The translations under genes were made by a program, and so were the position numbers. This document shows positions 1-64,000 of a DNA stretch of 64,000 nt, in pieces. Every line of letters begins with the position of its first letter. Positions within the stretch are counted from its first letter, which is position 1. Source of the DNA: Paramacrobiotus metropolitanus (lineage: Eukaryota; Tardigrada; Eutardigrada; Parachela; Macrobiotidae); contig NW_026570231.1 in assembly GCF_019649055.1 (NCBI RefSeq), positions 434,001 through 498,000 on the forward strand. Direction: 5' to 3'. The notes beneath the pieces were generated by a model, which searched no databases, had not been told where the DNA came from, and saw only the letters and a program-made list of their open reading frames with translations.

Positions 1-247
1 TTAACGTGCCTCGGAGCAGTTAACAATATTTGCGAAGAAAAACGCCGTTGTCTGCAGCAGTGCCGCAAATCGGTGAAATTCAATGTGTATGTGTCCTAAG
101 GCCATTGTGAACAAATAAGCCAGTCGAAAAAGAATTCAGCATTCTCGGCTTGCGAGTGTGTGTGTCAGGGCCCAGTTCCATACCGTTTTCCGCTACAGAT
201 TTCATTAGGGCGACAAGCGCCGCATTGATTTTCCACTTTGCTGTATA
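1..247 (+). other. Upstream/5' UTR region of the cytochrome b561 gene
   Basis: No open reading frame with coding character is visible before the ATG at 248. I take this as promoter and 5' untranslated sequence of the b561 gene. No clear TATA box or other element could be assigned. Confidence 0.4.
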
Positions 248-1943
248 ATGGCTCGCTCGCGGTTTTCCCATGAAGAAGTGGTCAGGGAACGGGTGGATGT
301 CCGTGTCAATGATGAGGGACATGGCACACGTGGACCCGACAGCAGCTTCTATAAACGTCTGGTCTGGTGGTGCGCCACATACATTTTCTTGGCCCTGTTG
401 GCGCTGATTCTCATTGTGGCCTGGTGTATCCGCTCCAACATGGGATATGCATGGAAGGACTTCGCCCATATGACCGGCTCCATCAACTACCATGGAACAT
501 TCATGATTGTCGCCTTTGTTACGCTGAACGGCATTGGTACGTGCAAAATATAACGAACTGACCTTTTTTCCAGAGCTGGATGATGTGTGTTATAACATCG
601 ATACTGTGTGTCTTGCAGCCGATGTGCTGTATCGAATGTGCCGCAATAGCAACAGGTTGTCGGTGAAGATTGCCCACGCTACCATCCAGACATTCGGTTT
701 CTGCTTCATTGTCACCGCTCTGTGTGCTGTCTTCTGGTGGCACGACGCCAGGAATCGCCCGAATCTCCAGTCCACTCACAGCTGGATTGGTTTGCTGATC
801 GTCCTGCTGTATGCGTTGCAGGTAAATGGTTACTGATTTCTACTACTGCAACACTATCTCTAGATGTTACGGCGAACCCCAAAACTTTTTGTTGTTGAAA
901 AATTAATTCCAAAGACTTTTTAATTACTCAAGTTAAAAATTCTTATTTGTCTTCTGAACGTTTTAATAATTTTAGTGGGTTGTCGGCTTCTTCGGCCTTC
1001 TCTTCCCCGGCTTCCGCGCTCCTCTGCGTGCAAGTTACTTGCCTTATCACAAATTTACCGGTCGCAGCATCTTCTTGTTGGCGATGGCCAATACTTTAAT
1101 TGGTCTGAACAAGGTCAGCGCCGGGTCGAGTTTGATTAACTGTTTAGCACTGATCATCATCCTGTACACCATTAATGGCGGCTACCTGTTGGGACGAGAC
1201 GATTACGATATCAACTACGGAGCGCCACCGGGCTACAATGAGGACGAAGTGCGACGCTCATCCGGCGGAAGCCGACACAGTGGCGGACATGTCGTGACCA
1301 GCCCGGACGAAGCTAGTAAGTACTCTAGGTTCCAGAATTAGTTTAAGTTAATTAAATATATACAGACGCGTTGCAAAAAAGGTTGGCTGTTGTTATATAT
1401 TATTTAATGCTGGCGTTAAATCTGCAGGCAATATGTACATCAATATTGCAGGAACGCAAGGCACCGGTCACTATCAGGCCATGGCAGAGGATCCAGCCAT
1501 TAAAGTAAGCACGACTTTTTTAGTACAGTGATACTGGCATCAAACACTACCTGCATAATTGACATAAAAAAGAATTCAAATTTAAACGGAGTGAATACGG
1601 AACACGTAGTATCTTTTGGGTATGCGCGCTGCTGTTCATTGTATCGCATTTTTACGAATAAACTGCACGGAATTCTAAACCAATGCAGCATATGCATAAG
1701 TTACCGTACTGTGACCTTTACTGGCCGAAATTAGAGTAGAAAGATGAAATGCGTTATCTATATAAAACCGTTTCTTTTCTGATCGAGAATTGCTTTTCGG
1801 CTTTTTGTGAAAACGTTTTGCTGTTACAGGAAGCTATGGCTGTAGGCCGGGACACCTTCAGCAAATTCCATGATCGTTTGGAGCGCAAGAAAAATCTTGA
1901 TTTGGATGAAGTTGTACACACCAAAACAGTGGTTACAGAGTAG
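248..1943 (+). CDS. CYB561: Cytochrome b561 (transmembrane ascorbate/ferric reductase)
   Basis: Five exons join in phase: 248-536, 619-821, 976-1315, 1428-1504, 1830-1943, giving 340 residues. The protein moves electrons from cytosolic ascorbate across a vesicle, lysosomal or plasma membrane through two hemes. About six hydrophobic segments are visible. Candidate heme histidines lie in the contexts NYHGTF, KIAHATIQTF, STHSWIG and LPYHKFTGR, which match the four conserved histidines of the family. A hydrophilic tail of about 110 residues follows the last helix and is longer than in vertebrate CYB561. The start is the first ATG of the frame and precedes the first helix. The family is secure; which paralogue (chromaffin, duodenal or lysosomal type) is not. 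Confidence 0.92.
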
Positions 1944-2043
1944 AAATTTGTTTGAGAGTTCAACCATGGGTTTGTTAACAGTTTTTCGGGTAGCATGGTT
2001 GCTTTTGCATTTGGAATAATGGGTCAGTTTATCAGGTTTACTT

Positions 2044-2049
2044 AATAAA
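2044..2049 (+). promoter_or_regulatory. Polyadenylation signal AATAAA for CYB561
   Basis: AATAAA lies about 100 bases after the cytochrome b561 stop codon, a plausible distance for the mRNA 3' end. Confidence 0.45.
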
Positions 2050-2707
2050 ACGCCTGCTTTAGTAAAACATTGAAACCCCTTCAATTTTTGATGAATTGTG
2101 GTGTTGGTAGATTGTGTTTCGATGGCATTTGAGTTGTGGAAGATGTAACTCATACAACAAATTATAAGCACTGCAGATCGCCCGTCGCATCTATGTGTTC
2201 AGAAATAATTATTACAAAACCACTTCCGCAGAGATACACTGATACAGTTCCATGGAAATGCAGAGGCTGTAGGCTTTCTGATCTTTAAACCTCGCTTTTA
2301 CAAGGGCGTAAGTAATTTTTCGAAAACGCAGTTTCCCTTTGCAATATAACATAACACGTTGCATAGTAATTCAGCTGCATTTTCACAAAATGGGTCTTCT
2401 TTTGCAGTACAGACGTACAAAATGTTTTTGTAGTACCTTAAAAAATTTCTGCATTAAATGTTCAAACATTTTAATCTCAACCACTGGGCATAATTGCGAA
2501 AACTATAAAGCACAAAGTCACAAACTATAAAGCACCGGCACCTGGCAAAATTGGAGTATATCAAATATTGATACTTTAGGATCACAGTCACATGTAACCG
2601 TCAGTTAAATTGGTCCAATGAAAACACGAGAGGGGAAAGACGGCCAAACGCCGCCACAAGTTTTTCGAGAATTTGAATTTTTTCGTCGCAGAGAACTTTC
2701 TACGTTG
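2050..2707. other. Intergenic region between tail-to-tail genes
   Basis: AT-rich sequence between the 3' ends of the cytochrome b561 and GLMP genes. I see only short chance open frames and no RNA gene; it probably holds both 3' UTRs. Confidence 0.4.
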
Positions 2708-4833
2708 CTAACCCAAAGTCTGATAGTTTGTTGTTGTTTCTGTCACCAAAAGCCCGGCTTCCCTCTCCCTTCTTCGTCGCTTAATCTTGAGATAAACGAC
2801 ATAGACCACTCCCACCAAGATCAAGGCCGCAGGAACACCAAATCCGATACCAATGATCAGCTTAATTTTGCTGGTCGGTTGATCAACAGGCGCCTGGCCC
2901 AAACCAAGCTCACATGTCCTACGAAACAGAAAAAACAACCGTTTTTTTCACGTCGGTCTAAACTCAGCGTAGATATTTTTCCAGTAGTATTACTGCTAAA
3001 ACATAATACACGAACTCTTAATTATAACTCAACAAGAACCTTCGTGAAATTAACTGCAAATATGCTCTACTGGGAAAAATCCAATTTTAGTAAATAAAAC
3101 AAATCCGATTGTAATAGGAGCACTGCAACATTTCCTACCGTAACGTCTTTAAGATTGAGTATAAAGAAACTATAAACGTAATTCGTACCAGTCCTGATAA
3201 GCTGTAGAATTGTAGAACCCATCGTCCGTTTGACCAAGGCTAACGTTAAAACGTAGCAGAGTATTTCCAGGATCGGTGATGCCAGCCAAACCCAGTAACA
3301 AGGAATCGGGCACGTCCGAGAGACTTGCATTAAAAGACAATGTGGCGTTTCTTACACTTCCGGTCTGTGAGCGCGTCGAATCGCTGACACCAGGGTTCGC
3401 TGCAGTGTACACCACAGGTCGCCATTGCAAATACGTATCGGCACCGGAAATTTTTTCTGTCTGTGAAACAAAACTGTCTTACACAAGAAAAATCAGCAAA
3501 CGAGACAAGAAAAAACGACAGCAAACGACAGGCTGCGGCAGCATGCGCATGAGAACTGACAAACACGGTTCTCACCGTAAATATTCCGGGGGAAAATTCA
3601 TCACTGATAGACTTGTCAATGGAATGCACAGCTGGTCTTCTGGATGAATCATTGGAGGCGAAGATCATATCCAATGCAAATCGCGAATGATTGAAGTGGA
3701 CGGCAGTCTGGTTGAGTATAATACGAGCAGTCACGGAGCTAGGCATAATTTGCATCCGAGGTGGCAATGCTGCACGAGATGGGTCAAGATGGGCTCTTAA
3801 CTGCAATAAAAATCGAAATCAAGATTTCGCAGCTTCCAGGCGTTCAGTAAGCGTACCTCGATCGTAATATTGTTATCGCGAGGAGTCCTTCCGAAGGTTC
3901 CCACAAAGGTGGCCAAAAACACGCCATCCCCTTCCGTTTTGACGGAAGCATTGTACCAATGTGCCTCTGCAAATGGGTGAATAATGGTACTGGATTTATT
4001 GGTTAGCTGCCCGGTATTGTCGACATCATCCCATTCGATCAGCTGAAGATAGAAAGAAAAAATATGCGCGGACAGCATAATGCAGGTGCATGACATAATT
4101 ACAAGCGAGTAGAAGACTTAATTTCCGAATTTTCTCACAAATAACATTCTGTCCAAAACTTACATTGGCCAGGGCAAAGCCGGCATATCGTTTGCTGTTC
4201 GGCACCAAAAAGGGGACTTCCGGTTTATTATCCTGTATGAACTCCGGCCATGCAATTCCTGGATCACTGGCATCGGTGTCGGGAGCGATTTCGGCGATCA
4301 GAACCGTGGGTGCATCAATCGTACTCCAGTAAATTTTGTACCGCGGATCCGTCGTGTTCGGCCGGGGATTGTAGGAAATCACATAGAGTAAGTTGTTGGA
4401 AAAAGGAGCAGGTGCGCCATCATGAGCGCATTCTTCCGGTCCGAGAGGACAACGCGGATTGAGGGCAATGTTAAGCTGAAAGCCATCAAAGTATTTTAAT
4501 AACAGCACTTCTACTGCATTATTTTGGGCAGTGCATGCTGAACTATTCACAAAAGAGCGAGCTTTCACAGCAGCTAAATGAATCGCTAACCCATTTTCTC
4601 ACGAATACCATTCAAATCTTGAAGGGCATGCTTCATGAACCGCCGTTTGTCTACCAACTAATTGTATAACTCACGGCATAAACATAATAAAATAATCTAA
4701 TATGGAAAGAAGTGAAAGAGTTCCCGTGTTTTCTTTTGAAAATTATTTACGTACGTACGGTTCGATCGCTCGCATTCACCATCAGCACCACCGACGCAAA
4801 GCACAACAATCCTTTCCACGTCCAGCTCTCCAT
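2708..4833 (-). CDS. GLMP: Glycosylated lysosomal membrane protein (GLMP) homologue
   Basis: Six exons on the minus strand: 4833-4759, 4475-4164, 4042-3857, 3800-3576, 3460-3189, 2918-2708, coding for 426 residues (human GLMP about 406). In vertebrates GLMP is the partner that stabilises the lysosomal transporter MFSD1. The first exon encodes only a signal peptide of 25 residues. The lumenal domain carries many N-glycosylation sequons and family landmarks: LIEWDDVDNTG, an SID...DEFSPGIF block and QWRPVVY. A single membrane helix near the C terminus is followed by a basic stretch and a tail ending NYQTLG, in which YQTL fits the YxxPhi lysosomal sorting signal. It lies head to head with the carbonyl reductase gene. 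Confidence 0.9.
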
Positions 4834-5420
4834 AGTGAAACAGCTTGCGGTTGATGACTTGATCCCTCCAGATGCACTGATCATATGCGAAAATGGATGG
4901 AATCCCCAAATTCCGATAATACGACTGATTACGCTAATGTGGGCAGACGATGACAGATTACATGACCATGATAATGTTCATTATCGTGCGTGCTATCGCT
5001 GACGTGCGATGCGAAGTGCTGCCACTAGCATGTGATTCATACATTCAAAACGCATTTGCAGGTAAAAGATGAATATTATTCGAACATTTATTATCGTGCC
5101 GAACGGAAACTGCGGTATACGATGCTTTAGAAGCGGCGGACGAGTTAGCAAATCAAATGCTTACCTAGTTTTGCAAGAATGAAACAGCTGATTGTCGGTT
5201 TGCTGGTTGTGTAAACAGACAAATCAGCCAACGCAAAATATTGCTGTGGTTCATCTATACGCCGCTACGGAAACGAAAAAACGGGCGTACAACTCAGACG
5301 AGTATACAGCCATACGCTTTTGCTAACACAGAGTATGCTTTGGATCACGCAAAAGCAGTTTTCCAAGCAAATACCGTACTTATTCTAACATTAAGCTGCG
5401 AGCCGTTGTTTTAAATAAAA
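4834..5420. promoter_or_regulatory. Divergent promoter region between GLMP and CBR1-like genes
   Basis: About 590 bases separate the start codons of two divergently transcribed genes. No coding exon is visible inside, so this region probably carries both promoters. No specific factor site was recognised. Confidence 0.45.
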
Positions 5421-7199
5421 ATGTCTAGCGGAACTCCTGTGGCACTGGTAAGTACGTGATTCGATTGTCCAGCAAGATGAAAATTTAATGTCATTGCAGC
5501 TATTACCTTTAGATGATTAAAATATAATTTGTACTGAAAACGTGTTTACTTGTTTCCTTCAGAAACATACAGTATCTAACATCATGTTATATATTATTTT
5601 GTATACTTCCGTAGGTGACCGGCGCGAACAAAGGGATTGGATTCGGCATTGTGCGTGAACTTTGCCGTCAGACAAACGGAACAATTTATTTAGCAGGTAA
5701 AAGTTTAGAAGTATGTGGTTTTTAATCGATCGTTTAAAGCGCAATGCCTTCAAAAAAGGTATGGCAGCATCGATTTTTCACAAGCCCTTTTGTGGTTCAT
5801 TTTAGCACGTGACCAGGCAAGAGGACAAGATGCTGTGCAGCTTCTGAAAGACGAAGGCTTAAACGCAAACTTTCTTCGGCTTGATGTTACCGATGTAAAA
5901 AGCATCGAGAGTGCGAGAGATTTCATAAAGAACAAACATGGAGGATTGGATATTCTTATCAACAATGCCGGTATATTTGTGGTGCGTAAGTTAAACCCCC
6001 AGTGAAGTGATTATAAGGAAATATGTTTTGCGCTAACGCACCGGATAAGTTACGTAATTGTGAAGTCAAATTGTTTAGGGTACTGTGGCGGACAAAGATC
6101 GCGTCCCATCTGCAGAAGCTGCGAAAACGACTTTGGCTACCAATTTTACCGGTCTTTTGGATGTATGCAATATTATGTTTCCGCTATTACGACCGCATGC
6201 CAGGTACAAAGCAGCTGTTAACGGCTAGAACGACACTAAAGATTATCCGAGTATTACGTTTAAGTACTTTATAATTGTTCACTGGAATAAATGTATAAGA
6301 GTACTTATATATTCTGTACATACATACCTACCCTGTATTTGTAACTGTTTGTAAAATATGTAAATGTTTTGTATATGCTTACTCTGTATAATTTTTGCAA
6401 TAACGGAGCTTTTTTCTAGGGTTGTCAATGTCTCCAGCAGCTTGGGTAGTTTACGGTCTTTAAAAATTGATGCCCTTAAACAACGGCTGGTTGCGGATGA
6501 CCTTACTATTCTGGAGCTGGAAAAGATGGTCCAAGATTATATTCGGTAAACGGGCAAATACTTGTGACCTGAGCGTTTTACAAGCACATCAAAGACCATT
6601 TGCACAGGATATCTCGAAAAATTATAAAACATAAAGACTGTACAGGACTGCCGAGGACAACAAATTGGAGAATTCGGGCTATCCTGGAGCTTTTGGTCCG
6701 TATGCGTTTTCCAAAATCCTAGTCACAGCGTTAACACGTGTCCAACAGAGAATGTTTGATCGACAAAACAAAAATCAAGACATCGTCGTTAATGCGGTAA
6801 GCTGCAGTTAAATAATGGCGAAGTGGGACTATGCACAACTGCGATTGTTGTGTTCTCGAAAATATGTTCAAACATCTTTGGGTATGTATCCGGATCAGGT
6901 GTGCCCTGGATTTGTCGCAACCGATATGAATCAACATCAAGGATTCAAAACCATTGAACAAGGAGCGGACTCACCGGTAATTGTCTGTTTATACTCGTAT
7001 ATTACTGGTTCCGCCAGAGATGGGACAGAGTGGCTGAAATTTGAATTTTACTAATTCTTGTTAATATGTAACCAGCCCTGATTGCCCACAGGTTTATCTC
7101 GCATTACTTCCGCCACAGCAAAACGATTTGGTGCATCCACGGGGACAACTGATTTCTGAGAGAATTGTGAAAAATTGGATCGAAGATCAAGTACAGTAA
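5421..7199 (+). CDS. CBR1: Carbonyl reductase (NADPH), short-chain dehydrogenase, CBR1-like
   Basis: Eight exons: 5421-5447, 5615-5696, 5806-5981, 6079-6203, 6420-6545, 6646-6796, 6899-6976, 7092-7199, giving 290 residues (human CBR1 is 277). CBR1 reduces carbonyl compounds with NADPH in the cytosol. The Rossmann cofactor motif VTGANKGIG follows a nine-residue first exon. LDILINNAG is the second family motif. The catalytic serine lies in RVVNVSSSLG and the YxxxK pair in PYAFSK. The C-terminal ISERIVKNW block matches CBR1 VSEKRVEQW. All key residues are present, so the enzyme should be active. Confidence 0.95.
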
Positions 7200-7210
7200 T
7201 TTGAAAGATA

Positions 7211-7216
7211 AATAAA
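7211..7216 (+). promoter_or_regulatory. Polyadenylation signal AATAAA for the CBR1-like gene
   Basis: AATAAA occurs 12 bases after the stop codon of the carbonyl reductase, implying a very short 3' UTR. Confidence 0.55.
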
Positions 7217-7807
7217 GTGTGCTTAAAAGTATAAATTCTATAAAATTAAATTAACATTTGCGGTTATTTTTATTTCAAATAACTGCAGTACAAATCTGTA
7301 ACGACATCTGCATTTTCTACAGTGATACTGTGGCTGCCCGCCATCCTGCGTTTTCAAAAAGCATCCCACATCCAAATTTTCCCGGAAATAACGACAACCC
7401 GGAAATAACAGCATTCCCATACATGGACCCAAATCGTTCTTATTAAAGCAACTTTCATTAAATTCGTTCGGTTCGAGCCGTGCGTGACAGTATACTGACG
7501 TTTTAAACGTTCTTATGAGTGCGACTGCGACCAATTAAATAAGTATTATGCTGATATCAGCCACTGTTATGTAAAACAAATTCAGCCAAATTCTAATGTG
7601 ACCCTTAATTCCACAATCAAATTTCTGATAAAACAAGAATGTACCGTACAGTTAATTCCACTAGGACTAATCAGCAAACTCTAATGGGATAGTATAGATA
7701 TGTTATATCAAAATCCTATCAGATTAAGATCGACGGCCTGTCTGATTTTAAGTCCTATAATTATGCAACAACATCTTTTTTCACTTCGACCGTGCACCTT
7801 AGATCTT
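7217..7807. other. Intergenic region between tail-to-tail genes
   Basis: AT-rich stretch between the 3' ends of the carbonyl reductase and sterol reductase genes. I see only short chance frames. Confidence 0.4.
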
Positions 7808-10174
7808 TTAAAATATCAAAGGAAATATTCTCCAAGGCACTTTTATGCAATACTGATTCCACGCATCGCCATATTTCTTTCGGCATGTTTGCTCATCGCG
7901 GATTTCTCGATGAATAAGGAGAGTAAACATATACACATAATAGACCATCGGGTACAAGCTTCCAAATCCTAAAATAAAAATGTAACGAACAACCTGAAAG
8001 GAGACCAAGCTGGTATACGTTCGTACCGCAAACTATGGTCCATCCAACAGTCATCAGCAAGTCACCGAGGTAATTCGGATGTCGAACAAAGCACCACCAA
8101 CCGCCGCAAAGCAGATCCTTCCCAGGAACAGAGGTGGGAATCGTCCTAAATCCTGCATAAAAAGGAATTGCCCTGAATACTCGTACCGTTTGTGTTTTGT
8201 GCATGCATGCAGTTGATCTTGTCTCTTACAAGGCGCTTTCTTGCTAAATTAAGAATAAGCTAGAACTATCTGTACAGTATTTCATGCAAGTAGAAATAAC
8301 TGGCGAGAGAAATACAAAAAGCGCACGGGAAAACGTCAGTTCTTATTAGATAACCTTACCGCAAATGCAAATCAATAAGCACGTTTTCAAATCATTCGGT
8401 AGATATCAACTTCAGATTAAATAAGCGCTATAAACAGCAACAATATGGAATGGTTACATCGCAGTCACCTTCCAATCGAACATCCTTTGGATTACCACGG
8501 AAAATATTTTTCTGTAAATTGCTTTGCCGGAAAATACGATATCCAACAACTGCAATGCATAACATCAAGAAATAAAAAAGTATAATGCTAATCATTACGC
8601 TTGTTTTCAAGAAGAATTGACGTACCATGAAACCCAATGGACAATAAGATAACCCATAGTGATACTTGGGGTCGAAGCCGGACCAAATACTGCGTCTGAC
8701 TGGAGTAAAAAAACGGCACCCAAGCCAGATCACCAAAGGCCAACATGAAGCCGAAACCTTCTTCGATGATATCCTTGGTGGACAAAACGGCCGGCTTGTG
8801 ATGAAAAAATCGTAAATCAGCACGTGAATATGGTTAAACGCGCAAAAAATTGCGAGTTAAACGTTTCATTACCTCAAACCACAGAGCATCACCAACATAC
8901 CAAGCATGGTACACTGTGAGGATGACCGGTGCCAGTGAAACTGTTCCGCTGGTGTTGTATTCCCAGGCTAGCATACTGAGGTCCAGGATTACCTACAGTC
9001 CAGCTCGTATCTCATTATCACACACATTTTACTCACTTAATAATGGCTATACAAAAATACTGTGCATCAGAGGTCATTAAGTATTGCCATTATGAACGAA
9101 CTACAAGCCAAATTCAGCTTCAAATACTCATAAAAAGCGGCAGGTCATTCTTTTACTTGCAAAATGCAATCAAAACTTAGTTTTACCTACCCACCCGATC
9201 AATCCCGGCCGCAATTCGCACACGAATTTCCAGTCGAAAAATCCACTTCGAGGGTTTAGCTCTCGTCCCATGAAGAAATCATACAGAGGATTTCCTGTGA
9301 CAGATTGGCGTATAAGCGCAGTTCGTACAATAATAGGTAATCTGTGTTTAATCTATTAATGGCACTAACAATTGGAAGCCTTTCGTGTAAAAGGATTTTA
9401 CAAACGACAACGCATTCGAAGGTTGAGAAATACCGGTTTATCATTACCTGAAGTCCCGTGTATGGACAGTTCAACATCTGCTTTCCCCAATGACCTTCGG
9501 TACAGATATAATGAAAGCAGTCCAACGCCAATTACCGTTGAAACGTACAACGGAATTATATTACTGAAGATTTCGTGCAGCGGAAAGGAATAGAACCAGC
9601 ACAAGATGGCACTGACGATGATCGTAGCAATAAAAGCAATGAATGCTGCAATGATACAAATTTTGATAAATTGGTGTTAAATTGTAAATTAGTACAATGT
9701 AATATCGTAATAAATTGGGCAAATGCGTGCAATCACTGCAATGTAATTATAAGTCAAAGGTAATACACTATCACATAGTTCCAGAACAAATTTCTTAGGC
9801 TCTTACCGTTACACCGATACTGTAACTTTTTCCCCGTCTTGAGAGGAAGTCCATTCACGATTTTTCCAAAGGGAAGCAAGTAAAAAATTGCTTGAAACGC
9901 AAACCACCCGGCAACCCACAGTAAACTACGGAAACTAAATGCATTTCCCAAAATATCATGGACATCCGGCTGCAAATTACAAGTGTTCGATATGATATCA
10001 AGTCTGCAAAACTGACTTTTGGGAACATGTGCATGTTCAGCGACATACCGTAATGTATGTAATGAGGAATAAAACGAAAAGTGGAAGACCGACTATTATC
10101 CCGGTTACTCCAACCGGCCCTCCAAATGCATACTCGGGATTATTTTTTGATGTTTTAAGCGGTATAGCGTCCAT
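7808..10174 (-). CDS. TM7SF2: Delta(14)-sterol reductase, TM7SF2/LBR family
   Basis: Nine exons: 10174-10049, 9969-9807, 9645-9448, 9294-9191, 8992-8873, 8794-8626, 8549-8469, 8152-8027, 7968-7808, coding for 415 residues (human TM7SF2 is 418). The family reduces the C14 double bond of sterol intermediates in the ER membrane; LBR adds a nuclear-envelope role through an N-terminal Tudor region. Here the protein starts just before the first helix ([10 protein letters not shown]), so it has the short TM7SF2 layout with no Tudor domain. Landmarks include [57 protein letters not shown] and [10 protein letters not shown]. An in-frame stop upstream of the chosen ATG supports this start. Confidence 0.93.
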
Positions 10175-10982
10175 CTTATCCTTCTGTGATCCAATAGGCG
10201 CAGTGTACCGTGTTACCACGCGAAAGCCAAATGCATTTGAGGATTGCAAAGCGAATTAAAAGTACTCGTAAAGGTAAAATATTTTAGAAGTCGAAAAACA
10301 TTGTCAAATCCAGAATACCCTTTAGGTTGCTTAATGGACGAAATACTGTAATCATGTCGGCTTCACGTACTGTGCTGTACTCGTATTGCCAATTATTTGC
10401 AACCAATCTAGTAGTAGCTAATTAAAGTATTTAGTATTTACCTTACCGTAATGAACTGTCAGATACAGAAACCGGTGAAAAGTATGTTCAAACTTCAAAG
10501 GGCGCAGTGATCCAACGCGAGTATTCGTCTGCCAACGATCTGCCGATCTGACCTGACAAAAGTAATAGGTACAACTCAAAATGGAGATTAAAATCAACTA
10601 AAATTTATTCACCAGTTCACTTTCACAATAAAATATGATGTATCTGTTACGAAATACGTACAGTATTCACTGAAATCAAACTTTTTCAAATTAATTACTT
10701 TTTATTAATTTTACACTCAGTAGTTTCACAGTTTCTTCTGCTTACAGACATGTCGGACAAACAGTAAAACAAAGCTCCACAGGGATCTAGGCACAAAATT
10801 TGTCAACTGTCAAAAATAAGTACTCAAAGATTATGCTGAGTTGTCGACAAAATCCGGGGCGCGCTCTCTGTCGTCCCGAGCGAATAAAAACAGCAACAGC
10901 ACTGATATGAGACGCTTAATTTGAGGAGTTCAAAATCGAAAGCAGCCAAAAACAAAACTACAAGACATACACCAACTTCCGG
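10175..10982. other. Upstream region of the sterol reductase gene and 3' flank of UQCC2
   Basis: No conserved coding exon found. A 5' untranslated exon of the sterol reductase gene is possible but not demonstrable. Confidence 0.35.
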
Positions 10983-11363
10983 TTATGGTTTAGGCGACTC
11001 CGGTTCCGGCAGTTCCCTTCGGAAGAGCTTGTTTTTGAGAACAGTGAAGGTCGAAGGCGGTTTTTGATTTGCAGCCGCCAGCACGTGGGTAGAAACGATC
11101 ATGGAACATCGTTCTCGCGATATGGCCATGCAGCCTGTCCGCCGTACTCGTTGAAACTTATTGCCGTGGTGGTTCGTGGCGATTCTCCGGAGGCTCTCGT
11201 AATAGGCATCACAAGTTGCACGGTCAGCTATTGGTGATGCGTCACCCATCCGGAAATATTCTCCCACCCTCTGGCGAATATGCGCCCCAAGGTCTCTTCC
11301 CGTTTTGCTGGGATCAAGCGGCCACATTTGGCAGATGGCGAGAAACCGCTTGTACATGCTCAT
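10983..11363 (-). CDS. UQCC2: UQCC2, complex III assembly factor (single exon)
   Basis: A single-exon frame codes for 126 residues, the same length as human UQCC2. The protein acts in the mitochondrial matrix, with UQCC1, in maturation of cytochrome b for respiratory complex III. The N terminus MSMYKRFLAICQMWPLDPS and the block GRDLGAHIRQRVGEYFR align well with the human protein, as does DAYYESLRRI. The frame stays open upstream of this ATG, but the family alignment begins here, which fixes the start. No intron is seen, unlike most neighbours. Confidence 0.92.
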   Translation of the reverse strand: MSMYKRFLAICQMWPLDPSKTGRDLGAHIRQRVGEYFRMGDASPIADRATCDAYYESLRRIATNHHGNKFQRVRRTGCMAISRERCSMIVSTHVLAAANQKPPSTFTVLKNKLFRRELPEPESPKP

Positions 11364-12079
11364 AGTTGCAATCAAAGAACGCAAGCAGACGGCTGCGATA
11401 TGGAAAAAAACTCTGCTGTGCTCAGTGCACCGGCGTATGATCGTCACGATCCCACGGATGAAAACGTTTACGGTATGTCGGAGAAGTCGCAAGAGTCGGC
11501 AAGGCTGTTAAGAATGCGAATCCATCCGAAGCAGAAGTAGCGTAACAAAAATGCAGCAACCAACCGCTTGTGATCTCATCCAAACAACTTACCGTATAAT
11601 CCACGCTGTAGCAGTGTAGCATAAACAAAAACCACAAAGTTGTTCTGGCAAGCAGGCAACCAAATCAAGAGGGAACGCAAAAGTAAAAAAGGTACGAGTA
11701 GTCATTAGTCCTTACTCGTACATTCGTACTTAAAACGTAAATTTTTAATTGTTTTGTTAGATTTATTTTACAAAAATTTTACGCTAAAACTGTTTTGTAA
11801 TTTTATAACTGTTGTGCAACGAACATTCCCCTGGGTGTCGACATCTACCGCTCGAGCTTCTGATATCTTTGCGGCAGTTAGGCACGGTAGCTTCGAAACG
11901 GAGCCTGGTCGAAAACCGAAATGTTTTTTTCGATTTTTTTCGGCTAACTTCTAACAGCTACTGCTGTAGACTGTAGTCAACATTTCGTTTCCGAATGTGA
12001 TGCTATATTTTATTTTAATAGTAAATGCGCTTTTGGAAGATATTCTAAATGCTACGTTTCGATAGCATATGGGACTACC
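11364..12079. promoter_or_regulatory. Divergent promoter region between UQCC2 and the SLC35F-like gene
   Basis: About 715 bases separate two divergent start codons. No coding exon of a conserved family is visible; a T-rich stretch lies near 11740-11800. Probably holds both promoters. Confidence 0.4.
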
Positions 12080-14680
12080 ATGGAAGCGACGGTCCCTTCA
12101 GCATATCCGGTGAAAGTTGTCGGCGCCTTCGCGCAGGTTCGCCGTGTACTGGAGAAACTGCAGTCTCAGTAAACCATTTTTGGATGACGGCTATCCGCTA
12201 TAAGAATAAAATATTTGACTCGATTTGTGTTAAGTATTTTTCTTCTCAGCCATAATGTGATAGTTTGAAATACGTAGGACACTTTGGACGTCATTCGTGC
12301 TGGGGCAGGTTTGTTCCATCTTCGTTTGCGGATCCGCGGTAACCAGTACATGGCTCACAACCAAAAAGAATGTCAACTGTCCCACAGGTACGACTTGTCT
12401 GTGTTGAGTCTGTTGACGTTTGTTTTTGTGTTGTCCTGATTTTTGGCTTTATTCATGAATTTCAATTTTAATAACTATATAACTCTTTCTTGTTACTGGT
12501 TTGCCCAATAATTTTTGCTGGTTTGCCATTTTGTAGCTCAAAGTTTCCTAAATTATGTGTTAATCGGACTTGTATATTCCATTTGTCTCCGCTGTCAGTC
12601 GAAGGGAGATGAATTACTGGAAGCGCTACGAAGAAGATGGTGGAAATACCTCATTCTCGCAGTAATCGATGTTGAAGCAAACTACTTGATGGTGAAGGCG
12701 TATCAATATACGACGCTAACTAGTGTGCAGGTGCGCAGTTTTTCCTCATGTTTTGCTGTTTGCAAAAATAATAAATTTAAATAAATATTTTTTATTTAGC
12801 TTTTAGATTGCTCAATTATACCGATCGTTTTGATCTTATCCTGTGTGGTGCTGCGTTATCGCTTCCACTGCTCGCACTACATCGGAGTATTGTTTTGCGT
12901 TGGCGGAGCGGTCTGCATGGTTTTGGGCGATGTTTTGGTGAAAAAATCTGAAAAAGAAGGTACTTGATTTGAGTTTTTTAAACAGCTTTTTAGGATCGTA
13001 AGTATCGTAACAGCACGATGCATCCGATTACGTTTATTTTTTTTTCAGCGGAGAATCGGTTGATTGGCGATTTAATGGTGTTCGGCGGGTCCGTTCTGTA
13101 TGCTTTCTCCAATGTCTCGGAAGAGTATATTGTGAAAAAGTATTCCCGTCTGGAATTTCTATCCATGCTGGGGATTTTTGGAAGCGTTGTGAATGGTATT
13201 CAGTTGTAAGTATCTTCTGGAAAAATAGCAATTACATCAAGATAGCGCAATTTCAGCTTGCTGTTGATGCGGATTATTTTCCTTACCAGTAATGCCAGGA
13301 TAGTGCCATATTCCTCAAAAATTGAGGCTTACATCACTCAATAGCATAAAATCTGTACTATTTGAATAAATTTTTTGTTTTCCGGTAAGTATTACCAGTT
13401 TTTTGTAAAAGTTGTGTAAAGTTAGTATGGGAAAGCGTTCTGTGACGTCTAGCCGCGCACATCAGAAATGCCGCCCATCGCGCATCCGAGATACCGATCT
13501 TCACTACCGCTGATCGCGGATATGCCGCAGCGCACGGTGGGAGATCATAATCCGGATTCAGTGCGAGTTGAAGTAAAGTGAGCTGCATCTACTGAGCATT
13601 GAGCGGCATACTTTTTGGTTCTTTTCTCATCAACCAAAAAAAATTGCAGTTCAAGGATTCCTAGACTCAAAAATTAATGAATATAATAATAATCCGTCGG
13701 CACTTTATGTGGATTGAAAATTACAGTTTTTAAAAACTTTCTTTTATCGCTAACCTATCTGCCGTCCTGGTAGGCCAGCGCTCAAGTTTGTAAGGAAGAT
13801 TGGTATCTCAGATGCGAGTGGGCGGCATCTTTGATATGCGCGGGTAGACGTCACCGAACGTTTTCCCATACTTACTTTAAATGATTATTACAAGAAATTG
13901 GTAATACTTACCGGAAAACAAAAAATTTATTCAAGTAGTACAGATTTTATGCTATTCAGTGATGTAAGCCTCAATTTTTGAGGAATATGGCACTATCCTG
14001 GCATTACTGGTTAGGGTTGCATTGGAGCGGCATGAAGTGCAGTCGATAAAGTGGCAGGATTGGGAAATTGGTAAGTGTGCATCACTACGGTTTTAACTAT
14101 CGATTTCCGAACCATGTCAATGTTTTATCTTTTACTATTATTTAGAGAAGCATGCTTTTATAGTGTTGTGCCTTCTCGCTTTTGCCGGATGCATGTTCGG
14201 ACTGTACTCACTGGTGCCGTTATTGATGCGACGAACAGGAGCAACAGGTATTGTACTGGAGGGAGCTTCACGTGATTCCCTTTTCTCGGTTCCGTATGAA
14301 GAGTTGTGGAATAACTGTGAAATTTTTTGCTTCAGTTTTTAATATGTCCATCCTTTCTGCTGATTTCTATGCCTTAATCATCGGATTGACTTTGTTCTCT
14401 TACCAGGTAAACAAATAACTGTAATTGCAGTTTTCAAAAACAGGAGCTAGCTACATAAAGCGGAAATGGTTTTTAGTTCCACTACATTTATTTTATCGGA
14501 TTCACTCTTGTTGTGACTGGCCTTGTGACCTATGCCGCGCACGAACCATCTACTAGATTCGACGATGAGAATAAACCGGATGAAACTACGGCACTTAGTC
14601 TGCAATCACCTGCGGATCAAACCATTGTTACTATGAGTTATCGCCCAATAAGTGATAGTTTTACGGAAACTGTAGCGTAA
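12080..14680 (+). CDS. SLC35F2: SLC35F1/F2-like solute carrier (drug/metabolite transporter fold)
   Basis: Nine exons: 12080-12168, 12278-12387, 12537-12730, 12800-12959, 13049-13205, 14015-14070, 14146-14247, 14336-14406, 14477-14680, giving 380 residues with about ten membrane helices. SLC35F1/F2 are orphan carriers of the DMT superfamily; human SLC35F2 takes up the drug YM155 and is reported to carry queuine. Landmarks are [43 protein letters not shown] and [13 protein letters not shown]. The intron between the fifth and sixth exons contains a 725-base inverted-repeat element that reaches the splice acceptor. F1 and F2 cannot be separated from sequence alone. Confidence 0.92.
13286..14010. 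mobile_element. Inverted-repeat (MITE/foldback) element with TTA target duplication
   Basis: The ends are inverted copies of about 225 bases (roughly 13286-13510 and 13785-14010) with only scattered differences. The outer termini read CCAGTAATGCC and its complement. A TTA at 13283-13285 is repeated at 14011-14013, which fits a 3-bp target site duplication as made by PIF/Harbinger-type transposases. No transposase frame is seen inside, so the element is non-autonomous. The family assignment is inference. Confidence 0.8.
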
Positions 14681-14795
14681 AATTAGAGCGTGATATGCAT
14701 CTGTGATATTTTTCTGGTTTTTTTTTGTTACGTGTACAGTAAAATCGGGGTAAAAATCAAAAACAACAAACAAGATAAAATAAACTATATAATTA

Positions 14796-17700
14796 TCACG
14801 ACTTAGCAGCTTTGGTTCGCTTTTTAACACCGATCGGTCCACCAGCTAAATAATCTTCGAAAGATCCGTCTCCTGCTCCTTGTGGCAGTGGAGATGTGGA
14901 TCGCTGAGGTTTTTTCCTGTCTTTTCCGGCTGTGGACTTTACCGCGGTTTTGGTGATTATGCTGACCACTTTATGGAAGGTGGGCAATATATTGCTGCGA
15001 TTGAAATACGCAATCGTGCATACGATGACAAGCGGAACGATCCACATCGTCGCCGGCGTAATTTCTGGTTCGGAAAGGCGTCGCCTGGCCGTAAACGAGA
15101 GCACAAAATGACGGAATGTCGAATTAGCTGTCACATGGAGATCGGGGCTCGTGAAAACGTAGTCCTTTTGGGAAAGACTGGATTCAACTCGGATTATATA
15201 GTTACGGTTATCCAGAGGAACTGGACTGAACTGGAATAGTGGACTAATGGAAAATGACACACACTGAACAGATTCATCCGGTCGATCCGCTCGGTAAAGG
15301 CAGACCTGCAAAATTAGTTGCTGTGTGTGTATGCATGACTGCATTACGAATTTACGATGTCAGTTTCATTGTCTTACAGTAGCAGCAAAACTTAAAGTCA
15401 AAAACGGTTAATATTTTATATCAATCAACGAGAAACATTATAAAAATTCAACTGAGTTAACGGTAAGTTACCTGTCGGAAAAGTGCAAATACATGTTTAT
15501 AATAGCGACCATTTAAAACTACGACTACTGAGTCAGATATCACAAGTTATTCACAACTGACTTGTGAATAATTTTTAAACAAACGCACTAACCTTAAGCT
15601 GATTCAAAAACTCTTTCGTGGCATCTAGTCTGCCCGTAAATTCAGCCTCGTTGAACCCTCTAAGCGTTCGAAATGTTAATCCGTGCGTATCATCCGTTCC
15701 CATTTGGACTACTCTGTTGGCTGGAGCGGTCCATTTTATATCCAAGCGCTCCAGCTCTCCCTCCTTTGGTCTGACTTCATAACCGCATCCAGCCTGTAAA
15801 AATGTTGATAATAATCAAACATTCCAGCCTAAAAGCATGTTTCTCACCTTCAGGCCGGAAATTCTGAAATGACCAGTGCTTCCGGTTATTGCTTCTTCCT
15901 GCATCTGCAGACAGGGCTCACGACTGACGGCTTCCATCGTGATCCCTTGCTCAGGCTCACCACCCAACGACGTAACAATTCCAAATGCGCTATAGGCTAC
16001 CCGTATGCCGCGCCATTCCACGGAAGCCGTTTGGCCTTCCGTCAATGTTACAGATTTCGAGGCTGGATCGAATCGGAACTCTTTCACCATCGGACGAATA
16101 AGATAATCTCCTAATCCAATGTTAATAAAGGAGACAACGCCCGTCTGGTCGGTGAAGTTGTTAAACCTGTCAACGGATTTGCACTGAAGGAACACAACCA
16201 CCCAAAGAAATATCGCCTACTGAACATTTCTAACATTGTAGGAATCTATGTAATTCGTACGGTTTAAAGTTTCTTAAGGAATTAATTATTTACCGTGATC
16301 CGGCCGAATTGCTAATTGAAACCAGAACGCCAGCAACCGGCTTTCCTTCGGCATCGTTAGTATGCACTCGGATTTCAGAAAGTTTGATCGCTTTGAGATC
16401 ATGGCTGCTGGAATTCCATTCGAATTCGTAGCCACGCTTTTCTGCTGCAATGCTCTTTATAGCTGTTCGCGGCACCGGTCCAAGACTGTGAGACAAAACC
16501 ACAATCAGTATCTACCGGAAAGACGGTACAAAATCACTGAACTCAATTTCGTAGCATCACCATGTACTGTAAAAGCAGCCAGAGTTGTGTCGTTGTAACT
16601 TTTTATATCACCTGTATCGTCCACTTTCGTCTGTTTTACCACGCAAGACATCGTTTTCCGTTGTGATAGTGATGTCGACATCCGGAACAGGAGGCAGTGT
16701 ACCACCGGTGATAATAACGCCTTTGTTTCCGTTAAGTACAATGACGTTTTTGTCACATTGATCTAACCATAATAATTAAGAGTGATTTAAGACCAAGGAC
16801 ATTTGTAACGCAGCCTGCAATTAAGACGCCAATTTTGCGCCACTACAGTACCTGTGACGGCCAGCTCCATTTGGTTCGGTTTAAATAACAACGTTTCCGA
16901 TGACGGAAACAAAACAAGGTTTTCTTCAGCAGGAAAGTACTCCAAAAAGCTATACTGAAACGTCTCTGGACTAATCAGCTTTGGTGGAGCGGAAGGAGTG
17001 AAAATCGAAGATGACCCATCGGATGTTCGTCTACAAACGAAACATAATCAGCAAGGTCTTTAAGTTGCAGCTGCATCATGACCGCAAAACGGGATTAAAA
17101 ACATGCCAAATGCGGGACTAAAAACATTTTTCGAGTGAGACCATTTTACTTACTTAACGCGCAACTTAAAGAGACCTTTATCGTCGTCGGTGTTCACGGA
17201 GATGTTAGTCAGATGCCCAGTCGCGTGCAAACTCAAACGCACCGGAGAATCTGTGTTGAAAGTGTATGTGTCGTGTTCAAATTTGTGGCACGACTTTGGC
17301 TCGATGTCATATTCCCCTGCAAAAACCCAACTGCAATAATACTTATCAACACTATGCAAATAATATCTATATCAACCAGAAATTTGTCGGCATTTCTTTA
17401 TTGATTTCGTGATGATAAGTGTCACATCGACTGCCGCTAGCAACGTATAATATATACTACTGTATTATGATGTTAACATTCACAGTACCGTACCTGCATC
17501 TGGTAAGCACAGCTCAGTAAACCCGGCCTTAAGGTTATCTTCTTTTCGCGCCTGCTTTCCTTTTACAGAGTATGCAATGGCCGTAGGATGGCTGCTCCAG
17601 ATCTCAAACAGAAATCCAGTTTGTCTAAAACCGACAATAGCTGACGGCTTGCCGACTGTAAGTTCAATTGTCTTCTGAATTAAATCCCAACAATAGCGTT

Positions 17701-20179
17701 TGGACGGCTCGACCACTTTCACCAAATGCGTTCCCAAGTCCACATTATTAAATTTAAATTTTCCATCGTTATCAATTAGTGAAAACACTTCTCCATTGCT
17801 AGCCAGCAATGCCACTTTCAAATCACTCGGACAAGTGCTCAAGCAATGCACCGTTCCTGAAACACTGCCCAAAACTTGCGAAAACAGCAAATCAGTTATG
17901 GGATAGTCCGTTAATTTGATGATCTTTTCTGCTGGAGAAAACATCAGTCTTTGGCTTTTATCCTGAGGTGCATCGAAAATCGACAATTTGTATTCGCCGG
18001 CTTCCAATGTTGTACAAAAATGATCATCGCGAATGACAGTGTCCCGTGAGATCCCGGTTTTTGCCTCTACCGCTTCGAATGTGAGTATACGATTAACTGG
18101 ACGCAGGGTTTTAATTTCCCCGCACACACTCATTCCGCGGGCTACAATCATGGGTACTTTCGGTTCAGTCGGGGTAATTTTCACATAGGATGTCGGAAAA
18201 TCATAATGGCTCTTCTTAACTTCAATTTTATACCATCCGGTAACTGTCTTTTCCAAGCGGTAAATTCCCTTCGTGTCGGTTTTGGCAGCGAGAGTGCCGT
18301 TTAAATAGATTTCGGCGCTGGGAACACCCGATCCCTTTGATGACGTAAACACACTTCCAGTGGCGGTAAAGCCTTTAATCTCAAAGGTATTGCTGATGGT
18401 AAACAAATCCTGACCTAGTTGCACTTCCATATGAGACGGTTCTATGTCATATTTCGTATCGCCGCCTTTATACGTAGGCAAAATACTATAAATGCCGGGA
18501 ACCAGGGACGCAAATATGAATTCTCCGAGTTTATCAGACTTCACTCCACAAAGCTGGCGACCATACTGGGGATGATCTTTTGCCAAGTCGCTGGCCATTT
18601 CTTTGTCACACCCGTCAATACCCTATAATAACAATCATAAGTCAAGCATTCGCAAACAGACGGATAACTTATAATGTTACACGTATAGTGTTATATGTAA
18701 TAAATAATTACATACGAAATAATGACACGAGTACACATCCTCTAAGAAAACCATTTCATCAATTTTATTAACTTACAACTACAGCAATTACTTTAATGTC
18801 GCTGTAATTACAGGCAAATGAATCAAAAATATCTCGTACGCACCTTAGCGTCGATGGTTTTTGAATAGAGCAAAAATTTCACACCGGCAACCGGTTCCCC
18901 ACTGCTCTTAACCGACCCTTTCACAGGATAGCCACGCACAACAAGTGAATTCTGTGGCAGTTGAAGCGTGGAATCTTTCAACGTGGCAGTCGATTCCGAT
19001 TTATGCAGCCTGAAAACCGGATGACTTGCTCTGATGGTATATGTTCCCGGCAGAAGGTTAGGTAAGGCAAAACTGCAAAGAAAAATTCCGCCGATTCAGT
19101 TTTTTTGCAATGTACAGAAAAACCAGGCTGATAGATCGCACAGACTGCATTACTGAAACACTTCGGCAAAGGAATACGAAAAATAAGAAATGTAAACAAA
19201 ACTCACTCTCCACCACTCTGCGTTGTCGTGGTAGACACTGCTTTGCCCGTCTGATCCAAAACCGAGATTGTAACACCAGCGGGCCCATCAGCACTGCTGA
19301 TGCTGTTGACTTTACCAACCAAGGAGTACCCAATGAAACGGAAATTCAAATTCTGCTGCATAGAGCAAGGATCTGTCGTCCCGTCAATATTTACTGGAAT
19401 TCTTGACGGCTCTGCAAGGATTTACAGTGTAGATTACAATCACGTCTTAAACGTCACGGGGACTTCCACGTCTTAAAGATGATTTTTACGCCAAAAAAAA
19501 CGACCAAGCAATAAAAAAAACGGCCGCACCATTCTGAAACTAATCCATAGCTGTGCGAAAACAGACAACGAAATAAAACCGTAATTTCCTACCGAACGAC
19601 AGTCCTTCCGGTCCAGCGACTGCAAGGATAAATTCGCCTTTTTTCCCAAAAACGGGCACTTCATAGTTCCCATTATTGACAGCACAAGGCGCCTGGTACT
19701 TCAGATTACCCGCTTTGTCGAGCAGCCGAACCTGCAATTGATGCCCAAAATCAATAATGGGTGAGAAAATGCACAACACAGAAACCTAGAATGAAGTTCA
19801 ACACGATCTTCACTCCCCGGGTGAAGTCACTGGCATTTTACTGATGCCACGCACCCGGACTGCGGCGTTTTTGTCGGCTCAACAGCGGCCAAGTCCTTAA
19901 TTCTTAATTGAATTTCGCACGAGACCAAGGCTCCCTTTGCAGTTAACACCTGCACCGCGATTTGGAAATCTGAGCATCGAAAGTCTTACCGCCGCTCTTC
20001 GCGGGGGGATCCGTTCTCACCTCAATTTTACTGTAATCCATCGGAAAATCAGACTGTACAAAACCTCCACAAATCACGGGATTTCCATTTCCGTATTCAT
20101 TTGTCCGCACACAAGTCATAAGCTGTGCTACGGCCCAACAAAACCATGGCACAGAGAAAGGTATGTTCACCCAGGTCAT
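14796..20179 (-). CDS. NOMO1: Nodal modulator (NOMO), ER membrane protein
   Basis: Twelve exons: 20179-20021, 19731-19593, 19411-19207, 19072-18844, 18622-17494, 17316-17154, 17030-16852, 16762-16612, 16485-16294, 16166-15848, 15793-15593, 15305-14796, coding for 1191 residues (human 1222). NOMO forms an ER complex with TMEM147 and nicalin and joins the multipass translocon. It has a signal peptide, a string of carboxypeptidase-regulatory/Ig-like beta domains, one C-terminal membrane helix and a short basic cytosolic tail. Landmarks are ICGGFVQSDF, KLGEFIFASLVPG, VKEFRFDP and GEPEQGITMEAVS. For the tenth exon the acceptor at 16166/16167 was preferred because it keeps phase and removes a poorly aligning insertion. 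Confidence 0.93.
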
Positions 20180-22128
20180 TTTCAAAGCAAATATATATAT
20201 CTGTTGGATAACAAATATTTCGTCTATCGGAGATCAAATTATTCAGCAACGTTTGGTGGTGGCAGATCGGATATACCGCGGCATCGGCCAAATAATGGTA
20301 GTAAGGCTAAGACCAAAATCCAAATCAAAACGTCTGTATTTTTAAGAAGCAGCCCGAAGGGTGCGAAGTTTCCGTCGCTTTTCATAAGATCGCACTATTT
20401 CAGGAGAAACTGTTAGCTCCGAAACCTGCAAAGGTACCAACCAAATCATAGATGCGATACTAAAGCACCATCAAATATAATTAGTTAAGCCGCAAGTACA
20501 TTTGCAGCTTGCAACAAAAAACTTAAAATCCACTTCAACTGAATCCAAGTTTTAAAATTCTTTTGGCATTCAGTAGGCACTGGAGTAGGCAGTATGTAGG
20601 CTCAAACAAGTAAGCCGCACCCGGGATTAGGGTGACTGTAATAAAACTGAATACGGTGGTTTACTGACCGGAAGTCGTGATCCCGACGGAATTGATATTA
20701 TGAATTCGCCCCGAACCCGGTCAGTAACTCCGAATCAAAAAAACACCGGCAACGGAGTAACTGCAGAAGCAGACCAGCATCGAAATCTGCCGCGGAAATG
20801 TCGGCAACAAATGTACTACTCTATAGGATGCACGCTGTCTGTTCTTTATGATATGTATTTTCAATGGAACAAAACGCAGACCAAACGAAACACAGGAGAT
20901 CAGCATTGATGATCTATTGATTTCTATTCTAATTCAGCACACAGGAGTCCAACGAGGAAGCAAAGGATCTGCAGTATATCGGGAACAACGCCACCCGCGA
21001 CGACGGGGTTAGAACTTACTAGTTATTAGACAATAATATCTTTTCGGTTACTCGACCGCCTGTAAAGTCTGGGGATGCTGCCCTGTAGTGTGTATCCCGC
21101 TAGTGAATATTACACTGCTGTATATACTCGCACCGCGCGGCCGTATTCTTTTTTAATGGCTTGTGCGACATTTTTGAAAATTTGTAACAAGAATTTACAG
21201 TTAGATTAAATTACCCAACGAATCCATTAGATTTAACATAGTGGTCCAGTGACTTCAGCGATACTCGTATTTATAGTATTTACGTGTTTATTTCTCGGCT
21301 TTTGCTACCAGTACCGGCATTACAACATTTATAATCAGTTTCTTTTGTGGTTTAAGATGTTTGTAGTGCCAGTTCTAGTCTAGCTGAAACGGCAAGTGGT
21401 CGATTTGCCTAGAACATTAATTAGATAAATATTAGAACTATTTAAATGCCTTCTTCAAGACTTATTGCTTTTAAGGCATTATGATGCGTGAGCTGGACAT
21501 GTTTAGAAGTTTGGAATGTATTATTGTGTCCGTGATAAATGACCTTATTTGCAACTTTAAGAAAATTCACCCGGAAATTCAGCGAGAAAGTTACTGTAAA
21601 TTTAAGAAAACATGTGATACATTAATGGGATGCCTGGTCCAGGCGGTGCGGGGCACACAGAACGAGCATTGAATTAGTTGTATTTGACCATTTCGGCATT
21701 TTTAGCCGACGCATGGCTTTCTTTCTTTCCCAGGCAGTACAGCAGTGTTTAGTGCAGTAACCTGGTAGAGCGTATAATCTGTTACGCATAGTCCATAGAC
21801 GAGCGATACATACACGCTTTCATTTTCCGCCAGGCTTCTCTATTGGCCATGCTGCAGTGTTTAGGCTTGGTTTCTCATGTTCTACTGCTTGAACTGGAAT
21901 CGGAAAGAGATAACCATTAGAGCTTCGTCATGATTACACACCAGCTCCTGGAAGTGATGACTGCTGAGTACGAAGTCCAATGAGATGATGATCAGCTGTT
22001 TTACTGCAACTGTACCACGGTATTATTAATACTACAAGTTGGTTTGTGATCACGTGGACTTGTACAAACATTTCCTTTCTTTGAAGTCTGAACCCTTGAT
22101 GCGTGATTTATTTATGATGTGAATCAAC
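20180..22128. other. Long divergent intergenic region between NOMO and ferroportin
   Basis: Nearly 2 kb with no assignable coding exon. It probably contains both promoters and the ferroportin 5' UTR. I looked for an iron-responsive element (CAGTGN loop on a five-pair stem with a bulged C). CAGTG strings occur near 21740 and 21852 but the flanks do not pair. A 63-codon frame at 21481-21672 has no recognisable homology and is not called. Confidence 0.4.
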
Positions 22129-25100
22129 ATGGCGCTCCATCCAGACTGCACCAGCTTCGAAAAAACAGGATTACTTTCTGTAGAAGCGGAGGAAAATCGC
22201 ACATTGCAGTCTCATGAGGAAGTTATACCAAAAATTATACAGGAAAGCGAATCGGAAGCGATTCCTGCATTCAGTGAATACACATCAGCCCTTCCGATCT
22301 CCCATGTAGAAAGTGCACATTGTGCAGACTGTAATGAAAATGTATCTCGCCTTTGGGTCTCAGAATATAAATTCTCAGGTAATGAAAGAAACCATATTTA
22401 TTGGCTTTAGAGTTCAAACACAAATTTTTGTATAATTGTGCTATTGTTTGCAGAAAATGTGGAGCATTGGTATAAGGATCCGTCGTTGCATTTATACTGC
22501 GCCAAATTCTTCCAGTGCTTGGTAAGCTAATCAATATTTAATGCAGATGAATATCTCCGACAAGTGTTTCAATGGATACCAATTCAGGCTGTTGTTACCT
22601 AATTATTGCTACTTTTACTGTGAAAGCAAATATTATTTGTTTCTTAGTGAAAAACTAGTGTTAGACTTGTTTTTAATTATTTATATAGCCATGATAGATA
22701 TAAGGATTATATCATTATAAGCAACTGTTTACGTAGTGCAGTTGTATATAATCCGTCGTCGGGTGACCTTATTTGAAATAATAGTTATATTATGCCTTGT
22801 GTCTTTCACTAATGCGTTTGAAAATATTATTATGATGGGTAAAAATGTTGCATTTGTTTGCAGGGAGATCGCATGTGGATTTATAGCGGTCCCCTTTTGC
22901 TCCTCTCTCTCCGCCCGGATACGTTGACGTTACCTGCATTATACGGGTTCATAACAGGGATATCGGCCATTATTTTTGGCCCGCTGTTTGGGGAATGGGT
23001 TGATGCGAAACCACGGATGCATGGTAATGAGTGCTTATAAAAGCGCACTTTCAGTTGATACAATGTTTTGCATTTCTTGGAAATCGTATTAAAACTATTT
23101 TGCTGGCTAATACTGGAACTGGTAGTTGTTGATTTGTTACTGTACTAACTACCTTAATCCTTTAGGGCACATCGCGGCACGCAACGTAATTCCATGACAT
23201 TAACAGAATTTAGTGTTCCTTATAGACATTTTCAGGTGTTAGCAGTTACTAGTAACTCGTATTGATATTGTTAGATTTCACGTATGTATATATGTCTTGT
23301 TTTTTTTAGCGGCTATTGTGACAACTATAATGCAAAATGGCTTTTTGGCCATGGCAGCCTTACTACTGGGTTTCGCTGTCTTCATGCGGAATCAGATGGA
23401 GGAAATCAATCTTATGCTGTGTGTTGCCGGTCTGATTTTGTTCAGTTTTGTGGCCAACATTTTTTATGGGGTAAGAATGAGATTAGTGAAATATATCTTG
23501 GGAAATATATTTTGGCCAGTAAAACGCAAATAGTGTGACAGTGGCTGCGATCTTTATTACTGTGTTTGACTGGCTATTGGCCAGAAAAGATCATGGAGAA
23601 CAGACCTTTTGGGAACGGTTCCATCCCATGTAAATTGGAATAGATTTTTCATTTGGATGGGATGAACGCAAGGCGTTGCCTTTTGTTCAGCATACTGAAT
23701 AAAGTTGCTGAACATATTATTCTCTCGGTTGTGTAGTAGTGTCCCTATTCCCAACATTGTCCTTCATTTTTGACTTTTCGGAGACTGCCAGAGTAAAGTT
23801 TGTCAGAAAACTACTTTTTAAAGTTTGTCAGTTGTGTTGTAGTTGTAGAACCATGTATGAGTCCAAAAGTACAGATATGTTTTTAATGTTTGATTACGTT
23901 TTTGTTACAATGTATGGATTGCAAACGTAAAACTGATTTGCTAAAAAGTTGTTTTACAGACATCATTGGTGATAATCGAAAAAGACTGGGTTGCTGTCAT
24001 AGCAGGAGACGATTCATCAAAATTAGCACGTAAGGGTTGTTTGACTTTTGTGTTCCGTAAACGGTGGTAGTATTAAATTGTCACGTTGTGAGTGAGGTAT
24101 TCTTTATAATTTGTAGGTATGATTGCTGCTATCCGGAGAATTGAGTTGATAGTCCAAGTTTTGTGCCCTTTGGCCATGGCCCAACTGTTAACATACTGTG
24201 GCACCGGCGTAACAGCCGTCACAATTGGAGGATGGAGTCTTGCCACTATGAGTGTGGAGTATGCTTTCTTGCGACAAGCCTGGCGCTTGTCGCCTACTAT
24301 GAAGGAAAAGGGACCAGCTCCTGGTCCTAAACCAGGAGAAAGGACTGAATCGGACACAGTATTAATGGTGAAAAAAGTGTTCCGCACTTGTTACTCGATC
24401 CACAATGGATGGACAATGTTCCGCCGCAATAAAGTCGGGACTGCCGCGTTGGCTATCTGTCTGCTGGAAGCCAATGTCATTGTTTTCAACGGCGTGACAT
24501 GTGGTAAGTTTTGACTGATGATTGACTGGAAAAATCTGAGAAAAAACTGAAAACCGCAGTGTCATTAGCTGCACAACGTACAGATACTCAGCGTACTTAC
24601 GGTTAGCTCCTTCGGTGGTTTGGATGATTGACTAGCCTTTTGGTGGTGGGTTATTAAATATTTCTAACGGTAGTGTGTTGTTAGTCTTACAAAAAAATAA
24701 CTTGAACCTAAATTGAATACTTTCATATAATTTAGAGGAATTTAGAGAATGTCTGTGCAGGCACAGCCATTTGTAAACATACCGTAGTGATTGTGAGTAA
24801 AGTAGTATTTGTTACTTGAGTATCAGTTTTAGTCATTAAGTCTACTTTATAAAGTAGACTTAATGACTAAAACTGATACTCAAGCTAACAATCTACTTAT
24901 ATACTACTATATAATATACTATAATCATATAATATAAATAAATATAAATATATAAATATAAATAAATTTATATATATATTTATATATTTATATATTATAT
25001 ATTATATATTTATATATTATATATATTATATATTATATATTATATATTATATATTATATATTATATATTATATATTATATATTATATAATTATATTATAT

Positions 25101-27031
25101 ATTATATATTATATATTATATATTATATATTATATATTATATATATTATATGTTATATATTATATATTATATATTATATATTATATATTATATATTATAT
25201 ATTATATATTATATATTATATATTATATATTATATGTTATAATATAGTATATAGTATATGGTATATGGTATATAGTATATAATTATATAGTATATAGTAT
25301 ATGGTATATAGTATATAGTTAATATGTATGTATATAGTATATAGTATAGTATATAGTATATAGTATATAGTATATATTATATATTATATATTATATATTA
25401 CGTTTTCTTGCAATTGCGTCGGTAAAAAAACAGTGACGACACGCTTAAGCCACGCCACCCAAGCCACTGCACTACACCATGATAATTACAGTCACTGCCT
25501 CACATGTGCGGCTGCGCCATCCCTTGTAGACGGCACATTTACACAATACTTAAATACTAAGACAGTGTTGCGCCAGAGCAGCTAATTCAATAAAATATTC
25601 ATTGTACTTATAAAATCCTGAATCAACGGTAACAACAAAACTTTTGCGAGTAAAACAAATCACCGGTTAGTGGAATCACAGGTTAATATTAAAAATCATA
25701 GCATAAATCATAATATTAAAAATCACAGCGTGCACGTTAGCAGCTTCCCTCAGCGAAAGCCCTTTTTCTTTGACGTCAGTACAAGCTGATATTACACGTT
25801 TCTCCATATTACTGTTTATTCATTCAGTATCACACTCCAGAAAGCATAATTTTGAGAAATAAAGAAATAATTCACATTAAAAACAAACAAATCTGAACTG
25901 AATGGCGCAGCCGCACATGTGAGGTAGTGACTGTGATTATCATGGTGTAGTGCAGTGGCTCGGGTGGCGTGGCTTAAGCGTGTCGTCACTGTTTTTTTAC
26001 CGACGCAATTGCAAGAAAACGATTCAAGTTTTTTAAATAATTTCAAGTACTATGTGAAGAGCACACCTAGCTCTATCGGGTAAAAAAAGAAAACCAGAAG
26101 GAAATCGGTTTGTGGAATGAAATATTTCGGGTGTTTCACTTAAACGACCATCGCCCATTCACTTAACATAGTGTTTCACTTAAACGACCATACGAGTACT
26201 ATATAAATATAGCAAATATCTAATTAGATATTTGCAGTACTGCAGTGACACAGTAACGTCTTCATGTTAGTGCCACAAGTTTGTACCCAGAAAATAAGAA
26301 TTGCGAATCTGTAATAGTTTGCAACTGTGGATGCGCGCTATTATATTATTTAATTTGCAGGATTCGCAGCGACGCAGGGATTTTCCAATACTGTCATCTC
26401 CTTGTTGGTTGCCGGTGATGCGCTGGCCGGTGTAGTTAGCACGTTCATTTTTCCTTTATTCAGGCGTCAATGTTCTCTTACCCGAATCGGCTTATGGGCT
26501 GCGTCCATACTGTGCCTTACTCATGCAGTTTGTGTTGTGTCCAACTGGCTACCCGGTAGTCCGTTCGATCTGTACAAAGCCTTAGATAATTCCCATTATC
26601 CACCGGAAGTGATCGCGGTGACCAATGATACTGAATATTACAACATCGGATTGGCCGTGATGGGTGTGGAGGAAGAAATCGTCTCACCACTTCCAACATC
26701 CACCACAGAATTACTAATTCACAATCCCTTGACCGCTATGATCGTTTTCTCTTCCTTTTTGACTGTAGGACGGTTTGCGTATGGCTTGATGGACTTAACC
26801 GGTTCGCAGTTGTTACTGGAAAATACCAGTGAAGAGGATCGGGGCGCGGTTTGCGCGGTGCAGTATTCGATTAAACAGATCTTTGTCCGTCTGACCTATC
26901 TGGCAGCCATTCTTCTCCCGTGGCCGCACACCTTTGGTCTCCTTGTGATACTGTCGTTTTGCTCTACTTTTATGTGCCTGGTGTTGTTCCTGTATTTTTC
27001 CTGGAGATGTGGTCAGAAAGATGAGCGATAG
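22129..27031 (+). CDS. SLC40A1: Ferroportin (SLC40A1), iron exporter
   Basis: Seven exons: 22129-22378, 22454-22521, 22864-23023, 23310-23470, 23960-24029, 24117-24503, 26361-27031, giving 588 residues (human 571). Ferroportin exports ferrous iron across the plasma membrane. After a divergent acidic N terminus, landmarks are WGDRMW-like GDRMWIYSGP, FGEWVDAKPR, EKDWVAVIAGDDSSKLARM, AAIRRIE, ATQGFSNTVISLL and LLENTSEEDRGAVCAVQ. The residue matching human Cys326, which hepcidin binds, is glycine (FNGVTCGFAATQG). The last intron (1.86 kb) holds a perfect palindrome, an AT microsatellite and an inverted-repeat element. Confidence 0.92.
24815..24884. repeat. Perfect 70-bp palindrome in the ferroportin intron
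   Basis: The sequence reads CTTGAGTATCAG... to the centre at 24849/24850 and then its exact reverse complement, with 35-base arms and no spacer or mismatch that I can find. Perfect spacerless palindromes of this length are unstable in vivo and in cloning, so an assembly artefact should also be considered. Confidence 0.85.
24891..25400. repeat. AT-rich microsatellite tract
   Basis: About 500 bases made of TATATTA-type and then TATAGTA-type repeats with almost no G or C. It lies between the palindrome and the inverted-repeat element in the last ferroportin intron. Its assembled length is likely unreliable. Confidence 0.9.
25401..26021. mobile_element. Inverted-repeat (foldback/MITE-like) element in the ferroportin intron
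   Basis: Two 120-base arms, 25401-25520 and 25902-26021, are inverted copies that differ at only about three positions. The termini read CGTTTTCTTGCAATTGCGTC and its complement. The 381-base centre has no coding frame. No target duplication can be read, partly because the left flank is microsatellite. Confidence 0.85.
26131..26191 (+). repeat. Short direct repeat, 21 bp twice
   Basis: GTGTTTCACTTAAACGACCA plus T occurs at 26131-26151 and again at 26171-26191, 40 bases apart, in the last ferroportin intron. Confidence 0.8.
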
Positions 27032-29464
27032 AATGACCCACGGAGTGCCTTACGTTGTATAATTTTGGATACCCTTCACATGACGTGCATTTATTTACTT
27101 TACTTTGTGATGCGGTGCTTCCCTTTTTTTCGAAATGATCTCAAGATCAACTTCTGTTGGATTGTGATCCTCTCTGTCGTTGTTTGAACGTCTGTTGTCC
27201 TTTCAGTTTATTTTAGCCTTTTTTGATTTTGTTTGACAAATGTTTAAATAATTAAACAAAACCACTTAATACTACGATTTTTAGAATTTAAAATTACTTA
27301 GGTAGATACGTTACCGTGACCGCCCGAAGCCTTGGAGCAGCCACGCCTTTAGAAGCGCATCACACCTTTCAAAATCTTTGACTTCTTTGTGGAGTGTCTC
27401 AGGCATGCTACCGCATTGTTGCCCCAGGGCCTGTCCGGCGAACATTGCATTTCTAAATTTTTTGACAGATTGTTGTAATTAATACGCACTTGTGAAACAG
27501 GGAACTATGTACACCAATATGACATTTAATTCGTTTACCGAAAATCGATAATGCCGTGTATGTGCCATTGCAGGTACGTGCAAATACCAAAGGCAAAATC
27601 GGGATACAATTAACCTATTCTTACACAGTTTATCTTAGGATCATCCACTTACCTCGAGCTTGCAACCGGCCCAAAATTGTTTCGAGTGTGCAGAAATTTT
27701 TATCTCTCCATAATTTACAAAGCTTTTAAATTTTTCCGATGCGCAATGGAATTCAATATTTGTGTTAGCGCCTTACTGTTACAGTTTCGACAGGTCAAAG
27801 CAATCGTGAAAGTAATAATTTTGGTTACCCCAAGTATAGTACATAACTTACATGTCAAATAAAATATTTACTTATATGGTAAATTTCACAAGTGTGTATC
27901 TTGTTGCAAGACAACATTAAATTTTTGTCTGATAGCATTAGTCCGGATTGACTAGAGCATGCGCTTCCTGATTCCTTTAATTTTCTACTTTGCGTGCAGT
28001 TATTAATACGTATCGAATAAGTACTTGTTTGATTCTTTGCGAGTGACTTCCTAATTGAAAACCGGCACACGCACACCGTTTCTAACTTTTTATATTTGAT
28101 TAGTAAACTAACACGAACCTGCATGTAGGCCTAGGACAGCCGAAATGCATGATTGTGATTATGAGATTCGAATGGACCATTGAGCATCGTGCTATGGATG
28201 TGCTCTGCGTAAGCATGAAAACTGCCTAATAATTACGTAGAAAATTGTTAAGTACTATTCATAATTTATTCATATTGAGACGGTATAATTTTACGAATTA
28301 GAAGCTAGCAATGCCACATTCTGCTTCACTTTTGCCCGGAGGTGACGGCGCTTCCCGATTGCGGCAATCTATCAGTCTGCAATTATTAATTTCATCTCAC
28401 GGTCATGCAAAGCAAAATTTCGAACAATAATGCAATCTTTTCATAATGTTTTCTTGACGGTTACCGAGAATAATAATCCAAACGTTTTTATAAATCATAC
28501 ATATACTTTAAGTTTACGCGTGTATTGGGTTGTAAAATTTTTTCTCCAAGCAGTATGCGTATTTGTTCAGGGAAAAATGAAACGTTTGGTTAGTCAAAAA
28601 AGGAAATAAATGCAGTGTTTGTTATTTAGCGTTAATACCACAGCTAGCTTCTCTATTATTTTTACTCAAAATCAAAATATTCTGGAACAGGACAGTAGCC
28701 GCCATCCCGCACTTGTAAACATATATCTATATGTGCAAATTGCAATCAAACAAGATAGCAGACAACTGAATCTGAATTTCATTAGCATAACTGTATACAA
28801 CTGGACGTATATTGTGTGTTTCACAACAAATTATAATATTTGCAGTTCTTCCGATCCGTTTTATACATAAAACCGTTTCCCAATTTCTTACAACAACTTT
28901 TGCTGACACACACAACCTTTGTTTTCTTTTCAACGTGTTTCATCATAGCTTAACCTTTTACTAGGACTTGGTGTAAGAATGCATAGTTTTTGAATGCCGC
29001 GTTCAATGTTATCATACAGTTGAAAATGTCTATCTTGGCTAACAGTTAACCGTTAAGTTGGCTTATCCGTTCACCGACAATAATATATGTATGCATAACT
29101 GCAGCACAGGTTTTTTGGCATGCGTTCTTGTCACATAGAGCGATCGCCGACGTGGTTAAGAACAGAAGATTTTTGGTGCACCATTCTCTAAATATATTGT
29201 GTAAGGTAGTCATCGCAAATTTTATGCACGCGCTTATGTCTGTGTGTGTGACACACAATATATTGTGCTACCTTGATCGCATTAATGTGCACATAGTTAG
29301 TAATGAAATCCACAGGTAGCACAACAGTTTAGAAGCAGTTCCGGTTTTCCAGTATTCGTGCTGTCGCAAAAGGTGTCTTTTTGCCCATGTAGGTTAAATT
29401 ATAATTTGATCATCACATTTCCCGGCGCTTCTTGCAACAGAAAAATCCAAAACATTTATTTATC
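27032..29464. other. Intergenic region between ferroportin and the Slo-like gene
   Basis: About 2.4 kb, mostly AT-rich with no assignable gene. A GC-richer patch near 27310-27460 has a 44-codon minus-strand frame (start MFAGQALG, ends LLQGFGRSR), and a good GTAAGT donor lies on the same strand near 27650. These could be the last exons of a small gene but I could not complete or identify it. Confidence 0.3.
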
Positions 29465-32400
29465 ATGGATGCGTCTCAGTGTATTCTTCCAAAGCCGCCC
29501 ATTGTGCGGCGCAATTACACAGTCATCCCGGGCGAAGAATTAATGTAAAGCATTTCAGTAGTTCTTTCGCTGTATCGATTGTCAATTTATGATGTGATTA
29601 TGGCTTTAGACTTCCGGCGCCATGCTGGAGACTAGGAACGCCCAATCTTGTTTGGATGTATTTTTTTCTGGGCATCGGCGTTCCACTTTTTGCACTGTTC
29701 CTGATAAATTTCAAAAAGATAAAAAATGTTTGCCTACTGAAAATTCGCAAGGGATTCACCTGTAAGCGCGCGACAGCCGACGCGGAAACGGAAGAGAAAG
29801 CCGAAATCGCCGAGGAGCTGAATATTGAAGCACCGGCTGTGGATCGGCTTGAACAGCTGGCACAGGCCCGAGCCAATAGATCCAAGCTCGACATATTTCT
29901 GGCCGAAGCATCGTCTCCTCAAGCACCACTCGGACAAGTTCTGGTTGGTATAAAAGTGCTGGTCAAGGGTTCACCGTGTACTTATTATTTTTTTATGCGG
30001 GCACAATGTAGACTTGATAGTTGATAACAACAGAATTTTTCAGTAGCAACATTTCTGTGGCATTCGTTTGCTGCAATATTCATGGCTGTAGCGCCTTAAC
30101 GCATTACATAGGCTATTAATATAGTACTAAGTACATAATTAGCTACATCCAGGCTTGCAGTAATTCGGCGCCGAATACTGACAAATCATGTGCATATATG
30201 GTTGTAATTGCAGAAACATTGAATATTTTACCTGTAGTTAAACAATCAATCAATATTTTGCAGCATAACGCTGACATCTCCTGAACCGATTTCTTAACAA
30301 AGCCAGCGGAACTGGCATTAATAATTTTCCGCACATCTATGCTTGTAATGAATATTCTAATCGATAGTTGCTTCCGTCTAAAACTTTTTTTAAAAAACAA
30401 CCAAACACTTTGATTCGTCGATTTAATATTACAATAACCAGGATACTGCGGGATACGTGAGGTGCACATGCATTAAGAGGTGGGAATAACCGAGCGTGCC
30501 CTTTCGACTCTTCGGTGCTACTACTTGAAAATTTTCGATATCAGTTTTAAGCATATGTAGATATAATATACATGGATTTGCATAGATATAGATTCCTCAC
30601 GATTTATGTAGATTGTGTGAGAAATTGGTTGCTGTTGTGTGAAAAGTTTTGTTGGTCATAACGCAGATAAATAAAAAAGAAGCAATCGCAATATATTTAC
30701 ATGTATATTGATATGGGCAGTTGTAAATCAGTACAGATAAAGTACGCTCCGAGATTTTAAAAGGTTAATCAGATCAAGATATTAGAAGATTGTTAGCTGT
30801 TTGTAATAGAGCGCCAATGAAAAAAGATAAATGTACATTTCAAGCAGTTTAGTGCATTTTAGATGGGAATTGGCGTATTATGCAGCGCGGTCTCTTTGTC
30901 GATATACTTGGTGAAAGTGTCGAGGTAAAAAAGCAGTTGTCACATCTGTGTCAACTACATTCTGCAAGTTTGGAGCTACACTTTTTAACGTTTTTATTAC
31001 TCCAGTAAGGTGGAAAGTTTAGAAATTTGTGGAACACTGCCGAACGCCTACCAAGTGATTGACTTGTGCGCCAATCTCTACATGCTTTGTTTCTTCGTTA
31101 TACGGGTATAATATAATGGCTTTCTGCATGCAAGTCTGAAGATTAACCTCCGCATTCATGAATTGTATTCTTTTGCATTTTCACACAGCTAGCTGGGTCG
31201 GATCGGAAACAAAAAGTGATTACATCCATGTTTTCCGTCGTTGACTATTTTACAATACCCAGTGTTGTGCTGGGTGTCATTCTAAACCGGTATTTTACAG
31301 GTGAGCGCTCAATTCGTTATACGATTATTGTGATAATTGTTCATCCTGCTTACCATCGCATACAACATGTGGCGTGGCGATTGATTTGTTTTCTTGCCTT
31401 TAGGCTTTGCGTTTTTTCGCGCCTATAATTTTCAGTGGCTAGTGGAAATCCTTGCACATCGGCGCATTCTTCGATCGACAAATTCCGTTCGCTTGGCGAA
31501 ACTAATTTTCCTTGTCTTTGCTATCATCATTATTGCCGGTGGATTTTTGCACGTGGTAAAGCGCACAATTACATTTTAAATCCATTGTTACTAGATAAGG
31601 TTTTTTCTAAATCTGGACTAGTTTAAGTAAAAATTCTGCTACGTACAATCAAACAAAAATAGAAAGCTAAATTACATTTTTTAATTTCTGTCAAGTTTTA
31701 TTTTAAAGGATACTACAAAATAATACAAAGACTTCTTAGAGAACTAAAATCCAAACAAAAGCATAGAGCAATACAGTTGCAGAATTCGTGCGCTCTGTAG
31801 AATAATCACCACCGTCTTCATTGGCAAGAACCGCATTACCCGGCCATTGTTTTGCTACCGTTACAAAAACAACAGTTTATTCAGAATTCTAATAACGAAT
31901 GTAGATGTGTTGCCAATGTATTAATTAATATCATTTTGTCATAGTGTGCATCAACACCAAAAAGCTGGCAATTATTACGGGATGTCAATCACAACACCTA
32001 TCGATTACCGTTGACTTTTAGGCTATCTAGAAAAATGGTTTTCCTAATAGGGAGACAAATGCGGTTTCTTCTCAGAAGATATGTCTCGTAAATGTCTTCA
32101 GGCTACGATAACGATAATTTTGTTTACTGAATCATCCATTTTCTGGTTTGTTGAAAAGCAGAAACATGCAAATCTAAAGCACGAAATGGAAACATAAATA
32201 TAAATTTTTATACATATATATATATATATATATATCAAGCACAATTATTAAAATTCTTTCATTTTTTTATATAAACCTTACATACAATTAATGAAATGTG
32301 TTTTGAAAATACAATTTTACTGGAACAAGGGTATGATTTTTTCCCGCAAAGGTCTGCATTCTTCGAGTACGATTTTTCTTCATATGGTTGGAAAAAATAA

Positions 32401-35400
32401 ATATTTAGTTTATGCGGTATGTAGCAGTAAAGCTAATTATAAATAACGATAAGTGGATTTGTTCATTTGTTCCTATAACTTTGCCAAATGTACTTGTGTT
32501 GATAAGGTATGCGATTTTTCTTGAAGGCAGAAAACATGGGTGACCCTTGGCTGTACGATGTGGATAACGTGCCACTTTACAATGGTCAAGCCATTGTGTT
32601 CTTCCGGTGCTTTTTATATGTTTACGGAAGGATTACTCTTCTTGATCTGAGCGGAATGAGAATGTATACCATGCTTGGACGCGTTATCATTTACATCTTC
32701 CAAATTCTAGCTTTGGTAAGCTCGAATCCCCGGCATGTCATTAAAAATTTAATGTTTGATACATAGCTTGACGCAGGTATATTTAAGCAGCTATAGTCTT
32801 TATGCAATTGAAAAGCATACTATTCAAGTATGCATGCAAATAAATTGTTCGTGGTTCAGTGTTAACTTGTAAACCCAACAAATTTAGAGTTCACACTTTA
32901 CGTATATGATAAGCACCTTTGGTTTTTATAGGGAATTGTGGCGCGAGCTATTCCACAGATTATTGAACGAGTTAAGCTCAAACCGGACTACGATAAAAAA
33001 TATACGCCATCCCCTATGTTCTTGTAAGTAACTCGTCTTTCGGGCGTACATCGAATTGCGACGGTATAATTATTATACCTTTAATTTTGGCCATTAAAAA
33101 CACTTATTTTACAAAAAACATTGTGGTACAACAATGTTGATTTGTAGGCATATAATTGTCTGCGGTCATGTGCGCGCCTCAGCCATGGAAGCGTTTCTTA
33201 AGGAATTTTATGTAAGATAGCTGTATGAAAAATACTTGACTTAATAAATGTTCGTTTGCGACAAAATAGTTGTGGGCCAGGAATATCATTATAATGACAT
33301 TATTCTGCCGTAGTAAATTATGCATAGTGTATGACAGTTATATATATACTTGACAGGTAATGGTGCGTGTACTTACCCTTATAGTCGGTAATGGTGCGTG
33401 CCTTATAGTCGGTCGAAAACAGTAACGAACAAGTTAATCATTATAATTACGTACTCTAAAGTGCGGCGCTGTTGGTTCTTGCAAAGTTTATTGTTATCTG
33501 TTCACAGCATCCGGACCGGGATATCAGCGAATTTTTCAAAATTGTGATCTTATCCGAGTAAGAGATCATAAACTCGTGGGGTTCATAATTATCCATCTTG
33601 CCCAGTATCTCAGAACTCTGAAGAATACAAATGTTTGAAATTTTTGAGAGAAAAACCGGATGAAATTATGGAATCGCTGCAGGAGAGATATTTCAGTCGA
33701 CTGGATTATCTACGGGGGACAGTTATGAGTCTGAAGGATTTAGCCCGTGTGAATTTGGTGGAAGCCAGAGCTGTATTGATTATTGCCGACCGGACAGCGG
33801 CTGACACGGATGCCGAAGACGCGGCTAATATTATGCGCGTAGTATCCATTAAAAATTATAAAGACGACGCACAAGTAATTGTCCAAATAACCCAATATCA
33901 CAACAAGGTAAAGACGCTACTGTAATACCGCCGCAATCTCAAAAACCTTCCACACAATCACGTTATGTTCCGAAATGTCACGGCAGGCGTATCTGCAAAA
34001 CATACCCAGCTGGAATCCGGAAAACGGCGACATATGCATTTGCTTAGCAGAACTGCGATTGGGATTGCTAGCACAAAGCTGTTTAGCACCTGGGTTTTCC
34101 ACCTTGATGGCTAACTTTTTCACTTCAAGGACTTATGACCCAAATAAAAAGGTAATTCTTATAAAAAATAGAATTTATTGATTATTTATTTATTGTATAG
34201 TGAATAGAATTTATTGATTGACCTTTGCGGTTGTCACCCTAGAAGTGTTAACAATATTATTATTGATCATGTATCAGCAGGCAGACGCATAAATTGTACA
34301 ATAATAAGATTCAGCCAGCGTACGGATGCTCAAAAATATAATAATTTTAGTTTTCAGTTTGATGAGGACTGGCAGCGGGATTACGTTCAAGGAACTGCGT
34401 TAGAATTATACTGCCGGCCATTTGGAGATGCTTTTGTGGGTATGCTGCTATACGACTGCAGAATCACATCCATAACAGCTGAACTGATTAATCGAACTCA
34501 ACATTAACCAATTAGTAAAAAACCGAGTTACCTCAAAATCTACAATTCGAGTACACGTAAGAAAAACATCCAAAAAACAACGCAACTGGTGTTTTTATGC
34601 AGGTATGACCTTTGCACAGGCATGCGAATTTTGCTATGTAAGTGCACGTGCTCAAGCGAAGCACAAACTGTTCATCACACGCTGATGCTGCAGCGCTTTC
34701 GTTTCGATAGTTCACAGTTAAGGTGCCATATTTACTGACAGCATAACCTATCAATATATTCAACATTAAAATATCAGGTAAATTTGACACTGAATGTGAT
34801 AATAATGTCGCTGCAGAGACGTCTAAAAATTGTCCTGCTGGCAATACAAGCTGATCCGTCAGACATAACAAGTATGCCGCAAATCAATCCGCTACCAACT
34901 ACAATTATATTGCCGGGAACCTGTGGATATTTCATTGCTGCAGATACGCTAGAAGCCGACCGGTACACAAAGCACTAAAATAACCAGCTGAACGGTAGCT
35001 TTGTATTCCGTTGCTGACTATCGTAACATTAATTTAATAATTGTAGTGCGCAGTATTATTGCCCAAAATGTCATGTTGACGTGGAAGATGTCCAGCTGAT
35101 AAAAAAGTGTAGCTGCAGATCGCTGGATGACCCTGGTAAATACCAGTCTGGTTACACGCATAATTGGCTGCATTTACCTCCTTTGCAATTGATTGCGTTC
35201 AACGCGGTAAAGCTATTTTTGAAAGTGTCGTTTTTTAGATCATGATTCTCTAAGAGAAGACGAAGAATCAGATGAACTACGAAAAATCGCGCATCAACAA
35301 TCGGTTCTAGCGAAAACCGTAAACAAGCTCAATGCAACAGCCGTGGAATCGAAAATCTGGTCGTATATTTGTCGATATCCGGCAACGTGCGTATACTATA

Positions 35401-38178
35401 TTGCGCCTATACTAAGATTTTTTAACAGTGAGATCATGTAATAATTTTATATGATCAGTCCTTCTGCGAGTTTAACGAACATCAGCAAAGCTGACGCGGA
35501 AGCGCCTCCAAAAGAGCATGTGATTCCCTGTCCGAAAAACGAAAACAACGAAAGCATGTACGACTCTACAGGTGCGTTACTAAGCTCAAGCAACAAGGAA
35601 TGTTTTCGGAAATTTGAAGTCAAATAGACTTTACTGTTCAAAAACGAGCTTTTTCACTTTTTTGGCACTTCTCCTGAGTTCTGCATATCATACATTAATA
35701 ATTATTCAGAAGGTTTCTGATCATTCGCTTCTATGACGTTGCACTAGTGCAAACGAAGCGATCTTTAAGGGGTATGTATATGTATTACGTATACTATATC
35801 TGTATAGATATTTTAATGCACTTCGACAATTACTGTAGATCTGACTTAGCTTTAATACGGCGTATATATACTACTCGTATGTTATCATTAACTGATTTAC
35901 GGAGTTGCATGATATTTTTGCATAACAACTATAATTTTAGGGATGTTTCACTGGGTTCCTTTGCGGACCATGGGTTCTGCCACGGTGGTAAGTTAAGAAA
36001 CAGCAAACAGAGACAATTTTTTTTGTTATATTACTGCAAACAAAACTAGAAGCCCATACAAATTACTGCATTATCTGGACAGAACAGGAAGAAAGCAGCA
36101 ACGGCGACCTTTAAGCGCCACATTGTCGTGTGTGTCTTGTCGCAAGAAAAATCCCAGATAATCGGTCTCTCGAGCTTCATTTTTCCTTTACGATCCAGTG
36201 TAATCCCGGCTAAAGAGCTATTGGACATCGTGGTTTTGGGTGATCCAAAGTTTCTCGAAAAAGAGTGGAAATATCTGTATAATCTGCCGGGAATCTACAT
36301 AGTCAAGGTATGCATATCACTGGGGTCTGGGCATGACCATTGTGATAAAAGTCTGAACGGCGACCGTTGTGAAGTCCGGGACCGGTTAGTAAAGCTATTC
36401 ACGTTTTCGACGCAGGGCACGGCTTTGAATCGGTCTGACTTACGAGCGGTCAATCTAAATTCCTGCACCATGTGCGTCATCCTCGGTGCGCCTAACAGTG
36501 CGGAAAAGGTTGCCGATCCATCGATGCTGGACAAGGCCGTAGTGCTGGCCACACTGAATGTGCGGGCCATGAGATTCTCCAAAGACGAAGGACGACTAAT
36601 CAGCGGAACGGACGAATCGGATACAACTCCAGATTTACCGGCTAAGCCGCTGCTGCAAAGGCAACCGGCACTTTCCACATCCAAAACTGTCAATTCCCTC
36701 CAGATTCCGCTCGATACGCGGCCATCACTAACAAGAAAAATTTCCCAACGGCCTTGTCCAAATAGGACGTCGGGATATGAAGTTCCCATCATTACAGATT
36801 TAGGTAAAACAAACAAGTTTCTGACGTTCTAGTACTGTTATTTCTTTCGCTTTTAACACGTATACGAAAGTTTCAGGCTGATATTCATGCGATCACCCAA
36901 TTACTATAGTTGATTGGTGATATTTTGCAGTGCGTGATTCCAATGTAATGTTCTTGGACGAGGAAGACACTGATCTGCCGGGGACAGAATTCTACATGAC
37001 TCAGCCTTATTGCTGCGGCCGCGCTTTTGCTGCCAGCGTTCTTGATCTCCTTATGATTACGTCCTTTTTTAACCCTACCCTGACGAAAGTTATTCATACG
37101 ATAATATTCGGAGGCGCTTCTCTAGAGCTGGAACGGATTATGGCAGAAGGAGCGGGATTGATCGGTGGCGAGAATATATCTAAACCAGCGGATGTCACCA
37201 ACCAAGTAACAAAAAATTAAAATACTTTTAGAAAACCATAAACTGAAATTTGCGCAACCTGTTTGCAAATCTTATAACAACAAGCTCCGGTGCGGCGCAA
37301 CTTCATAAGATTGTACACAGATTATAGCGGCGCAATGAAAGACGACTGTTTTTATAACTATTTCTCCTCATTACTCAGGTTTCGGTCATTCAGGAGGAAA
37401 TAAGAGAGGGCTCACTATCGTCACATGTGGTAAGCATAAAACCTTAACAGTCCGTCCGAGTGTTCGTTGGCACGGTACATGTAAAGCAAAGGTCACGTGT
37501 AACACTGTATGAATATGTGCATATGTCTAGGCACATACATAGGATCCAAGAGGAAATGGCGATTTCCTTTCATGTTGTAGTGACATAACATTGTTTCAGG
37601 GCTCAGCGTATGGCGGTCTGTTCGTGGATGCTTTAAACAGCATGGGTCTAGTGACACTGGGACTCTACCGGAAGCTGTCGCCTGATTCTCCGAAGCGTTA
37701 TGTGATATGCAATCCACCTGAATCCTTCCCCGTGCAGGCGACAGATCAGATTTTCGCTTTAAAACGCGCCAACTGGCAGTGGCAACCACCGCTAAAACAG
37801 CTCCAAACCGCCGCATCATCGCGTAACCGCATCATCGACTTGGATGTGCGCCTACTAAAGGACAAGCTGAGTACAATCAGTCAGGATGTTCTGAATGTAC
37901 AAGGCCAGTACGAAAACCTGATTGTGGACGACGATGGAGCGATGGTTTTCCGGAAAAGAACCACCACCGGGACCAGTTTTACGGTGCCGCTGGTGCTGTC
38001 GGAGAACGGTTCCATAATGATCGATGACAACAGCGACCCGGAAGGTTCGGATACGGACAAAAATACAGTCGAAGAAGATATTATATCTCTTGAGCATAAA
38101 TTAGCAACCATGAAACGCGATGTACGTGCCATGGAAAACAGATATTTACGTTTAATACGAGGCAGCTTTTCGAAGTAA
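29465..38178 (+). CDS. BK/Slo1-type channel homologue with lost K+ selectivity filter
   Basis: Twenty-three exons join in phase to 1289 residues: 29465-29544, 29610-29943, 30863-30924, 31006-31105, 31189-31300, 31404-31555, 32527-32715, 32932-33023, 33148-33211, 33508-33557, 33649-33907, 33987-34151, 34358-34435, 34778-34962, 35047-35135, 35239-35386, 35459-35571, 35941-35987, 36050-36307, 36416-36803, 36931-37205, 37379-37429, 37600-38178. The architecture is full Slo1: S0, S1-S6, RCK1 (HIIVCGH, DAEDAANIMRVVSIKNY, QSCLAPGFSTLMANFF), the YDSTGMFHW linker, and RCK2 with a calcium bowl. The pore reads RITLLDLSGMRM where Slo1 has VTMSTVGYGDVY, so the K+ filter is absent. S4 keeps one of three arginines. 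Two donors (GTTGGT after exon 2, GTGGGT after exon 13) are weak and rest on the alignment. It is a divergent KCNMA1 paralogue, probably non-conducting for K+. Confidence 0.88.
31736..32102 (-). CDS. Candidate 3' exons of a nested antisense gene, possible GPI-anchored protein
   Basis: Two minus-strand blocks inside a Slo-like intron look like exons: 32102-32009 (acceptor after CGTAG, 31 codons starting PEDIYETYLL, donor GTAATC) and 31854-31736 (acceptor after GGTAG), which join in phase. The second ends in a hydrophobic tail (ATVLLYAFVWILVL, then stop) after a small polar stretch, as in a GPI-attachment signal or terminal membrane helix. An AATAAA on this strand follows about 35 bases downstream. 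The protein is not recognised and upstream exons were not found, so this could be chance. Confidence 0.3.
32211..32235. repeat. TA dinucleotide microsatellite
   Basis: About twelve TA units in an intron of the Slo-like gene, just upstream of the pore exon. Confidence 0.85.
33357..33414 (+). repeat. Short imperfect tandem repeat in a Slo-like intron
   Basis: The units GGTAATGGTGCGTG and CTTATAGTCGGT occur twice in tandem order with different spacers. Confidence 0.6.
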
Positions 38179-38216
38179 CTTTTTGTAATATTTTCCTTTA
38201 TTTTTCAAACGAAATG

Positions 38217-38222
38217 AATAAA
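38217..38222 (+). promoter_or_regulatory. Polyadenylation signal AATAAA for the Slo-like gene
   Basis: AATAAA lies 39 bases after the Slo-like stop codon, within the 245-base gap to the next gene, which is tail to tail. Confidence 0.55.
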
Positions 38223-38423
38223 ACCCCTCACACTTCAAGACTGACAGATCACTAACTCAAAACTTGTTAACGCAGAGGTAGAAATAGTCTCTTTGTTGTA
38301 AAACATAAAACAAACGTAAATTACGGATGCGAGAATAGCAGAAAGAATCCGTCCAAAAGTCAAAGCAACGTAAAAGTCAACATCTATTGCTGTAGCGTTA
38401 AAGACAATCAATCTGTCTAATGT

Positions 38424-41340
38424 CTACTTAAATGGACTCGTGGCTGGGCTCTGCGACCAACGAGTAGAAAAAGGCAGTTTCTTCAGGGAATTTAAGTAAA
38501 ATTCGTGTTTTGATTCTTCTGATTCAAAACAGTTATCGGGCAACTTAAGACGGAATCCTTCACTTCCACTCCCGCTATCGACACCACTACCGGAATCAGA
38601 GGACGGTTCCGACGACGCTATCTCGATCGCTTTCGCTGATTTCAGCGTCCGTTCTAGATTTTCAATAACACCCAATGCGATAGCATCTTGCTGCTGAAAT
38701 CTTGTCAAGGCTTTCGCAATTTCCAAACTCAGATTGTGCTCGTAACATTCCAAATCAACCGAAGTAGAAATACGATTGCTCAAAGACGCCAACACTTCTT
38801 CGCGACCCGATAAGTCACTCTACAGTAAAGTAAGTCATGGATTTTGTCAGTATTATTCTCCTGCCGTTTCACAAAAGTTTTGAACTTAGAATTGTAAATC
38901 TGTCGTTTATGTGCAAAGCTTGTAGTTCGTTTTGCTATTGACAAGCGAATTAACTATTGAATTATTAATGAATTAACTATTGAATTACGATAACTTTTGA
39001 ATCACTCTTTTACTACGTCTTATTGTATTGAATTTTCTGCTCTGAGACATCGAACCACAACTATGATCTTCCGAAAGCAAAACCTTTGGTACAAACTTTA
39101 CACATGAACTGACCGTAGCTGCTCTAAGACACATATCAACCATGGACTTAAGAATAAGTACTGGGTGCCATAACCATACGTACCGGGAATTCATTTGTAA
39201 CTATCCCAAATAAGCGGGTATCCTTTGAAAAACTGAAGTTCTCCGAGTTCTCCAACAATTTTTTCACCAGTACAACCAAACCGGTACTCGCGGCACAATA
39301 ATCCTCAATCGCTTCGTTCAACGTTTCCCGCCTAAATTTGGTTGCTGCTAGATGGTAATCCGATATTTTCTGCATAAGATTTTTGAAGTACTGATGCTTT
39401 TGATAGCATGCAGTGACAAGAGTGTTCTGTAACGGAACATTTCCTGATGTATAACTTTTCTTTTTGTTCAAGAACTTCACTTACTAGTTGCAAATTCAAC
39501 TGTATTTCGGAAAACTGGCAATAAGGGATTTCTAAGCCGGTTTCGGGATCAATTCGTGGCACCGGTACGATTGCCGACAGCTTTTCAATTTCCGCATTCA
39601 GTTCCGATAAAACCTTGATATAATACTTCTCTTGCGATACTGATACAATATTCTTGATCGCTTTATCCAAGCGCATCCTGAAAACGGGCCACGTAGTACA
39701 AAATCTGAGTTTTAGTAAAACCAAATAAGTAAATTAAAAAATCTTAAAAATAGTGATGTAATAATATGTACGAGTTGTCCCAGTGCACGTCTGAAAATTG
39801 CAGAACACCACTACCACAGAATGGACAGATATCCGCTGAGCTGGTTTTACTCACTTGAAGCTAATCTTTTGAATTTTGACAATCTGTTCTCTGTTGGAAA
39901 CTACTTCATCGGTCAATCTGGTCATCACAGCATGGTTCTTCTGTTTTTCAATTTCGCATTTCTTGATTTGCTCCTTGAGATCGGAATAATGACTGAGAAT
40001 TCTCTACAGTACAGTGCCAAACGTCAAATAAATAATATTCTATTTGTAGCTAAAGAGATCAAATTGTCACGCAGTACTAACCAGCACAACGTTTTCTCCA
40101 TCATGAATCGAGGGGCGTACATCCCTAAAAAAAAGCACACAATTTTGACATCAAAACTCTCGGGAGCACAGTCAACGTAGAACACATACTGTAAGACATG
40201 ATCCATCGCCAAAAGTGTGTTCTGCTGCTTCGCGTCGCCGAACGTTTGCTTGAATAGTTCCATAAAATCCCACAGCGAATGATAACCAGTCAATAATTTG
40301 TCGACGCGAAAATCAATTTTAGACTGAAGCATTCCGCTGCAACGCATCAGCCATTATGGTCAATATACGACATCCAATCACATAAGTGACAGAATTTTAT
40401 ACCGCTACTGACTCGAATTGATAGCAGAATTTATGGAGTACGAACTACGAACTGATTTTAACAATTTTTTTAACATATTTCTCACATATAACGGTCCTCT
40501 TGGCCAATGCTTTTACCGTCAGCCGACGTTTTCCCCTTTGTTTTATTTTCGCGTTCCATGACAGGTTCAGTAATATGACCGATCAACTCCATGCAGCGGG
40601 ATGGAAGGCGCATTTGTTCGGAATCTTCCAACCTACCAGTTACAAACGACTGGAAACGTTACCGCAACAAAACTTAAATGTAATTTACGCTGCTCGTGGG
40701 TGTAGATATTCGCTGGTGGCTGCAAAATCCTTGACGCCATTGCCCATGCGATCAGCGGATGACGCAGCCAAATCCACAGCTTTGTCCATCAGCGCGATTT
40801 TGCTGGGACCACAAATGGCAGCACAATGAGCATCGAATCCTTCCATCTCTGTCAGCAGTTCATTAGTCAATATTTAGATGAAAATTCGACATACACGGTA
40901 ATTATTTCCGCATAAATCTATGTGAGCAGACCTTTAGCTAGTAATTTCTGCTCTTTCTTGTCCAGATGCATTTTGATAACGTGCAAGACACTTTCAGTGA
41001 ATGCCGTGAACTTGATTTCTTGGGTGAGCTGATCTTGCAATTCTTTCTTGGTGGGGGGTCGCGAGGGAAAATTAATTCTGGACGCAGCAGCTTCGTAACC
41101 CGTCCGCTTGCTGGGATGGTTTACCACATTCCGAATCACGGCCAGAATTTCCTGCCCGCATTCAAGTTCTGCAAGTCTATGGAGAAATCTGGTATGAGAG
41201 CAGCACACCAATTATGCAATCGTTTATTTACTTCGTCCAGAACGCTGAGCTTGTCGCACTTACTTCTCAATTTTAAGTCCCACATTGGAATCATGGATGT
41301 TCAGCTTTTTCTTGATATCGTTGGCCAGTTCGCGATCCAT
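38424..41340 (-). CDS. Unrecognised multi-exon protein, helical/coiled-coil rich
   Basis: Start ATG at 41340 (MDRELANDIKKKLNIHD, first exon to 41264, 77 bases), second exon about 41188-40932 (FLHRLAELECGQEILAVIRN...), then coding blocks near 40848-40690, 40347-40155, 40000-39855, 39690-39480, 39470-39170 and a last exon ending at the stop 38424. Blocks are charged and strongly helical (for example KEQIKKCEIEKQKNHAV) and the C terminus is serine-rich. No motif lets me name a family. Exon edges in the middle are approximate and one donor (GTCTGC) is poor. It is probably a real gene, because long frames, splice sites and phase agree at several junctions. Confidence 0.6.
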
Positions 41341-42306
41341 TTGAATGATTTGATTCAAACCAGTACTGTACACTTGGCCAGTCACAAAAAACGCAAAATA
41401 GCAAACGGCAGTGCTCTCAAGGAGTAAAATTATACGGATTTACTTATTAGAATCGCACTCGGTTACGATATTTTCTCACAACTCGAAACCCAAGGCAAAA
41501 TTTATTCATGGTTAGACTATGGTTCTTAATAATATTAATGATCCGGATCAATCAGCAATTGATCCACTTCCAGCACTCCACTTTCAGCGGATTATGGCAT
41601 TATGCTTCAGCGCCATAAAGCATCCAAACCAGAAATTAATATGATCATGTTGCACAAATGAATGCAGCCAAGTTGAGTCAACTGATTCACTTCTATGTCA
41701 CTTCATGTAGAAAAAATCCCGGAAGATGCGTCTGCTATCGTTCAATCGTCAGATGTTCTACGATTAAAAATTTTCTTCATTTTTTGCATACCTAACTGGT
41801 AAGTAAAAAACTAAAACAGAAACAGTGAGAAACCAAGCAAGCGCAAGCGCAAGTCTTTACGCAAGCTGCTCATAATAGGTCGCCGGCGGGAAACAGTTCT
41901 TGAAAACGACGCATTAGCAACCCCCACGGTAGGCGCGTTATCAGCAAAGGAATCCTGTAGTAGAGAGTGAAACTCCACTCCACTACATAATTGTGGGTTT
42001 ACCACTTTACCTTATGGTGAGTGGATCGATTAATAATATCATTTATTAGTCCACTATTTTTATAACGATAAATTACAAAGACTTAATAGAAATTGCAGAA
42101 TTATGATATACTTATATATATCTACAAGTTAATTTATAACAAGTTGTATGCTAAAGCTAAAGCAGTACTCCTGTAATACGTTTGTCTCGGAGCTCTCTTG
42201 TGTTTACTCTCGATATGGAGCGGATAAGTTAAAGTACTTTATTTTTTTGAGCGTCTGTTCCCTTGTGTTATGGTTATGACTGCTTTCATACGCTCGAAGA
42301 AGCAAA
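41341..42306. promoter_or_regulatory. Divergent region between the unrecognised gene and the HTH gene
   Basis: About 965 bases between divergent start codons with no assignable coding exon. The 64-codon minus-strand frame at 41811-42005 lacks homology and is not called. Confidence 0.35.
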
Positions 42307-43700
42307 ATGCCCAAACCTCTTTCCCAAGATGCGGTGGATATCATCCGGTATATGGCGGAGGTGCGTGAACGTATTTTACGAAAACAACATTAACAATAAC
42401 AAGTAGAAGGACTGATGAGTAATAATATAACTATATCTGTATTAAAATCTTGGTATTCCATTGTCTGTGTAACACATAGTACTCAGTAATAGTAATTTTA
42501 AGTTTTTAGTTACGAAGTAATTTTTTAACTTGTGAGCTGTAAGTTATCAGTTAACAAGTGTTGTCTTTTTCAGGAGAATAAGCTGGACTGTGCTACCATT
42601 GCTGCGTTGATTGGAAAACAGCGTTCGTTCATCCAAAGGATTCTCAAGCGCGTCGATCCTCTCACCGGAGAACTCACTGTCGCAAAGGCAGGACGGCACC
42701 AGAAAACGTCGGAATCAGAAAATGATCGAATCCGTCAAATGGCGCTTCAAAATCCATACATCGGTTGCGAAGTACTTGTGTACTCTGATATGCTAATTAT
42801 TAATTAATAATGTTAATAATTTCTTCCCCAATTTCTGTTTAAGTTTTGTATATGTACAGTACACTGCACAGAGTACAGCGCAGATTGCTTGAGTATGGGA
42901 TCGGTATATACTTAATTCACAGTAAATGTTAATCGCCACAGTGTTACAAATGGGATTTAAGTTTGCTTTTTTGCAGGCCTTGACATCCATGTACAATGAA
43001 TTAGTTGCTCCCCCTGACAGAAGAATTTCGAAATCCAGCATCCACAGGCGATTGAAGAGTGTTGGCATTAAGGTAATTACGTAAGGAATTTACAGTAGAA
43101 GTGTAGAAAATATGGGATATCTTATAAAGATATGTCGATTTTTTTCGTGGCATAATTTTTGAAGAATTGTATATCGCAGTCTGACTGGGCCGGGGATTGC
43201 AAAATTCGGGAAGTGAGACACTTCAATTCAAACAGTGAAACATGTCAGATAATGAAGCGATTGGAAAATATGATTTCTTTGAGCGATGCTTTCCCTCATG
43301 CATGAATCCTCCTCAAGTAGCAACTTCACTGTCACTAGCAGCACCGGGATGATACAGTACTTGATGAAATGCTCATTGTTGAATGTTGTAGGTTGTTAAA
43401 ATATCGGCCGCTGATCCAGAATTACACAAATTCAAACAGTTCCCTAATTCAAAACATATTTGGAAATTCGAAACAATAAACAAGAAAAACCGAGCAAGCA
43501 GACGGCAGCCCGAAGTGGAGCAAATCGAAATGGATACGGTTGAATCGATTTCCATAGAGTTTCCTCAACTGGTTTATCCGACCTTTGCTCTACCGATGCC
43601 GACATCCATTGTGCCTCCGGAAATAGCAGAATGCCAAGATACAGACAATATTGAGATTTTTGTGTATCCACCAGGGCGCCCAGCGATACAGCTGCAATGA
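42307..43700 (+). CDS. Tc1-type helix-turn-helix protein without a transposase catalytic domain
   Basis: Four exons, 42307-42360, 42574-42771, 42977-43072 and 43392-43700, encode 218 residues. The N-terminal half looks like the bipartite DNA-binding region of Tc1/mariner transposases: a first helix-turn-helix (DCATIAALIGKQRSFIQRIL), a KAGRHQKTSESENDRIRQMA linker resembling the Tc1 GRPRKTS hook, and a second helix-turn-helix (RISKSSIHRRLKSVGIK). After that the Tc1 catalytic DDE/DDD domain is missing. Instead there is an acidic, proline-rich tail of about 80 residues. Three introns split the frame and no terminal inverted repeats are seen, so this looks like a host gene derived from a transposase DNA-binding domain. 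Function unknown. Confidence 0.65.
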
Positions 43701-43835
43701 GACTTGTACATGTTTTCGCTATTCATATTGCAGTTTATTGACAGACGTACAGACTGTATGATTTCCTTTTGTTTCACAAAGTCGGGTTTCAAAAATGCAC
43801 AACAAAACGGGGAGTGTTGCACAACAGTGAGATCA

Positions 43836-43841
43836 AATAAA
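43836..43841 (+). promoter_or_regulatory. Polyadenylation signal AATAAA for the HTH gene
   Basis: AATAAA lies 135 bases after the HTH stop codon and 43 bases before the stop of the converging WD40 gene, so the two 3' ends nearly touch. Confidence 0.45.
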
Positions 43842-43883
43842 CAATACCGAAAAATTTACCACTACAATAAAATTGGATCAAGG

Positions 43884-45942
43884 TCATGAAAAATTTGTTT
43901 TCCATATTAGAACTCTTTCGTCGCTGCCGGCAGAAGCAAAGAATTTCCCCGTAGGAGCAAATCTAATGAAAGAAACCGGGCCTTCGTGTCCGTATAGAGT
44001 GTATATTAGGTGTCCCTCAACAGCATCCATGATCTTCAAAGTCGAATCCGCGGACGAGGACAACAAGTGAGATCCCGACGGACTGAACGATACACAGGTA
44101 GTAGCGTCATCATGCACTGGAAAAAAAATTCCATTTGTCATACCAATTAGTTTCTATTTATATAAATTAGATATTACTACTCATCAATACACATGACGTC
44201 GCATGCAGTTTAATCACCACTAGTCTCAAATGCCAGCAACCCGTAACTCAAACAGCAAAGCTTCGCGACTGCCTTGTGGTAAACATTGTTAAAAATTCAT
44301 TAAGAAGTGTAACTGCTTGACCGCTTAATACCTCGGTAAAGTTGCAACAGTTCATGCTTCCGGCAATCCCACACCTTAACGCAACCGTCTTCGATTGCCG
44401 CAGCAAAATAGTTACCGGATGGATGGTAAGCGACAGACCTGGTGGCACCACCGAAGGAATCATAAGACCGGATACAGCAGTTATCTTTTACACTCCAAGA
44501 TTTTATCGTTCCATCGCTGCTACCGGATAACAGAATGGAATTATCGGGAGAGTAGCTGTAAAAAAAATTCTTTTTTCTGGCTGACGCTTCCACGCAAAAA
44601 ATAATAATGTGATTTTTACCTGACAGCATTCACCCAATTGGAATGGCCGGTATAACTGGTTAAAAATGTGAAGCGTCTGGTATCCCAAATCTGTAACGTG
44701 GAAATGTACAAGTACATAAGTAATACTTACTTTACAGATGTACTATGTCAATTCATTGTCATTACAGCAGACATCTAAATAACCACCGTACTTTGATTGA
44801 TTTATCATGGGAACAAGATACGAAGGATAATCCATCAGTGGAATAATCTATCGCCGAAACGCTTCCAGAATGTGCCGCCAGCATCATCGATTCAGCCCGT
44901 CTAAAGGTATAAACTCCCAACATGCATCGAACAATCCCCTCGAATACATATCAAAGCACTGACATACACTCCGGGGATCCATATCCTGATAGTTTTATCA
45001 CGAGATCCAGACGCTAAAATATGACCTTCCTTAGCATACCGCACGCACAGCACAACCTCCTAGAACAGAAAGGCAAGCGGGTTGGCATGTTGAATCGATG
45101 GCAGGGCTAATTTAGCAGAGCAAAGAAAATATCCGAAGTGTTTCGCAATTTTGGAAAACGGAATAAATTTCGAAGAAACAAATTTCTCCAGCAACGACGC
45201 TGTGTTGCTACTACAAAATTCCGTTGAAAGTGAATACCAGATACGTATTTAATTGCGCTGACCAGTTCGATACCAAACAAAACTTCTGCAGTCTTCCAAA
45301 TAAGCTACACGAGCTCATAAGGGCTTTTCATTTAGCACAAGTAGAATGTTGCTACCACTACATGATAAGTCTACACCCATCCCTAAATAAAAATTTTCTG
45401 CAACGTACCCTGTGACCGATGAGCCTGTGAGCGCGGGTATCCGGCTTAACGTTCCAGAGCCCAACAGAGCCGTCCGCATTGGCAGTAACTACAACAACTT
45501 GACATTACATAATTTTAGCAACTAAAAAACTCGCATCGTACGGAGAATGGTTGCTCGTAGTACGAGCCTAGTACTGCACAAGTTATTGTATGTCCCAATT
45601 TTCGAACATACAAAATGCGAGCGGAGAGTTTTTCAAGCGGACTTTAAAAGATAAGAATTATTATTACCAATCTGGTATTTCAACGGGTGGAAATCTAGAG
45701 CACTGATGATGGAGCGTTGTCCTTCCAGCACTCGCACTAGTTCTGGAGCGGATTCCGAATCTTCCATTACCTCCTTCTCTGCAGTATTTCCATTCGTTTT
45801 CCCAGCCTGCAGTTAGCACGAAATTCCCACAAACCGTTCAGCAATTTAATGATAGGTATTTCAGCGAACGCGCAAGTATTCGTCTTACCTCATACCTGGA
45901 ACGTTTTTCGGGATTGATCCCAGTCCCAGGCGCACGGTACAT
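43884..45942 (-). CDS. POC1: POC1-like seven-WD40 protein
   Basis: Eight exons: 45942-45889, 45806-45668, 45488-45409, 45059-44970, 44900-44787, 44690-44620, 44555-44332, 44116-43884, giving 334 residues and about seven WD40 repeats forming one propeller. POC1 proteins stabilise centrioles and basal bodies. Typical features are [28 protein letters not shown] and the final repeat SSADSTLKI...[13 protein letters not shown], which is close to POC1. After this repeat the frame stops at once, so the C-terminal linker and coiled coil of POC1A/B are missing. The N-terminal 30 or so residues are divergent. POC1 orthology is likely but another WD40 family is possible. Confidence 0.75.
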
Positions 45943-46388
45943 CACGCGAAACTCAGCGAAGGACAGTATAAGTTTGCACCATGCAAATTTTAATAATTAA
46001 GATTTTGGATAATAAATTTTTCCAATTAAAAGCGCCTGGTGAGTCCCAGCTGAATTGTTGTGATTCTGTGAAATAATGCCAAATACAGCAGTATTAAAAA
46101 AATTTATCTAAATGTTTGTGACGTCACTGCGAGATAGCTCCGCCTTTTCTTCGCGCAAGCCCTGTTGAGAAATACCGCTCGCACAAAATGGTTTTTAAAT
46201 TTTAATTTCCCCTTGCGATTTTTTAGGCTGTTTCTAACATAATTTTTGTGAGAACATAAGCAGCGAGTAAAGGATTCTTGATGTTAAGTGACGGTAGCCA
46301 TTCCAATTCGAGCAATTTCTTGTAGCTGTGCCTCGCTTCTGGCTCTGGCTCCGCACAGATCCCATCGCATACGCGACTTTCAAAAAGG
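45943..46388. promoter_or_regulatory. Divergent promoter region between POC1-like and PIGK genes
   Basis: About 450 bases separate the two divergent start codons. No coding exon found. Confidence 0.4.
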
Positions 46389-48680
46389 ATGGATCGAGAA
46401 CATCGACATCCGTTCTCAACAACACCAAGCATAAAGTCTGTATGCATTACGGTTATTCTGGTAAGTTATTCTGGTATTTTTTGTTAAAATGCCGGAATCT
46501 ATTAAACGCTCTACCAGGGATTTCATTGTGTAGATCTGCCTGATCGTGTCGCTAATATTGTCCTGGCTGCCCGTTGTTGGTGCTGCGTCCCGCTCAGACA
46601 ATGCCAAATCACACCACACCAATAACTGGGCTGTTATTGTTTGCACATCGCGTTTCTGGTTTAATTATCGACACGTTGCGAATGCTTTATCCATGTATCG
46701 GAGTGTTAAGCGCCTTGGCATACCTGACAGGTAATGCAGTTTTTAATTTTACCCATTTTTGGTACTTGGTGGCGATACATAAAATAACGTATAACTCATA
46801 CGAATTTCATTGTTAAATCACTTAAATGTGCAGCTTTCTTTTCGCATGTGCTTGTAGCTGCCCTGAAAATAATGTTTTTCACTTGTGTGAATAATTTCAT
46901 TGGTATTTCTGAAAATGCCCTTCTGGTTTTAGTCAGATCATTTTGATGTTGGCCGATGATATGCCATGCAATGCGCGAAACCCTCGCCCAGGTAATGCAC
47001 GTATAGTACATATTCCTGATTATTTGGTCATGCATTAGGTGTTCGATACAGTCTGGTCAAACACCTTTCGTGAAATCCTTTTTGTTACCTAGTAGTTATT
47101 ATGAGAGTAACGGTGCTGTTGAAATTAATGCTGCTTATTATTTTTATAATATGTTTTGCTTCGTATATTTTGGTTCGGGCGATATTCTTACTGGGGATTT
47201 ATTTGCAGGTGCGGTATTCAATAACGCTCATCGCCACATTAATGTTTATGGTGACGATGTTGAAGTGGATTACCGTGGTTATGAGGTCCGTTTAGAATTT
47301 CATTTCGTTAAGCATTATTATGTATGTATCTGTTCATGAAACAATAATTTTTTCAGGTGACTGTAGAGAATTTCATTCGACTGCTGACAGGAAGACTGCC
47401 ACCTGGTACACCTCGCAGCAAGCAGTTATTGACAGATGATGGTAGCAACATCTTCATTTATATGACCGGTGCGCATGTTTTTGTAATTTTTGACATCATG
47501 TGATAATGCCACTGGTGTCGATAGGTGTATTCTGCTCTACTTTAAGAGCTTCATCAGGCTGCAAGTTGCATTTTAGGTCACGGAGGCGATGGATTTTTAA
47601 AATTCCAAGACCATGAAGAGATTTCTGATATTGAGTTGGCGGATGCATTTCAGCAGATGCATGAGAAAAAACGTTATAACCAGATTCTATTCATGATCGA
47701 TACCTGTCAAGCGGTCAGCATGTACAAAAAACATTACTCGCCCAATATTGTTAGCATTGCCAGCAGCCAAGTGGGTCAAGATTCTTATTCTGTGAGTTTA
47801 AATAACGGAAAAAGTTTTGAACATATTTCTATGACTTGATCATTATCATCGCTATGAATGTTTTTGTTGTGCGACATATTGCAGGATAAAAAATGTATCT
47901 CTGTTAGTTGATAAGGGAATTGTTAGTGACACTCTTCGTTAGCAGAAAATACGACGGCTGAACAGTTTTAATAGCGCCGTTGTTGTGTTATAGTTATTAT
48001 TATAATAATTGTGGTTAACTATCATTATTGTTTCCAGCATCACCACGATACTGCAATCGGAGTATACGTGATTGACCGCTACACGTATTATGCATTGGAA
48101 TTTCTGGAACGAGTTACACCTTCGAGTAAAAAAACTCTGTCTGACCTGGTACGTTTTTTACGGATTTTGAGTCCGATTTGGAATGGGATGCATGCTCCAT
48201 AATTTCTTTCGCACCCGTTCATAAAAATATAATTTTGCTATTTAGTTCAAGGTGTGTCCACAAGAAACCTGTATTTCGACACCGGGTCATCGATGGGATT
48301 TATTGGAAAGGAAACCGGAAGAAATTCTTGTTACAGAATTTTTAGCAGGAAGCCGGGAAGTCAAACCATTGCAATTCAAGTTGGATCTGTTAAATATCAC
48401 CATTGAATCTCTTCCCGAAGAAAGGTAGGAATTATAAATACATTTTATATGATATCCAATTGCTACCACGTCATTTTATGCATAACTGCAGCATAGATGT
48501 GCTGAAGTTTTAGAAATGTTCAGCATTGGTACATCTCTGAGACTGATGCATGTTACAGTACAACGTAACGGTGAATTGATGTGTAATTTCCGTGATTTAA
48601 TCTTTAGATGCCTGTCCTGTGAAATTCCGAAAAGTGCAAAGTTATCCCTGACATTTGTGGATCCTTTCCAGCAGAGTTGA
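46389..48680 (+). CDS. PIGK: GPI transamidase catalytic subunit (PIGK/GPI8)
   Basis: Nine exons, 46389-46460, 46534-46730, 46933-46991, 47209-47285, 47357-47468, 47577-47791, 48038-48148, 48246-48424, 48608-48680, encode 364 residues. PIGK is a C13-family cysteine protease of the ER that cleaves the GPI-attachment signal and transfers the protein to the GPI anchor. The catalytic histidine is in [11 protein letters not shown] and the cysteine in [11 protein letters not shown] hydrophobic signal segment ([11 protein letters not shown] region) precedes [20 protein letters not shown]. The ATG was chosen because exon 1 joins exon 2 in phase. The C-terminal membrane helix of human PIGK is absent: the protein ends about 25 residues after LPEER. 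Confidence 0.93.
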
Positions 48681-49401
48681 AAATATTATGAGCGAGCAGC
48701 TATCTGACGATTCTAACGTTATTGTCTCCGCGAGGGCAATGTATATTTTTGTACCGTAAGTTTGCGTGTGTTGTAAATTGTAATGTAAGCCTTATAGCCA
48801 GTGCCGTTTATTTCGGAATCCTGTGATATTACTTTTTTTGTTCACATCTTTGTTGTTTACTTTGCGACTTTATGTAACAACTTCAAGAATAATAAATATT
48901 AAACAGAACTAGAAGTGGTTAATTATTTGCATAAGTTAACAGAATTGCAAGGTTCAGAATAATTAAGATACAGCCTTCGCAAGCTGGTCGTTTAGAATGA
49001 TCCCCGACGAACAGATAAGATTGCACACGGCTGATGCGACGATAGTAACTGAACTCGGCTATCTGTTTGTGAGCAGCTGATAATCATTCTGAATAAGCAC
49101 TGTTACCTGGAACACGAGGTTACAATGTTTATTATGAAAAGTGTTTCTGCAGTTACATTCTTTGTAACTCGTGTCCGATGTAAGGATATTAAGCTGATAG
49201 ACATTAAAGGCAGTTTAGGCACGGTTTGGGCATCAGGTACTTAATTGAGAGACGAACTGATCTTACAGTTTTGGTGGATATTTATTACACATCCTGACAT
49301 CCATACTGTAAGTATACTTAAGGAAGCACGAGACACCACCATAATATTGAACTACTTCCACCGCTGGTTGGTCTTTTATCCATATACGATATGTCAGCAA
49401 A
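48681..49401. other. Intergenic region between PIGK and the P450 gene
   Basis: About 720 bases, AT-rich. It holds the PIGK 3' UTR and the P450 promoter. No coding exon was found, although an untranslated P450 exon near 49120-49190 is possible. Confidence 0.35.
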
Positions 49402-51423
49402 ATGATCCAGCTTTTATCCATATTACTGCAGCCGTCGTTCTTGGTGTTGGTTGTAACGGCGTTCTGTGTGTGGTACTACTTGAAACACCGAAATCTTCCT
49501 CCTGGCCCGCGAGGTAGCTAATTAAGCTTCAGCTGACCATTCACGTACGCATTTCCTACAGTGGTTGCTTTTGTCTAGGTCTTCCTTTGCTTGGATACGG
49601 ACCATATCTGGGCCCATCACCCCAGGATGCACTGTATGACTTGCGAAAACAATACGGGAATATTTTCAGTATGTACCTGGGTCCAAACTTGACCATTGTG
49701 CTGAATGATTACAAAGCCATTAAGGCGGCGTATATCGACCAAGCGGATATATTTTCCGGACGTGCTGATGGTTTTATCAGAACACACGCATCTGCGGGCT
49801 CGGATGGCGAAATTCACGGTAGAAGTATAACAAAATTCGGTTGATAACAGAAGCCGTTTTAGCATGTACTTTATTGGCAAATGTTTTGTTATCGCAGGTA
49901 TTGCTACTTTGGAAGGAGAGTTATGGAAAATTAGCAGGCGGTTTATGCTGCAGACTTTCCGAAATTTAGGCATGGGCAAGAATCGCATTCAAGAGCAAAT
50001 CTTGGAGGAGGCTGATTATATGCGTGACCTTTTCGCCAAGTCCACCGGCACTCCATTTTATCCCCGACCGATTATCAGCGCCATTGTCGCCAACGTCATA
50101 TGTGTACTTTGCTACGGCAGACGTTTCGATCATAACGACCCCATCTTCCGGGAGATAATAAACGATAACGTAACCATTGCCGACACGTTCGCTCAAGCGG
50201 GCCCCATGCAGTCGTATCCCATTCTGCGTTTCCTTCCCGGGAAATTCCTGACAACCTGGCGGAAATACAAAGTCGCATGGAATCGTACCATTGGCTTCTG
50301 TGGCAAGGAAATTGAGACACACAAAAAGAATCTTCAGCAAAACGAAGAGGATGCGGACTATATCGATGCCTTCCTGAATCAGCAAAAGAAAGTTTCCGCT
50401 TCTGGCAGCGAAATTGAGCAAAAGGCTTTCCAGCGTACGTACAGATATGGGAAAATCGCAAACGAAACTTGAACTTATCAAAGGATCCTGAATTAAATTT
50501 TCACAAAGTTCCTGTCATACAGATGAGGATTTACTATTTAACGTGCGTGCCCTTTTTGGTGCTGGGACCGAAACCACAACAGCATCCATGTCCTGGGCCT
50601 TTCTCTACATGATGCACTATCCGGATGTGCAGAAGAAAATCCATGCAGAAATGGATGAAAACGTTGGCCGCGATCGTTTGATAACTGTCGATGACCGGGG
50701 TGTGTATTGTATCTATACGAGTACATGTACAAGTACATACTGTAAGAATATCGTATACGTGGTATGTACTAGTTATAATAATTAATATGAAAATTTAGTT
50801 CGGATACGGTACTGTAGAGTAGAATGAATTGTACATTGCGTAAAATACAAACCTCGCACCACATGAAGGAAACCACACAATCCGTTGACTGTTTGTCGTT
50901 AACGTAGTTAAACTCCCGTACACCGAAGCGGTTGTCCGCGAAATACAGCGTTTGGGTAACGTCGCACCATTTGGTGTACTGCGCTGTAATTTGGAGGAAA
51001 CAACATTACTGGGCTATCGCATACCGAAGCGGTCGTTTATCCTGCCTAACTTTTTGGCCGTCAACATGGACCCGAAACTATGGGACAATCCAGAGTCTTT
51101 CCAGCCGGAACGTTTTCTTGACAAGCATGGAAAAGTGACGGAACCGCCTTATTTCATGCCGTTTTCCATTGGTCAGTCATTAAGTCTACGAGTATTGCGT
51201 TTCTACAGGTGGTTTCAGTTTTGTTAATGCTTTTGCAGGAAAACGAGCTTGTGTCGGAGAAGCACTAGCGCGAATGGAGATATTTCTCTTTTTTGCTAAT
51301 ATCTTGCAGAAATTCCGGCTAGAAGCGCCAAAAGACTATAAACTACCGGGAATCAATCAGAAAATCGTCAGAATTTCTTCAGAACCAGTACCCTTCAAGA
51401 TACAGGTTTGTGTTCGTGATTAG
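49402..51423 (+). CDS. Cytochrome P450, CYP2 clan
   Basis: Six exons, 49402-49513, 49579-49818, 49898-50434, 50523-50699, 50908-51171, 51239-51423, give 504 residues. It begins with an ER membrane anchor followed by the hinge LPPGPRGLPLLGYG. The I-helix reads LFGAGTETTTASMSW, the K-helix EAVVREIQR carries ExxR, the PERF region is FQPERFLDKHG, and the heme loop FSIGKRACVGEALAR contains the cysteine ligand. All catalytic motifs are present, so the enzyme should be functional. CYP2-clan members oxidise steroids, fatty acids or foreign compounds; the substrate cannot be inferred. Confidence 0.94.
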
Positions 51424-52019
51424 AACAAGCATACAATTATAGTAATATCAATAAATTGTATGAGATCTTGGTGCAAACTTTGATTTTCTATTTTCTTGGG
51501 AGGAATCAGTTCAAAATAAGTTCCTTACATCTTTATAAAGTCTGTCTGTAACGTTTGTCTTGACACCAAGGGAATGTGTGCGTACAAAGAATATGTTTTC
51601 ACGTTTTATCTGCACATCTTTATTTAATAGAAGTGCATCACATTCCCTGGTATCTTTCTAGAAATTTGTTGTAAATAAGAAACTGCGAAACTGCCAACAT
51701 AATATTTCCAATTTCCAGGATTTCCTGTTTCCTTGAACTAATACGTTACAACAATAATTTTATTGTTGAGCGTATTTACTGCTTTGCGAATGATTTTTTA
51801 CCGGTGACGTCGGTAGGACAGAACTGATTATTTACGGTAATTATTCCTGTCGTACTGATCTCTCCGTCACCGGTGGTCATCGCGGTTGCGGTAGCAGAGG
51901 CTACAGACGTGTTGCTAATAATTTCTATAATTACTATTATTATTGTGCAGGGCGTCGGCAAAAGTATCGAATAATCACCAATAACGAAAAACTCACTTGT
52001 TACCAGAAAAACTCAAATG
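51424..52019. other. Intergenic region between tail-to-tail P450 and SURF4 genes
   Basis: AT-rich, no assignable gene. Probably both 3' UTRs. Confidence 0.35.
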
Positions 52020-52844
52020 TTACCAGTATTTTTTCTTTGAATCGATACTTTTTGTACCGGGTCCTAGAGCTATCACATTCAACAGACCACCAACAACCGT
52101 AATATTCAGAAAGAAACCGTATATGAGAATCTCCATAATCTCATTGTGCATCCAGCCAGATATGACTTTGTAAAAATTGAACAAAGTTAGCCAGCATGCT
52201 AAAACCGTGGCCGACAGTTTCGTCTTGTATCCAATTATAATTAAAATGGCTAAACTAAAGCCGACGATAAGTTTGATAATTTGCAGCGGTGTGATGCCAA
52301 ATTCCACACTAAATGCCAAAAACACACGTCCTGCCAACTGCAGCCAGTTGGTCAGATTTTGCAGGTCAACATAGTGGTCAGCAGCTTTATACAGGATGGG
52401 CACCGCATTAGCATCGTTGCACGCTTCCGCCAGTAGTAGTAATACAGCACCAATACGAGCAAACTCATTGGGAATCATTTCGTCCCAGGCGATGTTATAT
52501 ATAAATCGCTGAAAAAATACCTCAAAAATCAGTGCCAGACATGCGACGTCCACGTATCTGCGAAACAGTATTAAACCAGCGGGAACCAGTTGGCAAAATA
52601 CTGAGATCACGATTAGTGCACTGCTGACGAACAGTCCACATGCCCACACTCCGGCAATATACCGCCGCTGCATCTCAAATTGCGTAAGTATTCGCAGACC
52701 ATCTTCCAAAAATGTGGCCACTAACAGCACGCGAGCAATATGGGGCAGGATGTTCTTATTTTTTCGATAAAATTCGTCGGATTTTTCTTCCAGACTGCCA
52801 ATAAATACTGTCAATTGTGGGGAAGCGTTTTTATCGGCTGTCAT
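52020..52844 (-). CDS. SURF4: SURF4 (Erv29) cargo receptor homologue, single exon
   Basis: A single uninterrupted frame of 274 residues (human 269). SURF4/Erv29 cycles between ER and Golgi and packages soluble cargo into COPII vesicles. Landmarks are LPHIARVLLVATFLEDGLRI, QLAGRVFLAF, IIGYKTKLSA and VGGLLNVIALGPG. The C terminus SKKKYW carries lysines at -3 to -5, a dilysine ER-retrieval signal as in human SURF4. About seven membrane helices. The frame stays open upstream but family similarity starts at this ATG (MTADKN). It has no intron in a region where most genes have several. Confidence 0.92.
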   Translation of the reverse strand: MTADKNASPQLTVFIGSLEEKSDEFYRKNKNILPHIARVLLVATFLEDGLRILTQFEMQRRYIAGVWACGLFVSSALIVISVFCQLVPAGLILFRRYVDVACLALIFEVFFQRFIYNIAWDEMIPNEFARIGAVLLLLAEACNDANAVPILYKAADHYVDLQNLTNWLQLAGRVFLAFSVEFGITPLQIIKLIVGFSLAILIIIGYKTKLSATVLACWLTLFNFYKVISGWMHNEIMEILIYGFFLNITVVGGLLNVIALGPGTKSIDSKKKYW

Positions 52845-53140
52845 TGTAGCTTTATAAAGTAAGGAGTAAAACAAAATGCATAAAGAGCCAAAGACGGAAA
52901 ATCTCACAATCACATTGCGCGATGCAGCGGAGGAACTTGCGATACTTCGTACCAGAATTAGTAGTACGTATTTTTATTGCTGTGCTGTTTCTGAACACAA
53001 TTTTGTTGTCAAGGTATTGCAAGGCAACTTGAAAGAAAGAAGTACGCATGCAAACAAAGAAACCGAAACGCACAGATTAAAAATCTTAGAAAAGTTTACC
53101 GATTGTACAAAGAGCAACGATACTGTATATGAACATTAAA

Positions 53141-54102
53141 TCACCGGTATTTACCAAACCAAACATAATCATAGGGGCTTGTCCATTTGTTACACCCTTG
53201 CATGTTATTCTGGATTATGTATTTCATGGTAAATGGATTAGCATTCAGCTCCTCCTGTCGCTTTTCCTCCATCTTCTCGTCTTCCATCATTTGATGTGAA
53301 ACTGCTTTGGCCCATACCGGTAGTCGCAACGCAACCTGGAACGAACACAAAGCCTAAGCTAATTTACAACAAATAAACCACCCTTGCTCACGTTGTTCAG
53401 CTTTTCAATGATTTCCGCTTCGTTGAATACCCCTCCGACTTCCAGGATGATACGGCCGGGTTTCACGGGCGTAACGAAGTGATGAATATTGCCTCTCCCG
53501 CCTCCCATACGCGAGCCTGGGCTCTTCTTAGTGACAGACATCCACGGAGCGTCCACGCGCCAAATTGCAAACATTCGCTTGGTGTCCAGAAGTTTGTTAA
53601 TGGTATGCCGCATCATCTCGAAATGGGGATATTTCAACCTGCCACCCTGCAGCGCCTAAGGGAAAACAAGTTGAAGAGGTAAATAAACAAAAGCTTTCAA
53701 CAATCATATTAAGTGCGAACGAAAAAACGCAAATCAAAAGCTCAGTATCGTCTGCAGAATTTAAGAGAAACTAACGATAGCAAACAGCCATTTGCGTAAA
53801 CCGGTGAAAACTAGGATAAAATATGAAACTTACTACAATTCCAAGTTGCTTATGCAGCAAGGTATTGTGGACTTCTTCAGGACCGCGCATTAAATCAAAA
53901 CCTTTACTCATGAACGGTGGCTTCATATTAGGGGGCGGTGGAGGAACCTTTGCCATGATGCGCAGCCTGTTGGGAGTCGTGCTATACAGGTCTTTAGGAG
54001 GGAACTCCACATCTGTCAAAGCCGTGTAGCCATAATTTATTGTGCGAACTACGCACGCTTTGCAAGTCTACAGTTTATCACATATGTTCCAATGTTCCAC
54101 AT
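53141..54102 (-). CDS. MRPL16: Mitochondrial ribosomal protein L16 (uL16m)
   Basis: Four exons, 54102-54057, 54012-53837, 53655-53392, 53335-53141, give 226 residues. uL16m sits near the peptidyl transferase centre of the mitochondrial large subunit. The first exon codes only for a short amphipathic presequence (MWNIGTYVINCRLAK), separated by a 44-base intron. The L16 core is clear: HFEMMRHTINK, KRMFAIWRVDAPW, RMGGGRGNIHHFVTPVKPGR. The exon 1 donor GTGCGT was chosen because it keeps phase with DVEFPPKDL-type sequence of the family. Confidence 0.92.
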
Positions 54103-54691
54103 CGTTCGCTTGCGACACCAGCCGGACGAGAGACAAAAACAGCAACCAGTGTATACTACATGCCTACTACATGCTTTGAGGTTGCATGTGATATTTAAAA
54201 AACCAGAAGTCCAAATCCCATAGAAACGATCCCTTCTGGTCCAGTCTAGACTTAATTTTATTTACCTTCATGGAGATCCGGAGGAGTAAGATCTATCATA
54301 TGATGAACGCTTCTGACACACATTGCACTGCAGATGCCTTTCGGTCGCACAACTACAACACCACCAAAACCACATCGTCCATCGTCACATCAATAATGCC
54401 CTACCGAGAAGATTAGAATCCTAGAACAGGAAATCAAATAGCTTACCTGCACCAAATGTTCGGCAAGCTGGGAAGAATACCCTGATCATGATTATGCCAG
54501 GATTCAAACAATAAAGACTAAATATCGCAAAACCGCATGTGGGATCTGGAGTTAAAGAGAGTCATCGAGATTCAGTTCTGTCCGAAATTTAAATTGTTTC
54601 CGTTTTGCATACACAAACGCAATTCATATAAATGAACCAGGTCATGAATAACAGAAGATATGCTGAAAAATCAAGGTTTACGAATGCAAAT

Positions 54692-54726
54692 ACAGTTAAA
54701 AAGTAAAAGTTTTACTTTTTAACTGT
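54692..54726. repeat. Short palindrome beside the foldback element
   Basis: Two 17-base arms (ACAGTTAAAAAGTAAAA and its complement) flank a single base. It ends three bases before the left end of the large inverted-repeat element. Confidence 0.8.
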
Positions 54727-54729
54727 ATT

Positions 54730-56878
54730 CGTTGAGCGCGCTGGTGTTCGTTGCGACGTCGGCCAAGTGCAATGCGGGTGACGTCGACAAGGCATACTAC
54801 CTCCGGATGTCGCAACACTGTAATAGCTTTACTGTGTTTCACTTTGCAGTCTCATAACTTATTTCTGATTTTTTAATCGAAAATAGTTAATTTTTAATAC
54901 CATTGTCATTTGATCTAACAACAAGTCGATAATTCCAACTAATGCTAAATTCAGTAAATTAATGCTGTTCTGTAAATTGCTAATGTTGTTCACTACGCAC
55001 TTGTACGTCAAAGTTTAATGTTATAATTCTACGCTTTTGTCGATTTCAATAGTTCACTTTGAAAATTTGTCGATTAAATTTTGTATTCATAAATTTTATA
55101 AAATCTCAAAAATATTAAAATAATTAGTGCACATTCAGAGCACTGTACTTTCGATCATACTGTGCTAAATTATTTGAACAAAACTTTTGCTGTTGTTTTG
55201 AGTGCTTATGAACAACCAACCTTTATTGAGTTCCGTATGCTGTTATGCGGCAAAAAATTCTTTAAGCTTTAAGAATAAATACTCACGCATGTAGTTAAGT
55301 TAATAGTGAATTTCTCGTTAAATAATTACAGTTCACGTATGTTACAGATTTTGAGAATTACAAAAAATTGCATTTTACAGGTACTGGAGCTGATTGCACT
55401 GTAATTAGACACTTACAAATTATGCAATAATGATAAATAAGTATAACTGTATAAGCACTTGTGCGCTACGATAACCTTTCTTTATCTCGTATATACACCA
55501 AAACATTTGGAGGGACGGCAAACAGACCGTTCGTTTCCGGCATGAATTTATGGCAGACCACAGTAAAATGTGAAAATAAAAATACTCGTGTAAAAAATAC
55601 ACAACGGCAACGGAGTCATTAGTTCGTATTTATCCTAGTCGTCCCGCATTGTTGTGCACCACGGTGTCCACAAATGCCGATAACTGTGCACCACAAAAGG
55701 ATTCATAACTTTTCTGGAAATAATCATTTAGCGCATAGTGCTGGTGTGCTTGTGACTCCTATTGACCGGCATCATAATTTTATCCTGCGGCTGTTTATAA
55801 CTTTTTTTATTCAAAACTAAATGTGTTGTTGCTGCAATATTAATTTTCATCTCACCTGCGGTATATTACGCAGATATAGTAATACCACATCTGGTATTAT
55901 ATGTATAACATTATATGTGGAATTATGTAAAATAACTTTAGCACTTGCACGAGTGCTACAGAGTAGTCGGCTTTCGGCCAGCACCTGATCAATGGTAATT
56001 GGCAAATAAAAAATAACCTAAATTACGTTTAGCCGCCTGATGTTGCGAGCCCATTTCTTTAAAAATTATATTCTTGGTAAGTACGTACGTGTAACTTACG
56101 AAGTATTATTTTTTGGTACTACTGATATTATTGGAAAATGTTAGACTGTGTGATTTTGTTATTGCTAGTGAAAAAAAGTTTTAGCTACAGTACTCTGGAA
56201 GCCGGCATCTGCCTACTTCGAAGTGCTTATTTTCGACCTACTAATTACAATTGAATGCAGTTATTGCAAAAGAATGATAAAAAAAATGCGGCAAAATCTT
56301 TAGCGTAGCAAAAATTTCACCCGACGAATGCAAGAAAACAGATATTTTAAATATTCTCGACCGACTTTTTAAAAAAATGGGGAGTCAGAAGGTGCATTTT
56401 TATGCTGGTGCCTCACTAAAATTTTATAAGTAATTCACCATTGCATTCCACAAAATTCGCCACAAGATTTTATAATTCACCGGTACATTCCACAAAAATC
56501 CAAAGGCGTCGCGAAATTACTTAAACGCACTATCAGCCAAAAATTATAAGAGCTTATTCCTTAAAATCTTAAACTAAAATTTCGTGGAATATTCCGGTGA
56601 ATTATAAATTAACTTTGACATACGTAATGAACAGCATTAGCAATTTATTGAATTGGGCACTTATTGAGTATTGACTTATCGACTTATTGTTAGATCAAAT
56701 GACAATGGTATTAAAAATTAACTATTTTCGATTAAAAAATCAGAAATAATTTATGAGACTGCAAAGTGAAACACAGTAAAGCTATTGCAGTGTTGCGACA
56801 TCCGGAGGTAGTATGCCTTGTCGACGTCACCCGCATTGCACTTGGCCGACGTCGCAACGAACACCAGCGCGCTCAACG
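54730..56878. mobile_element. Large inverted-repeat (foldback) element, about 2.15 kb
   Basis: The left arm from 54730 and the right arm ending at 56878 are inverted copies, nearly identical for about 210 bases (outer end CGTTGAGCGCGCTGGTGTTC). They continue with weaker similarity to about 55025 and 56600. The centre is about 1.6 kb, AT-rich and non-coding. No target duplication is obvious. The layout fits a foldback-type or non-autonomous DNA transposon. Confidence 0.8.
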
Positions 56879-57428
56879 CATTGGCAGTGCAGTCGCATGT
56901 CCTTACCCGCATCTGTCTAACACCAAAAAGCCAAAACTCTACCGTACGGTGGTCCGTACCAGTACTCCAGTAGTCATACCAAATAACAATGACAAGCTGC
57001 CAACCCTTGGTGGTTGCAAGAGTTGAAAAATGGAACGTTTTGTTCGAAACCTACTGTACGAGTACGCAGTGTACAGTAGTGTACTGTAAAAATTATTTTT
57101 TCCAAGACAGCATAATAACAATTGTAAGGTTTATTTCAAATTGGTACAATACAAATAATTATATGATAATATATAATAATAAGATTTATTTCAAACTCAA
57201 ACCTGTAATAATATTGTGTGGTTAAATTAATAACTAAAACAATTAGAGTAATAATTGAAATCGGCTTTTCTTCGACAAAGGATTAGTCTGGCTGCTCTGA
57301 AAGGAAATGGTGCATCGTATTTGACTATTTGGTACTTTGCCAGGAAAGAATAACTCTGTTGGTGGCGACAGAAATACGGGTAGTGTTTGTTATTAATTTA
57401 ACCCACCGCAATCGACATCTGTACCTAA

Positions 57429-57776
57429 TATAAGGGGAAAAATGTGTCCAGCCGAACCAGTCCCTTGTACTTCTGATGTAAGCCAGCTGGTGGTTTACGT
57501 TATGGCAGCACAGCGTTTTATGTAAAGCGCTGCTATTAAGGCTGTGCGGCATTGACGGTACATGTGGTATTAACTGCACCAGGCAGGTCTGGGCTATAAC
57601 ACAGTTTTAGCCTGTTTACCTGCAGTTGTACGAGTGCTGCTTACCTGTTATCAGTACCTGCAATCTTAATGGCAGCGCTTTACATAAAACACTGTCAAGC
57701 CACAACGTAAACCACCAGCTGGCTTACATCAGAAGTACAAGGGATTGGTTCGGCTAGACACATTTTTCCCCCTATA
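57429..57776. mobile_element. Short inverted-repeat (MITE-like) element, about 350 bp
   Basis: Arms 57429-57543 and 57661-57776 are inverted copies with about 90 percent identity (shared block TGTAAGCCAGCTGGTGGTTT), separated by a 117-base loop. No coding frame. Its sequence differs from the other three inverted-repeat elements in the window. Confidence 0.8.
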
Positions 57777-58098
57777 CTCGTGTCGTAATTAATCGTACTT
57801 TTACTGTGGTACTTTTTTGCTGAGTGCTACATCATACATGTACAATACATCATCAGTACAACACATCATCAGCCAGCAGAACACGTAATAACTAATAAAT
57901 ATTTTTTAAATGCAGATTTTGTTCGCAAAATGGTTTCTTTTCAAATTTATTGCTTTTGGTTACATCTGACAGCCTACGAATATTTTATTTCAGCATAAGA
58001 CTTCTCGAAAATTCTCCTAAAAATACACAGAAGGACGGCAACTACCAAGAACCCAGAACACCGTCGAAAAAATGTAAAAGCACCGCGACCCCAACGGC

Positions 58099-58962
58099 TT
58101 ATTTTTGATTTTTGGAACCATGTGCTCGTTTCCCGTCGACTTTCGGAGTATGTACCGACCCAGGAAGACCTGACGACTGCAAAGTCTCTTCCGGGAAAGT
58201 GTTCCGGGAATTAAAAAGGTTTTCCCCCTTAGGAGTTCTTCGCTCCTTTGCTACATGGTTCTCTTTCTTCATTTTTTGCATTACTTCTGGCTCCGTTCGT
58301 TCAGCATCGGCCAGAAGGGGGTCAAGTTTCACTATTTGCTTACCATCTCCTTAAAGCAACAAAAACATCGAAATTAAGCACTAAGATTAATGGGTAATCT
58401 TTTAGCGCGATGTAGTTACATTAACGGGCGCAAAGTAAAGGAAATAGGGAAATGAAAACATATCTTACTTTCCACTCTAACTGGGATGAAATAAGTCTCC
58501 TCTACGTCAGGCTTGATAAAAGACGACAGCGTCATCATAGATGGAAACTCATATGGACTAATCAGCCTCCCACTCTCATCGCATAATTCTATACGATCTA
58601 CCTCTGGCAAGCCTGCAATTAACGATACTCGCATTACAACAAACAGTAAGTACCTAACGTTTCTGAAAATCTTAGACGAACACTGAGCAGGTTATAATAG
58701 TGCTATCAGGTTATAATAGAGCAGGTAATATATTTACCTGACGATCGGAGAGCTTGTCTCACCAGTTCCATAACACCAGATAAGCCAGCGTTAGGATTTA
58801 CGGCTAGACTCCTACTGTCTGCAATTAGGTACAATACTGTAAGACATGAACAACGAAACAGCACATAATTTTGGCAAACTCACATCCATACTTGACGAGT
58901 ACCAGAGCACTGCTCGTCGGTCCGGGACTTATGTAACTGTCTTCGTTTTCCCCTTTGTACAT
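58099..58962 (-). CDS. CXorf65-like protein of unknown function
   Basis: Four exons, 58962-58884, 58818-58738, 58612-58469, 58349-58099, encode 184 residues, the same size as human CXorf65 (183). The first half aligns well: SALVLVKYG with human FIFIKHG, LAVNPNAG with FLVNTNC, and GLPEVDRIELCDESGRLI with GLPKTDTIDLCDETG. The N-terminal region looks like a small ubiquitin-like or DCX-like beta-grasp fold, which is inference. The second half is basic and probably disordered, as in the human protein. An in-frame stop seven codons upstream supports the start. Function is not known in any species as far as I know. Confidence 0.75.
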
Positions 58963-59509
58963 TCTATTTCTATGGAGTTTGAATCAACGAGGATCTACCA
59001 CCACGTTGCTGTCTGCGGAGTGGAAAATTATGCGGCCATTTCCAAGGAAACGGAACTGCATACTGAATGACCCTAGCCTTCACAGTAAACGCCCATCCGA
59101 TGCTTTCTAAGAACCATAATCGTCAGTCCTTAACCCGCACATTCAATGCCGATATTTCGCAAACGGTAGACTTCTCAACCCCACCGATCCCAGACTGGTG
59201 GTCTCCTAAACTGGTGCCGTGTATCCACAAACAAACCGCCCACAGGAATATCAAAATTTATTCAATGAAGATGTTCAAGCTGTGACAGAATGCGAAATAT
59301 CAAACAATCTGAAAAAGAAACCCAGTCAACCACCGATTTACAGCATGAATTTTTAACAGCGTTACCAAAATGACGGAAATCCTCCTCTCTGGCCAAACAA
59401 AATACGAACCAGCGGAAGATAGGGTCAACGTGGACAAAACAGTTATGTACATATAGCACGTGTGCAATAAAAGTGGTTAGGACTGGACAGTCTTATGAAG
59501 TTCCGCCCT

Positions 59510-61344
59510 CTAGGCTGATTTCTGCAAAGGAAACGTATATTGAAATAGATATCTATCGATAACATCGAGAAGAATGAACATTCGCCTTACGTTTGCTGAG
59601 GACTGGTACTCGTCCAATTCCATGTCCAGCTGCGCCTGAGTGACATCGGGCTTCGCACCGCGCCCTCGGCCACCACCACGCGCTCCACGTCGTCCTCGAC
59701 CACCACGGGTGCTAGTGCCTCCGGCACTGTAACAGATACGTCGGTAAAAAAAATTCCTCGTTCACAACATTTGATCTAGAGGAAGCGAAGCGTATGCAAT
59801 TTCTTACCGCGCACCACGGCCACGCACTGCACCCTGGCTCCCACCTCCCACACGTCCGGTACCTCGGCGTCGAGGGGCACCCGCACCATTAGCTGATGCG
59901 CCAACACCACTAGTAACCAGCTGAATATCCATAGGACGACCTTTAAAAACAAATTTTTTTTGAAAAAATAAATAAATTAAATGCATCGTTAGTTAAAGCA
60001 TGAATATGCAGAGAGCTAAAATTTCAGAGCGGTTAAAACTACGACTGAATAATTTCACAATGTACCAGCCAAAAGTTAATACTGCTTACCATCCAATGGC
60101 ACATCGTTGTAACGTTTCAGGGCAGAAACCGCGTCACTGGAACGAATATATATAACTTCCGCTGTCCCGATCGATCGGCCAGACCTGTCGTAGTGTACGG
60201 CAGCTCTCTTGATGGCACCGAACTCCTTAAACAAATCCTGAAAGAAATTTCCGAGTTTAATAACACGGTGACTGGGAGAAAGTTAATGCAGCGAAGAAGT
60301 ACCTGCAGATACCATTATTATTGTCACAAAATAAGCAAGAATTTAAAATACCTGTTTATCGGTTACTATCCTAATAAAAATTTCAACATTAGTAGCTGAT
60401 TACTGATATTTTTTAATCTTAATTACACAATTACTGTCATATTGAGTGCCACACAGCGTCAATTTTTGCCCGGAAACCCAGTCAGCGCTGTAAGCTGTTT
60501 ATTCAGGCTGTAACTTGGTGAATTTACATCTCTTCGTTCCATGCAGCAGATGTCGTAATTTCCCAAGGACAATCCATTTAACACAGTGGACTGTTCACCC
60601 AGAAAATTCCACATTTATTATGGCAAGGTTCAGGAGGATAAACAGGCAAGCGTTTCCTGTCATCCGCTGTTACTTGCACGCTACCTTTGCGTAATTTATG
60701 GACATTAATTAGTCACTAACTGTGGAACCGTGACTGCTCGATTTTCTGACTTCGAAAAAGACGCGGTTTCATTTATCACAGCACTGGCTGCACGGCTTTA
60801 GCCGACCGTTCCCCGTCGATGATCTCATTGATTATGATGTCAGAGATTTCACAGCCAGTAAGTGCCGTAACTGAGTTTTCGTAATCTCCGTGGCCGCAAC
60901 ATCGCTTTTACGCTTACATGAATATCTTTATCGGAAACTGCGAAATCCAGATTGGAAATCAAGAGTTTTGTGCCAGCAGCTCCAGTTCGAGATCGCACAC
61001 CACCAGCTCCTGCTCCGCCGTAAAGGTCGTGTTGCCAACGTTCTCCACCACCAACATTGGAACGCCCATACTGCAATTTAAGAGAACCCGTTCATCATCC
61101 ATTCCACTCTGAATCAAGTTGGGAAACAGTCGATTAAGTGTCCGTATCTCACACTAGCAACTCCTTTGCGGGCTCCACGTGTGCCCTTGGTAATTCCACC
61201 CCGGGCGCCACGCAGACCCGTGGACTGCCGCGAAGTTCCTCGAGACTTTCCACCACGTCCACCAGCTGCACCTCCACGACCCCCTCGTCCGCTGCGCGTG
61301 ATTCGCTTGGTTTTAATGTAATCATCCAAAGCAACGTCAGCCAT
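59510..61344 (-). CDS. ALYREF: ALYREF (Aly/REF) mRNA export factor
   Basis: Six exons: 61344-61153, 61070-60918, 60237-60090, 59940-59808, 59726-59591 and a tiny 59521-59510, giving 257 residues (human about 257). ALYREF is the TREX adaptor that binds mRNA and hands it to NXF1. The N terminus [14 protein letters not shown] is the conserved UAP56-binding motif. A GR-rich segment, WQHDLY, and one RRM follow ([15 protein letters not shown], then [22 protein letters not shown], then [14 protein letters not shown]). A second GR-rich segment and a C-terminal UAP56-binding helix ([14 protein letters not shown]) complete it. The last exon codes only for KSA and the stop. Confidence 0.94.
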
Positions 61345-61853
61345 TTTAACGGAGTAAACGGTAAGCCACGTAGTGTATTAACCCAATTACTCAGTACAGC
61401 ACGCAGTTATTTTCAAGAGATAAAACCGTAAAACGACAACTAAGCCACGATGCACATTCGCCAAAAAATAAACTAATCGAAAAACCGATGCCAAGCAACG
61501 TCTGCAGAATATAAAAACTGTTCCTTTGGTTTGCAAAATCCGAAACCTACTGACTTAAAAGTTAAAACTTTGGAAACGATGAAGACACTAAAATGGCTGT
61601 GCAACTGCCACGGTATTAAAACTCGGTATCACGAGCGACGGTGGCGCCATCTGACCATCAACCGTACTGTATGAACGTACGTACGTGGTCGTCGTAGCCG
61701 TAGCCGTATCTCCTATCTCGTATATCCCCGAAGTTTTCATGCCAGTACCGCGGATTTCATCAATCTGGGATCTCTTTTCCCTCTTCAGTTCTATTCTGCC
61801 ATTAAAAAACCAGCCTTTGACGGTGCAGCGTAACTTGCCAAGTAAACCCGAAA
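61345..61853. promoter_or_regulatory. Divergent promoter region between ALYREF and ATP5MG
   Basis: About 510 bases between divergent start codons, no coding exon. Two housekeeping genes probably share this control region. Confidence 0.45.
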
Positions 61854-62295
61854 ATGGCTAAACTTGTAGCCAAAATTGGACCTGCATTACAAAGTAAGGG
61901 AAAGAGAGATTTCTTTAGTCGCTGCTGCCGCCTTTTGACATTTCTGCGTTCTTAGCTGCAATGACAAATGCTCGCCCTGGGTTGAACACTGCATGGAAGT
62001 ATGCCAGAAGCGAATTGCGACCCCCGACTCCCGGAGAAATTCCGCAAGGGATTGCTGGTATTTCGGGAGTAATTGCTGGTGTCGGCCGAAGAAGCTGGCG
62101 TAAACTTACCGTCAAAGTAAGGAAATCGTAATACACCGCCAACTGTTAGCATTCACAGTTATTGCTTTTTAGGAAGCTTGGCTGAACACACTTGTGGGTA
62201 TTGAGATAGCATGCTGGTTTTTCGTCGGAGAAGTTATTGCAAGGCGTAATTTAATTGGATACGGACCTGGTTGGGGATACAAGGGTCATCATTAA
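61854..62295 (+). CDS. ATP5MG: ATP synthase subunit g, mitochondrial
   Basis: Three exons, 61854-61893, 61956-62116, 62173-62295, encode 107 residues (human 103). Subunit g is a small inner-membrane component of the Fo part that supports dimerisation of ATP synthase. Family landmarks are AWKYARSELRPPTPGEIP, RKLTVKEAWLNTLVGIEI and WFFVGEVIARRNLIGYG; the last contains the membrane helix with the conserved glycine/glutamate (GE). All junctions keep phase. Confidence 0.94.
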
Positions 62296-62463
62296 GTTTC
62301 ATGCAGTTATATACCTGTGTTCGGGACTCTGTGAAGTACAAAATTGAGTAGCGTGTTTGTGAATATGGCCTGAGAAATGCCAGGTACGGTTTATCGTTTA
62401 TGACTTCAGTTACGAGTGTGTGTGCTGATAAATTTTTTTTATTTTAGCTGTTGTGTAGATTTG

Positions 62464-62469
62464 AATAAA
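62464..62469 (+). promoter_or_regulatory. Polyadenylation signal AATAAA for ATP5MG
   Basis: AATAAA lies about 170 bases after the subunit g stop codon. Confidence 0.45.
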
Positions 62470-62942
62470 CGGCTTTTACTCTTACTGGTGTGGCTGTTTG
62501 TTACCGCTCTGCATTTATCAATAACAATATAATATTAGCAGTTGCGATGACATGAATTAGTCGATTAGCGTCTTTTCCGGGTAATAATCAAATAAGTAAT
62601 GTTGATAGTAATTTTAAGTAGAATTTTTTGTTAGAAGTTGTGAAAAATTTCATGCAGTGCGACAGCTGTCAGGAATTTAGTCAGCTGTCAGGAATTTATT
62701 TAATCTACATTCTACTGGTAGTGTTTTTAACGTGCCAACCGTTTACTGTTTAATATCATATGTTACGTGGTATTTGAGCAGATAGTATTTCCTTGCACCA
62801 TTTTTGTAGTCAGGTCTGCGGCTTGCGGTTTCGCTATGCTTTGGCATCTTTATTTATACGACTATTCTGTATATTTAAGAACTGATAATTAAATAATACA
62901 TAGACCCTAATCACACAGTTATCTCGCAATCAAATGTATGAT
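62470..62942. other. Intergenic region between tail-to-tail genes
   Basis: AT-rich. It contains a short tandem duplication of AGCTGTCAGGAATTTA near 62663-62700. No coding exon. Confidence 0.4.
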
Positions 62943-64000
62943 TTATCCAAATAATCCTTTCTTCTGCATAGAAGCAATAAGGGCGTCCCTGTACTGCAAT
63001 GAATAAAATCATGTATAAAATTTTTCTGGCGTTGTACAATGTAAATGTCTGCAGAGTGCAGAGTATACTTCAGTATCACCTACGGTGACCTACCTCAATG
63101 TCATCTTGGTATCTGTCCCGTAAATTTGCGTACTTTATGGCTAGGGCGTACAACAACTGAAAGCATAAATTTACAGTTAATGAATATTTACTGTTAAGTA
63201 TTTCTGAGCATAATTAATAAATGTTGGCGATTCTTGTACAGTACTTTTTTTTGTACGTTCTTGTACTATTTTGCATCTGTTTTATTTGTTATATAGATAT
63301 GTAACAAATAGCTGTCGTTTCCGCTAGTTATACGATGAAGAATATATCGGCGATGTATGCTTTACATATTTTAATTGTGCATACCGTTTGGTCGTTATTT
63401 CCCCATCCGGAACCTCCCCATCCCCAGCCATGACCACCGTAGCCAGACTGGGAAGAACCTCCGTGGTACGCTTCGCCGCCGCTACTACCCCCTCCGTAAC
63501 TGCCACCACTATAACTACCGCCGCCGTAGCTGTTCCCACCGTAACTGCCTCCACCTCCTCCGTAGTCATTCCCTCCCCATCCACTGTAGGCATTTTCTCC
63601 TGCTGCAGCAATATACCCCAGATTGTATCCGTCACCATAGTTGCCGTCCTCGCCGGCCGCTCCAGAAGTCGTACCACTCTGAGCGGTTTTGTAACTGGTT
63701 TGCACCGGCACGCTGGAATCGCTGTCCGTGTAGTCGTCCGCCCGGCTCTCGCGCTGACTTTTCGCCGTGATGATATCGTAAGACGATGGGCTTAGTAACC
63801 TCACCGGTGCCGGCGTTGCTCTCTGGATCTTCTTTGTTGTGTATCTTTTCGTGGTCGCTGTCGTGGCATAGATGATTGGCTTGTAATTGGCGTAAGTAAT
63901 ATTCAGGTCCGGAGATACATATGAATTTCGTTTACTGCTTCCGGTACCGGTTAATGCAACATTACTGATGCTGCTGGGGAGCTCCAAAAATCGGATCCCG
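62943..64000 (-). CDS. Glycine/serine/tyrosine-rich protein, 5' end outside the window
   Basis: Three exons are visible: from the window edge to 63385, 63156-63094 and 62993-62943 (stop). The first part is basic and Ser/Thr rich. It is followed by about 80 residues of low-complexity Gly-Ser-Tyr repeats of the type SYGGGSYSGG. The last 40 residues are non-repetitive and helical (LLYALAIKYANLRDRYQDDIE, then YRDALIASMQKKGLFG). The composition resembles cuticle, cement or silk-like secreted proteins, but also RNA-binding prion-like domains. The missing N terminus decides between them (signal peptide or not). The frame is open to the last base of the window. Confidence 0.65.

Follow-up and report, generated by a model that had tools for sequence, protein, structure and literature searches.

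A Tardigrade Clade of Slo1-Type Genes with a Replaced Potassium Selectivity Filter

Introduction

K+ selectivity depends on a filter of the TVGYGD type, one of the least variable sequences in animal physiology, and the CNG channels are non-selective relatives in which that filter is degenerate. In NaK the filter reads TVGDGN (PMC9822992). The plant nuclear, Ca2+-regulated Ca2+ channels include CASTOR, POLLUX and DMI1, and CASTOR is described as a tetrameric RCK gating-ring channel that lacks TVGYG altogether, its filter being AD265S(A)GNHA; it is Ca2+-selective, and silent as D265N (PMC6697748). By descent, the gene at the centre of this study belongs with the animal BK channel Slo1 (KCNMA1, slowpoke, slo-1), with which it shares the Slo-like RCK, BK_channel_a and Slowpoke_C families and the residues D367 and E535 of RCK1. 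The tardigrade proteins that we call group A differ from Slo1 in a filter of the LLDLSG type and in the loss of R207, R213, E321, D895 and D897, and the protein at the centre of this study also has a longer turret and matches neither Ion_trans nor Ion_trans_2.

The genome paper on H. dujardini and R. varieornatus reports that a calcium-activated potassium channel is duplicated in both species and notes that it has been implicated in anhydrobiosis signalling (PMC5531438). The word “channel” occurs four times in its main text, and those passages make no mention of a filter (PMC5531438). In the literature searched, whose coverage excludes most subscription journals, no title or abstract among those listed dealt with a filter change in tardigrade Slo1-type channels, nor did any paper on filters in expanded Slo1 families surface. 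A first-pass annotation of the DNA knew of no described Slo1 protein with this filter. As far as these searches go, then, the duplication is already known and the replacement of the filter is undescribed.

The Window Gene

The window, the whole stretch of 64,000 nucleotides that was analysed, comprises positions 434001-498000 of contig C11 in the 170 Mb genome of Paramacrobiotus metropolitanus. An intact Slo1-type gene of 23 exons occupies 29656-38178 on the plus strand, from an annotated Met to a TAA stop. The first-pass annotation had proposed such a gene with its frame intact across 23 exons, and the spliced window sequence does equal NCBI protein P0002 (1236 aa) letter for letter over 23 coding exons, with AG/GT at all inner exon boundaries. 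NCBI names the protein “calcium-activated potassium channel slo-1-like isoform X2”, and by sequence scoring against known structures it matches Slo1 far better than Slo3 or Slo2 (KCNT1).

All exons lie on the plus strand, and from S1 to RCK2 they are collinear, exon by exon, with Slo1. The first annotated coding exon (29656..29943, within the spliced match to P0002) encodes S0 and a linker; because its frame is open upstream as far as 29593, the true start may be further 5′. Three exons (30863-30924, 31006-31105 and 31189-31300, spanning 30863..31300) encode S1 to S3, and the next (31404..31555) encodes S4 and S5, with S4 reading GFAFFRAYNF against GLRFLRALRL in Slo1. The pore exon (32527..32715) carries the turret, the pore helix, the replaced filter and the start of S6. 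The end of S6 and RCK1 follow at 32932..34151 (exons 32932-33023, 33148-33211, 33508-33557, 33649-33907 and 33987-34151), where E321 is replaced by Q and D367 is retained, and the equivalent of E535 is retained in the first of the exons at 34358..34962 (34358-34439, 34603-34637 and 34817-34962). A linker and RCK2 span 35047..36803 (35047-35135, 35239-35386, 35459-35571, 35941-35987, 36083-36307 and 36416-36803). The exon equivalent to the Ca bowl (36931..37205) reads FLDEEDTDLPGTE against FLDQDDDDDPDTE in Slo1, with L for D895 and G for D897, and the last two exons (37379-37429 and 37600-38175 plus the stop, 37379..38178) contain the end of RCK2 and the C-terminal tail.

The window holds several neighbours. 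On the plus strand there are ferroportin (FPN1) exons at 26354-27028, with a long TA-rich simple repeat between ferroportin exons at 24925-25380 that yields Tyr, Ile and Leu runs in all three frames; cytochrome P450 exons at 49831-50469; and, at 42529-42801, a frame that by eye resembles the start of a Tc1/mariner transposase and has no Pfam match at 0.01. NOMO-like exons (17483-18622) and a SURF4 family protein near the Slo gene (52023-52973, E 1.9e-61) lie on the minus strand.

A Replaced Filter

Translation of 32527-32715, which is flanked by an AG acceptor and a GT donor, gives AENMGDPWLYDVDNVPLYNGQAIVFFRCFLYVYGRITLLDLSGMRMYTMLGRVIIYIFQILAL. The observation that started this analysis, LLDLSG at the place of the K+ filter TVGYGD (codons 32638-32655), proved exact on re-translation, and the gap-free alignment with Slo1 that had been described from the pore-helix Cys through LGR was borne out as well. 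Slightly upstream, codons 32623..32631 encode YGR (residues 271-273), and the turret ahead of the pore helix exceeds that of the aligned Slo1 rows by 6-7 residues.

A hidden canonical pore exon in the window gene was considered and rejected, since the plus frames contain no pore-like G[YF]G: between 29000 and 38700 there are three matches to G[YF]G and one to VG[YF], none of them in a pore context and none between 31556 and 32931. These looser patterns were used because the strict pattern [TS]xG[YF]G, which has a single plus-strand match in the whole window, outside the gene, can miss a filter interrupted by an intron, which is the arrangement in the C45 gene.

The pore exon alone had no match to the PDB at 0.001. 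In the structural model of P0002 (first 1,100 residues; mean pLDDT 57.7) the pore segment, at local pLDDT 70-82, begins with a helix (263-275), continues as a loop (276-286) and ends in a long helix (287-315). The model thus predicts a re-entrant pore loop, although it is overall too poor to judge a pore. The model of P0123, a more distant paralogue (mean pLDDT 48.8), is likewise too poor for that purpose. The TM-scores of the Foldseek matches to Slo1 are about 0.2, too low to draw anything more from the models.

Slo-Type Genes in the Genome

A search of the genome with the BK_channel_a profile gave 25 matches, and two pore searches followed by translation left 27 loci at which the pore loop could be read. 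The 17 matches of the first pore search comprised 12 pores (five of group A and seven of group B, as defined below) and five further exons. Of the 30 matches of the second, 15 were counted as pores (13 with GYG or GFG, two of group X), ten looked by eye like members of other K+-channel families and were set aside (L041, L042, L044, L046, L047, L049-L052 and L054), and five were set aside as further exons or repeats of a counted gene (L040, L043, L048, L053 and L055). Two BK_channel_a matches at which no pore was found (C107:99733 and C18:49715) were left out of the count.

The canonical filter, TVGYGD or TVGFGD, is present at 13 loci, among them a plain Slo1 on C183 with TVGYGD, so that the intact Slo1 whose presence elsewhere in the genome had been raised as a question does exist. 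Some of the canonical paralogues have features of their own. At G000:C107:82971-130818 there is a cluster of GYG/GFG Slo paralogues in which, unlike in Slo1, the filter adjoins an intron (the exon starts STVGYGD), and near-identical GYG paralogues at G000:C22:1257528-1257659 (minus strand) and G000:C325:43278-43424 (plus strand) may represent two haplotypes of a single gene or the outcome of a recent duplication.

The remaining loci fall into three groups. Group A, with the filter pattern [LW]-[LI]-D-L-S-G, has five genes: the window gene (C11 at 466k), two others on the same contig (at 18k and 551k), one on C14 (1124k) and one on C120. Group B, with [FLY]-L-D-[LV]-[TI]-[ST], has seven very divergent genes, on C295, C46 and C103 and, four of them, on C105 (195653 to 367060). 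Two group B proteins, P0123 and P0124, were found in NCBI, both named “uncharacterized protein”. Their Slo-like RCK is above the Pfam cut-off and their BK_channel_a and Slowpoke_C are not, and P0123 matches Slo1 structures by sequence with a best E of 8.5e-33. All three families are above the cut-off in each of the group A proteins P0002, P0003, P0008, P0004 and P0007. At E up to 1, Ion_trans and Ion_trans_2 had no match to P0002, P0003, P0008, P0123 or P0124 and did match the control P0012.

Group X consists of two Slo1-type genes, L031 (G000:C14:1307192-1307362, minus strand) and L039 (G000:C3:427371-427529, plus strand), whose filters, TIGSPD and TIGGSE, retain TIG and have lost GYG. This is the kind of filter seen in NaK and the CNG channels, whereas groups A and B retain no part of TxG. 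Group X is possibly a separate loss of the filter or an earlier step. A turret motif, YNGQ or YDGQ, is common to group X and groups A and B.

Across the 15 group A and B sequences aligned, TVGYG and TVGFG are absent without exception and the whole loop is replaced (8/8 in A, 7/7 in B). The position of the first filter Gly holds Asp in every one of them (D278); Y271 and G272 are likewise invariant, residue 273 is always R or K, and just past the loop residue 283 is R or K in all eight group A sequences. Over both groups the consensus is YG[RK]-x-x-x-[LI]-D-[LV]-[STI]-[GST].

Other Species and the Age of the Replacement

Whether related genomes carry the same loop had been named beforehand as a check, and they do: at least three proteins of Hypsibius exemplaris fall in group A, P0003 and P0007 with LLDLSG and P0005 with LIDLSG, which makes an assembly error very unlikely. 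Paramacrobiotus belongs to the Macrobiotoidea and Hypsibius to the Hypsibioidea. Among the best 120 of 4341 matches listed, group A occurs in at least two species, and group B proteins are listed from at least one. With residues 120-400 of P0002 as the query, seven proteins were found, six of these tardigrade proteins and one from Lingula (with TVGYGD); this search was non-exhaustive, as it missed the group A protein P0008.

The tree was built from 36 Slo-type rows (eight of group A and seven of group B, with the full NCBI protein used for a locus where one exists and L045 excluded) over 379 columns, without the turret-to-filter columns and rooted on the Slo1 of other animals. P0002 grouped with Slo1-type genes, in a set of rows that holds no Slo2 or Slo3. 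Support was 99/99 for group A and 100/100 for each of groups B and X. Groups A and B were joined at 94/94, slightly below the starred support level, and since group B sits on a very long branch, of 3.05 changes per column, this joining could be helped by long-branch effects; the YG[RK]...LD motif, having been excluded from the tree, provides separate support for it. All three groups came together in the best tree at 44/46, which is weak, so that one filter loss and two are both possible. The arrangement of A with X to the exclusion of B was mildly disfavoured (p-AU 0.033).

Within group A the window gene paired with Hypsibius P0003 (95/95) and P0004 with P0007 (99/97), and P0005, P0006 and P0008 formed one group (99/96) whose inner order is weakly supported. 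These cross-species pairings imply that at least three group A lineages with the new loop are older than the split of the superfamilies, and thus, on the evidence of the sequences, that the new loop took the place of the K+ filter before Hypsibioidea and Macrobiotoidea diverged. P0002 and P0004 both lie on C11, and P0003 and P0007 on Hypsibius contigs of 354596 bases, an arrangement in keeping with conserved linkage between the two tardigrades.

The gene models of P0004 (G000:C11 near 551k) and of P0007 place SURF1 (PF02104) and another N-terminal stretch in one protein with the group A Slo part. The occurrence of the same join in two species could mean that the genes are truly fused or share a transcript, or that annotation ran on in both genomes across neighbours that are conserved, and the presence of SURF4 near the window gene and SURF1 by its paralogue on the same contig is perhaps the remnant of a surfeit-type cluster.

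Selection on the Loop

In group A the 17-column loop has a conservation of 0.742 against 0.582 for the whole aligned region, and 13 of 313 runs are as high; in group B the values are 0.807 and 0.585, with 5 of 332 runs as high. The loop is thus better conserved than the sequence around it. The first-pass annotation had offered “pseudo-channel” as one description of the protein, and this term, taken to mean a decaying gene, finds no support; its other proposals, a subunit that silences partners, another selectivity and a calcium sensor, are the readings weighed below.

Invariant columns over A and B together number 22 of 283, and taken as a whole they show no enrichment there (3 of the 17 loop columns, p 0.14). 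Six of them are never the same in the Slo1 rows (W199, Y271, G272, D278, Y294 and Q297), and of these new invariant columns two belong to S6 and three to the loop, a share that has p 0.003 in a post hoc test. Of nine pairs compared for dN/dS, one group B pair was unsaturated (dS 0.93) and gave 0.16; dS was saturated in the other eight, including those within group A, and pN lay far below pS. The loop is therefore under selection and is not drifting. Taken at the level of sequence, this is a tardigrade clade derived from Slo1 with a rewritten pore under selection, and no pseudogene.

Voltage Sensor and Calcium Sites

Seven group A proteins were checked beside six Slo1 proteins, with Slo1 numbering placed by motif; the spacing of D-P-D fits the placement of D895 and D897 on the alignment. 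All the checked residues of S4, E321, RCK1 and the Ca bowl are retained in the six Slo1 proteins. E321, which we take to be part of an acidic ring at the inner mouth, is lost in all seven group A proteins, and D362 is E. In S4, R207 and R213 are lost and R210 is retained in 7/7, with N at 213 throughout. R213 is described as the S4 Arg with gating charge, D895 and D897 as side-chain ligands of the Ca bowl, and D367, R514 and E535 as forming the RCK1 Ca2+ site (PMC4319557, PMC6763263). The Ca-bowl ligands are gone in every group A protein (D895 to L, M, K or R; D897 to G or V). In the RCK1 site, D367 and E535 are retained in 7/7 and R514 in six of seven, the exception being Q in P0007, whose model seems doubtful at that place. 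With the main voltage-sensor charge and the Ca bowl gone, the RCK1 Ca2+ site would carry most of the gating.

What the Proteins May Do

Because the filter is replaced, the K+ selectivity of the window protein has, on established knowledge of K+ filters, almost certainly been lost. Our first choice, at a probability of roughly 0.4 and by analogy with plant CASTOR, is a pore for cations other than K+ that is ringed by Asp and sits under a Slo gating ring. The protein would still be tetrameric with its gating ring; intracellular Ca2+ that binds the retained RCK1 site would be its main gating signal, as it would sense voltage little and its Ca bowl would not work; and its pore, ringed by the invariant Asp, would pass Ca2+ or a mixture of cations and would not select K+. 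That Asp and the high conservation of the loop favour a conducting pore. The tardigrade clade has an RCK gating ring, no TVGYG and one conserved filter Asp in common with CASTOR, POLLUX and DMI1, although the likeness is one of principle and by description, as the tardigrade proteins file with animal Slo1 and the loops differ (DLSG vs ADSGN).

Nearly as likely is that the protein conducts nothing itself and acts as a silent regulatory subunit, which would join canonical Slo1 or the GYG paralogues via the gating ring and lower or retune their K+ current, the new loop serving as a structural plug that is perhaps held by a pair formed between basic residue 273 and Asp 278. Both of these residues are present in 15/15 sequences, the RCK domains are well preserved, and partners could come from the loci, 13 or more, at which the GYG or GFG filter is intact. 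The basic residues also weigh directly against a conducting pore, as 273 (15/15) and 283 (8/8 in A) are ill-suited to a cation path and could instead pair with the Asp, and so does the loss in 7/7 group A proteins of the acidic E321 of the presumed inner-mouth ring. The lack of enrichment of the 22 invariant columns in the loop counts against it as well. Silent relatives of K+ channels are reported to be under selection in plants, namely KCO3 and AtKC1 (PMC7757853). If the tardigrade proteins are silent they would resemble KCO3 in being selected though not conducting alone, but KCO3 is described as retaining a usable GYG pore and having lost another region (PMC7757853), whereas in the tardigrade clade the signature itself is rewritten. 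A mere silencer, moreover, needs no particular filter, and yet the conservation of the loop exceeds that of the sequence around it.

We consider it unlikely that the membrane part is only an anchor without a pore, for an RCK ring that relays Ca2+ signals to partners. Such a scaffold would agree with the failure of Ion_trans and Ion_trans_2 to match any of the five group A and B proteins tested while matching P0012, and with the retained RCK1 Ca2+ site of group A. A pure anchor would drift, however, and conservation is comparatively high in the pore helix, loop and S6, which carry new invariant residues; in group B, where BK_channel_a and Slowpoke_C stay below the cut-off, the sensor is not the best-kept part. 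A pseudogene, an error of assembly or a transcript in which another exon brings TVGYGD back is very improbable in view of the agreement of all 23 intact exons with the NCBI model, the lack of a pore-like G[YF]G in the plus frames of the gene, the same loop in Hypsibius and four paralogues, the low pN relative to pS (far below it) in the nine pairs and, more weakly because the aligner penalises stops, the absence of stop codons from 11 partial coding sequences.

Conclusions

Going beyond the preferred reading of a non-K+ cation pore, it is conceivable, and we put it forward tentatively, that in tardigrades a BK channel became a new class of Ca2+-gated, non-K+ and perhaps Ca2+-permeable cation channel, its filter rewritten once to an Asp-ring loop, which would make it a Slo-derived counterpart of CASTOR that later expanded to at least 12 genes in one species; the TIGSPD and TIGGSE genes may represent a stage on the way to it. 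A conserved animal clade in which the Slo frame and gating ring are kept and the filter is rewritten amounts to a natural experiment on what filter and ring do independently of each other. For the family in tardigrades, it means that K+ is very likely not carried by some of the proteins to which the label “calcium-activated potassium channel” is given.
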